Of a DNA stretch of 64,000 bases, positions 1 to 64,000 are shown in pieces; within the stretch, counting starts at the first letter, position 1, and every line of letters starts with the position of its first letter. The DNA is from Colwellia sp. BRX10-3. GTDB taxonomy: Bacteria; Pseudomonadota; Gammaproteobacteria; Enterobacterales; Alteromonadaceae. The stretch lies in assembly GCF_014077505.1 (NCBI RefSeq), contig NZ_JACGWA010000001.1, positions 744,001 to 808,000 of the forward strand, in the 5' to 3' direction. Under the pieces are notes generated by a model. The model had not been told where the DNA came from. It did not search any database and worked only from the letters and a program-made list of their open reading frames with translations. A program made the translations under genes and the position numbers.

Positions 1-1
1 A

Positions 2-154
2 CAATTAGCACAAACTGTGAACTTGCGACATAACAAAAGTGTGCGTAAAAATGATGAAACAGCGTCAGAGCCACCTCTTGATTATTCCGGCGCCCCCAGT
101 GGCTTGTTTGATGACAAGAAACATAGTGTTACAAATTCTGAGACCAATAATTAG
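2..154 (+). CDS. zapG: ZapG/YhcB (DUF1043) family protein, C-terminal part
   Basis: This is an open frame entering from the left edge and ending at TAG 152-154, so only about 50 C-terminal residues are present. It contains PLDYSGAPSGLF, which resembles the short conserved tail of YhcB/ZapG (a DYS..-SGL motif). ZapG is an inner-membrane protein tied to cell division and envelope synthesis. In gammaproteobacteria it commonly lies just upstream of degQ/degS, and it does here. The membrane anchor and coiled coil would lie outside the window. The call rests on the short tail motif plus synteny. Confidence 0.7.
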   Translation, partial: QLAQTVNLRHNKSVRKNDETASEPPLDYSGAPSGLFDDKKHSVTNSETNN

Positions 155-195
155 GAACTAATTTTTTTATTCCATGTCTTTAATTGGGTGATAGT

Positions 196-244
196 AACAG
201 GATTAACTCGCTAAACATTAACTAAACATCGAGTTGTTCCTGTT
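196..244 (+). terminator. inverted repeat between zapG and degQ
   Basis: Two 15-base arms (196-210, AACAGGATTAACTCG, and 230-244) are complementary except for two central mismatches. The 19-base loop contains the direct repeat CTAAACAT twice. TCTTTA follows the right arm. It may end zapG transcription or form a hairpin in the degQ leader 34 bases before the start codon. The sequence shows the repeat; the function is inferred. Confidence 0.45.
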
Positions 245-278
245 TCTTTAAATACTTTAATTAGGAGTTTTCTGTTAT

Positions 279-1640
279 ATGAAAAATTTATCAGTTTTAA
301 TTAATACTGTTTTACTTTCCTCTACACTTGCCATGGCAAGCTTACCCGTACAAGCCGAATTACCTCAATCGCTAAATGGGCAAAATATGCCTAGCCTTGC
401 ACCTATGCTTGAAAAGGTAACTCCGGGTGTTGTACTAATATCAGTTCGCGGTACCCATGAAGTTGAACAACGTGTACCCGATGCATTTAAATTTTTCTTT
501 GGTAATCCTCGCCAAGGTAAAGGCCAACAAAAAGAACGACAATTTCGCGGTTTAGGCTCAGGGGTTATTCTAGACGCTGACAAAGGTTATATCGTCACTA
601 ACAGTCACGTAATAAATGATGCAGACGAAATTCAAATTACTTTAAAAGATGGTCGCCAACTTGAAGCAAAAAAAATTGGTGGCGACGAAGCTAGCGATAT
701 CGCTTTATTACAAATAAAAGCAGATGATCTTGTTGCAGTAAAAATTGCTGACTCTGATAATTTACGTGTTGGTGATTTTGCTGTTGCCATCGGGAGTCCA
801 TTTGGCTTAGGACAAACCGTTACCTCTGGTATTGTTAGTGCGTTAGGTCGCAGCGGTCTCAACATTGAAAACTACGAAGATTTCATTCAAACCGATGCCG
901 CGATTAATAGCGGAAATTCAGGCGGCGCCTTAATCAACTTGCGTGGTGAATTAATCGGTATCAATACCGCTATTTTAGGCCCTAACGGTGGCAATGTCGG
1001 TATTGGTTTTGCCATTCCAAGTAATATGGTACAAAACCTGGTAAATCAAATAATTGAGTTTGGTGAAGTTCGACGCGGTGTTTTAGGTGTTGCTGGTCGC
1101 AGTGTCAATAGTGAAATTGCCAAAGCAATGGAGCTTGATGTTAGCCAAGGTGGTTTTGTTGAACAAGTCACTCCAGATTCAGCCGCTGATGAAGCCGGTA
1201 TTAGAGCTGGCGATGTTATTATTAAAGTTAACGGTAAAATGATTAAAACCTTTAACGCACTTAGAGGTAAAATTGGTTCAATTGGCGCTGGGCAAACTGT
1301 AAAAATAACCGTGATAAGAAAAGACGGTAAAGAAAAGACCTATGATGTCACGTTGAAAAAGTCTGAAATGGCAAATATAGAAGCAGCGAGTTTACATCGC
1401 ATGCTGGATGGTGCTGAACTGGAAAATAACAGCCAAGGCAATGGCATTACAGTTGCTGAAATAGCTGAAAATAGCCCTGCTGCCGCAGTTGGTTTACGTA
1501 AAGGTGATGTAATTAATGGCATTAATCGCCAACGTATCAATAATATAGGTGAGTTACGTAGCTACTTAAATGATCATAAAGGTGTTTTTGCACTGAATGT
1601 TCAGCGCAACAACTCTTCATTGTTCTTAATGATTCGTTAG
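279..1640 (+). CDS. degQ: Do-like periplasmic serine protease DegQ
   Basis: This is a 453-residue trypsin-like serine protease/chaperone of the DegP/DegQ family, which degrades misfolded periplasmic proteins. An N-terminal signal peptide ends near VQA (residue 26). The protease domain carries His110 (TNSHV), Asp140 (ASDIALL) and Ser214 (NSGNSGGAL), a complete catalytic triad. Two PDZ domains follow (roughly 255-350 and 360-450). The LA loop is short, which favours DegQ over DegP. An AGGAG ribosome site precedes the ATG. A second protease of the family, degS, lies about 1.2 kb downstream, with a bax-like gene between them. Confidence 0.93.
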   Translation: MKNLSVLINTVLLSSTLAMASLPVQAELPQSLNGQNMPSLAPMLEKVTPGVVLISVRGTHEVEQRVPDAFKFFFGNPRQGKGQQKERQFRGLGSGVILDADKGYIVTNSHVINDADEIQITLKDGRQLEAKKIGGDEASDIALLQIKADDLVAVKIADSDNLRVGDFAVAIGSPFGLGQTVTSGIVSALGRSGLNIENYEDFIQTDAAINSGNSGGALINLRGELIGINTAILGPNGGNVGIGFAIPSNMVQNLVNQIIEFGEVRRGVLGVAGRSVNSEIAKAMELDVSQGGFVEQVTPDSAADEAGIRAGDVIIKVNGKMIKTFNALRGKIGSIGAGQTVKITVIRKDGKEKTYDVTLKKSEMANIEAASLHRMLDGAELENNSQGNGITVAEIAENSPAAAVGLRKGDVINGINRQRINNIGELRSYLNDHKGVFALNVQRNNSSLFLMIR

Positions 1641-1700
1641 TAGAAACCAACAAGTGGCTTTCATTGATCTATAAAGCCACGTTACTCAACACTAAGAACT

Positions 1701-1726
1701 AAGCCTGTCTAACAACAGGCTTTTTT
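1701..1726 (+). terminator. Rho-independent terminator of degQ
   Basis: AAGCCTGT at 1701-1708 pairs with 1715-1722 around a 6-base loop and runs into a T tract, about 60 bases after the degQ stop codon. Confidence 0.85.
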
Positions 1727-1880
1727 ATCGCTCGAAATCTCACACCATCATCAGTTTAAGGTTTTATCTGACTTTGGTTATAGCTTATTTTAAAAGATTA
1801 GAATATTACAAATGAGAAAAATAACCTGAACAGAGGGCCTATATTTTAGGGTAGCTTACGCGAGGTTAGTTACCCGGTAT

Positions 1881-1908
1881 TTGGGCAGTTGTATATATAT
1901 GCTATTAT
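1881..1908 (+). promoter_or_regulatory. candidate promoter for the bax-like gene
   Basis: TTGGGC (1881-1886) and TATTAT (1903-1908) are separated by 16 bases, about 55 bases before the start of the next gene. The rest of the 1727-1962 gap shows nothing recognisable. This is a pattern match only. Confidence 0.35.
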
Positions 1909-1962
1909 AGCGTAACCTATTTTTTATAGTTAATATTTTAACACTTCAAATAAAGGCTTTAT

Positions 1963-2661
1963 ATGAAATTAACTTCTTTCCAATCTAAAATATTAATCGC
2001 GTTAATCTCCTTATTCTTGTTGTCTGCCGTTATTTATTTCTACTCATCGCAAGAAACAACTTTGCCAAAAATGACAGTGCAAGAGAAAAAGGCGCGTTTT
2101 AAAGAGCTCATTATTCCAGCAGTAAACGAAGTATACGCTGAACTTATGGAACAATATCAAGACGTTTCAGCATCACTTAAATCTGGTGATAATATTGAAG
2201 AAATAGAAGAACTTAAAGTGGAATACAAAGCAAAAAGCGATGCAGAACTTTTAATGGCACTTAAGCCACACCCAAAAAGTATCGCTATTGCACAAGCCGC
2301 CATGGAAAGTTCTTGGGCTACTTCTCGATTCTTCAGAGAGGCCTATAATATTTTTGGTGTTTGGTCATTTGATGAAGATGAACCCAGAATTGCTGCACTG
2401 CAAAAACGCGGTGATAAAACGATTTGGGTAAAAGAATACTCATCAGTAAAAGCGTCAGTTCGTGATTATTATCGAACAATTGCACGAAGCACTGCGTTTA
2501 AAGAGTTTAGAAAATTAAAAATGAAAACAGATGACCCATTTGCTTTAGTTAAAAAGTTAGATCGTTATTCTGAAAAAGGAGCAGAATACGGTCATGAATT
2601 AACATCTATTATTAAGTTTAATAAATTTCATAAACTTAAAGAGGTTAATACTGAAGATTAA
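1963..2661 (+). CDS. Bax-like membrane-anchored glucosaminidase
   Basis: The 232-residue protein has an uncleaved-looking N-terminal membrane segment (about residues 9-28), then a coil-rich linker, then a glucosaminidase-superfamily domain from about residue 105. AIAQAAMESSWATSRF carries the expected catalytic glutamate (MESSWA), and NIFGVWSF, a YRTIARS-type helix and the L..YSE.G..Y stretch follow. These are the hallmarks of E. coli Bax and related peptidoglycan beta-N-acetylglucosaminidases. It probably trims glycan chains from the periplasmic face. It is a stand-alone gene between degQ and degS. Whether it is the true Bax orthologue is uncertain. Confidence 0.8.
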   Translation: MKLTSFQSKILIALISLFLLSAVIYFYSSQETTLPKMTVQEKKARFKELIIPAVNEVYAELMEQYQDVSASLKSGDNIEEIEELKVEYKAKSDAELLMALKPHPKSIAIAQAAMESSWATSRFFREAYNIFGVWSFDEDEPRIAALQKRGDKTIWVKEYSSVKASVRDYYRTIARSTAFKEFRKLKMKTDDPFALVKKLDRYSEKGAEYGHELTSIIKFNKFHKLKEVNTED

Positions 2662-2697
2662 CTATTTTTTTAATCAAAATCATAGACTCAACTAATT

Positions 2698-2735
2698 TAT
2701 ATTTTAATGTCTAGGTTGCTAGACATTAAAATATA
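2698..2735. terminator. perfect 17-bp AT-rich hairpin after the bax-like gene
   Basis: Bases 2698-2714 and 2719-2735 are perfectly complementary around the tetraloop GTTG. The hairpin lies 37 bases after the bax-like stop codon. No clear T tract follows on the plus strand, but the stem itself ends in A/T runs, so it could act as a terminator or RNA-stabilising 3' end. The repeat is seen; the role is inferred. Confidence 0.55.
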
Positions 2736-2887
2736 TCAACAGCAACCTAAAAGATAATATCCATGAGCAGATAATGCACTGCAAATTATTGTAAAATCGC
2801 TTTTAAAAGATATAGCTAGACAAGACCTTATAACCACAATGGGTTTATGTTAATCTACTAAAAATTAGACTAATAAAAATAATCCTG

Positions 2888-3946
2888 TTGAAAATTATCA
2901 ATGCCCTAAAGTTTATCCTTCGTTCAGCCAGCTACGGTGTCATGTTTGCAGTAGTTTTGTTGATATTAGTACCTGAGCTACGTGAGAATAACATCTTACC
3001 TTGGCAAGTATTTACTGCCACCGAACAAAAGCAACAACCACTTTCTTATGCAAAAGCAGTGCGGTTAGCTGGCCCTGCTGTAGTCAATATTTACACTGAA
3101 GATATTCAAGTTAACCCAACTTATGGTCGTCAATCGCGTAAAGTCACCCGTTTAGGTAGTGGCGTTATCATGCATGAACAGGGCTATATTCTAACTAACT
3201 ACCATGTAGTGCAAAGTGCTGATTTAATTGTAGTGGTATTGCAACGCGGGCAAGAACTTCATGCTGAACTCATTGGTTACGATGTGCTTACCGATCTTGC
3301 AGTATTAAAGGTTCACGACAATAATTTACCTGTGATCCCACAAATTAGTACATTAACATCACAAGTTGGTGATGTGGTGTTAGCTATTGGTAACCCTTTA
3401 AATCTTGGCCAAACCGTTACACAAGGTATTGTTAGCGCAACAGGGCAAAGTGGCTTAAGTACTAGCTACTTACAATTTTTACAAATGGATGCCGCCATTA
3501 ATGAAGGCAATTCCGGCGGCGCGCTTATCAATTCTAACGGCGAATTAGTCGGTATCAATTCAAGAAAGTTTACTCAGGCCAATCCTAATCTCAATATCCA
3601 GGGAATATTTTTTGCGGTTCCGTATCAATTAGCGCGTACAATTATGTTGAAAATAATTGAGCATGGACGAGTAGTGCGTGGTTGGCTTGGTGTCGACGCA
3701 AAAGATTCTGTGACTAGCCTAAAAGGCTTTATTATTGGTGCGATAACGCCAAATAGCCCCGCCCTCAAAGCAGGACTTCAATCTGGTGACGTGGTTTACC
3801 AAATTAACGATATTCGATTACAGAATGCAAAACAGGGCTTAGATGTTGTCGCAGAAGCCGCGCCAGGGAGCATATTAAACTTTATGATCTCTCGCGATAA
3901 CCAACTGTTAACCTTGCCAGTTACCATTGCTGAAGTGCCCAAATAG
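2888..3946 (+). CDS. degS: site-1 serine protease DegS
   Basis: The 352-residue protein is anchored in the inner membrane by one N-terminal segment (about 14-30), with the protease in the periplasm and a single PDZ domain (about 255-345). Catalytic residues are His106 (TNYHV), Asp136 (LTDLAVL) and Ser209 (EGNSGGAL). DegS senses unfolded outer-membrane proteins through the PDZ domain and makes the first cut in anti-sigma factor RseA, releasing sigma-E. The start codon appears to be TTG, since no in-frame ATG precedes the membrane segment. One PDZ domain and the anchor distinguish it from degQ. Confidence 0.93.
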   Translation: MKIINALKFILRSASYGVMFAVVLLILVPELRENNILPWQVFTATEQKQQPLSYAKAVRLAGPAVVNIYTEDIQVNPTYGRQSRKVTRLGSGVIMHEQGYILTNYHVVQSADLIVVVLQRGQELHAELIGYDVLTDLAVLKVHDNNLPVIPQISTLTSQVGDVVLAIGNPLNLGQTVTQGIVSATGQSGLSTSYLQFLQMDAAINEGNSGGALINSNGELVGINSRKFTQANPNLNIQGIFFAVPYQLARTIMLKIIEHGRVVRGWLGVDAKDSVTSLKGFIIGAITPNSPALKAGLQSGDVVYQINDIRLQNAKQGLDVVAEAAPGSILNFMISRDNQLLTLPVTIAEVPK

Positions 3947-4000
3947 TATCAATTGATATAAGAGCTTTTAGTTACCCTTTTTAATTAGCCTTACACAAAA

Positions 4001-4029
4001 AAATCCCAGCAAGTAGCTGGGATTTTTTA
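4001..4029. terminator. bidirectional terminator between degS and murA
   Basis: AAATCCCAGC (4001-4010) pairs perfectly with 4016-4025 around a 5-base loop, with A and T runs on either side. It serves the convergent degS and murA genes. Confidence 0.88.
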
Positions 4030-4085
4030 TGAAACAATTAACGTCTAATTCAGCTTAACGCTTAACACGCGCAAATACGCTAGAT

Positions 4086-5360
<1,275 letters not shown>

Positions 5361-5375
5361 TTAAGTCGGTGTTAA

Positions 5376-5645
5376 TTAAAGAGGTAAATTAAACATTTTT
5401 TCACGCTGCCAATCAGACGTTGTGAAAGTTTTAATGGTTACCGCGTGAATGACACCTTCATTAATAACTTTTGCTAAGGGTGCATAAATTGTTTGTTGCT
5501 TTTTCACTCGGCTCAATTCACCTAAAAAGTCAGCAATGGCAATGACTTTACATTGTGAACCATCAAATGCTACGTGAATCTCGTCTAATTCAACTGCATC
5601 GGTAATTAGCTTTTCTATATCTTTTACTTCCACTTTTTGCTCCAA
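5376..5645 (-). CDS. ibaG: BolA-family iron-sulfur protein IbaG
   Basis: The 89-residue protein has the BolA fold, with the signature SRVKKQQTIYAPL and the invariant C-terminal histidine His67 (VIHAVTIKTF). The variable [H/C] loop position carries Cys32 (DGSQCKVIA), where E. coli IbaG has His (GSHFQVIA). BolA proteins bind a [2Fe-2S] cluster together with monothiol glutaredoxin. The gene sits between mlaB and murA as in E. coli, 12 bases from mlaB. Confidence 0.9.
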   Translation of the reverse strand: MEQKVEVKDIEKLITDAVELDEIHVAFDGSQCKVIAIADFLGELSRVKKQQTIYAPLAKVINEGVIHAVTIKTFTTSDWQREKMFNLPL

Positions 5646-5657
5646 ATAGCGTGTAGA

Positions 5658-5954
5658 TTAGGTGTTTTCTATTGGCAATAAGGTATCAACTGCACTTAAC
5701 TTTGCCAACTTTAATAGGTCATCAGGTAAATTAACCAATTTGATATCACAGTTTTTGCTCGCTGCTAATTCTATTAATAACAGAATCCAAGCTAAGCCTG
5801 CAGTGTCAATTTGACTGACTTTAGCCAAATCAATAATCATGCGCTCATGATCAACTAATTGACGGTATTTTTTATCAAATTCACGCGTTATTGTAGCACG
5901 CGTTAAGGCACCACTAAAAACCGCTTTTTCATTTGCTTGTTGGACATCTATCAT
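5658..5954 (-). CDS. mlaB: STAS-domain lipid-asymmetry protein MlaB
   Basis: The 98-residue STAS-domain protein contains the core DLAKVSQIDTAGLAWILLL, including the (D/S)TAGL loop. MlaB binds the MlaF ATPase on the cytoplasmic side and stabilises the MlaFEDB complex that moves phospholipids between inner and outer membranes. It is the fifth gene of the mla operon, directly before ibaG. Confidence 0.9.
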   Translation of the reverse strand: MIDVQQANEKAVFSGALTRATITREFDKKYRQLVDHERMIIDLAKVSQIDTAGLAWILLLIELAASKNCDIKLVNLPDDLLKLAKLSAVDTLLPIENT

Positions 5955-6022
5955 TTTAATCTATTAACAACCCTTAATACGCTATTTTATCTGTACGTTT
6001 TAAATAACTAATGCAATTGCTA

Positions 6023-6661
6023 TTACTTGAATTCAATGCTTTTTTCACTTTTTTCTTTCAGCATTTCAGTAACATGAGACAAGCCTTTTTGACGGATCAA
6101 ACTACTTAATTCCGCTTGTTTGCTATCAAGTAAACTTATACCTTCGGCAACCATATCGTAAGCTTTCCATTCGCCAGTTTTTTTATGCTTGCGCACGCGA
6201 AATGAAATATTAATGGGCTCGCGCCCTAGCTCTATTACACTGGTGGCAACAGATACCACGCGATCATCAGAGAAATCTCTTGCCGGTGCAAACTCTACTT
6301 CTTGGTTATTGTATAAAGTAAAAACCTGTGCATAAGAAGTAATAAGGTATTCACGAAATGCTGGAACAAATTCAGCTCGGTCCGCTTTATTAGTTTTCTT
6401 AAAGTTGCTACCAATAACTTTATATGCCGCATATTGATAATTTATATAAGGCATTAATTCTTCACGTACTATGGTCTTTAACAGATTAGGCTCTTTACGT
6501 ATTGCACTTTGTTCATTAGCAAAACGTTTAAAAGTAATCTCGGCAACCGTTTTAATCATTTGATAAGGGTCTTTTTTGTCAACCTCTTCTGCGGCACTAG
6601 CCCAGGTAGAACAAGTTAAAAGCGTTAAACAAAAAAAGAATCTTTTCATCGTATCATTCAT
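6023..6661 (-). CDS. mlaC: periplasmic phospholipid shuttle MlaC
   Basis: The 212-residue protein has a signal peptide ending at ASA (residue 23) and the MlaC/Ttg2D fold: NYQYAAYKVIGSNFKKTN, a YAQVFTLYNNQ.V helix and VSVATSVIELG strands. It carries phospholipid between the outer-membrane MlaA-porin complex and the inner-membrane MlaFEDB complex. Its start lies 3 bases from the mlaD stop, so the two are probably translationally coupled. An internal Met at residue 5 is an alternative start. Confidence 0.93.
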   Translation of the reverse strand: MNDTMKRFFFCLTLLTCSTWASAAEEVDKKDPYQMIKTVAEITFKRFANEQSAIRKEPNLLKTIVREELMPYINYQYAAYKVIGSNFKKTNKADRAEFVPAFREYLITSYAQVFTLYNNQEVEFAPARDFSDDRVVSVATSVIELGREPINISFRVRKHKKTGEWKAYDMVAEGISLLDSKQAELSSLIRQKGLSHVTEMLKEKSEKSIEFK

Positions 6662-6663
6662 GA

Positions 6664-7152
6664 TTAATCACCACTTCCTTGACCAAACAAAAATTGCCCA
6701 ATTAGCTCTTCTAAGACCAATGCTGGCTTGGTATCTTCAATATAATCACCGGGTTGCAAAGTTTCAACTGAGGTATGAATAAAGCCAGGTAACAAACCTA
6801 CATATTGTTCACCTAATAAACCCGCGGTTAATATTGACACTGAAGTCGCTTCTGAAAAGTTATTGTACTCAGCAAAAATATCTAAAGTCACCACGGGAGT
6901 ATAATCTTCTCTATCTAACGAAATAGCACTAACACGGCCGACCACAACGCCACCCACTTTAATTGGCGAGCGAACTTTTAAGCCGCCAATGTTGTCAAAT
7001 TTGGCATATAACTGATACGTGTTACCAGTACCTGTAATACCGCTATCAGCAACTTTTAGTGCTAGCATTAACAATGCAGCAATACCAATTGCAGCAAATA
7101 GTCCGACCAATAATTCTATTTTTTTCGACACCATGTCTTCCACCAAATTCAA
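6664..7152 (-). CDS. mlaD: MCE-domain protein MlaD
   Basis: The 162-residue protein has one N-terminal membrane anchor (about 11-30) and a single MCE domain with FDNIGGLKVRSPIKVGGVVVG and LTAGLLGEQYVGLLPG. MlaD forms the hexameric ring that channels phospholipid through the periplasmic side of the Mla ABC complex. It is followed 42 bases upstream on the same strand by mlaE. Length and domain make-up match E. coli MlaD (183 residues), with a slightly shorter tail. Confidence 0.95.
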   Translation of the reverse strand: MNLVEDMVSKKIELLVGLFAAIGIAALLMLALKVADSGITGTGNTYQLYAKFDNIGGLKVRSPIKVGGVVVGRVSAISLDREDYTPVVTLDIFAEYNNFSEATSVSILTAGLLGEQYVGLLPGFIHTSVETLQPGDYIEDTKPALVLEELIGQFLFGQGSGD

Positions 7153-7194
7153 ATAATATTTAACTAAATAACCGCTATAAATTTTTTACAAAGA

Positions 7195-7971
7195 TTAACT
7201 TGTAAACATTATCGCGGTTAATACAAAATCTAATCCTAAAACTAATAGTGACGACTGCACTACGGTTGAAGTTGTTGCTCGGCTGATACCTTCAGAGGTT
7301 GGCTCACAAGCATAACCTTTATAAACCGCGATCCAAGTCACCACAAAAGCAAATACTAAGCTTTTAATAATACCATTTAAAATGTCTTTTTCGAATGATA
7401 CTTGCGACTGCATTACCGACCAAAACGTACCGCTGTCAACACCTAACCAATCAACACCAACTAGATGAGCACCTAAAATACCCACCGCAGAGAATATAGC
7501 TGCTAACAGTGGCAAACTGATAAAACCAGCCCAAAAGCGCGGGGCAATAACACGACGCAAAGGATCTACTGCCATCATTTCAAGGCTAGAGAGTTGCTCG
7601 GTCGCTTTCATTAAACCTATTTCAGCGGTCAGCGCAGACCCGGCTCGACCAGCAAAAAGTAAGGCGGCAACCACTGGTCCCAATTCGCGCAATAACGACA
7701 AGGCTACCATGGGCCCTAAGCTAGCTTCAGCGCCAAAATCAACCAGAATAGTATAGCCCTGTAAAGCCAATACCATGCCAATAAACAAACCCGAAACAAC
7801 GATGATAACTAAAGATAATACGCCAACGGAGTACAATTGGTTCAACAACAAAGGAAAACCTTTGCGTGGATTCGGAATATGAAAGAGTGCTGATGCTAAC
7901 ATCAATAAAGCTCTACCTAAGCCTGAGATTTGTTCGATAATGGTATGACCCAATATTTGCAGCTGCTTCAC
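7195..7971 (-). CDS. mlaE: ABC transporter permease MlaE
   Basis: The 258-residue permease of the MlaE/Ttg2B family has about five to six membrane segments and the conserved coupling stretch with [18 protein letters not shown] and a [17 protein letters not shown] motif. It forms the transmembrane part of the MlaFEDB phospholipid transporter. Its ATG overlaps the mlaF stop codon by 4 bases, showing translational coupling. Confidence 0.96.
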
Positions 7972-8777
7972 TTCTCAACACCTCGACCCATTAACTCTTC
8001 ACTATATGACGCCGCAGGATAATGAAATGGCACTGGGCCATCCGCTTCCCCTTTAACAAATTGCTTCACTAAAGGTGAGGTGTGCGCGTAGATTTCTTCC
8101 GGCGTACCTTGGCCAATAATTTTTTGTTCTGCAATAATATAAATATAATCTGCAATACTCATCGCTTCTGGGACATCATGAGAAACCACCACAGAGGTTA
8201 ATCCCAATGCATCACCTAATTGATGAATGAGCCGGACAATTACGCCCATAGAAATAGGGTCTTGGCCAGCAAAGGGTTCATCGTAAAGAATGAGTTCAGG
8301 GTCAAGCGCAATTGAGCGAGCTAATGCTGCTCGACGCGCCATACCACCAGAGAGCTCACTTGGGCGTAAATTTCTTGCACCACGCAAACCCACCGCTTCT
8401 AATTTCATTAGCACCATTTTTTCAATGATGTCTTCTGATAGCTCAGTATGCTCGCGTATAGGAAAGGCGATATTGTCGTAAACACTCATGTCGGTAAACA
8501 AGGCACCACTTTGAAATAACATACTCATACGTTTACGTATTTCATATAACGCACTACGAGACAATTTAGGAATGTCGTGGCCATCGAAAAGGATCTGCCC
8601 AGACTCTGGTTTAATTTGACCACCAATTAAGCGCAATAACGTTGTTTTACCAATACCACTTGGGCCCATTATCGCGGTAACTTTACCTTTAGGAATAGAC
8701 AAACTAATGCCATCATAAATAACACGCTCGTTACGCTTAAAGGTCATGTTTTTGATATCAACTAAAATTTCGGACAT
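7968..8777 (-). CDS. mlaF: ABC transporter ATP-binding protein MlaF
   Basis: The ATPase has Walker [10 protein letters not shown], the Q loop [11 protein letters not shown], signature [14 protein letters not shown], Walker [14 protein letters not shown] and the switch His in [10 protein letters not shown]. It powers phospholipid movement by MlaFEDB. The open frame extends upstream to 8852, but alignment in mind with E. coli MlaF (which begins a few residues before VDxxxxxF) favours the ATG at 8777, giving 269 residues. The C-terminal [12 protein letters not shown] stretch is typical of the family. It is the first gene of the minus-strand mla operon. Confidence 0.94.
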
Positions 8778-9191
8778 ATCGCTTGGAATAACATCACTGT
8801 TAATTATTGTTTTATGTAGCAGAATTCTACCGCAGCGCAACACCCCAGTCATTACAAATTAACAAATATTTAGCAGTAAAAGAGTAACCAAAAGTAATTA
8901 AGTGTAATTAAAATGTGATATATATTGATATTCATGGCGCTAGATCAGATGAAATGTCGTACGGTAGACGTAGACATCATTAAAATTTAGCAATACCCAA
9001 GCTATTTTAACGGTTTAATGTTGAATCAACGTGCCAAAAATATCAGAAAAAGCTTATAATGCTGATTGCACGACATAATGTGGGCAAAATGAGTATTAAT
9101 TGGGTGTCATCGGTTATCATCAATGGTTTATAATTCCTCTTTCTATTTCATCATCAATAAACTATTTACCATAGCCAAACAGGAGTTTTGA
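8778..9191. promoter_or_regulatory. divergent intergenic region mlaF / yrbG
   Basis: This is 414 bases with no gene. On the plus strand a TATAAT box lies at 9055-9060, with a GTGCCA hexamer 17 bases upstream (9031-9036 region), which could drive yrbG. The AGGAG before yrbG lies at 9180-9185. No clear minus-strand promoter or operator was recognised. Confidence 0.4.
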
Positions 9192-10172
9192 ATGTTCATC
9201 CAAATTTTGATCTTATTACTTTCACTAGTCATTTTAGTGTGGAGTGCAGACAAATTTGTATTTGGTGCCTCGGCATTAGCACGAAATCTTGGTATTTCTC
9301 CTATGATAATCGGCTTAACTATCGTTGCTATGGGCTCTTCGGCTCCTGAAATGATGATCGCCGCCACCGCTTCTTTACAAGGGAATCCAGATACGGCTAT
9401 TGGCAATGCCATTGGTTCAAACATTACCAACATTGCATTGGTGCTAGGCTTAACCGCACTGTTTCACCCTCTATCGGTTTCGTCATCAACCATTAAACGT
9501 GAAATTCCACTAATTCTCGTCATTACCGCCATAGCAACATACATGTTAGCCAACAGTAACTTTAGCTTTACTGAAGGCATGATTCTTCTTATTGGCTTTG
9601 TACTTTATATCTCTACCTTGCTATTTGTGACCTTAAAGCGCGCAAAAGAAAATCCTATTGACGATAAAATGGTGCTAGAAGCAGAGCAAGAAGTGCCTGA
9701 CGGCGTCAGTACTAAAAACTCCATACTCTGGTTAGTTGTTGGCATAATATTACTACCATTGAGTGCTAGCTACCTGGTTGACTCATCTGTATTTATTGCT
9801 AAAGCGTTTGGTATAAGTGATCTCGTTATTGGTTTAACTGTTATTGCCATAGGTACCAGTTTGCCAGAGTTAGCCGCCAGCATTATGAGCATTATTAAAA
9901 AAGAAGATGATCTTGCTTTAGGTAATATTATTGGCTCAAATATTTTTAATATATTAGCGGTATTGTCACTTGCAGGTTTAATTTCCCCAGGCGATATTGA
10001 TAATGCCGCTGCAGTTCGCGACGCGCCATTTATGCTAGCAACCACCTTCTTATTATTCATACTTTGTTTTAGTCGTGGTGGAAAGTTTCGCATCACGCGC
10101 GCGAAAGGGTTACTATTATTAGCCGTATTTATTGGCTATCAAGTGCTACTTTTCAGTCAAATTAACGCGTAA
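9192..10172 (+). CDS. yrbG: Ca2+/Na+ antiporter-like inner membrane protein YrbG
   Basis: The 326-residue CaCA-superfamily exchanger has about ten membrane segments in two inverted halves. Each half has an alpha-repeat: GSSAPEMMIA with GNAIGSNITN in the first, and GTSLPELAAS with GNIIGSNIFN in the second. These acidic and asparagine residues form the cation site in NCX-type exchangers. It heads the conserved yrbG-kdsD-kdsC-lptCAB run and ends 17 bases before kdsD. Confidence 0.92.
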   Translation: MFIQILILLLSLVILVWSADKFVFGASALARNLGISPMIIGLTIVAMGSSAPEMMIAATASLQGNPDTAIGNAIGSNITNIALVLGLTALFHPLSVSSSTIKREIPLILVITAIATYMLANSNFSFTEGMILLIGFVLYISTLLFVTLKRAKENPIDDKMVLEAEQEVPDGVSTKNSILWLVVGIILLPLSASYLVDSSVFIAKAFGISDLVIGLTVIAIGTSLPELAASIMSIIKKEDDLALGNIIGSNIFNILAVLSLAGLISPGDIDNAAAVRDAPFMLATTFLLFILCFSRGGKFRITRAKGLLLLAVFIGYQVLLFSQINA

Positions 10173-10188
10173 CAATTGGTCTACAATA

Positions 10189-11154
10189 ATGAAAAACTTT
10201 AAACAATTAGCACTAAATGTCATTAATATTGAGCAGCAAGCTATTGCAGAATTGTCGCAATTTATAGACGACTACTTCGCTCAAGCCTGTGAGCTAATGT
10301 TTAACTGTCGCGGTCGCGTCATCGTTATTGGTATGGGGAAGTCTGGCCATATTGGTGGCAAAATTGCCGCAACATTAGCAAGTACGGGTACCCCTTCATT
10401 TTTTGTTCACCCTGGTGAAGCAAGTCACGGTGATCTCGGCATGGTCACAGCAGATGATGTAGTACTCACCATTTCTAATTCTGGTGAAACTGGCGAGGTA
10501 TTGGCAATTATTCCGGTGCTTAAGCGTATCGGGGCAAAACTCATTGCTATGACAGGTAACCCTGATTCCACACTCGCTAAACTTGCCGATACCCACGTCT
10601 GTGTAAAAGTATCACAAGAAGCTTGTCCTTTAGGCTTAGCACCAACATCTAGTACAACAGCAACTTTAGTCATGGGCGATGCCCTAGCGGTTGCTTTATT
10701 AAATGCGCGAGGTTTTACCGCTGACGACTTTGCCTTATCTCACCCCGGTGGCAGTTTAGGTAAAAGATTATTATTACGTTTAGCCGATATAATGCACAAA
10801 GATGAACGTCTGCCAACCGTAACAGAAACTGCTAAGATTAAAGATGCCTTAGTTGAAATGTCTCTCAAAGGCTTAGGTATGACCGCTATTGTTGACGCTA
10901 AAAATAGCCTAGTAGGCCTGTTTACTGATGGTGATTTACGCCGTATTTTAGACGCAGAAATTAATATTCACCAAGACAGTATTACCAGCGTAATGACTAA
11001 AAATCCCCTTGTTGCTAAGCAAGATATGTTGGCCGCTGAAGCATTGAAAATAATGGAAGACAAAAAAATTAATGGTTTAATTATTGTCGACGATAATAAT
11101 CACCCTATTGGCGCCATGAATATGCATGACTTATTAAAATCTGGAGTGCTATAA
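10189..11154 (+). CDS. kdsD: D-arabinose-5-phosphate isomerase KdsD
   Basis: The 321-residue protein interconverts ribulose-5-phosphate and arabinose-5-phosphate, the first step toward Kdo of lipopolysaccharide. An N-terminal SIS domain contains GMGKSGHIGGKIAATLASTG and SNSGETGEV, and two CBS domains follow (about residues 205-260 and 270-321). The longer open frame from 10132 overlaps yrbG; the ATG at 10189 (MKNFKQLAL) fits the family start better. It is the second gene of the LPS operon. Confidence 0.95.
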   Translation: MKNFKQLALNVINIEQQAIAELSQFIDDYFAQACELMFNCRGRVIVIGMGKSGHIGGKIAATLASTGTPSFFVHPGEASHGDLGMVTADDVVLTISNSGETGEVLAIIPVLKRIGAKLIAMTGNPDSTLAKLADTHVCVKVSQEACPLGLAPTSSTTATLVMGDALAVALLNARGFTADDFALSHPGGSLGKRLLLRLADIMHKDERLPTVTETAKIKDALVEMSLKGLGMTAIVDAKNSLVGLFTDGDLRRILDAEINIHQDSITSVMTKNPLVAKQDMLAAEALKIMEDKKINGLIIVDDNNHPIGAMNMHDLLKSGVL

Positions 11155-11155
11155 A

Positions 11156-11701
11156 TTGGACAGTTTATACGGAAAAGTTGCGCCGAGTGTTTGGCAAAAA
11201 GCACAAAAGATTAAACTTTTTGTTTGTGATATTGACGGCGTTTTTTCAGACGGCCGTATTTACTTGGGCAACAACGGTGAAGAGCTAAAAGCCTTTCATA
11301 CCAAAGATGGTTATGGCATTAAAGCACTAGGTGCAAGTGGAGTTGATGTTGCTGTGATCACGGGCAGAAAATCTAATATCGTCCAAACACGCATGAGCGC
11401 ATTAAATGTTAAACATATAGTGCAAGGCGAAGAAAATAAACTACCCGCATTAAAAGCGATGATAGCCTCTTTGCAACTAACGCCTGAACAAGTCGCTTAC
11501 ATCGGCGATGATATGCCAGATTTTGACTGTCTTAACTATGTCGGTTTTAGTATTGCAGTTAATGACGCACACCCTGCCATTTTAAACCTCTGTAATTACA
11601 CAACCTATATCCGTGGTGGTTTTGGTGCTGTACGCGAAACTTGCGATCTTATTATGCAAAGTCAAAACACCTTAGCCGATGCAACAGGTGCTAGTGTATG
11701 A
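11156..11701 (+). CDS. kdsC: 3-deoxy-D-manno-octulosonate 8-phosphate phosphatase KdsC
   Basis: The 181-residue HAD-family phosphatase has the motif CDIDGVFSDGR (nucleophile Asp in DxDGV), ITGRKS, and the third motif YIGDDMPDF. It has no cap domain, as expected for the tetrameric KdsC type. It removes phosphate from Kdo-8-P. The start is TTG, one base after the kdsD stop, with GGAG nine bases upstream inside the kdsD end. It overlaps lptC by 4 bases. Confidence 0.95.
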   Translation: MDSLYGKVAPSVWQKAQKIKLFVCDIDGVFSDGRIYLGNNGEELKAFHTKDGYGIKALGASGVDVAVITGRKSNIVQTRMSALNVKHIVQGEENKLPALKAMIASLQLTPEQVAYIGDDMPDFDCLNYVGFSIAVNDAHPAILNLCNYTTYIRGGFGAVRETCDLIMQSQNTLADATGASV

Positions 11702-12264
11702 ATCGCATAACCCTTGCGACAATAAGCTTATTTCTACTGGCTTTAACCACCTATGGCTTACTTGAATGGTATGGCGCACAAAAAGAAACCAGTAATATCC
11801 TCGACAGTAGTAATAACCCAGAATTTATTGCTGAAAACCTCAACAGTGATGTTTACAAAGCATCGGGTGCATTATCTTATAATGTTGAAGCACAACGAAT
11901 GGAACATTATGCTCAATTAGAGGTCACACACTTTGAATATCCAAAATATACCTTATACCCAAAGAACAACAAACCTACTTGGCAAATAACCGCTGATGAA
12001 GGCACGTTATATAATAACAATCGTGTAAAATTAAAAAATCGCGTACGTTTAATCGCTACTGATGAAGAAAGTTTGATACAGGAAGTACACGGAAAAAATT
12101 TAGAAATGGACTTAAAAACTAATATTATCAGCTCAGAGCAAACTATCTTAATATTAGGTAAAGGATTTACTATGTATGGCTCAGGATTAATTGTAGACTT
12201 AAACACAACACAGATGACATTGACTGAACATGTGCAAACCATTTATAAAAAAATTAAAAAATAA
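11698..12264 (+). CDS. lptC: LPS export protein LptC
   Basis: The 188-residue bitopic protein has one N-terminal membrane helix (about 5-23) and a periplasmic beta-jellyroll of the LptC/YrbK type (YNVEAQRMEHY, WQITADEGTLYNNNRVKLKNRVRL). It receives LPS from LptB2FG and passes it to LptA. The ATG overlaps the kdsC stop by 4 bases. Family sequence identity is normally low; the call also rests on position between kdsC and lptA. Confidence 0.92.
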   Translation: MNRITLATISLFLLALTTYGLLEWYGAQKETSNILDSSNNPEFIAENLNSDVYKASGALSYNVEAQRMEHYAQLEVTHFEYPKYTLYPKNNKPTWQITADEGTLYNNNRVKLKNRVRLIATDEESLIQEVHGKNLEMDLKTNIISSEQTILILGKGFTMYGSGLIVDLNTTQMTLTEHVQTIYKKIKK

Positions 12265-12775
12265 CTTTATTTGCCTTACCGCTTTAGCATTATTAATGCC
12301 AGTAGTAAACGCAGAAAAATTTGACGTAGAACAAGAAATAAAAATATCTTCTTCGCGCCAAGCTGCCGATCTAAAAAATAAAATATTCAGTTATATTGAT
12401 AATGTCATTATTTCTCAAGGCACGCTAAAGATACATGCCGAATTAGTACAGGTTATCACCCAAGACCAAAGCAATAATAAAATTTATATTGCCAAAGGCT
12501 CACCTGCGACATTTGAACAAACGCTGCAAGATGGTAGTCCAATCAACTTACAAGCCAATGAAATTCGTTATGAACCTGCCATGAATACCGTGGTTATTTC
12601 AGGCAATGCATTGCTTCGCCAAGAAGGCAGTGAAGTTAGCGGCAGTAAAATCACTTATAATTTCGACACTGAATATGTCAATGCCGAAAGCCTAGAAAAT
12701 GCTAAGGTTGAAACAGTATTACAGCCAAAAAATAAAACTGAATTGCCAAAAAAATCAAAGGACAAGCAAGAGTAA
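12230..12775 (+). CDS. lptA: periplasmic LPS bridge protein LptA
   Basis: The 181-residue OstA-like protein has a signal peptide (basic MCKPFIKKLKNN, hydrophobic LTALALLMPVVNA). It contains the LptA core: VIISQGTLKIHAELVQVI, KGSPATFEQ and ALLRQEGSEVSGSKITYNF. It oligomerises into the periplasmic bridge carrying LPS from LptC to LptD. The reading frame begins 35 bases inside the lptC end. This overlap is unusually long, but no other start keeps the signal peptide. Confidence 0.93.
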   Translation: MCKPFIKKLKNNFICLTALALLMPVVNAEKFDVEQEIKISSSRQAADLKNKIFSYIDNVIISQGTLKIHAELVQVITQDQSNNKIYIAKGSPATFEQTLQDGSPINLQANEIRYEPAMNTVVISGNALLRQEGSEVSGSKITYNFDTEYVNAESLENAKVETVLQPKNKTELPKKSKDKQE

Positions 12776-13507
12776 ATGTCAACTTCAACCTTATCAGCAA
12801 CCGGCCTAGCAAAAGCCTATAAAGGCAGAAAAGTCGTTAAAAACGTCAGTATGAAAGTGTCCGCTGGGCAAATTGTTGGTTTATTAGGTCCCAATGGCGC
12901 CGGTAAAACCACCTCCTTTTATATGATTGTTGGCTTAGTTAATAACGACAGTGGCTCAATTGTTTTGAATGATGAAGACTTAACCTTATTACCCATGCAC
13001 GAACGTGCACGCAAAGGTATTGGCTATTTACCACAAGAAGCGTCCATTTTTCGAAAGTTATCTGTTTATGACAACATCATGGCTATTCTACAAACACGTA
13101 AATCGCTTACTGATGTTGAACGAGAAGAAAAACTTGAGCACTTATTAGAAGAGTTCAACATTGGCCATATCAAAGATAACTTAGGTATGAGCTTATCTGG
13201 CGGTGAACGCAGACGTGTTGAAATAGCGCGTGCGTTAGCAGCGGATCCTAAATTTATTCTACTGGATGAACCCTTTGCAGGCGTTGACCCTATTTCGGTA
13301 GGTGATATAAAAAAAATTATCCTACACTTAAAAGAACGCGGCATAGGTATTTTGATCACTGATCATAATGTACGAGAAACACTCGATGTTTGTGAGCATG
13401 CTTATATCGTTAGTCATGGTGAGCTTATCGCTGAAGGGAATTCGAATCAAATACTTGCAAATCAACATGTAAGAGATGTATACCTTGGTGAACAATTCAC
13501 GCTATAG
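12776..13507 (+). CDS. lptB: LPS export ATP-binding protein LptB
   Basis: The 243-residue ABC ATPase has Walker [14 protein letters not shown], signature [15 protein letters not shown], Walker [14 protein letters not shown] and switch His in [11 protein letters not shown]. It energises LPS extraction with LptF and LptG, which are usually encoded elsewhere and are not in this window. Its ATG directly follows the lptA stop. Confidence 0.97.
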
Positions 13508-13567
13508 TGAGTAAAAGACTACAGCGATACAACAATAATGTATTTGAACAGGGAAAAGAAAACGTAA

Positions 13568-15076
13568 ATGCGTCCTACTCTGCAGCTCCGTATCGGACAA
13601 CAGTTAACGATGACCCCGCAATTGCAGCAGGCTATCAAGCTACTGCAATTATCAACTTTGGATCTCCAGCAAGAAATTCAAGAAGCACTTGAAAGTAACC
13701 CTTTGCTTGAAGTTGATGAATCGTTTGATAATAATTCAGAAAATACCCCAGACAATTTAGAAGAAGCATACTCGGCAGGTGTTGGCGAAACTAAAGAAAT
13801 GGCCACCTCTGATGGTAGCGAAGATTCTGCACCTAGTATTGATGAAATAAGCTCCTCAGAAGGTTTAGCAAAAACTGATATTCCCGAAGAACTGAACAGC
13901 GATAGCACATGGGATGATAACTTTAGTGCTGGAGCAAGTAGTGGTGGTGTTGGCCACGCATCAGAAGATTATACCTACCAAGGTGAAACAAAAGATTCAC
14001 TGCAAGACCATCTTATTTGGCAGATGGAACTAACCCCCTTTAGCGACACTGACCGAACTATTGCTATTGCCATTATTGAAGCCATAGACGACGCTGGTTA
14101 CTTAACAGTTTCAGCTGATGAGATCTTAGAAAGCGTTGGTATTGACGATGTAGAACTTGATGAAATTGAAGTGGTGTTAAAACGTATTAACGTGTTTGAT
14201 CCGGTTGGTGTTGCCGCCCGCTCAATTCCTGAATGTTTACTTATTCAACTCAATCAGTTCTCTAAAGACACCCCTTGGTTGGCAGAAAGCAAATTAGCCG
14301 TCACTGAATATATTGAATTACTAGGCAATCGCGATTATCGACTACTGATGCGTAAATTACGCCTGAAGGAAGATCAATTACGCGAAGTTATTCGCCTGAT
14401 ACAAAGCTTAGATCCCCGTCCGGGTGATAGCGTGATAAAAAGTGAAGAACAATATGTTATTCCCGACGTGTCAGTTGAAAAGAAAAACGGCCGCTGGACA
14501 GTAGAGCTTAATCCCGATACGGCACCTAAACTATCGGTTAATCAGCAATACGCCGCTATGTCACGAACGATGAAATCGTCTGCTGACAGCCAGTTTATTC
14601 GTTCTAACTTGCAAGAAGCAAAGTGGTTTATCAAAAGCTTAGAAAGTCGTAACGATACGCTATTAAAAGTTTCAAATTGCATTGTGCAACGCCAGCAAGG
14701 ATTTTTTGAACATGGCCCTGAAGCCATGCGTCCTATGGTACTGAATGATATTGCCGAAGCTGTCGATATGCATGAATCAACCATTTCTCGTGTTACCACG
14801 CAAAAATACATGCATACACCAAGAGGCATTTATGAGCTCAAGTACTTTTTCTCCAGCCACGTAAGTACGGAAAATGGCGGCGAATGTTCATCAACCGCTA
14901 TTCGCGAATTAATTAAAAAGCTTGTTGCTGCCGAAATTCCAGCAAAGCCATTAAGCGACAGCAAAATGGCAGATATTTTAGCAGAACAAGGTATAAAAGT
15001 AGCAAGACGTACGATTGCCAAGTACCGCGAGTCACTTTCTATACCACCATCAAATCAACGTAAAAGCCTATTGTAG
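13568..15076 (+). CDS. rpoN: RNA polymerase sigma-54 factor RpoN
   Basis: The 502-residue protein has region I rich in Gln and Leu at the N terminus ([20 protein letters not shown]), an acidic region II (about 50-125), the core-binding domain, a helix-turn-helix ([14 protein letters not shown]) and the C-terminal RpoN box [12 protein letters not shown]. It directs RNA polymerase to -24/-12 promoters. It follows lptB as in most gammaproteobacteria, upstream of hpf and the PTS-Ntr genes. Confidence 0.97.
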
Positions 15077-15110
15077 GCAGTCTTATTCACAAAAAAGAGG
15101 AATGAAGCTT

Positions 15111-15398
15111 ATGCAAATTAATCTTACTGGACACCATGTCGATGTTACCGACTCATTACGTGATTATGTAAATGGCAAATTTGAAAAGCTAGAACGTCAT
15201 TTTGATCAAATCAATAATGTACATGTAGTACTAACTGTAGAAAAAATGAATCAGATTGCTGAGTCTACTGTGCACTTAAGTGGCACAGAAGTTCATGCTA
15301 AGGCAGAGAATGGCGATATGTATGCATCAATTGATGCATTAACTGATAAGTTAGATCGCCAAATTCTGAAGCATAAAGGCAAGATAAACAAGCATTAA
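15111..15398 (+). CDS. hpf: ribosome hibernation promoting factor Hpf
   Basis: The 95-residue short-type protein begins MQINLTGHHVDVTDSLRDYV and has VEKMNQIAESTVHLSG and DMYASIDALTDKLDRQ, matching E. coli HPF closely in length and sequence. It binds the 30S decoding region and promotes 100S dimers during slow growth. The open frame starts earlier, but an AAGAGGA site 9 bases before the ATG at 15111 decides this start over the ATG at 15102. Confidence 0.94.
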   Translation: MQINLTGHHVDVTDSLRDYVNGKFEKLERHFDQINNVHVVLTVEKMNQIAESTVHLSGTEVHAKAENGDMYASIDALTDKLDRQILKHKGKINKH

Positions 15399-15425
15399 CA
15401 CCCTCGTATTAGGTTTTAGAAGTTT

Positions 15426-15878
15426 ATGAAGTTGCAAGACATCTTAACCCTGGACTGCACAATTTGTGCAGCACCAGGTTCCAGTAAAAAACGCATCTTA
15501 GAGTATTTAAGTAGTTTGGCTGCCGAAAAACTGCAGAACCATGATACTTTTCAACTATTAGAAAGCTTAGTTAAGCGCGAAAGAATGGGGTCTACTGGCA
15601 TAGGCAATGGCATTGCTATACCACATGGACGTTTAGATAATTCTACCCAACCTATTGCGGTAGTTATTACCACAGAGCAAGCAATTAATTTTGACGCGAT
15701 AGATCATCGTCCTGTTGATATTTTTATCGCCTTATTCGTTCCCGAAGAAGAATGCCAAAATCATCTCAGTACACTGCAAAGCATTGCAAAAATTTTTCGT
15801 GAGAAGCAATTTTGCAAGCAAGTGCGTAAATGCCAAAGTAATCAAGAACTGTTTCAGTTAATCCAACAAGCGAGTTAA
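15426..15878 (+). CDS. ptsN: PTS nitrogen regulatory IIA protein PtsN
   Basis: The 150-residue EIIA-Ntr domain has the phosphorylation site His67 in GNGIAIPHGRL. It accepts phosphate from NPr (ptsO, about 0.9 kb downstream). In relatives it regulates potassium uptake and other envelope and nitrogen functions by protein-protein contact. It sits between hpf and rapZ as in E. coli. Confidence 0.95.
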   Translation: MKLQDILTLDCTICAAPGSSKKRILEYLSSLAAEKLQNHDTFQLLESLVKRERMGSTGIGNGIAIPHGRLDNSTQPIAVVITTEQAINFDAIDHRPVDIFIALFVPEEECQNHLSTLQSIAKIFREKQFCKQVRKCQSNQELFQLIQQAS

Positions 15879-15884
15879 ACACGG

Positions 15885-16739
15885 ATGAAGTTAATTATTG
15901 TAAGTGGCCGTTCAGGCTCTGGGAAAAGTGTTGTTCTGCGTGTTTTAGAGGATTTAGGCTATTATTGTGTCGATAATATTCCAGTAAATTTATTACCCGC
16001 ACTAACCCATACTGTGATTAATGATTATGAAAATGTTGCGGTAAGTCTCGATGTACGTAATCTCCCGGCAGATCCTAACGATGTCCCTGAAATATTTGAA
16101 TACCTGCCCAATGCTGTCGAATTAAGCATTCTTTATTTAGATGCTGACGATAGTGACCTTATTCGCCGATTCAGTGAAACGCGCCGCTTACATCCGTTGA
16201 TCAAGCAAAACATTGCCTTAGACCAAGCCATTGCCTTAGAGAAAAAACTACTTGAGCCAATAGCCACCCGAGCAAACTTATACATAAATACTAGTCAACT
16301 ATCACCACACCAACTAGCCGATTTAGTCAGAGAGCGAATTCTGGGTAAAACCTCGGGATCTATGGTGGTGGTATTTGAATCCTTTGGTTTTAAACATGGT
16401 GTGCCTCAAGATGCCGACTATGTTTTTGATGCGCGATTTTTGCCTAACCCGTTTTGGGATAAAGAACTAAAAGACTACACGGGTTTAGACAAGCCAGTAC
16501 AAGATTTTCTTGCAAGCCAACCCATTGTGACAAAATTTATTTGGCAAATTAACAGTTTTATGATGACTTGGTTACCCCATTTAGAGCGTAATAATCGCAG
16601 TTATATTACCATTGCTATTGGTTGTACAGGTGGCAAGCATCGTTCGGTATATATTGCCGAATTACTAGCAAATAATATGCGTAAAGAACGTAAAGATGTG
16701 CAATCTCGTCACCGTGACTTACCTGTTGCAGGTACCTAA
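15885..16739 (+). CDS. rapZ: RNase adapter protein RapZ
   Basis: The 284-residue P-loop protein has Walker A GRSGSGKS (residues 8-15) and the C-terminal [14 protein letters not shown] domain with the basic tail [14 protein letters not shown]. In enterobacteria RapZ binds small RNA GlmZ and presents it to RNase E, controlling glucosamine-6-phosphate synthesis. It lies 6 bases after ptsN and 6 bases before ptsO. Confidence 0.95.
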
Positions 16740-16745
16740 GTTGTC

Positions 16746-17024
16746 ATGAGCAAGCAATTGAGCCGAGAAGTACTTATCATCAATAAACTTGGACTACATG
16801 CCCGAGCAGCTTCTAAGCTTGCACAATTAAGCCAAAAATTTACCGCTAAAGTCACCATTGAATTAGACCAAAACCGTGCAGACGCAAATAGTATTATGGG
16901 GCTTATGCTACTTGCAGGCGCCCAAGGAAAAACCATCAAGGTAATTGCCTCTGGTAAAGAGGCTGAAAAAGCCCTAGAAGAAATTTGCCAATTATTTGGT
17001 GACAAATTTAACGAGGCTGAATAG
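16746..17024 (+). CDS. ptsO: phosphocarrier protein NPr
   Basis: The 92-residue HPr-like protein has the phosphorylated His18 in NKLGLHARAASKL and the conserved SIMGLMLLAGAQGKTI region around the second motif. It transfers phosphate from EI-Ntr (PtsP, not in the window) to PtsN. It is the last gene of the rpoN operon. Confidence 0.95.
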   Translation: MSKQLSREVLIINKLGLHARAASKLAQLSQKFTAKVTIELDQNRADANSIMGLMLLAGAQGKTIKVIASGKEAEKALEEICQLFGDKFNEAE

Positions 17025-17127
17025 TAATTTAATTTTAAACCTAACTCACCTAATGCTTAAGTTGATAAAAAAGCTGCAAAAACTGAGAAATTACGGTAAA
17101 CTCAACGCGGATAATTATTAGCAAACA

Positions 17128-17267
17128 ATACCAATAGAAATAATAATTTAGCCAACTTAGCGCTATATTAGGGAATATAGAACAAGCGAAATAACTCAAG
17201 CATAGTCTTTATCTCCTGAGTCACTCGACCTCCCATATCTTTTGTTCTAATATTTATTTTTTGGTAT
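17128..17267. mobile_element. MITE-like element with ATACCAA terminal inverted repeats
   Basis: In the 489-base gap between ptsO and mgtE, a segment of about 140 bases begins ATACCAATAGAAATAATA and ends TTTATTTTTTGGTAT. Read as inverted ends, about 18 bases match with a few differences. It codes for nothing visible. Similar ATACCAA ends occur elsewhere in the window (22332, 25520-25547, 59887), suggesting a short non-autonomous repeat family. The remainder of the gap (17025-17127, 17268-17513) shows no recognisable site besides an AAGGG ribosome site before mgtE. Confidence 0.5.
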
Positions 17268-17513
17268 AACTTAACCTTAATAATTGTCTTTCATAATAGG
17301 GTCTGTTTATTTTTTTGGTTGAAATTTAAGTCATGTAAAGTGACTTTAAAGCCCAAAAGTAGCGTAAGTTTGAAATTGACACCGCGTGTTACACGTTTAT
17401 GCAGCTAGCTACATTTTATATGTTGTGTTGATTCTAAATAGCAAAGAAACTACTGTAAAATAAATTCAACAATCCCTGATAGTTTTCGTTTTGCAACGGC
17501 AAAGGGTAAATGT

Positions 17514-18875
17514 ATGCCGGAAGTTTCTGAACAAGAATACAGTCACCAGCGTCTTCAGCAGGTTAATGATGCCCTCGATAGTGGTATGTTTGTCTATGTC
17601 CGCAAACTGTTGCAAGACATGCCCGCTTACGATCTCGCCTTATTATTAGAGTCATCTCCAACTAAAAGCCGTATGGCACTTTGGCAGCTTATTGATGCCG
17701 ATCATCACGGTGATGTGCTCGAAGAACTAAACGAAGAAGTTCGAAAAGGCATTCTGAAAAATATTAATCCAGAAAAGCTAGCTGCTGTTGCAGAAGGCAT
17801 GGATGTTGATGATTTAGCCGAAGTTTTCAGAACATTACCTGACAGTGTTTATCAGGAAGTGCTTAACGCGATGGACTGGCAAGATCGCAGTCGTGTAGAA
17901 GCCGCACTTTCATTTGAAGAAGATACTGCCGGCGGTATTATGAATACCGACACCATCTCTATTCGTCCTGATGTGACGGTAGATGTGGTATTACGTTATT
18001 TACGCTTACGGGGTGAATTACCTGAAGCAACCGACTCTTTTTATGTTGTCGACCGAGCAGATCATTTCATTGGTGCCGTTTCCTTATCAGCCATTGTTAC
18101 TGCCAAAGCAGAAACAATTATATCGAGCCTAATCGATAAAGACATTGAAGCTATTACCGCTGATATGAACGAAACTGATGTCGCGAAATTATTCGAGCGT
18201 TACGATTGGTTTTCAGCGCCCGTTATCGATCATGAAGGTCGACTTCTAGGTCGTATTACTATCGATGATGTTGTTGATATTATTCGTGAAGAAGCAGAGC
18301 ATTCCATGATGAGTATGGCGGGTCTAGACGACGAAGCCGATACTTTCGCTCCGGTCTTAAAAAGTACCCAACGACGTTCTATCTGGTTAGGCGTAAACTT
18401 AATTACCGCACTTATGGCGGTTGCTGTATCGAGTATGTTTGAAGGCATTTTAAATCAATTAGCTATTTTAGCTGTGCTTAATTCTCTCGTGCCTAGCATG
18501 GGCGGCGTCGCAGGCAATCAAACATTAACTTTAGTTATTCGTGGTATGGCCTTAGGTCATGTTGGTGAAAGTAACTCACGAATTCTCCTCTATAAAGAAC
18601 TGGCCATTGGCTTTTTTAATGGTTTGATTTGGGCGGTGTTAATTGCCTCCGTGGTTGCTATTTGGCAGCAAAACTTAATGCTCGGTGCCATCATTGCTTT
18701 TGCCATGTTAATGAATATGACTGCGGCTGGTATTGCCGGTGTTACCGTGCCATTAATGTTGAAGAAAATGAACATAGATCCTGCATTAGCCGGTAGTGTA
18801 ATCCTAACAACCGTTACTGATGTTGTCGGCATATTCGCATTTTTAGGTACCGCAACCCTATTACTAGGTAACTAG
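17514..18875 (+). CDS. mgtE: magnesium transporter MgtE
   Basis: The 453-residue channel has an N-terminal superhelical domain (about 10-130), two CBS domains (about 135-255) and five C-terminal membrane helices. SMGGVAGNQTLTL matches the conserved pore-helix region, and the acidic residue in TTVTDVVGIFAFLG corresponds to the pore aspartate. The cytosolic domains gate the pore according to internal magnesium. No Mg2+ riboswitch was recognised upstream. Confidence 0.95.
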   Translation: MPEVSEQEYSHQRLQQVNDALDSGMFVYVRKLLQDMPAYDLALLLESSPTKSRMALWQLIDADHHGDVLEELNEEVRKGILKNINPEKLAAVAEGMDVDDLAEVFRTLPDSVYQEVLNAMDWQDRSRVEAALSFEEDTAGGIMNTDTISIRPDVTVDVVLRYLRLRGELPEATDSFYVVDRADHFIGAVSLSAIVTAKAETIISSLIDKDIEAITADMNETDVAKLFERYDWFSAPVIDHEGRLLGRITIDDVVDIIREEAEHSMMSMAGLDDEADTFAPVLKSTQRRSIWLGVNLITALMAVAVSSMFEGILNQLAILAVLNSLVPSMGGVAGNQTLTLVIRGMALGHVGESNSRILLYKELAIGFFNGLIWAVLIASVVAIWQQNLMLGAIIAFAMLMNMTAAGIAGVTVPLMLKKMNIDPALAGSVILTTVTDVVGIFAFLGTATLLLGN

Positions 18876-18976
18876 TGCGTGTTAACTAACGCTGGGTAAC
18901 GAGCACTTGCTAACTAAAGCCATGAGTCATTATTCCAACTTTCCTTAACGCTTGTCCTTATTGAACTATACCTACA

Positions 18977-19004
18977 AAAAAGCGAGCTACTTAGCTCGCT
19001 TTTT
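18977..19004. terminator. bidirectional terminator between mgtE and pmbA
   Basis: AAAAAGCGAGCTA (18977-18989) pairs perfectly with 18992-19004. The A and T runs at either end fit a terminator for the convergent mgtE and pmbA genes. Confidence 0.88.
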
Positions 19005-19033
19005 AGATCTTACACTAATAGGTTCAGTAGCTA

Positions 19034-20389
19034 TTAGCTGCCAGCAACTTGCATCTCATTAACAATAACAGAGCCGGTACGAATACTGCCACGCATATCT
19101 GTATCGTTACCAATAGCAACAATACCAGCAAAAATATCCTGCAATTTACCGGCAATGGTAATTTCATCAACTGCGTAAGCTATTTCACCATTTTCAACCC
19201 AGAAGCCCGCGGCTCCACGAGAATAGTCGCCGGTAACCACATTAACGCCTTGGCCCATAAGTTCAGTAACTAACAAGCCCGTACCTAAGGTTTTTAACAT
19301 GGCATCAAAATCGCCACCTTGCCCAGCGCCTTTCATACCGAGCTGCCAATTATGAATACCGCCGGCATGGCCGGTTGTTTTCAAACCCATCTTACGTGCT
19401 GAATAGCTTGTTAAAAGGTAAGTCGCTAAACTTCCATCGGTAATTATTTCACGATCAAGGGTGGCGACACCTTCAGCATCAAAAGCACCACTTGCCAGCG
19501 CTTTTTTTAAATGAGGACGTTCGCTGATGCTTAAAAAATCAGGAAAAACTTGCTTGCCAATAGAGTCCATCAAAAAAGAAGATTTTCGATATAAATTTCC
19601 ACCACTAATGGCAGCAATAAAATGACCAAACAAAGTATTAGCGATATCAGCACGAAACATCACCGGCACTTTAGTGGTCGCTAATTTACGAGCCCCTAAT
19701 CTAGATAAAGCTTCTCTAGATGCTTGTTGCCCTACTTTAGTTGCACTTTCCATAGCATCAAATTCACGGCTAACGGTATAAGCGTAATCGCGCTGCATAT
19801 CATCACCTTCGTTAGCAATCATTACACAACTTAAACTATGCCTAGTGCTCGGATACCCAACTAACTGGCCATGGCTGTTACCGTAAACTTTAAAACCTTC
19901 AAAGCTGGCTAACGTAGCCCCGTCTGAATTAGTAATGCGTTTATCATAGGCAAGGGCGGTGTCTTCACATGCTTTCGCTAAACTAATCGCTTGCTCAGTT
20001 GTTAACACCTTAGGATGATATAAGTCTAAATCTTGCGGCGACATAGCCAGCGACTCTTTATCAGCCATACCTGAGCATTCATCAACAGAGGTATACTTAG
20101 CAATATTTACCGCAGCTTCAATCGCTTGTTTTAAGGCTTTTTCAGATAAATCAGCGGTAGAGGCACTCCCCTTACGACCATCTTTATAAACCGTAATACC
20201 AAGGCCACCATCATTGGTAAACTCAACGTTTTCAACTTCGCCCAAGCGTGTACTTACGCTAAGGCCTTGTTGGCGACTCATTGCAACTTCAGCACCATCG
20301 GCTCCAAGTGATTTAGCCATATTCATCGCGTCATTAACACGATTTTTCACTTGTTCTATTTGCATTTGGATACTATCGGAATCGCTCAT
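19034..20389 (-). CDS. pmbA: metalloprotease PmbA (TldE)
   Basis: The protein belongs to the TldD/PmbA family. It contains TRLGEVENVEFTNDGGLGITVY, GNSHGQLVGYPSTRHSLS, KTTGHAGGIHNW and the C-terminal TGDYSRGAAGFWVENGEI stretch characteristic of PmbA. With TldD it forms a heterodimeric protease that processes microcin B17 precursor and antitoxins in E. coli. tldD is not in this window. The start is taken as ATG 20389 (451 residues); a GTG at 20407 would add six residues. It diverges from yjgA, as in E. coli. Confidence 0.95.
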   Translation of the reverse strand: MSDSDSIQMQIEQVKNRVNDAMNMAKSLGADGAEVAMSRQQGLSVSTRLGEVENVEFTNDGGLGITVYKDGRKGSASTADLSEKALKQAIEAAVNIAKYTSVDECSGMADKESLAMSPQDLDLYHPKVLTTEQAISLAKACEDTALAYDKRITNSDGATLASFEGFKVYGNSHGQLVGYPSTRHSLSCVMIANEGDDMQRDYAYTVSREFDAMESATKVGQQASREALSRLGARKLATTKVPVMFRADIANTLFGHFIAAISGGNLYRKSSFLMDSIGKQVFPDFLSISERPHLKKALASGAFDAEGVATLDREIITDGSLATYLLTSYSARKMGLKTTGHAGGIHNWQLGMKGAGQGGDFDAMLKTLGTGLLVTELMGQGVNVVTGDYSRGAAGFWVENGEIAYAVDEITIAGKLQDIFAGIVAIGNDTDMRGSIRTGSVIVNEMQVAGS

Positions 20390-20494
20390 GGGCAAATTAT
20401 TTCTCACATTTTATCGATACAAACAACAGGAATGTTTTTGCTGCTACTGCTTTGTTGTATACTATAGGTAATTATCACTTGATTACTTAACATT

Positions 20495-21013
20495 ATGCCC
20501 CACTCTGCCAACGATATCGATGAATTAGAAGAAGAATTACTGAGTAAATCGGAAATAAAACGAGAAATGCATCGACTGCAAGATTTTGGCCTAGTCATAG
20601 TCAAAATGTCGAAGCATCAACGCAGTAAATTGCCGCTAACTGATGATCTTAAAGCCGCTATGTTGCTGGCGGATAAAATCACCAATAAGCATGAGGCTTT
20701 GCGCCGCCATGTCCGTCATATTGCAAAAATATTGTCTGAAACCGATCTTGAACCGATTAAACAAGCTATGGATGTTATGGCCAACAAACATCAACAAGAA
20801 TCGGTCAAATTTGAAAAACTTGAAAAATTGCGCGACGACCTTATAGCTGAAGGCAACGACACAATTGAAGCATTGTTAGCCGAATACGAAAATATGGAAA
20901 GACAAAAGCTTAGACAATTAGTACGCCAAGCTAAAAAAGAACATACGGCTGAAAAAGTCGGAAAACATTACCGTGATTTATTTGCTTATTTAAAAGAACA
21001 CGTAGTTTTTTAA
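20495..21013 (+). CDS. yjgA: ribosome-associated protein YjgA (DarP, DUF615)
   Basis: The 172-residue highly charged, helical protein contains SKSEIKREMHRLQDFG and a KLRQLVRQAKKE helix, typical of YjgA. The family acts late in 50S subunit assembly. Divergence from pmbA supports the call. Confidence 0.93.
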   Translation: MPHSANDIDELEEELLSKSEIKREMHRLQDFGLVIVKMSKHQRSKLPLTDDLKAAMLLADKITNKHEALRRHVRHIAKILSETDLEPIKQAMDVMANKHQQESVKFEKLEKLRDDLIAEGNDTIEALLAEYENMERQKLRQLVRQAKKEHTAEKVGKHYRDLFAYLKEHVVF

Positions 21014-21058
21014 ATGCCTAGTGCGTAAAGAGCAGAAAAATAATATCCGCATAAAAAT

Positions 21059-21115
21059 AACGCCTTAATTTAAAACATCTGGATGATACCAAGTGGATTA
21101 AATCAAGGCGTTTTT
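21059..21115. terminator. long-loop bidirectional terminator after yjgA
   Basis: AACGCCTT + ATTTAA (21059-21073) pairs with TTAAAT + AAGGCGTT (21098-21112), with one unpaired base on each side and a T run after it. The 24-base loop contains ATACCAAG. It lies between convergent yjgA and the deacylase gene. Confidence 0.75.
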
Positions 21116-21173
21116 ACATGCAGTGGTTATACAATAAATTATACAAAAGGCTATACAGAGAAAGTACTCGCCA

Positions 21174-22322
21174 TTATAAAACACTATACTTGCTAAAGAC
21201 TTTATAAAGTTCAGTACCTTGATTCACACTTGCTGAAGCAAAATGTAAAATAGGGATAACACTATGATCAAGACTTATATAGTGTAATGGATCGCCGTCA
21301 CCGTAATTATCCATACGAAGAATACGTGCTAAAGGCTCGCCTGCAGATAAAGGCTGACCAAACTCTGCTAAATAATCCACCATGCCACCCATCGGCGAAT
21401 AAAGCGCTTTATAGTTCTCTAGCATACAGCTATATCTAATCATGACTTTTGGATGGTAATCATGGCTATTTATCACCCCTTGATACTGCAAGTAACTTAA
21501 AATTCCCAATGCATCATCATGAGCCACGTCTAAATCAATCTGCTCTTGCGAACCCAGTTCAACGGTAAAGCTTTCTTTGATCACCGCATCTTTACCTTGA
21601 TTAGCGTCAGTTTTCGTTATTGGAAAATCTCTTCCTAATTCAGCAAATTTAAGTTGTAAGCACCACCAAGGACAAAATGTTGCTTCATCTAACGCGCCAT
21701 CAAAACCATTAGGGATAAATAAAACATGTGGAATGTCAAAATATTTGGCACTGACTTGCGCATATTCAGGGCAATATAAGTGCTTACTAGAAATTGGCCC
21801 CGTGTGCAGATCCAATACAATATCAGCCTGATGTGCTAAACGTTGTAGCTGAAAGGCAATACGCTGACCCGTTGTAAGACCATAAATATTATGATTTAAT
21901 TTTTGCGATATTTGTTCCAGCATTAAGGCTTTAAAAGCACGCTCAATCTCAACAGCAGACTCAGTTAAATACGCCTGTGCAAAAGGCTCTATAATATTTT
22001 CGTCAAAATGATACATGCGATTCCAGTTAACACCGGTAATTGGATCAAATCGACCTAAGGTATATTCACCATTTTTGTGGTTACAAGCGACAGGGTTGGC
22101 ATAAGGCACCAGTGTAATACTGCCATTTAATTCAAGGGTTTTTAATTGCTCTAGCAACTGAAAAATAACCGCATTGCCTTGCACTTCTGCGCCATGCATA
22201 TTGGCTTGTATGTAAACGTCAGGCCCTCGCTGTTTACCTTTGATACGATAAACTGGCACGGTAAGCGCAGCACCACTGGCCATTTCACCCACATGCATGA
22301 CTTCTTTACTAATTAAATTCAT
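21174..22322 (-). CDS. AstE/aspartoacylase-family zinc deacylase, possible desuccinylase of a lysine intermediate
   Basis: The 382-residue M14-like zinc hydrolase has QANMHGAEVQG (metal ligands His and Glu in HGxE), an NRMYHFDEN segment, VLDLHTGP (third metal ligand His) and FTVELGSQ (catalytic Glu). The family removes acyl groups such as succinyl from N-acyl amino acids. The C-terminal part (about 300-375) resembles the beta-rich domain of the succinylglutamate desuccinylase/aspartoacylase family. It is the last gene of the lysine-riboswitch operon, 38 bases after the decarboxylase gene. No dapE lies in the operon, so I infer it cleaves a succinylated lysine precursor. The exact substrate is not shown by the sequence. 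Confidence 0.75.
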   Translation of the reverse strand: MNLISKEVMHVGEMASGAALTVPVYRIKGKQRGPDVYIQANMHGAEVQGNAVIFQLLEQLKTLELNGSITLVPYANPVACNHKNGEYTLGRFDPITGVNWNRMYHFDENIIEPFAQAYLTESAVEIERAFKALMLEQISQKLNHNIYGLTTGQRIAFQLQRLAHQADIVLDLHTGPISSKHLYCPEYAQVSAKYFDIPHVLFIPNGFDGALDEATFCPWWCLQLKFAELGRDFPITKTDANQGKDAVIKESFTVELGSQEQIDLDVAHDDALGILSYLQYQGVINSHDYHPKVMIRYSCMLENYKALYSPMGGMVDYLAEFGQPLSAGEPLARILRMDNYGDGDPLHYISLDHSVIPILHFASASVNQGTELYKVFSKYSVL

Positions 22323-22360
22323 AAATAACCTATACCAATCGACCTAATTTATTGACCACG

Positions 22361-23623
22361 TTAGCGTAAATACCAAGCAGCGGGCTGTGCTGCACGTATT
22401 TGCTCAATTTTACCTTGCTGCAAGACATATTCTGCCGCTATTTGATGACAAAGGAAAAATGGCATACTTTCGGTAAAGCCATATGCGCCGGCTAAACCAA
22501 ATATTAATGGGTCATCAACCGCAACATCACTGGCAATCGCCAAGGTGCCCAATTTATCTAAACTGGTACACAATGGACCATGGAGATCAAAATAAACCGG
22601 GCTTGCTGATGATTCTCTGATCATAGCCACAGGAAATGGCTGTTCAGTAATTGCAGGACGAATTAAATGATTAATACCACCAGCGAGCACTAATTGTTGG
22701 TGTTGAAAATTTTCTTTACGGTCAACGACTGAGGTTACGTAATAGCCCATTTCTGCAACCGCAAAACGACCTAATTCCAACCAGAGCTCGCTAACGCCTG
22801 CCCGAGCTTTTATTTTTGCTAAGCTGGCAACAATTTGTTGCCAGCTTAAGCCTTGCCCTGTTTGCAGGTAATCAACACCTAGGCCACCACCTAAATCTAA
22901 TACCTCTAAGGTCATTTCTAATTGTTCTGCCAAAGACAACAATGGCGTTACCATTTGTGACCAAAGCTCAAACATACGTTCATTGCTCAGCATATTTCCC
23001 CATTGGAAAATGTGTAAGCCATTGATATTCAGTGCAGGAAAATCGCTTACTTTTATAGTTTGCCACGCTTGGCAAGATAAACCAAAGGGCGTAACTTCAT
23101 TACCACCTAAAGGGTTTTTTTCTCCTTCTTGCCACTGTAATTGCACTCGCAACAACACTTGCGGTTGGCAAGAAAGTTCACTAGCTGCTTGGTTAAGCCA
23201 TTGTAACTGGTTCAAACTCTCTACCACAAAAGTACGCACACCTTGGGCCAGAAAAGCTTTTATTTGTCGCTTTGATTTAGCTGGACCCGTGTTAAGAATG
23301 CGATCTGCTTTAACATTTTGTGCTAATACTTGCGTTAATTCGCCCTGACTTGCCACATCAAAGTTAAATCCTTGCTGCGCTAAGGTTTGTATCACCCGCG
23401 ATAATGGGTTTGCCTTAACAGCAAACCAAAGCTTAATAACGTCTTGTTTCATCAGCATTGCCAAGTGTTGCTCAAGATAGTCTAAATCGTAAAGAAAAAA
23501 ACCTTCTTGATCTTGCTCAGCTTCAGCACTATTTTTCAGTACATCAGTGTGCTTAGCACATGCTTCAAGTACAGACGCCCTAAGCCAGTTTGGCCTAGGT
23601 GTATAATTTATCATTGCAGTCAT
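22361..23623 (-). CDS. fold-III PLP-dependent decarboxylase, divergent from LysA
   Basis: The 420-residue alanine-racemase-fold decarboxylase has the PLP lysine in WFAVKANPLS. The glycine-rich phosphate loop is DLGGGLGVDY. Standard diaminopimelate decarboxylase motifs are altered: HIGSQ is HIFQWGNM, EPGR is ELGR, and CESGD is replaced by GPLCTSLDKLG. These variants resemble the BtrK/PvsE-like and exosortase-associated decarboxylases, which act on conjugated amino acids. AGGA lies six bases before the ATG. It is in one operon with dapA, dapD and a deacylase, so it very likely serves lysine synthesis, but possibly on N-succinyl-diaminopimelate rather than free meso-DAP. Confidence 0.7.
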   Translation of the reverse strand: MTAMINYTPRPNWLRASVLEACAKHTDVLKNSAEAEQDQEGFFLYDLDYLEQHLAMLMKQDVIKLWFAVKANPLSRVIQTLAQQGFNFDVASQGELTQVLAQNVKADRILNTGPAKSKRQIKAFLAQGVRTFVVESLNQLQWLNQAASELSCQPQVLLRVQLQWQEGEKNPLGGNEVTPFGLSCQAWQTIKVSDFPALNINGLHIFQWGNMLSNERMFELWSQMVTPLLSLAEQLEMTLEVLDLGGGLGVDYLQTGQGLSWQQIVASLAKIKARAGVSELWLELGRFAVAEMGYYVTSVVDRKENFQHQQLVLAGGINHLIRPAITEQPFPVAMIRESSASPVYFDLHGPLCTSLDKLGTLAIASDVAVDDPLIFGLAGAYGFTESMPFFLCHQIAAEYVLQQGKIEQIRAAQPAAWYLR

Positions 23624-23631
23624 TTTTGTTC

Positions 23632-24381
23632 CTAGCGCAGTACAGATTCAAGCTCTAAAGCGGCATTACTTTTTTCATCACGGTATTTAACAATTAGCGC
23701 ACAAGCCATGCTAAGTCCTTGCTGCTCAGCCCAAGCCCCCGTAACCGGTCTTGTACCTGGTACAACTACAGCATTTTCAGGAATATCAGCACCTTTTTCC
23801 AATATCACATTATTTACACAGTCATAAACAGGTACCGATGCCGACAACGAAACACCCGGTGCTAATACCGCGCCCTTTTTCACTACAATACCTTCAACAA
23901 TAATAACGCCAGCACTTAAGAAGGCATTATCTTCAATGATCACCGGACTAGCACCAATAGGTTCAAGCACACCACCAATTTGCACCGCAGCAGAAACATG
24001 GACATTTTTGCCTATTTGCGCGCACGATCCAATCAATGCATGGCTATCAATCATAGTGCCACTATCAACAAAAGCGCCAACATTAATATAGGCTGGTGGC
24101 ATTATAATAACGCCCGGTGCTACATAAGCACCACGACGAACCGATGAACCACCAGGTACCATCCTAACTTTATCAGCAACCGTAAACTCTCGCGCAGGCA
24201 AATTATGTTTATCAACAAAGCCTTGGTAAATACCATCAAATTCGATATTTTCTCCGGCTTTAAATGCCGCTAAAATGGCTTGTTTTACTGACGTGTTAAC
24301 TTGCCAAGTACCCTTGCTATTTTGTTCTGCTGCACGAACTTTACCGGTTTCTAAGTCTGTTAATGTTTGCTGCCAAGTCAT
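23632..24381 (-). CDS. dapD: tetrahydrodipicolinate N-succinyltransferase, short form
   Basis: The 249-residue left-handed beta-helix acyltransferase has [54 protein letters not shown] and [17 protein letters not shown], all DapD landmarks. It is about 25 residues shorter than E. coli DapD and its [18 protein letters not shown]-type sequence is closer to the short DapDs I associate with Bacteroidetes and others. It uses succinyl-CoA to acylate tetrahydrodipicolinate. Its ATG overlaps the dapA stop by 4 bases. The housekeeping dapD of gammaproteobacteria normally sits near glnD, so this may be a second copy. Confidence 0.88.
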
Positions 24382-25388
24382 TGATTTATTTCTCGTAAGT
24401 TAGTTGTTGCTAAAGATTGGGTGGCTACCGCATTGAAAAAGCTATCTGAAGCATGATGCTGAGCTAAGAGATTGCTACTGTTATTTTCTAGCCATTGTTG
24501 AATTTGTTGATGGATATCGTGTAAGCCGTGTTGGGCTGAAATCTCTTCTTCACATAGGGGTAAACGAAGTTTTGAAGAGCTAATGGTTTTCAGTTCAGCC
24601 ATTAAAACTTTTACTGGGATTGGGCTAGCCACTTGAAATAATGCCGATATCGCCTTATGCCAGAGCGGAAAAAGTCCATCATGTTGATGAGATAATGCCA
24701 TAGCGACATATTGTCTGGTTGCTTCTGGCCAAACGTTAGCGCAAACAGACACTAAACCTTTCACCCCTGCACTAGCAAGATAAGGCATCATGGCATCTTC
24801 ACCACTATACAAGTCAACATTCGGGCAATGTTGACGATAGGCTAGCAGTTTATTGAGATCGCCACTCGCCTCTTTAAGTGCCCAACAGTTTTTATGATTT
24901 TGCACTTCTTGCAAGGTTGAAAGTGAAATTTCAACACCCGTGCGCGAAGGTACGTTATAAAGCATGCAAGGAAAGTGTGCGACATCGAGTAAGCTTTTAA
25001 ACCAAATCGTTTGCCCTGTTGGGCCCGGTTTGGCGTAAATTGGGCTGGCAAGTAAGAAGGCATCTATTGATAACTTATTACATTTTTCTATCCAGACAAG
25101 TTGCTCGTTGAGGTTATAACCCCCAACGGCAACCATGATGGGCACCTTAAAAGACATAGCACAGACATATTCAACAATGCTTAAATGCTCTTGCGCGGTT
25201 AACGCTAAACCTTCACCCGTGCTACCCAGTAATAAAATGCCATTGTTGGCGGAATTTTGTTGTAAAACTAGCTGACGTAAACTGCTGTAATCAATTGCAC
25301 CATCATCAAATAATGGCGTGATCAAAGCAGTCCAAACCAATGGTAGGTCTGTGATGGAATGATTTTCTATCGATTTTTTTTGATTCAT
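24378..25388 (-). CDS. dapA: 4-hydroxy-tetrahydrodipicolinate synthase family protein
   Basis: The TIM-barrel aldolase has [16 protein letters not shown] at the N terminus, GSTGEG (Ser where E. coli has Thr44, the next Thr kept), YNVPSRTG (catalytic Tyr and Arg) and ALKEASGD with the Schiff-base Lys. A C-terminal extension of about 35 residues follows the barrel. The longest frame begins with TTG at 25439, with ATGs at 25403 and 25388. The ATG at 25388 (336 residues) is preferred because GAGAG precedes it and that site is hidden in a hairpin downstream of the lysine riboswitch. The housekeeping dapA may be elsewhere. Confidence 0.88.
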
Positions 25389-25418
25389 TTCTCTCGAACT
25401 CATGTCGTTCGGAGAACT
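25389..25418 (-). promoter_or_regulatory. hairpin sequestering the dapA ribosome-binding site
   Basis: On the minus strand TTCTCCGAAC (25416-25407) pairs with GTTCGAGAGAA (25399-25389) with one bulge. The stem covers the GAGAG before ATG 25388 and puts the ATG at 25403 in the loop. AAGTTCTCC (25419-25411) can instead pair with GGAGAGCTT (25485-25477) at the 3' side of the riboswitch P1 region, nine pairs with one G-U. This fits a translational on/off switch. Confidence 0.6.
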
Positions 25419-25467
25419 TTTAGGCGCTTGTGCAGACAAAATTTCTAGGACGAAATTTGGCCTTTAC

Positions 25468-25705
25468 AAAGGCCAGAAGCTCTCCACCTAATAGGTGACA
25501 GTTGCAAGGATTCAACCTAATACCAATCAGACTAATCTGTTTGGTATAGCGCTTAATTGTTATTTATTAACAACTAAGCTTTAACAACCGGCAATAGTAT
25601 TATCAAAAATACCATTGCCTCGGCGTTATACCCCCTCATTATTGCTCATTAGAGTTTGATCTCTTCACAATAATTACCTGGTTAACGCTCCTCTTCTGGC
25701 CCTTT
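25468..25705 (-). promoter_or_regulatory. lysine riboswitch (L box)
   Basis: The minus strand reads GGCCAGAAGAGGAGCGTT, then GAGGGGGTATAACGCCGAGG, then AACTGTCACCTATTAGGTGG and GGAGAGCTTCTGGCCTTT. These match in order the conserved blocks of the lysine aptamer (compare the E. coli lysC leader). P1 forms between 25693-25705 and 25468-25479. P2 ends (GCGTTA/TAACGC), P3 (GGCAATGGTATT with AATACTATTGCC) and P5 (CACCTA/TAGGTG) can be drawn. Two extra hairpins lie between P3 and the TTGAAT loop of P4. The leader precedes the dapA operon, so lysine should repress it. Confidence 0.92.
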
Positions 25706-25756
25706 ATTAGCGGTGATTAATGTCTTACGATTAATCTCACTGGAATAAGGGACGAC

Positions 25757-25789
25757 GATATTAAAACATTTAAATATAAGCATAGTCAA
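25757..25789 (-). promoter_or_regulatory. candidate promoter of the lysine operon
   Basis: On the minus strand TTGACT (25789-25784) is followed 19-20 bases later by TTAATAT. It lies about 50 bases upstream of the aptamer. The spacing is long, so this is a weak match. Confidence 0.35.
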
Positions 25790-25820
25790 TAGACGGCTAA
25801 ACTGCTATTGAAATTTAAAG

Positions 25821-27131
25821 CTAACCTATTGATTTTAAATTTTTTATTTCTTCTTCTAATAATGGGATTCGATCTTGCCCCCAATAGCAGCATTCGCCAT
25901 AGCTGAAACAGGGCACGCCCCATAAGTCTAACTTGGTTAAATCAACTTGATTGGTATCTGCCCATTGTTGCCAGTCATGCTGCAGCTGATAAGCATTCGC
26001 AGCTTCAATATCTAAGGCTAAGTTTTTCATTAAATCATCAATATTGTTAGCCTTCGACAAATCGATACCATCAACATAAATCGCTCGAAAACACGCTAAA
26101 ATATACTCTGTAGCCTTACCTTGTTGTTGTGCCCAGGCAAATAAACGATAGGCATTAATAACGCCGCTACCTAATGGATCTACAAAACCATTAAATTCAA
26201 TACCAAGTTTTTTAGCTTCGCGTATAGCATCAAGATAAATATACTTTTGTTTTACAATCGGAATAGAGGCTCCGCGCATTAATAAAGGCAATATGGGTTT
26301 AATCACCAATTCGATTTGATTGCGCTCAGCTAAACTAATAGCTTGAACAAATCCCAAATAAGAATAGGGACTGCGCAAAGAGATATAAATTACCAAAGGC
26401 TCTGACTTTGCAGTAGTTGTGTTGGTGGTGTTAATAGCGGTATTAATATCAGTAACTGCATTGCTGATAATCGATGAAATATCACTTGTTTCTAGCTGAA
26501 TATTTGATTTCAACTCTTCACTCACATTATCCACTAAAGCAAATTTTTGTAGCATATTTTCAAAATGATATAACCGGTCAACGCCAACGAACCAATCGCC
26601 AGCAAAGAAAATATTTGCCGGAGCATAATGGCCTTTTGCTTGCAAGCGCGTTTGATTTTTAACTTGATGATTAATGGTAGGTGTCGATGTTTGAAAGTGC
26701 TCAGTGTACTGATTACCCCATGTGTTTATAAATACCTGCTCTGCATTTTCAATGTTATTTACCAGCAGTTGCCATGTTTGCTGACCTGTCGCTAACAAGG
26801 CCAATGAGGGCTTTTCAGTAATCTTGACTAATTGATTTTGCTGAGCAATTAGATTGGCGTCTTTAATCGCCCATTGTCGGTAAAGTTTTGGGCTAATGGT
26901 AACGCCTGGTAAAGTACCCCATATAAAAAGCACTTTAAAATCAATTTGATAGTTTTTTGCTAAACGTGACAACATTTGCACTAACATAAAACTATGCGGG
27001 TCATTGAGTGAAAGATAAACTTCGGCTTGGGCTTTTTTACCCAAAAAGCGACCAACCATAAAATAGCGAAAGATCAACATTCCTGATCTAAATTGGCTAT
27101 GTAGCCATTTTATTTTTAGTCGCAATAACAT
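25821..27131 (-). CDS. tandem DsbA-like/2-hydroxychromene-2-carboxylate isomerase-like protein
   Basis: The 436-residue protein has two thioredoxin-superfamily domains of the DsbA/kappa-GST type. The first (about 36-215) has VYLSLNDPHSFMLVQML. The second (about 245-432) has IYISLRSPYSYLGFVQA, LLMRGASIPI and the C-terminal GVPCFSYGECCYWGQDRI, typical of HCCA isomerases. The halves share an S-x-R/N-D/S-P-H/Y-S start, so it looks like an internal duplication. No CxxC active site is evident in either half. It may be a glutathione-dependent isomerase or transferase; substrate unknown. It is transcribed away from rsmC and ends about 100 bases from the lysine leader. Confidence 0.7.
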   Translation of the reverse strand: MLLRLKIKWLHSQFRSGMLIFRYFMVGRFLGKKAQAEVYLSLNDPHSFMLVQMLSRLAKNYQIDFKVLFIWGTLPGVTISPKLYRQWAIKDANLIAQQNQLVKITEKPSLALLATGQQTWQLLVNNIENAEQVFINTWGNQYTEHFQTSTPTINHQVKNQTRLQAKGHYAPANIFFAGDWFVGVDRLYHFENMLQKFALVDNVSEELKSNIQLETSDISSIISNAVTDINTAINTTNTTTAKSEPLVIYISLRSPYSYLGFVQAISLAERNQIELVIKPILPLLMRGASIPIVKQKYIYLDAIREAKKLGIEFNGFVDPLGSGVINAYRLFAWAQQQGKATEYILACFRAIYVDGIDLSKANNIDDLMKNLALDIEAANAYQLQHDWQQWADTNQVDLTKLDLWGVPCFSYGECCYWGQDRIPLLEEEIKNLKSIG

Positions 27132-27367
27132 TTTATTAAAAATAGTTAATTCCCTGTGGACTAATATGATGGCGAGATAATTTTATTCGCGTAGAATACG
27201 CGGCATTATGACATATTAATAAAATATCTATTAATGAATTATCACTAAGTTGCTTAATTCATTATGACAAGTTTTTTATAAAACAACTACGGCTCACATA
27301 TGTATGAAATTCATACGAATACGTTACTTGAAATCAGTAAAATTTAGCGTAATAACAGGTACTTTAC

Positions 27368-28417
27368 ATGGCAATAAATAACATTAACCAATTATTGATC
27401 CGCAATATTGAGGCATTATCAGCTACAAGACCTCTTTTGGTTAATATCGAAGATCAAGGGTTTATTTCCCAGTATCTCTCGCAACACAGCGCTGCTAACA
27501 TTGATAGTTACCACACAAATTATGCTGAATACAAAACTTGCCAGCAAATACAAAATGCCCGTGTGAATGCACATTTTTGTGTTGAGTATGTAGCCAAGAC
27601 TAAGCATGACATGGCTATTATCCATTTTCCAAAAAGTAAGGCTGAGTTTAGTTTTACCCTAGAAATGCTTGCCGAGTCGATGACAGAGAATGCAACCCTA
27701 GTTATTGTTGGGGAAAATAAAGGTGGAGTAAAGTCGGCCGAAAAGCTCGGCATTGACTACCTAGAATATTGCAATAAAGTTGACTCCGCGCGCCATTGCT
27801 TAATGTTTATTGGCGAATACAAAACCACTCTTCCTCGCTTTGAACTGCAAAAATTCTATAAACATTACCAAATACAGGTGCAAGAAAAAACACTAGAAAT
27901 TGCCGCATTACCCGGCGTATTTAGCCAAAACGCACTAGATACAGGCACAGAAATTTTATTAGCGCACTTACCGGATATTATGGCAGGTAAAGTTTTAGAT
28001 TTTGGCTGTGGTGCTGGCGTTATTGCCGCTTATATAGGCACAGTTTACCCTCAAACAAAATTAACTTTGGTAGATGTTAGTGCTTTAGCATTGCATTCAG
28101 CCCAAACAACATTAAGTTTAAATAAGTTATCTGGTGAATTAATTGCGTCAAATAGCTTATCTGATGTTCGAGAACGCTACGATTTTGTTATCTCCAATCC
28201 GCCGTTCCATCAAGGCGTAAAAACTCATTATGCCGCTACTGAGCAATTTTTAGCTGATATCAAGCAAAATTTAGCCCGCAACGGCTGTATTACCATTGTC
28301 GCCAACAGTTTTTTGAAATACTTGCCAATAATGCAAGAAGCTATCGGCAAAACAAAAACATTAGCAATTAAAAAAGGTTTTGCTGTTTATCAGTGTTATC
28401 TTAATAACAAAGATTAA
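27368..28417 (+). CDS. rsmC: 16S rRNA (guanine1207-N2)-methyltransferase RsmC
   Basis: The 349-residue protein has two methyltransferase-like halves. The C-terminal half is active: SAM motif I VLDFGCGAGVIAA, TLVDVSALAL and the catalytic NPPFHQG. The N-terminal half is the degenerate, RNA-positioning copy seen in RsmC. It methylates G1207 of 16S rRNA in the 30S subunit. Confidence 0.92.
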   Translation: MAINNINQLLIRNIEALSATRPLLVNIEDQGFISQYLSQHSAANIDSYHTNYAEYKTCQQIQNARVNAHFCVEYVAKTKHDMAIIHFPKSKAEFSFTLEMLAESMTENATLVIVGENKGGVKSAEKLGIDYLEYCNKVDSARHCLMFIGEYKTTLPRFELQKFYKHYQIQVQEKTLEIAALPGVFSQNALDTGTEILLAHLPDIMAGKVLDFGCGAGVIAAYIGTVYPQTKLTLVDVSALALHSAQTTLSLNKLSGELIASNSLSDVRERYDFVISNPPFHQGVKTHYAATEQFLADIKQNLARNGCITIVANSFLKYLPIMQEAIGKTKTLAIKKGFAVYQCYLNNKD

Positions 28418-28503
28418 ATAATAACTAAGACAAAATGATTGTTCAAAGCCATAAGATTTTCTACAATCATTTTATAGTCACAATTAATTGAGTTAAGTAT
28501 TGT

Positions 28504-30117
28504 ATGCCAACAATCCAGCCTACTTGGTCTATTCGTCGCATTTGCCTGATCTCGATCATTGGTGCTTTCACCTTGTTAGCTATATTAAGTCTCTCAGTAA
28601 TCAGCCAACAATTTAGTAAAAATGACAATAACAGTGAAGTAATTAAAATAAAGCACTGGGCTAATGTTTTGACAGACCAAAGCCTAAGCTATTTAATTAA
28701 TTCAGAACGACTGGCGTTAGAGGATAATTTTTCACTACCTGAGCACATTCCTAATTTAAATTTCATACATATTTATCAATCAGTTGACGAAAATGAAAAT
28801 CTCAAACTTTTTTATAGTTACAAGCGTAATCAGCAACGCGCAGGTATTTCAGAAAAATCGAAAGAAATAGCTAATTTACAAACACCAAAGTTTAGAGAGA
28901 AATATCTTGAGTACATACAGCCAATTAGAGTAAAACAAAAAACAGTTGGCTATATTTATCTCCAGACCAGCATCGAACATATAACACAGATCACAGATAA
29001 AATATTAATCACCAGCTTCATTCTTGTTCTCATGGTATTCCTTATTGCCATTTTTATAGCTTTACAACTTGAACGCTATATTAGCGCGCCATTTTTAGCT
29101 TTATCTAACACAGTTCAAATTGCTGCAAGACAAAGAAACTTCAAACAAAAATGCCAAGCTATGCCATACCGAGAAGCAGACATTTTAGCGCGTAATATTA
29201 ATATTTTATTTGCTCGTATGGAAAAGCGTATTTCACAATTAGACTCAGCAGAGCAGGAAAGCCTAGAGCACTCACAAGAATTAGAAAATAAAATTAATAA
29301 GCGTACCGAAGCACTAAAAGAGTCTAACCAAGAATTGCTTTCTACCTTAGAAAAGCTTCATCAATTTCAAAGCCAACTGGTTGAAAGTGAAAAAATGGCC
29401 TCGCTAGGAGATATGGTTGCAGGCGTAGCTCATGAAGTAAATACGCCGATAGGCCTTGGAGTAACAGCCTCGACACTATTGGCGGATAGATTAGACGAAA
29501 TTAAAAATGCTTTCGATAATAAAACATTAAAGTCGAGTCAGTTAAAAAAGTTTTTGCAAGACGGTTGCGAGAATATTGCCATTATCTATCGCAATCTAAA
29601 TCGTGCGGCCGATCTGATATCCAGCTTTAAAAAAGTAGCAGTAGACCAATCAAGTGAAGACCTTCGCACTTTCGACGTTAAGGAGCTTTTAAGAGAGGTT
29701 TTACTCACCCTAAGGCCACAACTACAAAGTTTGCCTTATATTATTGATATTGATTGCCCTAATGCTTTAATGATTAACAGTAAACCAGGGCCTATTAATC
29801 AAATTCTTATTAATTTGATTATGAACTCAATCATTCATGGTTTTGAAGGCAAAGATCATGGTCGAATTTCAATAACTGTTATGCCGCTGAGCAACCAACT
29901 TAACATCCTCTTTAAAGATGACGGTCTTGGGGTTGATGAATCAATAAAGCATAAAGTTTTTGAACCGTTTACCACTACAAAACGTGGTGAAGGTGGCAGT
30001 GGTTTAGGCTTACACTTAGTTTACAATTTAGTCACCCAAGCACTCGGGGGCTCAATAGTGTTAAGCAGTGAGTTAGGTCATGGTGCAAGCATTGAAATTA
30101 ACTTTCCTATTAACTAG
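28504..30117 (+). CDS. membrane sensor histidine kinase
   Basis: The 537-residue protein has a membrane segment at about 14-33, a periplasmic sensor of about 130 residues, a second segment (about 174-196), a HAMP-like linker, a coiled coil (about 245-300) and a kinase core. The H box is MVAGVAHEVNTPIG with His310; the N box (LINLIMNSIIHG), G1 (DDGLGVD), F and G2 (GGSGLGLHLV) boxes are present. HEVNTP is typical of the DctB/HPK4-like class. It lacks receiver and Hpt domains. It lies 270 bases upstream of arcA on the same strand, so ArcA is one possible partner, but the gap argues for separate transcription. Confidence 0.88.
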   Translation: MPTIQPTWSIRRICLISIIGAFTLLAILSLSVISQQFSKNDNNSEVIKIKHWANVLTDQSLSYLINSERLALEDNFSLPEHIPNLNFIHIYQSVDENENLKLFYSYKRNQQRAGISEKSKEIANLQTPKFREKYLEYIQPIRVKQKTVGYIYLQTSIEHITQITDKILITSFILVLMVFLIAIFIALQLERYISAPFLALSNTVQIAARQRNFKQKCQAMPYREADILARNINILFARMEKRISQLDSAEQESLEHSQELENKINKRTEALKESNQELLSTLEKLHQFQSQLVESEKMASLGDMVAGVAHEVNTPIGLGVTASTLLADRLDEIKNAFDNKTLKSSQLKKFLQDGCENIAIIYRNLNRAADLISSFKKVAVDQSSEDLRTFDVKELLREVLLTLRPQLQSLPYIIDIDCPNALMINSKPGPINQILINLIMNSIIHGFEGKDHGRISITVMPLSNQLNILFKDDGLGVDESIKHKVFEPFTTTKRGEGGSGLGLHLVYNLVTQALGGSIVLSSELGHGASIEINFPIN

Positions 30118-30281
30118 ATTATTGACTGACCTTTAGCTAAATTTGACCTTGAAAGATCAACAATGTGCTAGCACTGATTCGGTTCTGCGTAGCCTGTATT
30201 CAAAGAGCGATAAAATGGCATAATTATCATGCTATTGATTGTTTTTTAACTAGAGCTTCTATACCATTAGCCAATATTTAT

Positions 30282-30303
30282 TAGTCTAGATATAGACTAT
30301 AAT
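30282..30303 (+). promoter_or_regulatory. palindrome overlapping a -10 box upstream of arcA
   Basis: TAGTCTA-gata-TAGACTA lies at about 30282-30299 and overlaps TATAAT at 30298-30303, some 85 bases before the arcA start. A recognisable -35 is missing, so this may be an activator- or repressor-controlled promoter. The rest of 30118-30387 shows nothing else recognisable. Confidence 0.45.
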
Positions 30304-30387
30304 TGCAAGGTAACTGTCTGGAGCTAACTTAAAGCAACCGGATTAATAATTAAAAAAAATTAAACCACACAGAACTGGACAATTAAC

Positions 30388-31089
30388 ATGCAAAAACCTC
30401 ATATATTAATAGTAGAAGACGAGGACGTCACACGCTTTAATCTACGTAATCTATTTGAAGCAGAAGGCTATCAAGTGGCAGAAGCAATAGACGGTGATAG
30501 CATGGAAAGCGCACTAAAAAACAACCTGATCAACTTAGTGATTATGGATATTAATTTACCTGGAAAAAACGGTTTATTATTAGCACGAGAATTAACCCGT
30601 AACAAAGACTTAGGCTTAATTTTTCTCACGGGTCGCGATAGTGATATTGACAAAATTTTGGGCTTAGAAATTGGTGCTGACGATTATTTAACTAAACCGT
30701 TTAATCCACGAGAACTGACTATTCGCGCTCGTAATATATTAAACCGTATGTCTGCGAGCAATATAGAAAACAACGACGCTCTTATCAGTTTTAATCAGTG
30801 GTCTCTAGATGGTAATGCACGAAAAATGACGACGCCAGACAATAGAGAAATATCAATTCCGCGTGGTGAATATCGTGCACTGCGCTTACTTATTGCTAAT
30901 GCAGGGCAAATTGTTACTCGCCAGCAATTAATAAAAGAAATGACTGGCCGAGATTTACGTTCGAATGACCGCACAGTTGATGTCACTATTCGTCGCTTAC
31001 GTAAACATTTTGAGTCAGTAGAAAGTTCGCCAGAGTTGATCAACACTATTCATGGTGAAGGTTATCGCTTTATTGGTCAGGTAGATTAA
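30388..31089 (+). CDS. arcA: two-component response regulator ArcA
   Basis: The 233-residue OmpR-family regulator begins [15 protein letters not shown], with the phospho-acceptor Asp54 in [16 protein letters not shown] and the switch Lys in [16 protein letters not shown]. The C-terminal winged helix has [17 protein letters not shown] and TIHGEGYRF. Similarity to E. coli ArcA across the whole length is high. ArcA represses aerobic respiratory genes when respiration slows. A stand-alone Hpt gene lies convergently just downstream. Confidence 0.94.
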
Positions 31090-31142
31090 AAAAACCTTCG
31101 CAGAAAGAATCCTTCATCTACTTATTTTTTTAACCATTCAGG

Positions 31143-31490
31143 CTATTGCTCAGCAAGCCATTGTTGAAATTCAGCGATAGCTTGTTGGTTTAACAACCTT
31201 AGTGCTTGCAGGTGCTGATTTTTAGTTTCAGAATCTTCAGTTGATTTTTCTAACACGATAAGTTTTTGATGTACTTGGCTTAATCCAGCACTGGCTGCCG
31301 CCCCTTTCATTTTATGACACTGTTCCTGCCACGACTTTTGATCATCATCAACCACTGCACTATTAATAGCCAGTAAATACAATGCAGACTGCTGTATATA
31401 TAAGTCCAACATTTGTTGTATAACCGCTAGGTCTAATGCTTCTAAATAACCCTTAATTAAGGTTAAGTCTATGTGTTGTGATGATGGCAT
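31143..31490 (-). CDS. hptA: stand-alone histidine phosphotransfer protein, HptA-like
   Basis: The 115-residue all-helical Hpt domain carries phosphorylatable His59 in EQCHKMKGAAASAGL. AGGAAA lies just before the ATG. In Shewanella the ArcB function is split: a sensor ArcS and a separate HptA feed ArcA. This gene sits tail-to-tail with arcA (53 bases between stops), which supports an HptA role here. No ArcS-like hybrid kinase is in the window. The name is by analogy; the Hpt domain itself is clear. Confidence 0.82.
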   Translation of the reverse strand: MPSSQHIDLTLIKGYLEALDLAVIQQMLDLYIQQSALYLLAINSAVVDDDQKSWQEQCHKMKGAAASAGLSQVHQKLIVLEKSTEDSETKNQHLQALRLLNQQAIAEFQQWLAEQ

Positions 31491-31852
31491 GAAGTTTCCT
31501 TAGCGACTGCAAATTTTTGCTAGGTCGAATTCTGGTTGACCGTTCTATTGTTAACAGTAAACAAGATGACAACCAAGTATTTATACTCAGTTTATAGCAG
31601 ATATTAAATACAACTACCATATACTAGAACAATATCAACATCGCTGTTACAAACATTGCTATTGGTGGGTATTTCGTTCAAAATAGCCGCCTTTTTCAGG
31701 GTCACTGCATTATATTCCACTTTTACAATATTGATGGGATTTGTAGAAACTATCACGATTTTTACGATAGTGATGCCAATTATAATTTTACTACGTACTG
31801 AAGTTACCATAGATAGCCCTTTACGTAGTGCACAGCGAATAGCGGAGTCAAA
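31491..31852. other. divergent intergenic region hptA / folE2
   Basis: This 362-base gap holds both ribosome sites (AGGAAA for hptA, CGGAG for folE2) and a dyad ACTATC...GATAGT near 31749. I see no Zur-type box, although folE2 is often zinc-regulated. Hydrophobic open frames here lack ribosome sites and run into folE2, so they are not called. Confidence 0.5.
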
Positions 31853-32779
31853 ATGCCAACATTAATGCCTGATATAGCAAATCACACCACAGCACAAACT
31901 GAGGGTACTTTGGATTGGGTCGGCATGAGCAACATTGAAATGCCTATCATGGTTGCCTCTAAAGGCCAATCAGAACGTATGGTTTCAGCCTACGTAGATG
32001 CGTTTGTCAACCTTAAAGAGCCACAAGCCAAAGGCATTCACATGTCGCGCTTATATTTACTCCTTGATGAATTATCAAACTCAAATGTTTTAAATCACCA
32101 AAGCTTAGTAACTTTACTAGACGGTTTTATCAGTAGTCACCAAGAACTAAGTGATAATGCCAAAGTTAAATTTAGTTTTGATTATCATCTGCGTCGTAAA
32201 TCGCTTATCAGTGGCAAACAAGGCTGGAAAGCTTATCCTGTTACCGTTACCGGACGTTTAAATAAAGGTAAACTCGATATCGAGCTTTCTCTCGATGTGC
32301 GTTACTCTTCAACTTGTCCATGTTCAGCAGCATTAGCTCGTCAATTAATCCAACAAGCCTTTAAAGAAAAGTTTGTTGACCCTGCTAACGTTGATTTAGC
32401 CGCCGTGCACGAATGGCTTGGTACAACAGAAGGTATTGTGGCAACACCACATAGCCAACGTTCTGTTGCTGAAATTAAAGTTAAACTAAATAGTGCTACC
32501 ACTGAGTTCCCGATCACTGATCTTGTCGACTTAATTGAAAACTCACTTAAAACACCAGTTCAAGCGGCAGTAAAACGTGAAGACGAACAAGAGTTTGCTC
32601 GTTTAAATGGTCAAAATTTAATGTTTTGTGAAGATGCGGCTCGCCGTTTACAACACACCATGAATGCATCTGAACAATTTGATGACTTTTGGTTACGCAT
32701 TAATCATTTAGAATCTTTACATGCTCATGATGCTGTAAGTGTAACCACTAAAGGTATTGTTGATGGCTACAAAGCTTAA
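31853..32779 (+). CDS. folE2: GTP cyclohydrolase IB (FolE2)
   Basis: The 308-residue GCYH-IB family enzyme has [22 protein letters not shown] and the key [12 protein letters not shown] stretch, with Cys155 and Cys157 near the active-site metal, then [22 protein letters not shown]. It opens GTP to 7,8-dihydroneopterin triphosphate for folate and queuosine pathways. FolE2 can use metals other than zinc and commonly substitutes for FolE in zinc-poor conditions. Confidence 0.95.
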
Positions 32780-32807
32780 TCAAATAACTTAAGCTTGAAC
32801 AAGTAAC

Positions 32808-32845
32808 AATCTCTAGTTATTTTTAAATAGCTGGGGATTTTTTTT
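32808..32845 (+). terminator. Rho-independent terminator of folE2
   Basis: Bases 32808-32822 pair along 15 positions with 32825-32839 (three G-U pairs) and run into eight or more T residues. Confidence 0.88.
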
Positions 32846-33249
32846 GCCCCTTTTTATCCATAGTATTCAATATCTCAGATATATAATAATACTTATCCTG
32901 ATATATCCATATCTGCAAAAATAAGTGCTGATGCCACAATGTGAAATAAGTATAGCTTTAACTTGCTACGATTTACGTCCTATACTTAACTATCACTAAT
33001 ACGCTATAAAAAGCCCTCCCCACCAATTATAATGCTGAATAAATAGTGAATATAAAATATTATAAGCATTAGCTCCTTTATAACTGAATAATGTAATAAA
33101 ATTACATAAATTAAAGTGGTAATTTATTATTGCAGCTTATTCACCTTAAAATTGCATAATTGATAACATAAAGAGCGCACTTATCAGACTAATTTCTACT
33201 TCCCATTAATAATCACGTAAAAAAGTTACGAGCATTTACTCTATTCTGA

Positions 33250-33278
33250 TTGACGTATCAATTGTAAATGTTTAATGT
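33250..33278 (+). promoter_or_regulatory. sigma-70-like promoter of gltBD
   Basis: TTGACG (33250-33255), a 17-base spacer and TAATGT (33273-33278) make a good promoter about 105 bases before gltB. Transcription would start near 33285, just before the leader stem. The AT-rich stretch 32846-33249 between the folE2 terminator and this promoter holds nothing I recognise. Confidence 0.65.
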
Positions 33279-33286
33279 AAGGGGTT

Positions 33287-33363
33287 CCTCGGTACGAATT
33301 TCGGATTATTTATGCACTTTTTGTATGACTTTATTCCACTCTCATCAAACCAAACTACCGAGG
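33287..33363 (+). promoter_or_regulatory. gltB 5' leader closed by an 8-bp stem
   Basis: CCTCGGTA (33287-33294) is perfectly complementary to TACCGAGG (33356-33363). The first arm begins within a few bases of the predicted transcription start, and the second ends 20 bases before the gltB ATG, just upstream of the AGGAGA ribosome site. It could form a structured leader of about 77 bases. It matches no riboswitch class I know. Confidence 0.4.
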
Positions 33364-33383
33364 CCTTTATTTAGGAGAAGATA

Positions 33384-36300
33384 ATGCAACTTTACGATCA
33401 TAAATATCAAAAAGACAATTGTGGCTTTGGTCTAATTGCCCATCAGCACGGCGAGACCAGTCATAAACTCGTAAAGACTGCCATTCAAGCACTAGACCGT
33501 ATGCAGCATCGAGGTGGCATTGCTGCCGATGGTAAAACCGGTGACGGTTGCGGTTTGTTAATGCAAAAGCCAGACAGTTTTTTTCGCGCTGTTGCTGAAG
33601 AAAATAACTGGCAGTTAGGCCGAAAATACGCCGTTGGTATGGTTTTTCTCAATCCAGATCCTATTCAAGCAAATGCTAGTAAAAAAATTCTAGAAGAAGA
33701 ATTAGCACGTGAAACACTTACCTTAGTAGGTTGGAGAATAGTGCCTACAGATACCAGCACATTAGGTGACATTGCTAAAGGTAATTTACCTGGTATAGAG
33801 CAAGTTTTTGTTGATGCGCCTTCAGGTTGGCGTAACCGAGATCTTGAGCGTCGACTATATATGGCGAGACGACGTGCTGAAAAGCGTATCACTGATGAAC
33901 GCTTTTATGTAGCAAGCTTGTCGTGCTTAGTCACAATTTACAAAGGTTTAATGATGCCGGTAGATTTACCAAATTTTTATTTGGATCTAGCCGATATTCG
34001 TATGCAAACCGCTATTTGCCTATTCCATCAACGTTTCTCAACCAATACATCTCCTGAATGGCATTTAGCACAACCTTTCCGTTATTTAGCACACAATGGT
34101 GAAATTAATACCATTAAAGGTAATCGTCAATGGAGCCGCGCGCGCGCGCACGGTTTTAGATCACCGTTACTACCAGATTTACAAGATGCTGCACCTTTTG
34201 TTAATGAAAGCGGCTCTGACTCTTCGTCATTAGACAACATGCTTGAACTATTTATGGCTGGTGGCATGGACCTTTACCGCGGCATGCGACTATTAATGCC
34301 ACCTGCTTGGCAAAGTAATCCTTTGATGGATGATGACCTAAAAGCTTTTTATGAATTTAACTCTATGCATATGGAGCCTTGGGATGGTCCTGCAGGGGTT
34401 GTTGTTACTAATGGCCGTCACGTTTCTTGTAACTTAGACCGCAATGGCTTGCGACCTGCTCGTTATGTTATCACCCGAGATGGTTTTATTACCTTAGCTT
34501 CTGAAGTGGGTATTTGGGATTATGGCGAAGATGAAGTCATCGAAAAAGGCCGTGTAGGTCCAGGCGAAATGCTAGCCATTGATACTTACACCGGTAAAAT
34601 TTATAACTCGAATGCTATCGACAATGAGTTAAAAGTTCGCCATCCCTACCGTGAATGGTTAGACAATAATATTCGTCGTTTAATCCCTTTCGATCAATTA
34701 GATGCCAGCCTGATTGGCCAACGGATTTTTAGTGATCAAGAAATCGCTCAATACCATAAAATGTTTAACTACAGCTACGAAGAAATACATCAAGTTGTAA
34801 AAGCATTAGCAGAAAACGCGCAAGAAGCGACAGGTTCGATGGGCGATGACACGCCAATGGCCGTATTATCAAGTCAGCCGCGCTCACTTTATGATTACTT
34901 CCGTCAACAATTTGCCCAAGTAACCAATCCACCTATTGATCCATTACGTGAACGCTATGTTATGTCATTAGGCACTTGTATTGGCCGTGAACATAATGTT
35001 TTCAATGAAACTACGGGCCATGCTGATCGTATTTTATTTGCTACGCCGGTATTAATGTATACCGGATTAAAGCAATTACGTGAGCTTGACCCTGAGCATT
35101 ACCGTTCAGACACCCTCACCTTGAACTATGATCAGGCGGAAGGTTTAGAAGCTGCAGTGTTACGCTTGTGTGATGAAGCAGAAACCTTAGTAAGAGATAA
35201 AAACACCGTTATATTAGTGTTGTCAGATCGCAAGATTCAAAAAGGTATGTTACCTATTCCAGCGGCAATGGCGGTTGGTGCTGTACAAAAACGTTTAGTC
35301 GATAAACATTTACGCTGTGATTCAAACATTATTGTTGAAACCGCTTCGGTACGTGATTCACATCAATTTGCGGTATTGTTCGGCTTAGGTGCGACGGCAA
35401 TTTACCCTTTCTTAGCTTATGATACGATTGAGCAACTGGTTGAACAAAATCAAATTGACCTGACTGCCCGACAAGCCGTGGTAAATTATCGTGAAGGTAT
35501 CAATAAAGGTCTATTGAAGATCTTATCAAAAATGGGTATTTCTACCATCGCAAGCTATCGTTGTGCTGGACTATTTGAAGTTATCGGTCTAAATCGTAAC
35601 ATCATGGACCTTTGTTTCCCAGATTTGCCAAGCCGTATTCAAGGCGCTGATTTTGTAGACATCGAACAAGACAATATTAACCTTGCTCGCAAAGCCTTTA
35701 TGCCGCATCAAAAAATGAGTCATGGTGGCTTACTAAAATACGTACATGGTGGTGAATATCACGCTTATAACCCTGATGTTGTTAGCACGTTACAAGCAGC
35801 GGTGCGCAGCGGTGAGTATAGTGATTACAGAATCTTTGCTGACCACGTTAACAAACGTCCAGCCGCCGCATTACGGGATCTATTAGCCCTAAAAGACGAT
35901 CAAACAGCGATTGATATCTCAGCTGTTGAAGCCGACACCGAACTATTTAAACGCTTTGACAGCGCTGCTATGTCTATTGGCGCGTTAAGTCCTGAAGCAC
36001 ATGAAGCACTTGCTATTGCCATGAATCGCTTAGGTGGTTTTTCTAACTCTGGTGAAGGTGGAGAAGACGAACGCCGTTTTGGAACGGTAAAAAATTCACG
36101 TATTAAGCAAATTGCTTCAGGACGTTTTGGCGTTACACCTTACTATTTAGTAAATGCCGATGTGCTGCAAATTAAGGTAGCACAGGGCGCAAAACCCGGT
36201 GAAGGTGGCCAATTACCAGGCGATAAAGTTACTCCTTTGATTGCAAAACTACGTTTTTCAGTACCTGGTGTTACCTTAATATCACCTCCTCCGCATCACG

Positions 36301-37844
36301 ATATTTATTCGATTGAAGATTTGGCACAACTGATTTTCGACCTAAAACAAGTTAATCCCAAAGCAGTTATTTCAGTAAAACTTGTGTCGGGACCAGGTGT
36401 TGGCACTATCGCCTCTGGTGTTGCAAAAGCCTATGCTGACTTTATTACTATTTCTGGTTATGACGGTGGCACAGGTGCCAGTCCATTAACCTCAGTTAAG
36501 TATGCGGGTTGCCCATGGGAACTTGGTTTAGCTGAAGCCCATCAATCATTAGTAACAAACGGTTTACGTCATAAGGTTCGCTTACAAGTAGATGGTGGTC
36601 TAAAGACTGGATTGGATATTGTTAAAGCGGCTATTTTAGGTGCAGAAAGCTTCGGTTTTGGTACCGCTCCTATGGTGACTCTAGGTTGTAAATTCCTCCG
36701 TATTTGTCATTTAAATAACTGTGCTACAGGTGTTGCAACACAAGATGAAGTACTGCGCGAACAATTCTTTAAAGGTTTGCCTGATCAAGTCATGAATTAT
36801 TTTAAATTTATAGCTCAAGATGTTCGTGAAATTTTAGCTAGTTTAGGTGTAGAAAGCTTAACGGCTATTATTGGTCGCACAGATTTGTTTGTACCTTTAG
36901 CGGGTATCACCGCAAAGCAACAAAAGCTAGATTTACGCCCTATAATTGCACCCGTTGTTGCTGGTGACGATACCGCATTACATCAAACGGATACTAATGA
37001 GCCTTTTGATAAAGGTGAGTTAAATCAGCGTTTACTAGCGCTAGTTTCAGACGCTATTGCTCACAGTACCGGTGGTGAATACCGTTTAACTATTCAAAAC
37101 ACAGATCGTTCTGTAGGTGCTTCTTTATCTGGTGAAATTGCTCGTAAACATGGCGATCAAGGCATGGCAGCAAACCCAGTTAAAGTATTTTTAAATGGTA
37201 CTGCAGGTCAAAGTTTTGGTGTATGGAACGCCGGTGGCTTAGAAATGACGCTAACAGGTGACGCCAACGACTATGTTGGCAAAGGTATGGCCGGTGGTAA
37301 ATTAACTATCAAGCCACCAAAAGGTGTTGAATATTTAAGCCATAAAACCATGATTATGGGTAATACTTGTTTGTACGGAGCAACCGGCGGCAAGCTTTAC
37401 GGTTGTGGTCGTGCAGGTGAGCGTTTCGCTGTAAGAAATTCTGGCTGTCATGCCGTTATTGAAGGTACGGGTGATCATGCCTGTGAATATATGACCGGCG
37501 GCATTGTTGCCATTTTAGGTCAAGTTGGGGTTAATTTCGGTGCTGGTATGACCGGCGGTTTCGCTTATGTTTTAGATGAGCAAGACGATTTGGCCATACG
37601 CCTTAACAATGAATCAATTGAAATGTTAGCGATAGATGAACTTAATATCCATCAAGAACATTTACGTGGCATTATCAACCAGCACTTAGATGAAACAGGC
37701 AGCTTAAGGGCAGAAGAAATTTTGAATAATTTTGCCACATACGCACCACTATTTAAGTTGATTAAGCCAAAGGCCATTGATGTTAAAACCCTTTTGGGAC
37801 ATCGCAGCCGTTCATCTGCAGAACTTCGTGTTCAGGCACAATAA
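33384..37844 (+). CDS. gltB: glutamate synthase (NADPH) large subunit
   Basis: The 1486-residue enzyme makes two glutamates from glutamine and 2-oxoglutarate. A 12-residue propeptide precedes Cys13 (DNCGFGLIAH), the N-terminal nucleophile of the class-II amidotransferase domain. A central domain, the FMN-binding synthase domain (GYDGGTGASPL, LQVDGGLKTG), the 3Fe-4S cysteines (CKFLRICHLNNCATG) and the C-terminal beta-helix (GNTCLYGATGGKLYGCGRAG) follow. The overall layout closely parallels E. coli GltB. AGGAGA precedes the ATG. gltD follows 27 bases later. Confidence 0.97.
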   Translation: MQLYDHKYQKDNCGFGLIAHQHGETSHKLVKTAIQALDRMQHRGGIAADGKTGDGCGLLMQKPDSFFRAVAEENNWQLGRKYAVGMVFLNPDPIQANASKKILEEELARETLTLVGWRIVPTDTSTLGDIAKGNLPGIEQVFVDAPSGWRNRDLERRLYMARRRAEKRITDERFYVASLSCLVTIYKGLMMPVDLPNFYLDLADIRMQTAICLFHQRFSTNTSPEWHLAQPFRYLAHNGEINTIKGNRQWSRARAHGFRSPLLPDLQDAAPFVNESGSDSSSLDNMLELFMAGGMDLYRGMRLLMPPAWQSNPLMDDDLKAFYEFNSMHMEPWDGPAGVVVTNGRHVSCNLDRNGLRPARYVITRDGFITLASEVGIWDYGEDEVIEKGRVGPGEMLAIDTYTGKIYNSNAIDNELKVRHPYREWLDNNIRRLIPFDQLDASLIGQRIFSDQEIAQYHKMFNYSYEEIHQVVKALAENAQEATGSMGDDTPMAVLSSQPRSLYDYFRQQFAQVTNPPIDPLRERYVMSLGTCIGREHNVFNETTGHADRILFATPVLMYTGLKQLRELDPEHYRSDTLTLNYDQAEGLEAAVLRLCDEAETLVRDKNTVILVLSDRKIQKGMLPIPAAMAVGAVQKRLVDKHLRCDSNIIVETASVRDSHQFAVLFGLGATAIYPFLAYDTIEQLVEQNQIDLTARQAVVNYREGINKGLLKILSKMGISTIASYRCAGLFEVIGLNRNIMDLCFPDLPSRIQGADFVDIEQDNINLARKAFMPHQKMSHGGLLKYVHGGEYHAYNPDVVSTLQAAVRSGEYSDYRIFADHVNKRPAAALRDLLALKDDQTAIDISAVEADTELFKRFDSAAMSIGALSPEAHEALAIAMNRLGGFSNSGEGGEDERRFGTVKNSRIKQIASGRFGVTPYYLVNADVLQIKVAQGAKPGEGGQLPGDKVTPLIAKLRFSVPGVTLISPPPHHDIYSIEDLAQLIFDLKQVNPKAVISVKLVSGPGVGTIASGVAKAYADFITISGYDGGTGASPLTSVKYAGCPWELGLAEAHQSLVTNGLRHKVRLQVDGGLKTGLDIVKAAILGAESFGFGTAPMVTLGCKFLRICHLNNCATGVATQDEVLREQFFKGLPDQVMNYFKFIAQDVREILASLGVESLTAIIGRTDLFVPLAGITAKQQKLDLRPIIAPVVAGDDTALHQTDTNEPFDKGELNQRLLALVSDAIAHSTGGEYRLTIQNTDRSVGASLSGEIARKHGDQGMAANPVKVFLNGTAGQSFGVWNAGGLEMTLTGDANDYVGKGMAGGKLTIKPPKGVEYLSHKTMIMGNTCLYGATGGKLYGCGRAGERFAVRNSGCHAVIEGTGDHACEYMTGGIVAILGQVGVNFGAGMTGGFAYVLDEQDDLAIRLNNESIEMLAIDELNIHQEHLRGIINQHLDETGSLRAEEILNNFATYAPLFKLIKPKAIDVKTLLGHRSRSSAELRVQAQ

Positions 37845-37868
37845 TGAGAACACGAGTGGAGAAGCTAA

Positions 37869-39320
<1,452 letters not shown>

Positions 39321-39332
39321 ACTTGTATAGCT

Positions 39333-39366
39333 CACTTTAAAATGCGGTCTACCGTATTTTAAAGTG
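39333..39366. terminator. bidirectional hairpin between gltD and the diguanylate cyclase gene
   Basis: CACTTTAAAATGCGGT (39333-39348) pairs with 39351-39366 over 16 positions including one G-U. The AT-rich stem base can provide the U run for either of the two convergent genes. Confidence 0.7.
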
Positions 39367-39387
39367 ATATTTATAATAACACCGAGC

Positions 39388-41595
39388 TTAACTCTTACTC
39401 ACGCTAGCTAAGTGATTTGTTGATAATTGATTGCGGCCATTGTTTTTTGCTTCATATAATTGTTCATCTGCGAGCCGGATCCAATCATCAATGTTTCCAG
39501 AAAATTTAGCATTCGCGGTTACAGCACCAATTGAAATAGTAACACCAATAAAGTGGTGAGCATCATAAGGGAAGCAGTGTTGCACTATTTCTTCACGCAA
39601 CTCTTCAAGCTTTTTCAACACACCATTTTGTTCATCATATTGCGCAACAACAATAAACTCTTCACCGCCAAAACGGGCAACAATATCACTACGACGATCA
39701 AATTTGCGTTGCATCGCTTCACCAACAAATTTTAAGCAGTTATCACCCATTAAATGACCATGCTCATCATTAAGTTTTTTAAAGTGATCTAAATCTAACA
39801 TTGCTACTACCATAGCAGCATTATTTCGCGATAGTATCGATTGTAATTCGCTAAATTTGTTTGCCAGATAACGACGATTATACAAACCTGTTAAGCTATC
39901 TTTACTGGCTAATGCTTTCAGCGCTTTATTCGCTTTATTCAGCTCTTTAGTTCGTTTTTCTACTTTTTCTTCTAAAATAAATTGATGCTTAAGTAAACGT
40001 TCTTTCGATTGTTGTAATTCATTATATAAGGTTAAAAATTCACTAGGGGCATCATCATAAGGAATAGCTTTATAGCCTTCTTTAACATCGCCATGAGCAA
40101 GTTCTTTTAAAGCGAAGGCTAAGGGTTTATTTAAAGTATTAGCAATTTGGTTTGCTAATAAAACCACTAAAATAAAGATTAAGAATAACGAGAGAAAAAT
40201 GGTTAAATATTGCTGTTCAATTAACTTTAATATTTGACTATGTTCAATTAATACAAATATTTTCCAGCCATTTTTTAACTCTATTTTGCGGTATAAATAA
40301 CGTTCTCTACTCGATCCTTGAGACTCAATCCTCATTAATTGCGGTGTAATATCTACATGTTCTAAAACGTAATTAAATTTCGACAACTTAGTCACAGCTA
40401 AAGTAGATTCTGCATAGATAACATTGTCATTTTCATCGGTTAATACAACTTCAATCTCTCGATCGTTCGCAGAAAAACTATTAACGTTTTCAAATAGGTT
40501 TAAGTTTAAAGACCCTTCAACTACCCCTGTCGGTTTATCATTATTTTTAAGATAAATTGGGGCACTAATGGCAATAATAGGATCAGCGCCAAACCCTCTA
40601 CCCAAGAAAACGGGAGAAACGTAAATAGATTGATTAAAAAATGCTTCCGTAAAATAAGCTCTGTCTTCGACACTTACAGCATTTTTAGTTATATTTTTCA
40701 TTAAAGAGAACGGTGAAGAAGCCACTATATTCGCCTCTTTATTAGCTATCAACATAGTTATAAAACCTGGGTACAGCTGATGAACTCTAACTAACGCATC
40801 GTTGTAACTACTTGGCTCAATAGCAGATAATTCATTAGCTATTTGTGCAACAGCTTTTTTGTGGTCATCAACATAGTTATCTACTATACGGCCTAAATAT
40901 TGGCTACTTATATCAAGCTTATCTTCAATTTGTTTTTGTTGTATATCATTTAAATTACGACTTAAAAACAAGCAAACGCCAATCACAAAAAAAGCAGACA
41001 TAATCCATAAAATATAGTGTAAATATTGCTTAAGATTTTTTACTAGCCGAGGTTGCTGTGTCTTTACCCAACCATTGAGTTTATCACTGAAAACAAAAAT
41101 CAAGATCACGGCCAAAGCGGTATAAAAAACTGCATTGATACTTTGCTTAAATAGCGAAAACAATAAGTATCCTTGTGACTCTGCCGTATTAAACCAAATT
41201 AACACCGCGGTTAGTGGCATACCGATAATAAGCCAATATAAAAAGTCTGCTGTTGGCAAATACCAGCCACGACCCCGCATATAGGAAACAAAAAGTGCTT
41301 CACAGCCGAAGGTTATAAAACCAAAAGGGTGGCCCCAAATAATGAACAACGGCGCGACACAAATCAACGCACATAATAGTGTTAATGCAGGACGAAGATA
41401 AGCAGCGGCAAGAATAAACGCCAGATTACCAATCACTAAAGAAACGCTAAAGGCAAGCTCAATAGGGTAACTATTGAGCAATGCGCCAAACAAGCCTAAA
41501 GCTATGGCTAATATGATAGCGCGTGTTTGGTTAGCTTTGGTCTCAACGATGTCTTCGTCAAGTTTTAGCGCAATCTTAATAGGCGCGATAGCCAT
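39388..41595 (-). CDS. membrane diguanylate cyclase with Cache-type sensor
   Basis: The 735-residue protein has an N-terminal block of several membrane helices (about 25-185, MASE-like), another helix near 195-212, a periplasmic double-Cache-like sensor (about 215-445), a membrane segment (about 455-475), HAMP and coiled coil, and a C-terminal GGDEF domain. The active motif is RFGGEEF, intact, and RRSD five residues upstream is a feedback inhibition (I) site. It should make cyclic di-GMP in response to a periplasmic signal. The extra N-terminal membrane block is less common. Confidence 0.88.
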   Translation of the reverse strand: MAIAPIKIALKLDEDIVETKANQTRAIILAIALGLFGALLNSYPIELAFSVSLVIGNLAFILAAAYLRPALTLLCALICVAPLFIIWGHPFGFITFGCEALFVSYMRGRGWYLPTADFLYWLIIGMPLTAVLIWFNTAESQGYLLFSLFKQSINAVFYTALAVILIFVFSDKLNGWVKTQQPRLVKNLKQYLHYILWIMSAFFVIGVCLFLSRNLNDIQQKQIEDKLDISSQYLGRIVDNYVDDHKKAVAQIANELSAIEPSSYNDALVRVHQLYPGFITMLIANKEANIVASSPFSLMKNITKNAVSVEDRAYFTEAFFNQSIYVSPVFLGRGFGADPIIAISAPIYLKNNDKPTGVVEGSLNLNLFENVNSFSANDREIEVVLTDENDNVIYAESTLAVTKLSKFNYVLEHVDITPQLMRIESQGSSRERYLYRKIELKNGWKIFVLIEHSQILKLIEQQYLTIFLSLFLIFILVVLLANQIANTLNKPLAFALKELAHGDVKEGYKAIPYDDAPSEFLTLYNELQQSKERLLKHQFILEEKVEKRTKELNKANKALKALASKDSLTGLYNRRYLANKFSELQSILSRNNAAMVVAMLDLDHFKKLNDEHGHLMGDNCLKFVGEAMQRKFDRRSDIVARFGGEEFIVVAQYDEQNGVLKKLEELREEIVQHCFPYDAHHFIGVTISIGAVTANAKFSGNIDDWIRLADEQLYEAKNNGRNQLSTNHLASVSKS

Positions 41596-41752
41596 ATATT
41601 ATGTACCACTTCAATCGTTATTAAATTACTATGATGTAAGCTGCATAATTAAGGCTACATTACCTACAGTAAAGTCATTTTTATCAGCCGTAGAAATTGA
41701 TGAGTATTTGAATAATATTCATCTAGCGATTGTTTATAGTGCATTAAATACA

Positions 41753-41782
41753 AAAGCCCTGTCAATATAATTGCAGGGCTTT
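41753..41782 (-). terminator. terminator of fabY
   Basis: AAAGCCCTG (41753-41761) pairs with 41774-41782. On the minus strand it lies about 30 bases beyond the fabY stop and ends in TTTTG. Confidence 0.75.
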
Positions 41783-41809
41783 GTGACAAACTAGCTTTGC
41801 TAGTTAAGG

Positions 41810-43705
41810 TTAAATCATATCGGCAAATGGGTTCTTTACAGGTAGCACTATTTTATTAGCAAAACCTTTAACACTAATATCTTCATCGGTAAGCGTTACG
41901 TCATCATCCAATAAAGTACCATCACCAAAACGGTAGATAATTTGAAACTCACCATTATCGGCCTGCGCTTGATATTTAACTCTAGCCTGCTCTACAACTT
42001 TGGCTTTATTATGGTAATTTTCCATGGCATCACTACCATGACGTTTTTCCATCATCGCCAAGGTTATCGCTGGCGAAAACAAGGTTGCTGTAGCGTTATT
42101 ACCACCAAAGCCTTTTGAGTTAATAAAGGCAACATCCATATTTTGACAATGCCAATGTTCAGTCGCAATATTTAGGCGTTCGTTATAAACGTCATCCGCC
42201 ACTTTATCAATAGTGGTAATGCCCGGCATGATGTTGTGTGCAAATACACCTAACGCCATAGCCACCTGATCGCCACTTGCTGGGCCAATAGTATGGCCAA
42301 CATAGGCTTTTGGTGCTGCAACAGGCCAATTATTAATATCAAAACTTTTTGCGACACGATCATAAATTAATGATTCAGTAACACGATTTTGCGGCGTACT
42401 AGAACCATGCGCTAAGATAAAGCTACGTTGCTGAACTGACTCAGCACCTATAATCGATTTAGCCAATGAAACTGACTTAGCCATAGTAATATAATTACCT
42501 GGACCTGGCGCGGTAATAGACTTTTTAATGCCATCAGCATTGGTAAAGACATCAGCCACTGAGCCTAAAACATTAGCACCTAGTTCAAGCGCTAACGCGT
42601 CATCCATTAACACAATAAACTGTGCCGCTTCACCGATAGTAAAACCACAGTTATCACCAAACGGTCGACTAGTACGACGATGATCGGCAATACCATTGCC
42701 ATCAATTTTTTTCAAACCTTCTTCATTAGCCAGTGCGCTCATGTTGCCAAAACCTTCAACAACTTCTGGTGTTACTGCACAATCGTTACTACCAACAATC
42801 GCCAAACGAATCCGGCCCGCTTGAATATCTTGTACTGCCGCTTTTAAGTTATATAAAAAAGTTGCACATGCACCAGTAGAGGTAAATGTTGTACCAACAC
42901 TGCCAGTAACATAGGCATTGATAAAATCAGTCGACATGGTGTTTAAACCCAGCGCTAAGTTTTTAGTGGATACTCGTTCGCCTTTTTGGCGACTTTGCAT
43001 CATGCCGCCAACACCTTCTGCTTGAGTTTGACCAAACACTGAGGCTGAATAAGTACCAATTTCATCTGGGCTTATTCTGTCAACAATTTCATCCCAACTA
43101 TAGCCCGTTGAATGAATTGCATCGGCTGCGCCAAAAATTGTCGCTTGTAAACCACGAGGTTGATAACGGCTGTTATATAAACTAGCTGGTTTAAAACCAG
43201 TTGGAAATTGTCCTGCGGCTTTAATCGGGTTATCACGGGTTGAGTCATGTTTAACTTCAATCTCACCAGCAATTTCTACACGAACGCGTTTATCTTCTAA
43301 TTCGGTAATTTTCCATGAACGCGGCAACGGACTTGGTAAATCACGGGCACGGGTTTCAAAACTAATACCTTTTTCGCCAGTATCCATGGTTAATTTTTGC
43401 TGCCATGGTGTCGCGTCAGGATTAAAGTGCTCATTTTCAATTTTGCGGATCAAAGTACCAGCCAAAATTTCTTCGCCGAAACGTTGTTCAACGTCAGACT
43501 TTTCAACTACATTGCCTTCAGCGTCAACTAAATTGCCTGCTTGGCTCGTTAATAAGTTCATTAAAGTCGCTAAACCAACAAAAGTTTCTTGGCGAACTTC
43601 AGCATTTAATTTATCGATAACAATGCGGCGAAAGCCTTGATGAAACGATGTTCTACCTGCAGCATTAATGCCACCCATGCCAACTATAATCGGTAACGCA
43701 GTCAT
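41810..43705 (-). CDS. fabY: beta-ketoacyl-ACP synthase, FabY-like
   Basis: The thiolase-fold condensing enzyme of 631 residues has nucleophile Cys280 in TSTGACATFLYNL, His in ILAHGSSTPQNRV and His in AYVGHTIGPASGDQ. Its length and the extra N-terminal segment (VGMGGINAAGRTSFHQGFRR) match Pseudomonas aeruginosa FabY, which starts fatty-acid synthesis from acetyl-CoA and malonyl-ACP. The frame extends to a TTG at 43726, but ATG 43705 has AAAGAGA at good distance and is preferred. It diverges from an AraC-type regulator. Confidence 0.82.
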   Translation of the reverse strand: MTALPIIVGMGGINAAGRTSFHQGFRRIVIDKLNAEVRQETFVGLATLMNLLTSQAGNLVDAEGNVVEKSDVEQRFGEEILAGTLIRKIENEHFNPDATPWQQKLTMDTGEKGISFETRARDLPSPLPRSWKITELEDKRVRVEIAGEIEVKHDSTRDNPIKAAGQFPTGFKPASLYNSRYQPRGLQATIFGAADAIHSTGYSWDEIVDRISPDEIGTYSASVFGQTQAEGVGGMMQSRQKGERVSTKNLALGLNTMSTDFINAYVTGSVGTTFTSTGACATFLYNLKAAVQDIQAGRIRLAIVGSNDCAVTPEVVEGFGNMSALANEEGLKKIDGNGIADHRRTSRPFGDNCGFTIGEAAQFIVLMDDALALELGANVLGSVADVFTNADGIKKSITAPGPGNYITMAKSVSLAKSIIGAESVQQRSFILAHGSSTPQNRVTESLIYDRVAKSFDINNWPVAAPKAYVGHTIGPASGDQVAMALGVFAHNIMPGITTIDKVADDVYNERLNIATEHWHCQNMDVAFINSKGFGGNNATATLFSPAITLAMMEKRHGSDAMENYHNKAKVVEQARVKYQAQADNGEFQIIYRFGDGTLLDDDVTLTDEDISVKGFANKIVLPVKNPFADMI

Positions 43706-43841
43706 GAAAAATCTCTTTAAATTCAAATCTAAATATTTATGTTGTCAGTGTAAGAGTTAGCGCAAATAAATAATATTCATATATAGCCATAAAATGTGTC
43801 AAAATAGCCAAACAAGTAAAATTTAAGCAGATTAAAGCGTC

Positions 43842-44861
43842 ATGAAAGCAAAATTGAAGCGCAGTAAAGGCAATACCATTAACATTGCCTTGTTACTCTA
43901 TGATCACATGCTGGCGACTAGTGTCAGCCTGCCGGTTGAAATGCTACGTGCTGGTGAAGCAGTGGCTTTGCAAGAAAATCGTCGTGCTCCACGTTTATCG
44001 ATTCAAATGGTTGCTGAAACTATCAAACCTATCTCTACGCGAGCTTTAATTAAGTTACTGCCAGATACTGACATTGACCATGCGCAACGCCCTGACTTTG
44101 CTTTTATTCCAAGTTTATGGCGCAATCCTAGACCTACAATTGCTAAACAGCCGAAAATGTTACAATGGTTAAGTGATATTTGGGGAAGCGGCTCAACTTT
44201 AATTGGTGGTGGTACTGGCGTTTGCTTCATGGCTGAAGCAGGTATTTTAGACTATCACCCTGCCACTACCCATTGGCACTATGTTGAGCAGTTTAAACGT
44301 GATTATCCAAAAGTAGATTTAAAACCAGACTTTTTTATTACCCAATCTGAACGAACTTATTGTGCTGCCAGTGTAAATGCCTTAGCTGACATTGTTGTGC
44401 ATATTATATTTCAAATTTACGGACAAAATGCCGCACAGCAAGTGGAGCGAAACTTTTCCCATGAGATTAGAAAGCCTTATGAAGAACAACGTTACTTAGA
44501 AGGTGCAGTAGATCGCCACCCAGACGAATTAATAAGCCAAATTCAATTTTGGCTGCAAACAAATTTAAACGCTGAATTAACATTAAATGAGATTGCTCAA
44601 CAGTTTGGCATTAGTCAGCGCTCATTTACGCGCAGATTCAAACTCGCCACCGGCATTAATGCCACAAAATATTGGCAACAATTAAAAATACAAACAGCGA
44701 AAGAATTATTAGCGGCGAGTAATTTATCGATTCAAGAAGTGGCCTTTCAGGTGGGCTATCAAGACCAAGCAAACTTTACACGGCTATTTAAAAAAATGCT
44801 AAATATAACGCCAAAAGCTTATCGCGCTATGGTGAGAAAAAAATTATTTAGTAACGGCTAG
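43842..44861 (+). CDS. GlxA-family AraC-type transcriptional regulator
   Basis: The 339-residue protein has an N-terminal DJ-1/PfpI-like domain (about 14-190; the nucleophile-elbow region is GGGTGVCFMAEAG with Cys) and a C-terminal double helix-turn-helix of the AraC family (LNEIAQQFGISQRSFTRRFK and IQEVAFQVGYQDQANFTRLF). It diverges from fabY with 136 bases between them, so control of fabY is plausible. The effector is unknown. Confidence 0.88.
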   Translation: MKAKLKRSKGNTINIALLLYDHMLATSVSLPVEMLRAGEAVALQENRRAPRLSIQMVAETIKPISTRALIKLLPDTDIDHAQRPDFAFIPSLWRNPRPTIAKQPKMLQWLSDIWGSGSTLIGGGTGVCFMAEAGILDYHPATTHWHYVEQFKRDYPKVDLKPDFFITQSERTYCAASVNALADIVVHIIFQIYGQNAAQQVERNFSHEIRKPYEEQRYLEGAVDRHPDELISQIQFWLQTNLNAELTLNEIAQQFGISQRSFTRRFKLATGINATKYWQQLKIQTAKELLAASNLSIQEVAFQVGYQDQANFTRLFKKMLNITPKAYRAMVRKKLFSNG

Positions 44862-44918
44862 GACTCAGTTCTATTACTTTTTTTATATGCTTTAGTACCT
44901 GAGATGTTTAGTTGTTTT

Positions 44919-45239
44919 TTATAAAGGCTTGGCGCAAAATTCACTGTGTAAAAAGCTAATTAACTTCACCACCGAAGGATTAGATATACTATAAAATATA
45001 GTCTGAGATTCACGTCGCGTTTTGACTAAGTTATCTTGGCGTAATCGGGCTAAATGTTGCGATAAGCTTGATTGGCTTAAATCGACAAAGTTATTCAACT
45101 CATTTACCGACATTTCTTTTTCACCTAAATGACATAATATTAACAGCCTGTGCTCATTACTCATGGCTTTTAATAAATCGGCAGCCTGCGAGGCATTTTC
45201 ACGCATTTCTTTAATATCAATTGCTGCTAACTCGGTCAT
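44919..45239 (-). CDS. ArsR-family repressor, BigR/SqrR-like
   Basis: The 106-residue winged-helix protein has LLKAMSNEHRLLILCHLGE and the recognition helix SQSSLSQHLARLR. Cys36 (LILCHL) and Cys102 (SEFCAKPL) occupy the positions of the two cysteines that form a tetrasulfide in SqrR/BigR persulfide sensors. There is no ELCVC metal site of the ArsR/SmtB type. It diverges from the RND exporter operon, and dyads lie in the shared promoter region. Sensing of persulfide is inferred from the cysteine positions. Confidence 0.8.
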   Translation of the reverse strand: MTELAAIDIKEMRENASQAADLLKAMSNEHRLLILCHLGEKEMSVNELNNFVDLSQSSLSQHLARLRQDNLVKTRRESQTIFYSISNPSVVKLISFLHSEFCAKPL

Positions 45240-45308
45240 TTATAACGCTCTATTGTGTATCGTAAAAAGTCATTTTATTACGAAAGGTTATTTCTTGTTG
45301 GATATTAC

Positions 45309-45354
45309 ATTAGATACTGCTAATATAAAAGTATATTACACTTATCTAATATAC
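45309..45354. promoter_or_regulatory. two candidate ArsR operator dyads
   Basis: ATTAG-n6-CTAAT lies at 45309-45324, and GTATATT-n10-AATATAC at 45331-45354. Both are AT-rich interrupted palindromes of the sort ArsR-family repressors bind, between the repressor gene and the RND gene. Binding is inferred. Confidence 0.5.
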
Positions 45355-45437
45355 CTTAATGTTAGAAGAGTTACCAACGGCTCAATGCATCACCCATTCA
45401 TTAGCCCCAATGATTATAAGCTAGCCAAGGAAGTATT

Positions 45438-48029
45438 TTGAACTATCAACGCCTATTAAACTTTGCCATCGAAAAACCGAAAGTAATCTACAGCTTAATA
45501 TTACTCATCACGCTTTTGAGTGTGGCGATGCTGCCCAAAATAGCCATTGATACCGATCCTGAAAATATGCTTAGCCAAGATGCTCCGGCGCGGGTATTTC
45601 ATAATCAAATAAAAACAGAATTTCTGATGCGCGATATGATCGTCGTTGGTTTAGTCAGTAAAAACAGTATATTTACGCCTGAAATTTTAAATATTGTAGA
45701 GCAATTAACTAACGATATTCTTCAGCTTGATGGCGTTATCGCAGAAGATTTATTGTCGCTAAATGTTGTCGACAATATTAGTCAGTTAACTAACGAGCAG
45801 GGTGTTAATCAAGGTGTTTTGTTTGAATACCTGATGAAACAAGCCCCTACTAGCGCAAAAGCAAGCCAGGAGATTCAACAAGCAGTTAAACGCTTACCTA
45901 TGTTGAATAACACGTTAGTGTCTGGCGACGACAAAGCCGTTTCGATTTATGTTCCCATTATTGCCAAAGATCAAAGTTATATTATTGCTGAACAAATTCG
46001 TGCTTTAGCCGCTAACATAACGGCAATTGAACAAGAAAATTTGGCTTTTCACATTACGGGTTTACCGGTCGCTGAAGACCAGTTTGGTTATGAAATGTTT
46101 GTTCAAATGGGCGTAGCTGCACCATTGGCTGGCGTAGCTATATTTTTATTACTGTGGTTTTTCTTTCGCAATATAGCGCTGATTATTGCACCTATGGTAG
46201 TCGCCATGGCAACGGTATTAATCATCATGGGGAGCTTAATAGGCTTAGGCTTTACTGTGCATATTATGTCTTCGATGATTGCTATATTCCTTATGCCTAT
46301 CGCGGTTGTTGACTCGGTACACATTTTATCTGAATTTGCCGATCGCTTTAAAGCCGGTGATGACGCCTCAAAAACCATTAAAAAGGTTATGGGCCATTTG
46401 TACAAACCCATGTTATTTACTTCAATAACTTCTGCCGTCGGTTTTTACTCACTAATGTTAACTCCGATTCCACCAGTAAAAGTTTTTGGTGCCTTTATCG
46501 GAAGCGGTATTTTATTGGCTTTTGTTTTAACTATTACTTATATCCCAGCCTACATTGCCCGCATGAAGCCTGAAACCTTAGCTAAATTACAGCGCGCAGT
46601 AGCCTTGATGGAACAAAAAGGCCGATTGGCCAACAGTCTAGAAAAACTGGGCGCTTTTTCGGTTAAACGTACCAAACTTATTTTAATCACTTTTATTGCT
46701 TTATTTGCTGTTAGTTTGGTCGGTGTTAACCGTATTATTATTAATGACAATCCGGTAAATTGGTTTAAAGCTGATCATGAAATTCGTATCGCCGACAAAG
46801 CGCTTAATAAACATTTTGCCGGCACTTATAATGCATGGCTAGTGTTTAGTAATAACAACCCTCAACAACAAAAAGCCCTTGATAGCTTTAGCAAAATACT
46901 TAACACGGCGTATGATGGTGAAACAAAAATAGCGATTGCAGAAACCTATAATCAATGGCTAAAAATTGATTCGAATGAAAAAAGCAGCTTCTTTACACAA
47001 GATTTATTAATACAGCTTGATGATTTTCGATTTAGTGCAAATGAGCTAGAACAACCTTGGCTTGAGCAACTTTATAATGTCAGTGAGCAAGCGAACAATG
47101 CCCAAAAAATATTTACTGACCCTGAAATGCTCAATTGGTTGGCCAAATTGCAAACCGCTGTCGTCAATAAAGGTGATGTCGGCAAGATAAATAGTTTGAC
47201 CGATATTATTAGCACCGTGAACCGCGAGCTTAATTCTGGTGACGATAAAGACTTTGCGATTCCAAACACCAGTAATGGTGTTGCACAAACCTTATTGCAA
47301 TTTCAGTCTTCTCATCGCCCGCAAGATTTATGGCACTTTGTTAGCCCTGATTACCAACGCACACTTTTATGGCTACAAATGACCAGTGGCGATAATCAAC
47401 ACATGGCTAATGTGGTGAGTTGGATAGACAATTACATTAATGAAAATCCACCCCCTATCGATGTGCAGCATCAATGGGCGGGTAAATCATACCTCAATGT
47501 GGTTTGGCAAGACGCCATGGTCAGCGGCATGATAGATAGCCTACTATCGTCTTTTGTCATCGTATTTATCATGATGATGCTGCTCTTTAGGTCGATAAAA
47601 TATGGCATATTGGCCATGTTGCCACTGACTTTTACTATCACGATGATCTACGGATTAGTTGGCTGGTTTGGCAAAGCTTATGATATGCCTATCGCTGTTT
47701 TATCGGCATTAACATTAGGATTATCAATTGATTTTGCCATACATTTTATACAGCGTGTGCGCGAACTAGAAGTTGAACATCAAAGCCTAAGCAAAGCACT
47801 AAAGGCGATGTTTCAAGAGCCTAGTCGTGCCATCACGCGCAATGCCATTGTTATTGCCATTGGTTTTACACCACTATTGTTATCGCCACTTATGCCCTAT
47901 ATCACCGTTGGCTTTTTCTTAGCCAGCATCATGATTTTATCTGCATTAGTTACCTTAGTGTTACTACCGGCAATACTCACAATATTAGCTCGTGATCGTA
48001 AGACTAAAAATACAAAAAAATTAGCGTAA
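45438..48029 (+). CDS. RND/MMPL-family exporter
   Basis: The 863-residue protein has a membrane helix at about 16-33, a periplasmic loop, five to six clustered helices (about 220-375), a second loop (about 425-680) and a second cluster (about 695-850): the two-fold RND layout. IAIFLMPIAVVDSVHILSEF and TLGLSIDFAIHFIQRV are the proton-relay helices with conserved Asp. It lacks the large docking domain of AcrB. Start is TTG with AGGA six bases upstream. It is first in an operon with a LolA-like periplasmic protein and an outer-membrane barrel, so export of a lipid or hydrophobic compound is inferred. Confidence 0.85.
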   Translation: MNYQRLLNFAIEKPKVIYSLILLITLLSVAMLPKIAIDTDPENMLSQDAPARVFHNQIKTEFLMRDMIVVGLVSKNSIFTPEILNIVEQLTNDILQLDGVIAEDLLSLNVVDNISQLTNEQGVNQGVLFEYLMKQAPTSAKASQEIQQAVKRLPMLNNTLVSGDDKAVSIYVPIIAKDQSYIIAEQIRALAANITAIEQENLAFHITGLPVAEDQFGYEMFVQMGVAAPLAGVAIFLLLWFFFRNIALIIAPMVVAMATVLIIMGSLIGLGFTVHIMSSMIAIFLMPIAVVDSVHILSEFADRFKAGDDASKTIKKVMGHLYKPMLFTSITSAVGFYSLMLTPIPPVKVFGAFIGSGILLAFVLTITYIPAYIARMKPETLAKLQRAVALMEQKGRLANSLEKLGAFSVKRTKLILITFIALFAVSLVGVNRIIINDNPVNWFKADHEIRIADKALNKHFAGTYNAWLVFSNNNPQQQKALDSFSKILNTAYDGETKIAIAETYNQWLKIDSNEKSSFFTQDLLIQLDDFRFSANELEQPWLEQLYNVSEQANNAQKIFTDPEMLNWLAKLQTAVVNKGDVGKINSLTDIISTVNRELNSGDDKDFAIPNTSNGVAQTLLQFQSSHRPQDLWHFVSPDYQRTLLWLQMTSGDNQHMANVVSWIDNYINENPPPIDVQHQWAGKSYLNVVWQDAMVSGMIDSLLSSFVIVFIMMMLLFRSIKYGILAMLPLTFTITMIYGLVGWFGKAYDMPIAVLSALTLGLSIDFAIHFIQRVRELEVEHQSLSKALKAMFQEPSRAITRNAIVIAIGFTPLLLSPLMPYITVGFFLASIMILSALVTLVLLPAILTILARDRKTKNTKKLA

Positions 48030-48046
48030 TCATAAAGGAAACCATC

Positions 48047-48928
48047 ATGACCATTAACGTAAGTAATTATATGATGCAAACAGTAAAAAGCAGCGTGCAA
48101 ATAGCCTTGTCGTTTACCTTACTTTTAGTGACTAATTTTGGCTTACATGCCGAAGAACTATCCTTAGATAATTCAAACACAACAAACGTGACAAATAACG
48201 AAGTAACAAAAACAGTTCGAGATATTATCGATCAAGCGAATCTAGCTTCATATTACGCCGGTAACGATGGCAGCGCTGAGGCGCGAATAATTATTGTGGA
48301 TGAAAACGGTAATCGCCAAATGCGACAATTCACTATTTTACGTAAAGATGTACAAGATCTTGGCGATCAAAATATGCTGGTATTTTTCTCACAACCAAGC
48401 AATGTCAAAGACACGGTGTTTCGTGTAGAAAAACAACTTAAAGGCGACGACAATCGTTGGTTGTTTTTACCGGCGCTCGATCTGGTTAAACGTATTTCTG
48501 CTGGTGACAAACGCACGTCTTTTGTTGGTTCGCACTTTTATTATGAAGATGTTTCGGGTCGTAACCCTAAGGAAGATAATTTTACTTTAGTTAGCGAAGA
48601 TAAAACCAATTACACTATTACCGCTAAACCTAAAGATCAAAATAGTGTCGAATTTAGCAGCTATACAGTAAAAATAAATAAGCAAAACTTTCTCCCAACA
48701 GAAACCATTTATTTCGATCAAAGCAACCAAGCAATACGCCAAATGACCGTACTGCAAGTGCAAGATATTGACGGCATTCCCACAGTGATGAAATCACGCA
48801 TTACCAACCTCAGCAATAATAGTTATACCGAAATGCAATTTCGTAACGTTAAATATAATCTGGGTTTGCCTGATAATATTTTTAGTGAGCGCAGTATGCG
48901 TACACCACCGAAAGCTTGGTTAGAATAA
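48047..48928 (+). CDS. LolA-like outer membrane lipoprotein-sorting family protein
   Basis: The 293-residue protein has a signal peptide (cleavage near HAEE, about 37). The mature part has QFTILRKDVQDLGDQN, VFFSQPSNVKDTVFRVEK, DDNRWLFLPALDLVKRIS and SHFYYEDVSGRNPKEDN. These are typical of the LolA_like family found beside MMPL-type exporters. The fold is a half-barrel that could hold a lipid in the periplasm. AAGGAAA lies before the ATG; it follows the RND gene by 17 bases. Confidence 0.85.
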   Translation: MTINVSNYMMQTVKSSVQIALSFTLLLVTNFGLHAEELSLDNSNTTNVTNNEVTKTVRDIIDQANLASYYAGNDGSAEARIIIVDENGNRQMRQFTILRKDVQDLGDQNMLVFFSQPSNVKDTVFRVEKQLKGDDNRWLFLPALDLVKRISAGDKRTSFVGSHFYYEDVSGRNPKEDNFTLVSEDKTNYTITAKPKDQNSVEFSSYTVKINKQNFLPTETIYFDQSNQAIRQMTVLQVQDIDGIPTVMKSRITNLSNNSYTEMQFRNVKYNLGLPDNIFSERSMRTPPKAWLE

Positions 48929-48960
48929 TTGCTAACTATTTAGCTAAGAGGACATAAAAT

Positions 48961-50259
48961 ATTAATACTTTATCGTTGATTAAAGCCTTGGGGCTCAATA
49001 CTCTGCTTTTAGTGGTGAGTACAACCGTGAGCGCAAATAATGAGAATAACGATGACTGGGCCGACGCTTGGGTTGAAGCTCCTCCTCCGTCGCCTTGGCA
49101 ATTAACCGGTTTTGTCGAGGCCGCTTACGGGCAGTTTTTACAATCGAATGTCGTCAAAGACGGAGCCTCACTTAACGAACTAAGAGCAAGAATAAATCTC
49201 GATTATAGCCATAAATTTTTCGAAGCCAGTGGCAAACTTGATAGCTACTACGACGCAGTATTAGCTAAAACTATTTTCCAAACCCGAGAGCTGAGCATTA
49301 GCGCCAGTCCATTTAGTTTTGTTGATATAAAAGCGGGTAGACAAGTATTAACCTGGGGCACTGGCGACTATTTGTTTGTAAATGACTTGTTTGCTAAAGA
49401 TTGGCAGTCATTTTTTTCTGGTCGTGCTGATGAATACCTAAAAGCGCCTTCTAATAGCCTCAGAAGTAACTGGTTTTATAAAGAGGTTAATTTCACCTTA
49501 GTATGGACACCAGAATTTACCCCAGATAACTATATCACTGGTGAACGTTTCTCATTTTATTCACCACAAGCACAGCAAATAGTCGCGCCAGCAAATGCAT
49601 TTACCGTTGATAAAACTAGTCAAGCACAATGGTCTGCACGCTTAAAAACCCGTATTAAAGCTGTTGAATTTTCACTCTATGGTTATCGTGGATTTTGGCC
49701 AACACCTATGGGCAGTAAAGTACAAGTAGAAAACCAAGCATACTTTCCAAAATTAAATTCATGGGGCGTTAGCGCATTAGCACCGTTTAAAGGTGGTATC
49801 GTCAATATCGAATATGCTAGCTATAATAGCATTGAAGATACGCATGGAAATAACGACCGAATAGCCAATGGTCAACACAGATTATTAATTGGCTATGAGC
49901 ACGAATTAGCGAAAAACTTCACTGCGAGTATGCAATATTACCTAGAGCGCACTAAAAATTATCAGGCTTGGCTTGAAAATAGCGCTAATCCTGAACAATT
50001 AGTAGCAGAGAATCGTCATTTATTAACCTTACGCTTAAGCTATCGTGCGCAGAAGCAAACGTTACTTTATTCAATATTTACTTTTTATTCACCAAGCGAT
50101 AAAGATGGTTACATTAAGCCTTCAGTCAATTACCAATATAATGATCAATGGTTGTTAAGTGCTGGTGCAAACGTGTTTTTTGGTGAGCAAGAATATTCTT
50201 TTTTTGGTCAACATCAAGACAACAGCAATGCTTGGCTAAGAGCGCGATATCAATATTAA
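48961..50259 (+). CDS. outer-membrane beta-barrel protein of the RND operon
   Basis: A signal peptide (to about VSA) is followed by an acidic, proline-rich stretch and many alternating beta-strands (LTGFVEAAYGQFLQSN, ASGKLDSYYDAVLAK, VDIKAGRQVLTWGTGDYLF). The protein ends in aromatic Tyr (ARYQY), as outer-membrane barrels do. It resembles DUF1302/alginate-export porin-like proteins. No ATG exists at the 5' end. TTG at 48976 has no ribosome site, whereas ATT at 48961 has AAGAGGA 8 bases upstream and gives a better signal peptide (432 residues). I place the start at the ATT. Confidence 0.72.
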   Translation: MNTLSLIKALGLNTLLLVVSTTVSANNENNDDWADAWVEAPPPSPWQLTGFVEAAYGQFLQSNVVKDGASLNELRARINLDYSHKFFEASGKLDSYYDAVLAKTIFQTRELSISASPFSFVDIKAGRQVLTWGTGDYLFVNDLFAKDWQSFFSGRADEYLKAPSNSLRSNWFYKEVNFTLVWTPEFTPDNYITGERFSFYSPQAQQIVAPANAFTVDKTSQAQWSARLKTRIKAVEFSLYGYRGFWPTPMGSKVQVENQAYFPKLNSWGVSALAPFKGGIVNIEYASYNSIEDTHGNNDRIANGQHRLLIGYEHELAKNFTASMQYYLERTKNYQAWLENSANPEQLVAENRHLLTLRLSYRAQKQTLLYSIFTFYSPSDKDGYIKPSVNYQYNDQWLLSAGANVFFGEQEYSFFGQHQDNSNAWLRARYQY

Positions 50260-50347
50260 AATAGTAATACAGCAAAGTGCATTACTTGTAGTTCAGTAAA
50301 TCGCTCAAAATAACTTTCCTTTCAAGCGACTTCCTTGTTTAAAATTT

Positions 50348-50692
50348 TTAAAATAAAAGAAAGTAACCCCAGCTCGTTAGCAAAAGTAACCATGGTAAAA
50401 CGGAAAGTGCTCTAACGCTATTTGATGAGCTTTCTAATTTAATACTTTTAGTTGGCAATATATCTGTTGCTTCAACACTCGCTTTCGTCGCGACGGATTT
50501 TTTACGTTGTTTATCGCGATCGCGAGCCTTAACTTTTTGTTGCTTCTTATATTCACTAATACCTTTTTCGATACCTTGAGCAATCAACTTAGTTTGCTCT
50601 TTAGTTTGCGATTTTTTTTGCGTGCCTTTGGCAATACGCAACGCTTCACTTTGTACTTCGCTGGATACTTTAGTTGGAACTTGAGCTGTCAA
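50348..50692 (-). CDS. DUF2956 family protein
   Basis: The 114-residue basic protein has the DUF2956 core TKEQTKLIAQGIEKGISEYKK followed by a Lys/Arg-rich coil and a C-terminal membrane helix (LPWLLLLTSWGYFLLF). The function of the family is unknown. Start is taken as TTG 50692 because AGAGG lies seven bases upstream; the TTG at 50698 is too close to it. Confidence 0.82.
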   Translation of the reverse strand: MTAQVPTKVSSEVQSEALRIAKGTQKKSQTKEQTKLIAQGIEKGISEYKKQQKVKARDRDKQRKKSVATKASVEATDILPTKSIKLESSSNSVRALSVLPWLLLLTSWGYFLLF

Positions 50693-50827
50693 AACCAAAC
50701 CTCTGATAATTTTTAATGATTATATAATGCCATTATTCGCCCAATACTTTAACCGTAAAGCTTATTAGTTTATTCTTGCACTATCAAAACTTGATCAACC
50801 ACCTAATTGACTAGAATAGAGAAAAGC

Positions 50828-51460
50828 ATGAGCGATTTACTTAGCACGGCAAAAAACCAAATTACACAAATGTTATCAATGCAAAATGCCATGAATTCAC
50901 GGGTCAGTGAAACTTGGCGAGATAACAATTATGAATGGTATCGTGCCATTTGGGTTGAGTGTGCAGAAATGCTAGATCACCATGGTTGGAAATGGTGGAA
51001 ACACCAAGAAATTGACGTTGCACAGGTACAGTTAGAATTAGTGGATATTTTCCATTTCGGCCTAAGTTTACGCTTAATGACTGGCGACTCAATTGAAGAT
51101 ATCACCCAGACTTTAGCCAATGAATTAACCCAAAACAGTGGCGAGCAAGATTTCAAAATTGCTCTAGAAGCCCTTGCCTCAGCAGCCGTTACTGATAAGG
51201 CTTTTGACGCCTTAGCTTTAGCTGACTGTATGCGCTTAATGTCGATGGATTTAAATGAGCTATTTCGTCAATATGTTGGTAAAAATACGCTGAATTTTTT
51301 CCGTCAAGATCACGGTTATAAAGACGGTAGCTATATTAAAATTTGGAACGGTGAAGAAGATAACGAAGTGTTAGCCAACTTAGTTAATACCCTTGACGCC
51401 AGCGCTGACGATTTTCAGCAACAGCTTTACACGGCGCTAGAAACTAAGTACCCGAAATAA
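50828..51460 (+). CDS. dimeric dUTP diphosphatase
   Basis: The 210-residue all-alpha dUTPase-2/MazG-superfamily protein has WYRAIWVECAEMLDHHGWKWW and QLELVDIFHFGLSL, carrying the ExxE(12-28)ExxD metal-binding pattern. It hydrolyses dUTP to dUMP and pyrophosphate, keeping uracil out of DNA. GAGAAAA precedes the ATG; a TTG at 50807 would add seven residues. Confidence 0.9.
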   Translation: MSDLLSTAKNQITQMLSMQNAMNSRVSETWRDNNYEWYRAIWVECAEMLDHHGWKWWKHQEIDVAQVQLELVDIFHFGLSLRLMTGDSIEDITQTLANELTQNSGEQDFKIALEALASAAVTDKAFDALALADCMRLMSMDLNELFRQYVGKNTLNFFRQDHGYKDGSYIKIWNGEEDNEVLANLVNTLDASADDFQQQLYTALETKYPK

Positions 51461-51634
51461 CACAAACTAAATCAACAACAATAAATCATTATAAATCAGT
51501 TGGTTAATTGAGACTTCAGCCCTAATAGACTTTATTAACTAATTGGCGAGTTCATAACATCATCTCTGGCGCATTTTTTGCTTTATCTAGTTAACTAAGA
51601 TAAACGTCAATAAATTGAACTGCCGGAGATGTAT

Positions 51635-52294
51635 ATGGAACTCATTCTATTTGCCATGATCAGCCTAATTGTTATTGTTGGTATGCTTGCTAGCCGCTTA
51701 AACGATAATAGTTTTCCTTTTCCTTTCGATCGTAAAACTGCCCTGTTCACTCCCGCAGAAAAAAACTTTCAAAACCTTGTTGAGCAAGCTATGGGCTCAA
51801 AGTACCGTATTATCAATCGCGTTAAACTTGCCGATATAGTGAGTATTCGCAATGGCGTATCAAAACGAGCCGGCCAAACCGCCACAAACAATGCCAATAG
51901 TAAGTATTTAGATTTTGTTATTTGTGATCGCGATAGCATGAAGTTGCTAGGTGTGATTGATTTAGTCGACACCCAAGGTAAAGGCTACAAAGTGAAAAAA
52001 GACTGGTTTGTTAGCGGCGCACTTGAAGCAGCGGCCATTCCGCATATTCGTATTAAAGTTAAACCCAATTACACCATCGATGAAATTCGTGCCTGCATTA
52101 ACAGTCGCATGTTGGGTAACAATTTGCCTTCTCCAAAAGTGAAAGGTCGAATTATTCCAGCACCTTTAGTTAAAGCTCGCCCAAGATCATCAGGTGTATT
52201 GTCTCCATCAGCGGCGCAAGCAATGTTGGCCAAAGATACGCCAGCCATGGCTGGACAGCTTTCATCTGCTCAAATGGCTGCATTACCTCACTAA
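51635..52294 (+). CDS. DUF2726 domain membrane-anchored protein
   Basis: The 219-residue protein has one N-terminal membrane helix (MELILFAMISLIVIVGMLAS) and a DUF2726 domain (TPAEKNFQNLVEQAMGSKY, RVKLADIV, KYLDFVICDRDSMKLLGVIDLVD, KKDWFVSGALEAAAIPH). The fold is nuclease-like; the function is unknown. GGAG fits the ATG at 51635 better than the ATG at 51629. Confidence 0.85.
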   Translation: MELILFAMISLIVIVGMLASRLNDNSFPFPFDRKTALFTPAEKNFQNLVEQAMGSKYRIINRVKLADIVSIRNGVSKRAGQTATNNANSKYLDFVICDRDSMKLLGVIDLVDTQGKGYKVKKDWFVSGALEAAAIPHIRIKVKPNYTIDEIRACINSRMLGNNLPSPKVKGRIIPAPLVKARPRSSGVLSPSAAQAMLAKDTPAMAGQLSSAQMAALPH

Positions 52295-52334
52295 TATTAT
52301 TTATTTCATTAGTATCGGTTACTAGATAAAATAT

Positions 52335-52361
52335 AAAGCAGACCTATAAGTCTGCTTTTTT
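52335..52361 (+). terminator. Rho-independent terminator after the DUF2726 gene
   Basis: AAAGCAGAC (52335-52343) pairs with GTCTGCTTT (52350-52358) around a 6-base loop, then T residues. Confidence 0.88.
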
Positions 52362-52460
52362 GTTGATACGGATAAAAGATTTTACCGGCAAGTCGCGCTA
52401 TAATCCGCGCATAAACTCTGGCGCTATGTGGTCGCCAAAATATTTACAGGATTAAAGTTA

Positions 52461-53171
52461 ATGAAAGCAGGCATTATTGGCGCTATGGAGCCAGAAGTTG
52501 CAATTTTAAAAGCAAAGTTAGAAAATTGCCAAACATCCACCCATGCTGGATACACATTTTATCAAGGGCTATTAAATGGCTCAGACGTGGTTATTGTGCA
52601 ATCGGGCATTGGTAAAGTAGCCGCCGCACTAGCAACCGCAATACTGATTGATAAATTTCAACCTGACTATGTGGTTAATACCGGCTCAGCTGGTGGTTTT
52701 GAACAATCACTCAAAGTCGGCGATATTGTTATTAGCTCAGAAGTACGTTACCACGATGTTGACGTGACCGCTTTCGGTTATGAAATAGGCCAATTACCGG
52801 CTAATCCACCGGCTTATATTCCTCACCCTGAACTTATTGCTGCAGCAAAAGTGGGCATAAGTTCGCTTGAAAATATACAAACGTTAGTGGGTTTGATCAC
52901 CACCGGCGACACCTTTATGACCAAAGATGACGATATTGCTAAAGCCAGAGCCAACTTCCCTACTATGGCTGCTGTAGAAATGGAAGGTGCGGCCATTGCT
53001 CATACCTGTCATCAGTTCAAAACCCCTTTTGTGGTTATTCGTTCAATGTCAGATATTGCAGGTAAAGAGTCACCAACCTCATTTGAAGCATACTTAGAAA
53101 CTGCCTCTGTTAACTCGTCTAAAGTAGTAATGAGCATGATAGAAGCCCTGAAAGGAAAGTCATTAAACTAA
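52461..53171 (+). CDS. mtnN: 5'-methylthioadenosine/S-adenosylhomocysteine nucleosidase
   Basis: The 236-residue phosphorylase-fold nucleosidase has [15 protein letters not shown] (Glu12), [29 protein letters not shown] and RSMSDIAG (catalytic Asp). It removes adenine from MTA and SAH, recycling SAM by-products. The longer frame starts with GTG at 52428; ATG 52461 matches the family start. It overlaps the next gene by one base. Confidence 0.95.
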
Positions 53172-54151
53172 TGGAACATCTGAGTAATATTTTAACTAGC
53201 CCTTATTTGTATTCTTCTGCAGTCACCTTGTTATTGTTGATTGCATTAAAAGCAATAATCGGCCAGTTTATTACTCAACAACCGTTAGCTTTTTTCAATT
53301 TTTATTGTCAACGTTTAGCCGATAAAGTTAATAAACAGACTAATAGTTCACGCCAACAAAATATTTCAGGCCTCATTGCCGTACTAGTGACTTTAGTTCC
53401 CTTGATCGCAATTTTATGGCTATTTGAAGTGTTTATTGAAGTGCAATGGCTTTGGCATGCGTTATTACTTTACTTCGCCCTAGGCAGCTTTGGCTTAACT
53501 AAAACCAATAAAGCCATTGCTCGAGAGATAGTCGCTAATAACAATTACCAAGCCAAACAAAAAGTGGCGCCGCTATTGTTGCGTGACACCGAACAGCTTT
53601 CACCGTTAGGGATCAGCAAAGCCTGTATAGAAATGCAAGTATTACGTAGCTCACAACTGTTAGTATGTGTTGGATTTTACTTTCTTTTTTTTGGTCCGTT
53701 AGCGGCGTTAGCGTTTCGTTTATTGTTAGAAATGCATTACGCATGGAATATCAAAATATATCGCTTTGTGCACTTTGGCGCGGCGATTAACTATATTGTT
53801 AAATTACTACAATGGTTGCCCTCACGATTATTTGCTGTGCTACTGTTGATCGGCACCGTTGGCCAGAATACGTTGTTATATTGGCGCTTAATACGAGGCA
53901 AGTTTTTTCAAACGGACAACAGTATTTTATTGCATGTACTTGCCTTAGGATTAGAAATAAAACTCAGCGGCGTGGCTATGTATAACAGAAGTAAAGTCCG
54001 TAAAACCAGCTTTAATGACCACGCTAGACAACCGCAAGCCACTGATATTATTCATGCCAGCAAACGAATAAATTACGCACTATATCTCTTTATTTTACTA
54101 GTGATGTTACTCGCCGTAATCTCCTATTCTATTTCTGGTTTGAGTAGATAA
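53171..54151 (+). CDS. CobD/CbiB-family membrane protein
   Basis: The 326-residue protein has about five to six membrane segments and the CobD/CbiB-like arrangement (YFALGSFGLTKTNKAIAREI, KACIEMQVLRSSQLLVCVGFYFLFFGPLAALAFRLL region). True CbiB joins aminopropanol to adenosylcobyric acid. Several marine gammaproteobacteria carry a similar gene beside mtnN. Its AmpE/CbiB-like layout is clear; enzymatic activity is not certain. It overlaps the mtnN stop by 1 base (TAATG). Confidence 0.7.
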   Translation: MEHLSNILTSPYLYSSAVTLLLLIALKAIIGQFITQQPLAFFNFYCQRLADKVNKQTNSSRQQNISGLIAVLVTLVPLIAILWLFEVFIEVQWLWHALLLYFALGSFGLTKTNKAIAREIVANNNYQAKQKVAPLLLRDTEQLSPLGISKACIEMQVLRSSQLLVCVGFYFLFFGPLAALAFRLLLEMHYAWNIKIYRFVHFGAAINYIVKLLQWLPSRLFAVLLLIGTVGQNTLLYWRLIRGKFFQTDNSILLHVLALGLEIKLSGVAMYNRSKVRKTSFNDHARQPQATDIIHASKRINYALYLFILLVMLLAVISYSISGLSR

Positions 54152-54271
54152 AACTAGCGCTAAGTAGCAAAGCTCTTTACGAGCAATTAAAAGCCTTTGC
54201 TAACTTACCGAATCAGGTAAACTATTGGCATTAGCGTAAAAATACGTTTAACCAGATCATAAGGAATTCTC

Positions 54272-54661
54272 ATGAAATTTATCAAGTCAGCATTATTTAT
54301 TTTATTAAGCGTTGGTGCATTTTTAACTTTTGCAGAGCAAACAGCCACTATTTCACAGCAAGAACTTTTAAGCTTAATGGCCACACCTGAAAATAAAACC
54401 GTAGTGTTAGATGTGCGCACCGCTGAAGAGTTTGCAGAAGGACATATCGCTGGCGCAATTAATATCAGCCACGAGCAAATTAACGATAATCTCAGTAAAA
54501 TTATTGCTTTAAAAGACCAAACTGTTGTCGTGCATTGTCGCTCAGGTCGTCGAGCAATAAGCGCAGAAAATGATTTACGTGCTGCAGGCTTTAGTGACCT
54601 TCGCCACTTAGAAGGCGATATGAACGGATGGCAATCAGCTGACTTACCCCTAGTAAAATAA
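54272..54661 (+). CDS. periplasmic rhodanese-like protein
   Basis: The 129-residue protein has a signal peptide (cleavage near TFA-EQ, about residue 21) and one rhodanese domain: VVLDVRTAEEFAEGHIAGAINI and active-site Cys89 in VVHCRSGRRA. It is a likely sulfur-carrier or thiosulfate sulfurtransferase of the PspE type in the periplasm. AAGGA lies before the ATG. It is 12 bases from the TRIC gene. Confidence 0.88.
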   Translation: MKFIKSALFILLSVGAFLTFAEQTATISQQELLSLMATPENKTVVLDVRTAEEFAEGHIAGAINISHEQINDNLSKIIALKDQTVVVHCRSGRRAISAENDLRAAGFSDLRHLEGDMNGWQSADLPLVK

Positions 54662-54673
54662 GCAAGTTCACAA

Positions 54674-55303
54674 ATGTTAGAATTACTTTATTGGCTTGAT
54701 CTGTTCGGCGTTATTGTTTTTGCCTTTTCAGGGGCATTAATGGCCGGGCGCTATCAACTTGACCCCTTTGGTGTGGTGGTGTTGTCTGCGGTTACTGCTA
54801 TTGGCGGCGGCACCATTCGCGATGTAATTTTACAAACACCAGTATTTTGGGTCGAAAATCCGGTTTATCTTTATGTTATTTTGGCTACTGCAGTACTGAC
54901 TATTATTTTTATTCGTTGCCCAAAGCGCATTCCCAAACGATTTTTATTGGTTTCAGACGCCTTTGGTTTAGCCTTATTTGCCGTATTGGGTACCGAAAAA
55001 GCACTCAGCCTCGGCGCAGCAGTTCCTGTCGCCATTGTTATGGGCACAATGTCAGCCGTTGCTGGCGGCATGATACGCGACGTGTTGTGTAATGTAATTC
55101 CGATGATTTTAAGAAAAGAAATTTATGCTACCGCCGCTATCTTAGGGGGCACACTATATACCTTATTGCTATATTTTGACTTACCCCAGCATATCGCTAT
55201 TATTGGCTCAATATTGGGCGCATTGTCGTTACGTTTAGCGGCCATTTATTGGCGCGTAACCTTGCCGGCTTTTGATATAATTGAGCAAGAAGAGAGTAAG
55301 TAG
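54674..55303 (+). CDS. TRIC-family cation channel (YicG-like, UPF0126)
   Basis: The 209-residue protein has seven membrane helices in two inverted repeats, each with the glycine-rich kink motif: AIGGGTIRDVIL and AGGMIRDVLC. Prokaryotic TRIC proteins form trimeric potassium-conducting pores. It is probably co-transcribed with the rhodanese gene. Confidence 0.9.
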   Translation: MLELLYWLDLFGVIVFAFSGALMAGRYQLDPFGVVVLSAVTAIGGGTIRDVILQTPVFWVENPVYLYVILATAVLTIIFIRCPKRIPKRFLLVSDAFGLALFAVLGTEKALSLGAAVPVAIVMGTMSAVAGGMIRDVLCNVIPMILRKEIYATAAILGGTLYTLLLYFDLPQHIAIIGSILGALSLRLAAIYWRVTLPAFDIIEQEESK

Positions 55304-55501
55304 TAGCGCTAATTATCGCTAGTGAACTAAGTTAACAGCGAGCTTAGTTCACCTAAAAAACTTAAGCTCAGCTATCCCCGAGTTGAAACTTAATTAAACC
55401 CTATAGACTTAAGTTAAAAATTACCCTGTAGAATGCTATTAATCGGCTATGGAAAATAAACCTTATCGCCTAATTTTTTCGCCTAACAGTTATATTAAAT
55501 T

Positions 55502-56872
55502 TTATCCTCCTGTTAGCCGTTTAGGGTCGAGTAATACAATAAGCTCGGTTTCACTAATATCGGTTAGCTCTAGCGCAACATCTAACACCGTTCTTTTTTC
55601 TTCATACGCTTTTTTAGCAATCTCGGCGCTTTTGTCATAACCAATCAACTGGTTTAACGCTGTTGCCAAAATAGGATTTTTTGCCAAGTTTTGATTAATC
55701 ATAGAATGATTTACTTTCATATCTTTAATCACTTTATCGGCGAGTGCTATATTGCTTGAAGTTAAAAGTTGAATACTTTGCGCTAAAGTATGACCAATTA
55801 AAGGCAGCATAGTATTGAGTTGAAAATTACCCGATTGCCCAGCTAAGGTAATAGTGGTGTCGTTGCCAATCACCTGAGTACAAGCCATTAATACCGCTTC
55901 TGGGATCACAGGGTTAACTTTGCCTGGCATAATACTGCTACCTTTTTGTAGCTCAGGTAACTGTAATTCATTTAAGCCATTTAGCGGTCCACTGCTAAGC
56001 CAGCGAATATCATTACTGACTTTACTCAAACTAACCGCTGTAGTTTTAAGCATACCACTGACCTGTACTGCTGTGTCTTGAGCACTTATGGCGCGAAAAT
56101 AATTATCCGCGGGGCTCAGCTTTAAACCGGTTCTTTGGGTTAATACCCGCGTTACAATCGCAGCAAACTCAGGATGTGTGTTAACACCTGTACCGATTGC
56201 GGTTCCGCCAATAGCCAGTTTGCATAAGCTAGGTAAGCTATTTTTAAGTTGATCATGTGCATAACTAATTTGGCTGCTCCAGCCACTTATTTCCTGAGCG
56301 AAACTCAATGGCATAGCGTCCATTAAATGCGTTCTGCCAGTTTTAATCGTGCTGTGATGTTCACTTGCTTTTGCATCCAAGGTATCAATTAAATGTTGTA
56401 GTGAGGGTAACAATTCATCAGAAATAAGCTTTGCTGCACTTAAGTGGATACATGACGGGATAACGTCATTAGAGCTTTGCCCCATGTTCACGTCATCGTT
56501 TGGGTGAAGATTAATTTCTTGCTGACTATGTCGCTTGACTAACGAGGCAATAACTTCATTAACGTTCATGTTAGTGCTGGTGCCCGAGCCGGTTTGAAAT
56601 ACATCAATTGGAAACTGATTAACGTGAAAACCGTCAGCAACTTCTTTGGCCGCAAATTGAATCGCAGCTGATTTATCGGCATCAAGCAATCCTAATTCGT
56701 GGTTAGCTTGTGCGCATGCACTTTTTATTGTTGCTAATGCCCAAATAAAAGCTCGCGGCATTTTTAGCTCGCTAATGGTAAAGTTACTCAATGCTTTGGC
56801 CGTTTCACTGCCATATAATATATCGGTTATCTCGTAACTCTTAGATGTTTTATTGTCGTCATTTTTTTGCAT
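55502..56872 (-). CDS. fumC: fumarate hydratase class II
   Basis: The 456-residue fumarase/aspartase-superfamily enzyme has QTGSGTSTNMNVNEV, DDVNMGQSSNDVIPS, KTGRTHLMDAMPL and the signature GSSIMPGKVNP with the catalytic Ser loop. It interconverts fumarate and malate with no iron-sulfur cluster. Family length is normal (E. coli FumC 467). An adenylosuccinate or aspartase identity is less likely given the TGRTHLMDA and GSGTSTNMN pattern. Confidence 0.93.
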   Translation of the reverse strand: MQKNDDNKTSKSYEITDILYGSETAKALSNFTISELKMPRAFIWALATIKSACAQANHELGLLDADKSAAIQFAAKEVADGFHVNQFPIDVFQTGSGTSTNMNVNEVIASLVKRHSQQEINLHPNDDVNMGQSSNDVIPSCIHLSAAKLISDELLPSLQHLIDTLDAKASEHHSTIKTGRTHLMDAMPLSFAQEISGWSSQISYAHDQLKNSLPSLCKLAIGGTAIGTGVNTHPEFAAIVTRVLTQRTGLKLSPADNYFRAISAQDTAVQVSGMLKTTAVSLSKVSNDIRWLSSGPLNGLNELQLPELQKGSSIMPGKVNPVIPEAVLMACTQVIGNDTTITLAGQSGNFQLNTMLPLIGHTLAQSIQLLTSSNIALADKVIKDMKVNHSMINQNLAKNPILATALNQLIGYDKSAEIAKKAYEEKRTVLDVALELTDISETELIVLLDPKRLTGG

Positions 56873-56986
56873 TTAGTTATCCTTTAATTACCCGAGAATA
56901 GTACCTTGAGAATAGTAGCTTGAGAATTTTTCGTCGACTGACTTTTTTGCCCATGGGATAATGGGCGTATTACTGTGAGAATATAA

Positions 56987-57745
56987 TTAATTTGACTGCT
57001 TATTGAACATGAGTTTATTTTTAACCTCTGCTAGATATTCAACATCATTCAATTTGTCTTCGTAGTATTCTGGACATGCTTTTATCTGCTCAAAACTAAG
57101 ATTACAGGTGACCGTTTTTTCTTCCCAATTTAATTTATCTAAATGCTTTGGAGAGATCAGTACTTTTTTGCCGCCAGGTAGCCAGTCACGGGTATCAACC
57201 ACAATGTAAAGCAGAGACCAACTATCGGTGTCACAAATAAAGTCTTTGATATAACCTTTTTTACCATCTAAAGCATCTATACCGTAATGCGTAATCTCAT
57301 TGGTTGAACGAAGATGGTTGGTAGTTTTAGTATCTTCACTTTCGCTGCTATCTTTTGACAATGTTTTTGGATTAACCAAAGCCATTGGATACGCGTATTC
57401 ACCCCATGCTCCAGGCCCCACCCAATAGTAACCATAGGCATAATAATCAAAATAGCTCTTTTCAAACTCACGGGAAACTGTTTCGTGTTCATCTATTTGT
57501 GGACTGTTCTTAACCTTATCTTTTGTTATAGAAACGTTAAGTTGCTGCTCTTTAATGTCGTATTCAAGCAGTGATATAGGGCTTATCAAGGTTTTTTCAC
57601 TTAAGGGTACCCAAGGCTGGATATCAACTACCATAAATCTTATGGTCCAGTGTCTATCATCAAAATACACATCTGTTACCTGCCCAACTTCACCATCTAC
57701 TGCATGAATAGTACTTCCGTTTAGCTCTTCCAAATTGACTAACAT
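56987..57745 (-). CDS. double PRC-barrel domain protein
   Basis: The 252-residue protein has two PRC-barrel domains, about 1-80 (NGSTIHAVDGEVGQVTDVYF, IRFMVVDIQPWVPLSEKTLI) and about 155-240 (GIDALDGKKGYIKDFICD, LLYIVVDTRDWLPGGKKVLI), with a Tyr-rich linker (DYYAYGYYWVGPGAWGEY). This architecture is common in environmental bacteria and may relate to stress or surface adaptation. ATG 57745 is preferred because GGAG lies seven bases upstream, inside the longer frame. Confidence 0.85.
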   Translation of the reverse strand: MLVNLEELNGSTIHAVDGEVGQVTDVYFDDRHWTIRFMVVDIQPWVPLSEKTLISPISLLEYDIKEQQLNVSITKDKVKNSPQIDEHETVSREFEKSYFDYYAYGYYWVGPGAWGEYAYPMALVNPKTLSKDSSESEDTKTTNHLRSTNEITHYGIDALDGKKGYIKDFICDTDSWSLLYIVVDTRDWLPGGKKVLISPKHLDKLNWEEKTVTCNLSFEQIKACPEYYEDKLNDVEYLAEVKNKLMFNKQSN

Positions 57746-58362
57746 CACTTTCTCCATCTTTGTTCGTTATATTTAACAATTGATTTTCATCAAAACATTA
57801 GAATAAAACATTAGAATTTTCGCTCTCATACGCCGATAATAACTTAAGATGATTTCGTACAAGTTCCTTACTTTATATGCAACGCAATTACTTGCTACAT
57901 TACTTAGTGTACATACTATAATTATAGTTCAAATTTTATTTATTTGAATATAAAAACAAAACAACCTATCAAAACTTAGAAATAAATTTAAACCTACCAA
58001 AATTAATAGTTAGTGTACTAACTAAAAGCGATAGTCAGCACAAACATTTTATAGCTTCTGATTGAATTTTATGTGACAAAGGGTATGCGTTAAAAGTCAT
58101 AGCGGTAGTTACTAATATGTTCAGTAGTAGTGTCATTTTAAACTTAACACCCAGTGTGTTAGTTATGAATAACCAGACTATAACCGGAATAGCATAATTT
58201 ACATTGCTCACTGACTCGACTGATTATTGTTGATATATGGCGTAGCCTTTAGCCACTAGGCATTGACGCGTAACCGTATTCGATTTTCAGGTAATTCAAC
58301 AAGAGCAAAACAATAATGGGGCAAAACATCGAGGGGAAAGTAAACTAGCTTAATTTGGAAGC
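57746..58362. other. gene-free region upstream of the PRC-barrel gene
   Basis: About 615 AT-rich bases. No gene with a ribosome site, terminator or clear operator was recognised. A 62-codon minus-strand frame at 58034-58220 encodes hydrophobic stretches but lacks a start context. The region borders decayed genes and may itself be eroded coding sequence. Confidence 0.5.
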
Positions 58363-58795
58363 TTACCTTAGGTTTGCTGTGGATTGTGGCCACTTAGACG
58401 CTTTAATATTGATAACCGAATAACAAAACTGGCAATTTTTCGTTGCCTTGCCTACTTGCTTTGACTCTGCGTCCTTTATACGATTGATCCCCTTAACTAA
58501 GATGAAGGCAAACCAGACACTATTAATAAACAAACCATAACTGAGTGTTACCGCACCGTCTTTATTGGCAAGTGCTAATAAAATATGGGCCATCCTGTAC
58601 ACCAATTTTTAGCACCAAGAACAAATCGGCCAAATCAACGCCGCTGATAAATAAACCTTTGGTTGGCGCAAAAACATTAGCCAGTAAACTACTGGTAATG
58701 GAAGCAAAAGCACCGCCTACAACAATAGCTATATCTAGCACATTGCCTTTCAAGGCAAATACTTTATATTCCGCAAATATTTTCTTTATAGACTC
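58363..58795 (-). pseudogene. mscL: mscL, large-conductance mechanosensitive channel, broken
   Basis: On the minus strand, EYKVFALKGNVLDIAIVVGG and ITSSLLANVFAPTKGLFISG match the N-terminal half of MscL. After KIGVQDGPY the frame shifts, and the second half continues in another frame with GAVTLSYGLFINS, ILVKGINRIKDAES and a C-terminal CQFC...IKASKWPQS, a decayed form of the CxxC..CxxC tail of marine MscLs. A TGA lies immediately before the N-terminal match, so the start is lost. Some transmembrane residues after FINS are also missing. At least one frameshift, a lost start and a deletion make it non-functional. Confidence 0.78.
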
Positions 58796-58841
58796 TCAGC
58801 TTCGCTTATTAACAGTGGCTATATAATCTTTAAATACTATT

Positions 58842-59099
58842 CTATTTACTCTTAGGCACCGCAAAATTAGCATAAATGGTTGTTGCCGTGCCAGTAACAA
58901 GCAATAGCATAGCAATACCAAACATAGCATTGCTTTGAGCTTCAAAAGCCATAAGATATATACCTAAAGCAACAAAAAACAAACCGATGGAAATAAAAAT
59001 TTTTGGGTGTAACGATATCAACCCAGAAGATTTAGCATTTTTGACTGTTCTAGGTGTAGCATGAGCAGAAGCTTTTCGTTTGTGTTTATTTGTTGGCAT
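58842..59099 (-). CDS. small membrane protein with two transmembrane helices
   Basis: The 85-residue protein has a basic N terminus (NKHKRKASAHATPRTVKNAK) and two hydrophobic helices (about 34-50 and 58-75). AAGGA lies seven bases before the ATG, which supports expression. I do not recognise the family. It lies just upstream of the mscL remnant on the same strand. Confidence 0.6.
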   Translation of the reverse strand: MPTNKHKRKASAHATPRTVKNAKSSGLISLHPKIFISIGLFFVALGIYLMAFEAQSNAMFGIAMLLLVTGTATTIYANFAVPKSK

Positions 59100-59419
59100 C
59101 CCGATTCCTTAAGTTAACACCACTCTACAAGCGTGCTTTATAACATTATAAATCAATTAAGTTCACATAAAAGATCTCTTAACTGACTCACTAGAAAACC
59201 CATCTTTATAAAATACAAATTCAACATAACCGCTGCCACATAAGTTGTCAAAAACCTTTTACTTAATGATAAATTAACTTAGCTGGAGATTTACTAGTTA
59301 GCAAATGTAGCAACTGTAAAAAGTTTTATTTAAGATGATTTAGCAAAACGTACCTTTGTAAATGACGGACTAGAAGCCTAGCCATACTTGACTATGAGGA
59401 AGAAGATGAACGCTTTTTT

Positions 59420-59482
59420 TATTGCTTTTAATGGATTGTCAAATGCCAAAAATGGATGGCTATCAAGCTACCCAACGTCTCT
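59420..59482 (+). pseudogene. fragment of a response-regulator receiver domain
   Basis: This frame reads LLLLMDCQMPKMDGYQATQR, which is the phospho-acceptor strand and loop of receiver domains of hybrid histidine kinases (usual form LMDCQMPxMDGYEAT). No receiver sequence continues on either side. It is an orphan shred of a larger kinase gene. Confidence 0.65.
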
Positions 59483-59583
59483 TTTCTATTTTGATATGGT
59501 CAATTCTGGCTCGACTAATAAAACATGAAGCAAAGTCTCCTCACAACTAGAACTGTGGTTCGTAATAGGCTCCAGTGTGCTAT

Positions 59584-59662
59584 GGCAAAAATTACCTAAA
59601 CCGTCGTTATCATTGTCTGCTTGGTCAGCATTAAGAGCATTGGGGCAATTATCCGCGTTATC
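59584..59662 (-). pseudogene. fragment of a thrombospondin type-3 repeat protein
   Basis: The minus strand reads DNCPNALNADQADNDNDG followed by LGNFC. This is the calcium-binding type-3 repeat seen in OmpA-like and other surface proteins. No start, signal peptide or further repeat is present nearby, so it is a relic. The surrounding 59100-59583 and 59663-59790 show nothing else I can name. Confidence 0.6.
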
Positions 59663-59790
59663 AGCAATCCATTGGCATTATTTACAGCTAAATAGATATT
59701 CACGAATGGTAAAATCCTTGGTGCAATCTTCATAACAAGCAGAATAGCCGTTGCCCTAAGTAATATAACCTTGATTAATATGTAATTTGT

Positions 59791-59832
59791 AATCCCCCGT
59801 AATGTGAACATTAATTAGCGGGGGATTTTTAA
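59791..59832. terminator. strong hairpin terminator
   Basis: AATCCCCCG (59791-59799) pairs with 59819-59827, and inside it TAATGT pairs with ACATTA; TTTTT follows on the plus strand. It no longer follows an intact plus-strand gene, which fits loss of that gene, though it may also serve the minus-strand PLDc_N gene at 59958. Confidence 0.75.
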
Positions 59833-59957
59833 AATCAAATACTATATTTAATAGTTTCAAACGTACTTAAGCATACATTAGTAGTGATACCAATTTGACT
59901 AGCCTAATATCAATTCAGCCCTATAAGTAAATCAGTACCTATGATCTCATTTTATCG

Positions 59958-60125
59958 TTATTTGGGCCCGGCTAAAAACCAAATAATCAAACCAATAATA
60001 GGGAAGAAAAGTACAACTAATGCCCATACAATTTTTTCTGCCGTCGATGCACCTGATTTAAAAATACTAAGAATCGCCCATATCGCGATAATTAAATGCA
60101 GAAAACCTAAAATACCTGTAAACAT
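59958..60125 (-). CDS. small PLDc_N-like membrane protein
   Basis: The 55-residue protein reads ILGFLHLIIAIWAILSIFKS then TAEKIVWALVVLFFPIIGLI and ends WFLAGPK. Two helices with the central polar turn and the PxxG(L)I(I)W(F) ending are typical of phospholipase-D-nuclease N-terminal (PLDc_N) mini-proteins. GGGAGAG lies before the ATG, so translation is likely. The function of these mini-proteins is unknown. Confidence 0.8.
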   Translation of the reverse strand: MFTGILGFLHLIIAIWAILSIFKSGASTAEKIVWALVVLFFPIIGLIIWFLAGPK

Positions 60126-60251
60126 AAATTCTCTCCCTAAGAGATATTAATTTAATACCTAAACCACAAAACTGTGGACGATCCTCTATTATCCTAGCGC
60201 ATAATCATGAAACTAACTTTAACCACTTTATAGTAGCGACTAAAAGCCATA

Positions 60252-60629
60252 TTAAAAATCAAAATGCTTTAAAAACACATCATAAATGACTTTCTCAACC
60301 TCAGTTCCATAACAGCGGGTATGTTTAAATTCGCCATTTTCTTCATATACACTCGAGTTATAGATAAGATATTTAATCTCAGCTTTCCCTTGTACCTTTG
60401 CAGGATAATTCTTCAATATATCAAAGCGACTTAGACGCTCCATCATGTCAGCTAAACAAACGCTATCTATCTGAAATTCTGAAATATGATGACCTACATA
60501 TTCGTTTTTTTCATAACCTAAAACATCGAGTTCACACTCATTAGCGTAGACAATAATACCATCGGGTGATACTGCGTGAATGCCAATGGATGAGTTATAG
60601 ATAAAATTTTCTGGATTTTCAGTAAACAT
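60252..60629 (-). CDS. PAS-domain-only protein
   Basis: The 125-residue protein is a single PAS domain (IYNSSIGIHAVSPDGIIVYA, NECELDVLGYEKNEYVGHHI, EFQIDS). No output domain follows. It could be a stand-alone sensor or the surviving N terminus of a larger signalling protein; a receiver-domain shred lies 0.8 kb away on the other strand. AGAG lies before the ATG. Confidence 0.7.
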   Translation of the reverse strand: MFTENPENFIYNSSIGIHAVSPDGIIVYANECELDVLGYEKNEYVGHHISEFQIDSVCLADMMERLSRFDILKNYPAKVQGKAEIKYLIYNSSVYEENGEFKHTRCYGTEVEKVIYDVFLKHFDF

Positions 60630-60855
60630 AAAGACTCTAACGAGCCTAAAAAATCACTCGTTTTTACTGTTGTTGATGGTTGCTGATACTCTAACTTCAA
60701 AAATTTTTTTAAACAATAAAATAAATATTGAGCTAGGCACTACATGCCATCAGTAGAGCTTAGCTTCAATGTTTTTTTAAAGCAAAGCAAGCTCGCAAAA
60801 ATAAATAAAACCATTACAATGCGATAATTTAATCGTCGCAATACAGGCTATTTCA

Positions 60856-61527
60856 TTGAAACTCAGTAAAAGATTACAGCAAATTGAGCAAATGGTAACT
60901 GCAGATTATACCCATATATGGGATTGCTGCTGTGATCATGGTTTTTTAGGGGCAAGTTTGTTGTCTAGACAAGCAGCCCAAAATATACACTTTGTTGATA
61001 TTGTGCCAGAGCTGATAACGAGTATAGAAAGTAAGCTACAGCAGTTTTACCAAAACTCCCGTTCAAATTGGCAAACACACTGTCTTAATGTAGCGAAATT
61101 ATCGCTGAAGCAATATCAAGGAAAACACCTAGTCATTATTGCAGGCATAGGTGGCGACTTAATGATCAAATTCATCAATGACATTCATCAACAACATCAA
61201 AACTTGAATATTGATTTTCTACTTTGCCCAGTTAACCAACAATTTGCACTGCGTAAAAAGCTAATAGAATTAAAGCTCAGTTTGAAAAATGAAGTGTTAG
61301 TTGAGGATAATAGCCGTATCTACGAGGTGATGTTGGTGTCAACAATAAGCGATACCTATAAACCCATTGACCCGGTAGGGCATAACATTTGGCGATCAAA
61401 TACCGTTAAACAAACACGTGTAGTTGAACAGTATTTAGCAAGAACTCTCAACCACTACAAGCGAGTACAACAAGGAGGCACCGAGAACGTTGATGACATT
61501 ATTAGTGCTTATAGCAGCAAAGTCTAA
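60856..61527 (+). CDS. trmK: TrmK-like tRNA (adenine22-N1)-methyltransferase
   Basis: The 223-residue class-I SAM methyltransferase begins KLSKRLQQIEQMVTADYTHI, with motif I DCCCDHGFLGASLL, FVDIVPELI, the loop IIAGIGGDLM and LLCPVNQQFALRKKL. These fit the TrmK/YqfN family (COG2384). It should methylate N1 of A22 in some tRNAs. The start is TTG with no strong ribosome site. Its stop codon lies inside an attC-like right end. Confidence 0.8.
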   Translation: MKLSKRLQQIEQMVTADYTHIWDCCCDHGFLGASLLSRQAAQNIHFVDIVPELITSIESKLQQFYQNSRSNWQTHCLNVAKLSLKQYQGKHLVIIAGIGGDLMIKFINDIHQQHQNLNIDFLLCPVNQQFALRKKLIELKLSLKNEVLVEDNSRIYEVMLVSTISDTYKPIDPVGHNIWRSNTVKQTRVVEQYLARTLNHYKRVQQGGTENVDDIISAYSSKV

Positions 61528-61596
61528 CGCTCTTATTGAGTGATTAAAATGTTTGGGCGAAGCCATAAAGCCAACTGTATTTCACCCTTGTTCAAC
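61522..61596 (-). repeat. attC-like site 1 (integron recombination site)
   Basis: On the minus strand the spacer runs from GTTGAAC through ATACAGTTGGC, GGCTTCGCCCAAACATTTTA and ends GAGCGTTAGAC. The last seven bases are a perfect GTTRRRY core. It directly follows the GGCT gene. Resemblance to ACAGTTGGC-type attC sites of marine integrons is from memory. Confidence 0.6.
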
Positions 61597-61602
61597 AGTG
61601 TA

Positions 61603-62094
61603 CTAACTGTACATTGAGCGTTCCTTTGCTTCTCTATTTTGATTTGGGTCTACTATACACTCAACGGACTCAATGACAGCGAGATAGTCCGCAGGTAATT
61701 TTGTCTCCCTTGCTCCAATAATTACGTGATTTAGGTACCAAGAATAAGGCTTTAATGAAGCGTCTATTTTAATTGCACAATATATTAATGCCTCGAAGGT
61801 CTCACCCGAGTAATTCTGTACCAAGACAAACTTTTCATTGTAACCAGATCCTAAACTTTCGGCTCGATCCAAAATTGATTTTTCATTTTCGTTAATCTCA
61901 AAGAGAGCCCCAATGACTATGTCTTCGCTATTATTAGTTTCAAAAGAATCACATTTACCTGAACCATCATTACCGCTCATATTAAAACGTAATTGGTGGT
62001 TTTTGAGGGTAACTACTTCAAGCTTTTGAGCACTTGGTACTCGCTCTTGAAGTCTTACAAGTGACATGTTTGAACCATATGCAAAATACTTCAC
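61603..62094 (-). CDS. gamma-glutamylcyclotransferase-family protein
   Basis: The 163-residue GGCT-fold protein has the substrate loop YFAYGSNMS at the N terminus and GALFEINENEKSILDRAES with the catalytic Glu expected in the DxxE-type region. Members cyclise gamma-glutamyl groups to 5-oxoproline or act on related amides. Start is GTG with a full AGGAGG four bases upstream. It begins right after an attC-like end, as integron cassette genes do. Confidence 0.83.
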   Translation of the reverse strand: MKYFAYGSNMSLVRLQERVPSAQKLEVVTLKNHQLRFNMSGNDGSGKCDSFETNNSEDIVIGALFEINENEKSILDRAESLGSGYNEKFVLVQNYSGETFEALIYCAIKIDASLKPYSWYLNHVIIGARETKLPADYLAVIESVECIVDPNQNREAKERSMYS

Positions 62095-62107
62095 TAAACC
62101 TCCTGTA

Positions 62108-62200
62108 CAGTTAATGCCAAATTAAAGGGCAACATAGTTGTTTACAATAATACGCAGGAGTAAAGCCAACTGCTTTTGTCTTGCTTTATTACTTGTTGTA
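62108..62200 (-). repeat. attC-like site 2
   Basis: The minus-strand spacer runs from TACAACAAG through AAAGCAGTTGGCTTTA to CCCTTTAATTTGGCATTAAC. It sits between the DUF6622-like gene and the GGCT gene. The right end differs from GGCGTTAAC by one base, so the core is degenerate. Confidence 0.5.
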
Positions 62201-62205
62201 CATAT

Positions 62206-62697
62206 TTACACTGAAACTTTACTCACGTTGAACATAACTAGGCTACGTGACAAGAAGATCCCGCTAAATAGACCGTAAAATAAACATATTACAACTAGGA
62301 ATATAAACTCATTTACTAGAGGTAAGTCTCTAGCAAAAGCAAAACCCACAAAGTATTTAGTAAAGAAAATAGCCATCATAAATATTAACTGTATTTTACT
62401 ACCAGAAATAGTTAACTTTTCTACTTGTTGTGAATAGCTAACGTGTTTTGGATAACCCAATTTAAAACCTAGGACTAAAGCTATGACAAGGCCAAGTAAC
62501 CATAGAGCAATAGCGGCAACTGAAAGCCCAAAAACAGAATACACGCCAAAAAATGAAAATATAATCATTGCTACAGGTAAAATAAAGACCGTCTTAACTT
62601 TTACAGTGCGCTCTTTTGTTTGGATGAAACCCAAAACTAGTAGAGTAAAAAATACAATAAAAACCCAAACAGGTGTATGACTAATTAACTCTGACAA
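62206..62697 (-). CDS. DUF6622-like inner membrane protein
   Basis: The 163-residue protein has about five hydrophobic helices (WVFIVFFTLLVLGFIQ, TVFILPVAMIIFSFFG, VAAIALWLLGLVIALVLGF, IQLIFMMAIFFTKY, FIFLVVICLFYGLFSGIF). The layout and FIQTKERTV, GFKLGYP stretches suggest the DUF6622 family. Function unknown. Start is TTG about 20 bases after an attC-like end. Confidence 0.65.
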   Translation of the reverse strand: MSELISHTPVWVFIVFFTLLVLGFIQTKERTVKVKTVFILPVAMIIFSFFGVYSVFGLSVAAIALWLLGLVIALVLGFKLGYPKHVSYSQQVEKLTISGSKIQLIFMMAIFFTKYFVGFAFARDLPLVNEFIFLVVICLFYGLFSGIFLSRSLVMFNVSKVSV

Positions 62698-62717
62698 TGA
62701 CCTATCCCTTTAGAAAT

Positions 62718-62800
62718 ATATAACGCCCACATAACAAGCTAAGTAATGGTTGGCTACAATTGTGTAGTGAAACGTAGCCTACTGGTACGTGTCCTTGTTT
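62718..62800 (-). repeat. attC-like site 3
   Basis: The minus-strand spacer runs from AAACAAGGAC to CTTGTTATGTGGGCGTTATAT. AACAAG pairs with CTTGTT, and GGCTAC...GTAGCC forms the inner stem. The GGGCGTTA right end is typical of attC sites; the outermost R'' bases are not a perfect GTTRRRY. Confidence 0.5.
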
Positions 62801-62813
62801 ATTTCTTTCTATA

Positions 62814-63041
62814 TTACGGTTCATACCAAACACTTATTACCAATGTTGACGGGAACCATGAACCACCACTTTGAGATTGAGTCACTTTTTTTACTTCAAC
62901 ATTTAGTTTAGAAGCCAGCCAAAGGTTTATCTCTGCTTCCAAACCACTATCTGATGAAGTGTCTGAGTTGGGAAGAAAACCTCTTTTAGTTTTTATGATT
63001 TTCGTGAATATTTTAACTTCCATTATTGCTATATACTCCAT
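62814..63041 (-). CDS. small hypothetical cassette protein
   Basis: The 75-residue soluble protein (KIIKTKRGFLPNSDTSSDSG, LEAEINLWLASKLNVEVKKV, QSQSGGSWFPSTLVISVWYE) matches no family I recognise. Start may be ATG 63041 or ATG 63023; neither has an ideal ribosome site. It lies between attC-like sites 3 and 4 and in the same orientation as its neighbours. Confidence 0.5.
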   Translation of the reverse strand: MEYIAIMEVKIFTKIIKTKRGFLPNSDTSSDSGLEAEINLWLASKLNVEVKKVTQSQSGGSWFPSTLVISVWYEP

Positions 63042-63053
63042 GTTAATTTTGTA

Positions 63054-63141
63054 ATCTAGCCCAATTAATGGACAAAAATTTATTGGCTAAAATGTTGATA
63101 GACTAAAGAGAAAGCGCCAACTGTATTTTGTTCTGTTAAAC
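63054..63141 (-). repeat. attC-like site 4
   Basis: The minus-strand spacer begins GTTTAAC (perfect RYYYAAC), continues ACAAAATACAGTTGGCGC and ATTTTAGCCAATAAAT, and ends CATTAATTGGGCTAGAT. The end looks like TTAATTGGGCGTTAGAT with two bases lost, so it is probably decayed. No gene remains on its upstream side within 350 bases. Confidence 0.6.
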
Positions 63142-63497
63142 GACATATAGCCGTATTTACGTATTATTAATAACAAATCTTTGTACCTATTACCACTATC
63201 GACTTAAAAGTATAATATGCATTTCACTTTAGGACGAAATAAGAAAATTTTCTTCATTACCTACATGAGTGGAAGTATCAAAATACTGTCTATAAAACAG
63301 CAATCAAGCATGGTTAATATCACTTTCCAATAAAGCTTAATTGATTCTATGGGGAACTGGTAATTGAGTAATTTAACGGTTGTAATAGAGGTTTTTTATG
63401 AAGTGATTTTGTTATTTTGAAAGCTTGCATGAGACACTTAAAAGAAATGCCTCATTACAAAAATAATAGTACGTTTGGGCTAGCTGAAACTTCTAAG
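63142..63497. other. gene-free region between attC-like site 4 and the RraB gene
   Basis: About 355 AT-rich bases with no supported gene. A hairpin ATGAG..CA/TG..CTCAT lies near 63429-63455, about 45 bases from the RraB stop. Where an additional cassette gene would be expected, none is seen. Confidence 0.45.
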
Positions 63498-63821
63498 CTA
63501 AGCCTCAATCCCCCAACCATCATTAAAACCTTTGAATTTTGTCGCTAGCAACTCAAACTCAGCTTCTTGCGCAACTATGGCTTCATAACTAGGGATCATG
63601 GATACAGTACAATTAACATCCCAAACATTAGGTAATTCGTCGGGCTCTATAGTTACAAGCATATCTGGTGCTTGCTCAGCTAAATGCTCAATCATAGCTT
63701 TTGCTTGAAGCTCTTGTTCAAATAACTGAAAGAACACTACTTGGTGCATTTCGTTTAAGTTAATGCCTGCAGCTTGCATTTCAGCTAAAACTTGGCCGGT
63801 TTCGTCGTCGGGAAAAGTCAT
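63498..63821 (-). CDS. RraB-family ribonuclease E inhibitor-like protein
   Basis: The 107-residue acidic protein has FPDDETGQVLAEMQAAGINL, HQVVFFQLFEQELQAKAMIE, VNCTVSMIPSYEAI and the C-terminal GFNDGWGIEA; the DGWG ending is the RraB hallmark. RraB in E. coli binds RNase E and alters degradosome composition. This short form lacks the long acidic tail of E. coli RraB. The role here is inferred. The final 180 bases of the window hold nothing recognisable. Confidence 0.78.
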   Translation of the reverse strand: MTFPDDETGQVLAEMQAAGINLNEMHQVVFFQLFEQELQAKAMIEHLAEQAPDMLVTIEPDELPNVWDVNCTVSMIPSYEAIVAQEAEFELLATKFKGFNDGWGIEA

Positions 63822-64000
63822 ATTACATACTATTTATTAAAAACAATGCCTTATTATATACCCAAAGTCCTAAAATATGCTCGTTTGCTGACAATTATAA
63901 AAGCTATTTTACTAAGGTAATTGTTTTTAGGGTTTGCCATACTCCAATAGGAAGAAATAGCATCACAAAAATAGCCTATAAAGCGCTTGGTAAGTTAGCT

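Follow-up and report, generated by a model that had tools for sequence, protein, structure and literature searches.

What does a riboswitch-headed lysine operon make when its decarboxylase departs from diaminopimelate (DAP) decarboxylase and its last gene encodes an AstE-like protein? On the minus strand of the window (the whole stretch of DNA that was analysed, 64,000 nucleotides from Colwellia sp. BRX10-3), a lysine riboswitch is followed by four closely packed open reading frames, dapA2, dapD2, a decarboxylase gene (dec) and an AstE-like gene (Table 1), as the initial annotation had described. The riboswitch match spans model positions 1–182 of 182 and exceeds the gathering score of 30 bits, which places it in RF00168, and the leader (25710–25380) is far more stably folded than 100 shuffled versions of it (z −7.1). 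The end of dapA2 shares 4 bases with dapD2, gaps of 8 and 38 bases follow dapD2 and dec, respectively, and dapF is not in the operon. Promoter and terminator scans gave matches no more numerous than in shuffles.

Table 1. Features of the operon, in window coordinates.
Feature	Coordinates	Strand	Evidence
Lysine riboswitch aptamer, RF00168	25469..25703	(-)	cmscan 93.2 bits, E 2.5e-23
dapA2, 4-hydroxy-tetrahydrodipicolinate synthase paralog	24378..25439	(-)	TIGR00674
dapD2, tetrahydrodipicolinate N-succinyltransferase paralog	23632..24381	(-)	NF008808
dec, fold-III PLP decarboxylase; predicted substrate N-succinyl-LL-diaminopimelate	22361..23623	(-)	PF02784/PF00278
AstE/aspartoacylase-like deacylase; predicted succinate release from N2-succinyl-lysine	21174..22322	(-)	PF24827

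A search of the rest of the genome found canonical lysA adjoining dapF, plus dapD, dapE and another dapA, which makes the cluster a parallel set and no replacement for DapE; the genome's four matches to the DapE model (TIGR01246) all lie outside the operon locus. Of 58 genomes, 57 have a canonical LysA that scores over cut-off and 55 have such a DapE, G411 being counted as DapE-positive though its match contains three stop codons. Neither enzyme is thus replaced in general, and replacement of DapE or LysA was rejected as a general explanation of the cluster, since both coexist with it nearly everywhere. DapE over cut-off is missing from G029, G401 and G410, the last two being MAGs. G029 is a draft in 220 contigs, and G003, the only other genome of its genus in the comparison, has DapE and showed no AstE-like match, so that the absence from G029 settles nothing. 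LysA over cut-off is absent only from G096, a draft in 450 contigs, and its loss was never convincing in the genomes examined. The suggested independence of DapE and DapF can therefore hold for the lysine branch only, as both enzymes persist for the cell wall.

Gene order is conserved among relatives. Of 60 loci, 59 have dapD2 ahead of dec, the remaining one being truncated by a contig end, and 57 have the AstE-like gene 3′ of dec; the same dapD2-dec and dec-astE order is seen in the 10 loci for which no dapA2 turned up. lysC heads the cluster in 10 of the 60 loci, and a lysine riboswitch lies upstream in 16 of the 19 whole genomes with dec. The two terminal genes also occur apart. Three genomes of an outside family (f76) carry lysC-dapA-dapD-dec, with dec at the place of lysA and no astE in the cluster. 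The f76 genus has genomes of 2.0–2.1 Mb, with 33% GC in two stretches; should dec be its sole decarboxylase and an AstE-like gene be lacking, DapE would have to accept N2-succinyl-lysine or Dec would have to act on free DAP. Of the 65 genomes that have the AstE-like gene, 46 are without dec, and 26 of these 46 (group f6 g24) have a riboswitch upstream of it; where dec is absent, it is found beside lysC in some cases and with no partner genes in others, and G072 keeps it with none of dapA2, dapD2 or dec adjoining. No siderophore or carrier-protein gene was recognised beside dec in the window or at loci L186, L188, L091, L093 and L097, and the context of dec is one of lysine genes, with dapD2 adjoining.

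The product of dapA2 scores over the TIGR00674 cut-off (254 against 206 bits). It retains T45, Y133, R138 and K161 of E. coli DapA, and several lysine-site positions are altered. The dapA2 reading frame begins at TTG; residues 13 and 18 offer ATG codons, one of which may be its true start. DapD2 scores over the NF008808 cut-off (300 against 204 bits) and below that of TIGR00965 (194 against 375 bits), and is 76–95% identical in single-piece matches among related loci.

With its PF02784/PF00278 domains, Dec passes neither the LysA model TIGR01048 (190.8–191.1 bits, cut-off 297.9) nor TIGR03099, the exosortase-associated decarboxylase (194.6 bits, cut-off 478), its scores lying under both cut-offs; it lacks the SGNFGQ insertion in the specificity helix of TIGR03099, whose cut-off all seven comparison rows pass. 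Like LysA, Dec is a fold III PLP decarboxylase with the PLP lysine, glycine loop, catalytic Cys and specificity-helix Arg-Pro. The PLP lysine and glycine loop are thus retained, as read from the window; K70, R322, C352, T353 and E385 are invariant in all 59 rows. Beside the catalytic Cys, however, stands Thr (T353) in 59 of 59 Dec rows and Glu in 44 of 44 LysA rows; further differences from LysA are Thr or Ser for the Tyr after Arg-Pro, Phe for the His of HIGSQ, Gly for the lid Thr and a C-terminal loop of FTESMPFFLCH type. The HIFQWGN-type loop, ELGR and CT[SA]xD motifs are family-wide. The proposed loss of DAP decarboxylase signatures is therefore real in most of its motifs, but the change from EPGR to ELGR has no diagnostic value: every one of the 59 Dec rows and 44 LysA rows carries the Arg, and ELGR recurs in the seven TIGR03099 rows.

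The likeness to decarboxylases of conjugated substrates that had been put forward holds in part. Dec shares Cys-Thr and FLxH motifs with SbnH and BtrK, and like SbnH, FigC, AcsE and BtrK it lacks an acidic residue that could bind a free side-chain amine; Cys-Thr is also found in the four siderophore-type and seven TIGR03099 rows, none of them with an acidic residue beside the Cys. SbnH, a siderophore decarboxylase (6knh), is its best PDB match by sequence. Against this, R322-P323 is in the LysA register in 59 of 59 rows, whereas SbnH R304 lies one place earlier and Arg at 322 is found in none of the four siderophore-type and none of the seven TIGR03099 rows; Dec has Leu, Met or Ile at the position of SbnH K347; and dec stands in a lysine operon, not a siderophore or antibiotic one. 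E385, an acid close to the pocket, is conserved without exception in Dec (59 of 59) but not in the other groups, and a free amino group might bind there instead. For a succinyl carboxylate, H319 and H393 were the only new invariant basic residues seen in Dec.

In T. maritima LysA (TmDAPDC), Arg249 and Arg285 bind the carboxylate at the distal end of the substrate and Glu315 binds the amino group there, and the E315T variant loses most DAP activity, accepts 2-aminopimelate and retains its preference for the D centre (PMC8277567); Glu to Thr alone thus does not switch the stereocentre. FigC, a citryl-conjugate decarboxylase, likewise shows a replacement of the Cys-adjacent residue that contacts the side-chain amine, and the same source lists FigC, SbnH and AcsE with L-amino-acid conjugates (PMC7857480). 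Judged from the alignments, the residue pattern of Dec points to a DAP-like substrate with a blocked distal amino group.

A first tree of 68 rows contained long outliers, and the final tree has 60 rows, with L160 (E. coli LysA), L170 and L174–L179 dropped. There Dec comes out as sister to the four siderophore-type rows with support 94/86, but the AU test does not reject LysA as its sister (p-AU 0.379). Three of the four are from plasmids with adjoining IucA/IucC genes; the fourth, L172, owes its place among them to the tree alone. The AlphaFold model of Dec (mean pLDDT 81, pTM 0.83) has the fold, and in the Foldseek ranking structures of LysA and of SbnH stand next to each other; the active-site loops 318–325, 353–355 and 383–389 have pLDDT below 50, and for this reason no pocket argument is drawn from the model.

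The AstE-like protein passes PF24827 AstE_AspA_cat (96.7 bits, cut-off 25), in agreement with its assignment to a desuccinylase family. DoeB is its sole NCBIfam match, far under the cut-off (36 against 403 bits), and the AstE equivalog model was unmatched. It shares the catalytic domain of AstE and aspartoacylase, shows about 30% identity with E. coli AstE across the aligned region, and has solved close relatives in 3fmc (409 bits) and 3lwu. H43, E46, H173 and E255, invariant in 17 of 17 aligned sequences, are presumably the Zn ligands and catalytic Glu of the family. Unlike that of AstE, its gene is clustered with lysine genes and not with arginine catabolism, and its predicted substrate is N2-succinyl-lysine.

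Building on the observed gene content and order, riboswitch, coexistence with the canonical set and residue pattern, we propose, with a probability of about 50%, that the cluster forms a dedicated branch to lysine, repressed by lysine and running from N-succinyl-LL-DAP through N2-succinyl-lysine to lysine. DapA2 and DapD2, together with the housekeeping DapB and N-succinyl-DAP aminotransferase, would produce N-succinyl-LL-diaminopimelate. Dec would form an external aldimine at its free L-amino carbon, R322 holding the far carboxylate and a free far amino group not being required, and release of CO2 would give N2-succinyl-L-lysine, which the AstE-like enzyme would hydrolyse to L-lysine and succinate. 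Lysine would switch the operon off via the riboswitch, and meso-DAP from DapE and DapF would be reserved for the cell wall. We infer the substrate, the stereocentre, which of the two final steps comes first, the product and the repression. This route, first put forward from the window, is favoured by the separate canonical genes, conserved order and residue pattern; it is not proven, because canonical LysA is nearly always kept and the decarboxylase and deacylase also occur apart.

That the two proteins are ordinary isozymes, a second succinyl-DAP desuccinylase and a second meso-DAP decarboxylase in an operon that only raises lysine flux under riboswitch control, seems unlikely to us. Such isozymes would account for AstE-like genes found without dec, with lysC or partnerless, for dec at the lysA place with no astE in the cluster of the outside family, for the retained LysA Arg-Pro and for the duplication of dapA and dapD in the same operon. 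They fit poorly with the loss in every Dec row of the amino-binding Glu, a change that in TmDAPDC costs most DAP activity (PMC8277567), with lid and PLP-face motifs unlike those of LysA, with the existing canonical DapE and LysA of almost every one of these genomes, and with an operon without dapF.

We consider it improbable that the last two steps run in reverse order, the AstE-like enzyme making LL-DAP from N-succinyl-LL-DAP and Dec decarboxylating LL-DAP at the L centre, so that only DapF is bypassed. Dec would then still face a free amino group at the distal end, contrary to the Glu-to-Thr change, although its binding could pass to E385; LL-DAP is already supplied by DapE; and lysC-astE without dec would be explained, whereas dec without astE fits only if fed by DapE. 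The Dec motifs do resemble those of L-amino-acid enzymes (PMC7857480). Very improbable is an operon making another lysine-related metabolite, such as a decarboxylated or acylated DAP derivative, with lysine as regulator only: the closest solved homologue of Dec by sequence is a siderophore decarboxylase, but no siderophore or carrier-protein gene was recognised in the few dec loci read, the deacylase ends the cluster in nearly all loci, and lysC stands in front in some.

The proposed lysine branch shares with the succinylase branch (DapA, DapB, DapD, DapC, DapE, DapF, LysA) the steps up to N-succinyl-LL-DAP and members of the DapA and DapD families; it differs in that decarboxylation is predicted to precede desuccinylation, so that neither LL-DAP nor meso-DAP would be an intermediate. 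No route to lysine by decarboxylation of N-succinyl-LL-DAP was found in open-licence papers. A riboswitch operon of Pseudoalteromonas haloplanktis, dapA-dapD-lysA-hypothetical1-hypothetical2 (PMC5584792, Table 1), is probably the same operon, judged by its riboswitch and dapA-dapD-'lysA' order and compared by gene order, not sequence; in the accessible part of that paper it is treated as ordinary lysine biosynthesis genes, with no discussion of an altered decarboxylase or new route.

LysA draws lysine from meso-DAP in the DAP routes that we know of, and lysine and the cell wall therefore compete for one pool. The chances appear even that the operon represents a riboswitch-controlled variant of the DAP pathway with an L-centre decarboxylase, kept apart from the meso-DAP supply, in Colwellia-like marine bacteria and more distant lineages. 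If so, a branch before LL-DAP would end the competition between lysine and cell wall, the annotation of LysA and DapE genes would change, and the finding would be relevant to lysine engineering and to the rating of DapE and DapF as drug targets.

The riboswitch and gene order read in the initial annotation (dapA, dapD, a decarboxylase and an AstE-like gene) proved to be a real and conserved operon. The aptamer is the sole Rfam match in the window at the gathering threshold. The operon paralogues dapA2 and dapD2 score over the curated models TIGR00674 and NF008808, respectively, and overlap by 4 bases; the remaining gaps are 8 and 38 bases, spacing as in one transcript. The decarboxylase, a fold-III PLP enzyme, falls below the LysA model (191 vs 298 bits needed) and below the nearest alternative, the exosortase-associated model TIGR03099 (195 vs 478 bits needed). 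The AstE-like protein passes the cut-off of the Pfam AstE_AspA catalytic domain and is close to the solved chains 3fmc (409 bits) and 3lwu (393 bits), which are described only as (putative) succinylglutamate desuccinylase or aspartoacylase.

Coordinates of the operon and of the other dapA of the source genome (G000)
Feature	Location	Strand	Score
Lysine riboswitch aptamer, RF00168, full length	starts cluster 25703-21174	-	93.2 bits
Genes after riboswitch, in order: dapA2, dapD2, decarboxylase, AstE/aspartoacylase-like gene	25703-21174, including riboswitch	-	
L050, other dapA of source genome	G000:C46:38913-39704		TIGR00674 score below operon dapA2

The source genome (3.87 Mb, completeness 100) also encodes canonical lysA (549 bits) with dapF adjoining it (315 bits, DapF model cut-off 115), canonical dapD (480 bits), dapE (561 bits) and a second dapA above cut-off at 224 bits, and the operon is therefore an additional set. 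The genome is thus not one with no other lysA, a case that the initial annotation had set against its proposal. The second DapA has 37% identity to E. coli DapA across the aligned part and presumably resembles the plant-type synthase.

To characterize the pocket, 59 operon decarboxylases (55 loci, the window and three from family f76; the contig-broken L040 was excluded) were aligned with 44 LysA sequences, namely 30 usual-type proteins, 13 from a second type and the E. coli enzyme. The PLP lysine, the E-x-G-R arginine, the catalytic cysteine and the phosphate tyrosine are common to all, as is R322-P323 (59/59 and 44/44; window protein numbering). Arginine occurs at 322 in none of four siderophore-type and none of seven TIGR03099 rows, the siderophore-type arginine sitting one place earlier. 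The residue following the catalytic cysteine is threonine in all 59 decarboxylases and glutamate in all 44 LysA. Further fixed differences are Gly for Thr at lid position 173, Phe for His at 206, His for Asp at 319 and Glu for Met at 385; position 326 is Thr (58) or Ser (1) where LysA has Tyr, and a FLxH motif (390-393) is present in the decarboxylases and absent from LysA. In PDB alignments BtrK and SbnH share both Cys-Thr and FLxH, and the operon enzymes are also like the conjugate decarboxylase group in their lid, PLP-face and C-terminal loop motifs. The differences of the operon enzyme from LysA can be interpreted chemically. Among 19 replacements reported for T. maritima LysA, E315T cost most of the DAP activity and left an enzyme that decarboxylates mainly 2-aminopimelate, a compound with no distal amino group; the preference for the D centre was retained (PMC8277567). 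With T. maritima numbering matched here through the motifs, Cys-Thr and the retained arginine make the operon enzyme look like a natural E315T that has kept its carboxylate grip. Judged from these residues, its substrate appears to carry a carboxylate at the far end and to have no free amino group there. The position downstream of a dapD and upstream of a deacylase gene points naturally to N-succinyl-LL-DAP as the candidate; the free amino carbon of this compound is L, so that an L-centre decarboxylase is asked for, and we infer an L stereocentre.

A scan of public genome contigs yielded 38 loci in Colwellia and relatives such as Thalassotalea. AstE-like genes (E up to 1e-30) were present in 65 of 394 genomes drawn from the same order; 19 of these carry the decarboxylase (471-767 bits), in every case adjoined by astE and dapD2, and 46 do not. 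Among 369 genomes of the class, three further decarboxylases were found, all in one small-genome genus, f76 g164 (460-476 bits); a 178-bit match in G627 has TIGR03099-type motifs and was left out of the counts. The 60 loci read comprise the 38, 18 fetched, the window and the three of f76 (L034 and L083 are one genome). The order dapA2-dapD2-decarboxylase-astE occurs in 39, dapD2-decarboxylase-astE in 10, the full order preceded by lysC in seven (all genus g34), lysC-dapA2-dapD2-decarboxylase without astE in the three of f76, and decarboxylase-astE in L040. Thus dapD2-decarboxylase is the constant core across relatives, bar that broken locus, and dapA2, lysC and astE are variable. Both f76 loci read gene by gene have a dapB-like ORF between lysC and dapA, over the PF05173 DapB_C cut-off in L188 and at 82 bits, under the DapB model cut-off of 122, in L186; the decarboxylase is followed by an amino acid permease in L188 and a dihydroorotase gene in L186. 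In L098, from the distant family f4 (G029), dapD2-decarboxylase-astE has the same neighbours as in the window, homologues of pmbA and yjgA, suggesting that this locus is shared and old. In L099 (G072), astE adjoins rsmC, and dapA2, dapD2 and the decarboxylase were not found at the site.

A Pseudoalteromonas haloplanktis riboswitch operon is listed as dapA-dapD-lysA-hypothetical1-hypothetical2 (PMC5584792, Table 1), and in Colwellia psychrerythraea the riboswitch precedes a dapD; where that paper treats these genes it handles them as ordinary. In three g34 loci (L091, L093, L097) astE is followed on the same strand by genes for a small protein with an S4 domain (PF13275) and for a DUF454 protein (models run on L091 only), which are perhaps the two hypotheticals. 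Titles and abstracts retrieved by searching the open-licence PMC literature gave no description of a succinyl-lysine route or of this gene combination, which is weak evidence of absence.

Across 58 genomes (the 19 with the decarboxylase, G072 and 38 behind the contig-scan loci, one counted twice), LysA is above cut-off in 57 and DapE in 55, those falling short being drafts or MAGs; DapE is likewise above cut-off in all 46 AstE-like genomes without the decarboxylase. This retention supplies no natural knock-out proving the new route sufficient, and gives no sign that the operon serves to replace DapE or LysA. G411 (genome of L021, decarboxylase-bearing), counted among the 55, has three stop codons inside its DapE match (G411:C2:565415-566386), a pseudogene or an assembly error. 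In all 29 fetched usual-type LysA loci (L117-L145, with one pair from the same genome and a partial match in L138) dapF adjoins lysA. The second canonical type (L146-L158, e.g. L146 5090-6367) is 45-49% identical to the dapF-linked LysA, gave no dapF match in the fetched stretches, and is the only type above cut-off listed in part of the Colwellia relatives.

Within 7 kb upstream of astE on the same strand, RF00168 was found in 16 of the 19 decarboxylase genomes, 26 of 26 in group f6 g24, which we take to be Shewanella-like from the solved AstE relatives, and one of the remaining 20 of the 65. In L101-L105 (four f6 g24 loci and one of f15) lysC lies immediately 5' of astE, downstream of the riboswitch, giving a lysine-linked deacylase with no decarboxylase. 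The lysine-sensitive aspartokinase 3 model matched all three lysC scanned among these loci, and also one g34 and one f76 lysC. Two loci from f6 g46, the sister genus, together with G072, G331 and nine other loci read with AstE-like genes alone, showed no lysC, dapD2 or decarboxylase. Two arrangements place the AstE-like gene among lysine genes behind a lysine riboswitch. This links the gene to lysine, and also shows that it has a role for which the decarboxylase is not needed.

The pathway proposed in the initial annotation still explains the data better than any other single account, with odds near even (roughly 0.5): the conserved operon and the departure from LysA speak for it, and several results speak against it. 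In the tree the decarboxylases join the siderophore-type enzymes (support 94/86), with a sister relationship to LysA not rejected (p-AU 0.379), and E385 might be an acid newly recruited to bind an amino group. Because of these two results, the f76 decarboxylases without an adjoining astE and the many AstE-like genes without a decarboxylase (46/65), two other accounts keep some weight: an ordinary set of isozymes, which we consider rather unlikely, and the same steps in reverse order, through LL-DAP, which is more doubtful still. On the succinyl-lysine reading, the decarboxylase would convert N-succinyl-LL-DAP to N2-succinyl-lysine and the AstE-like protein would release lysine, leaving meso-DAP to the cell wall.
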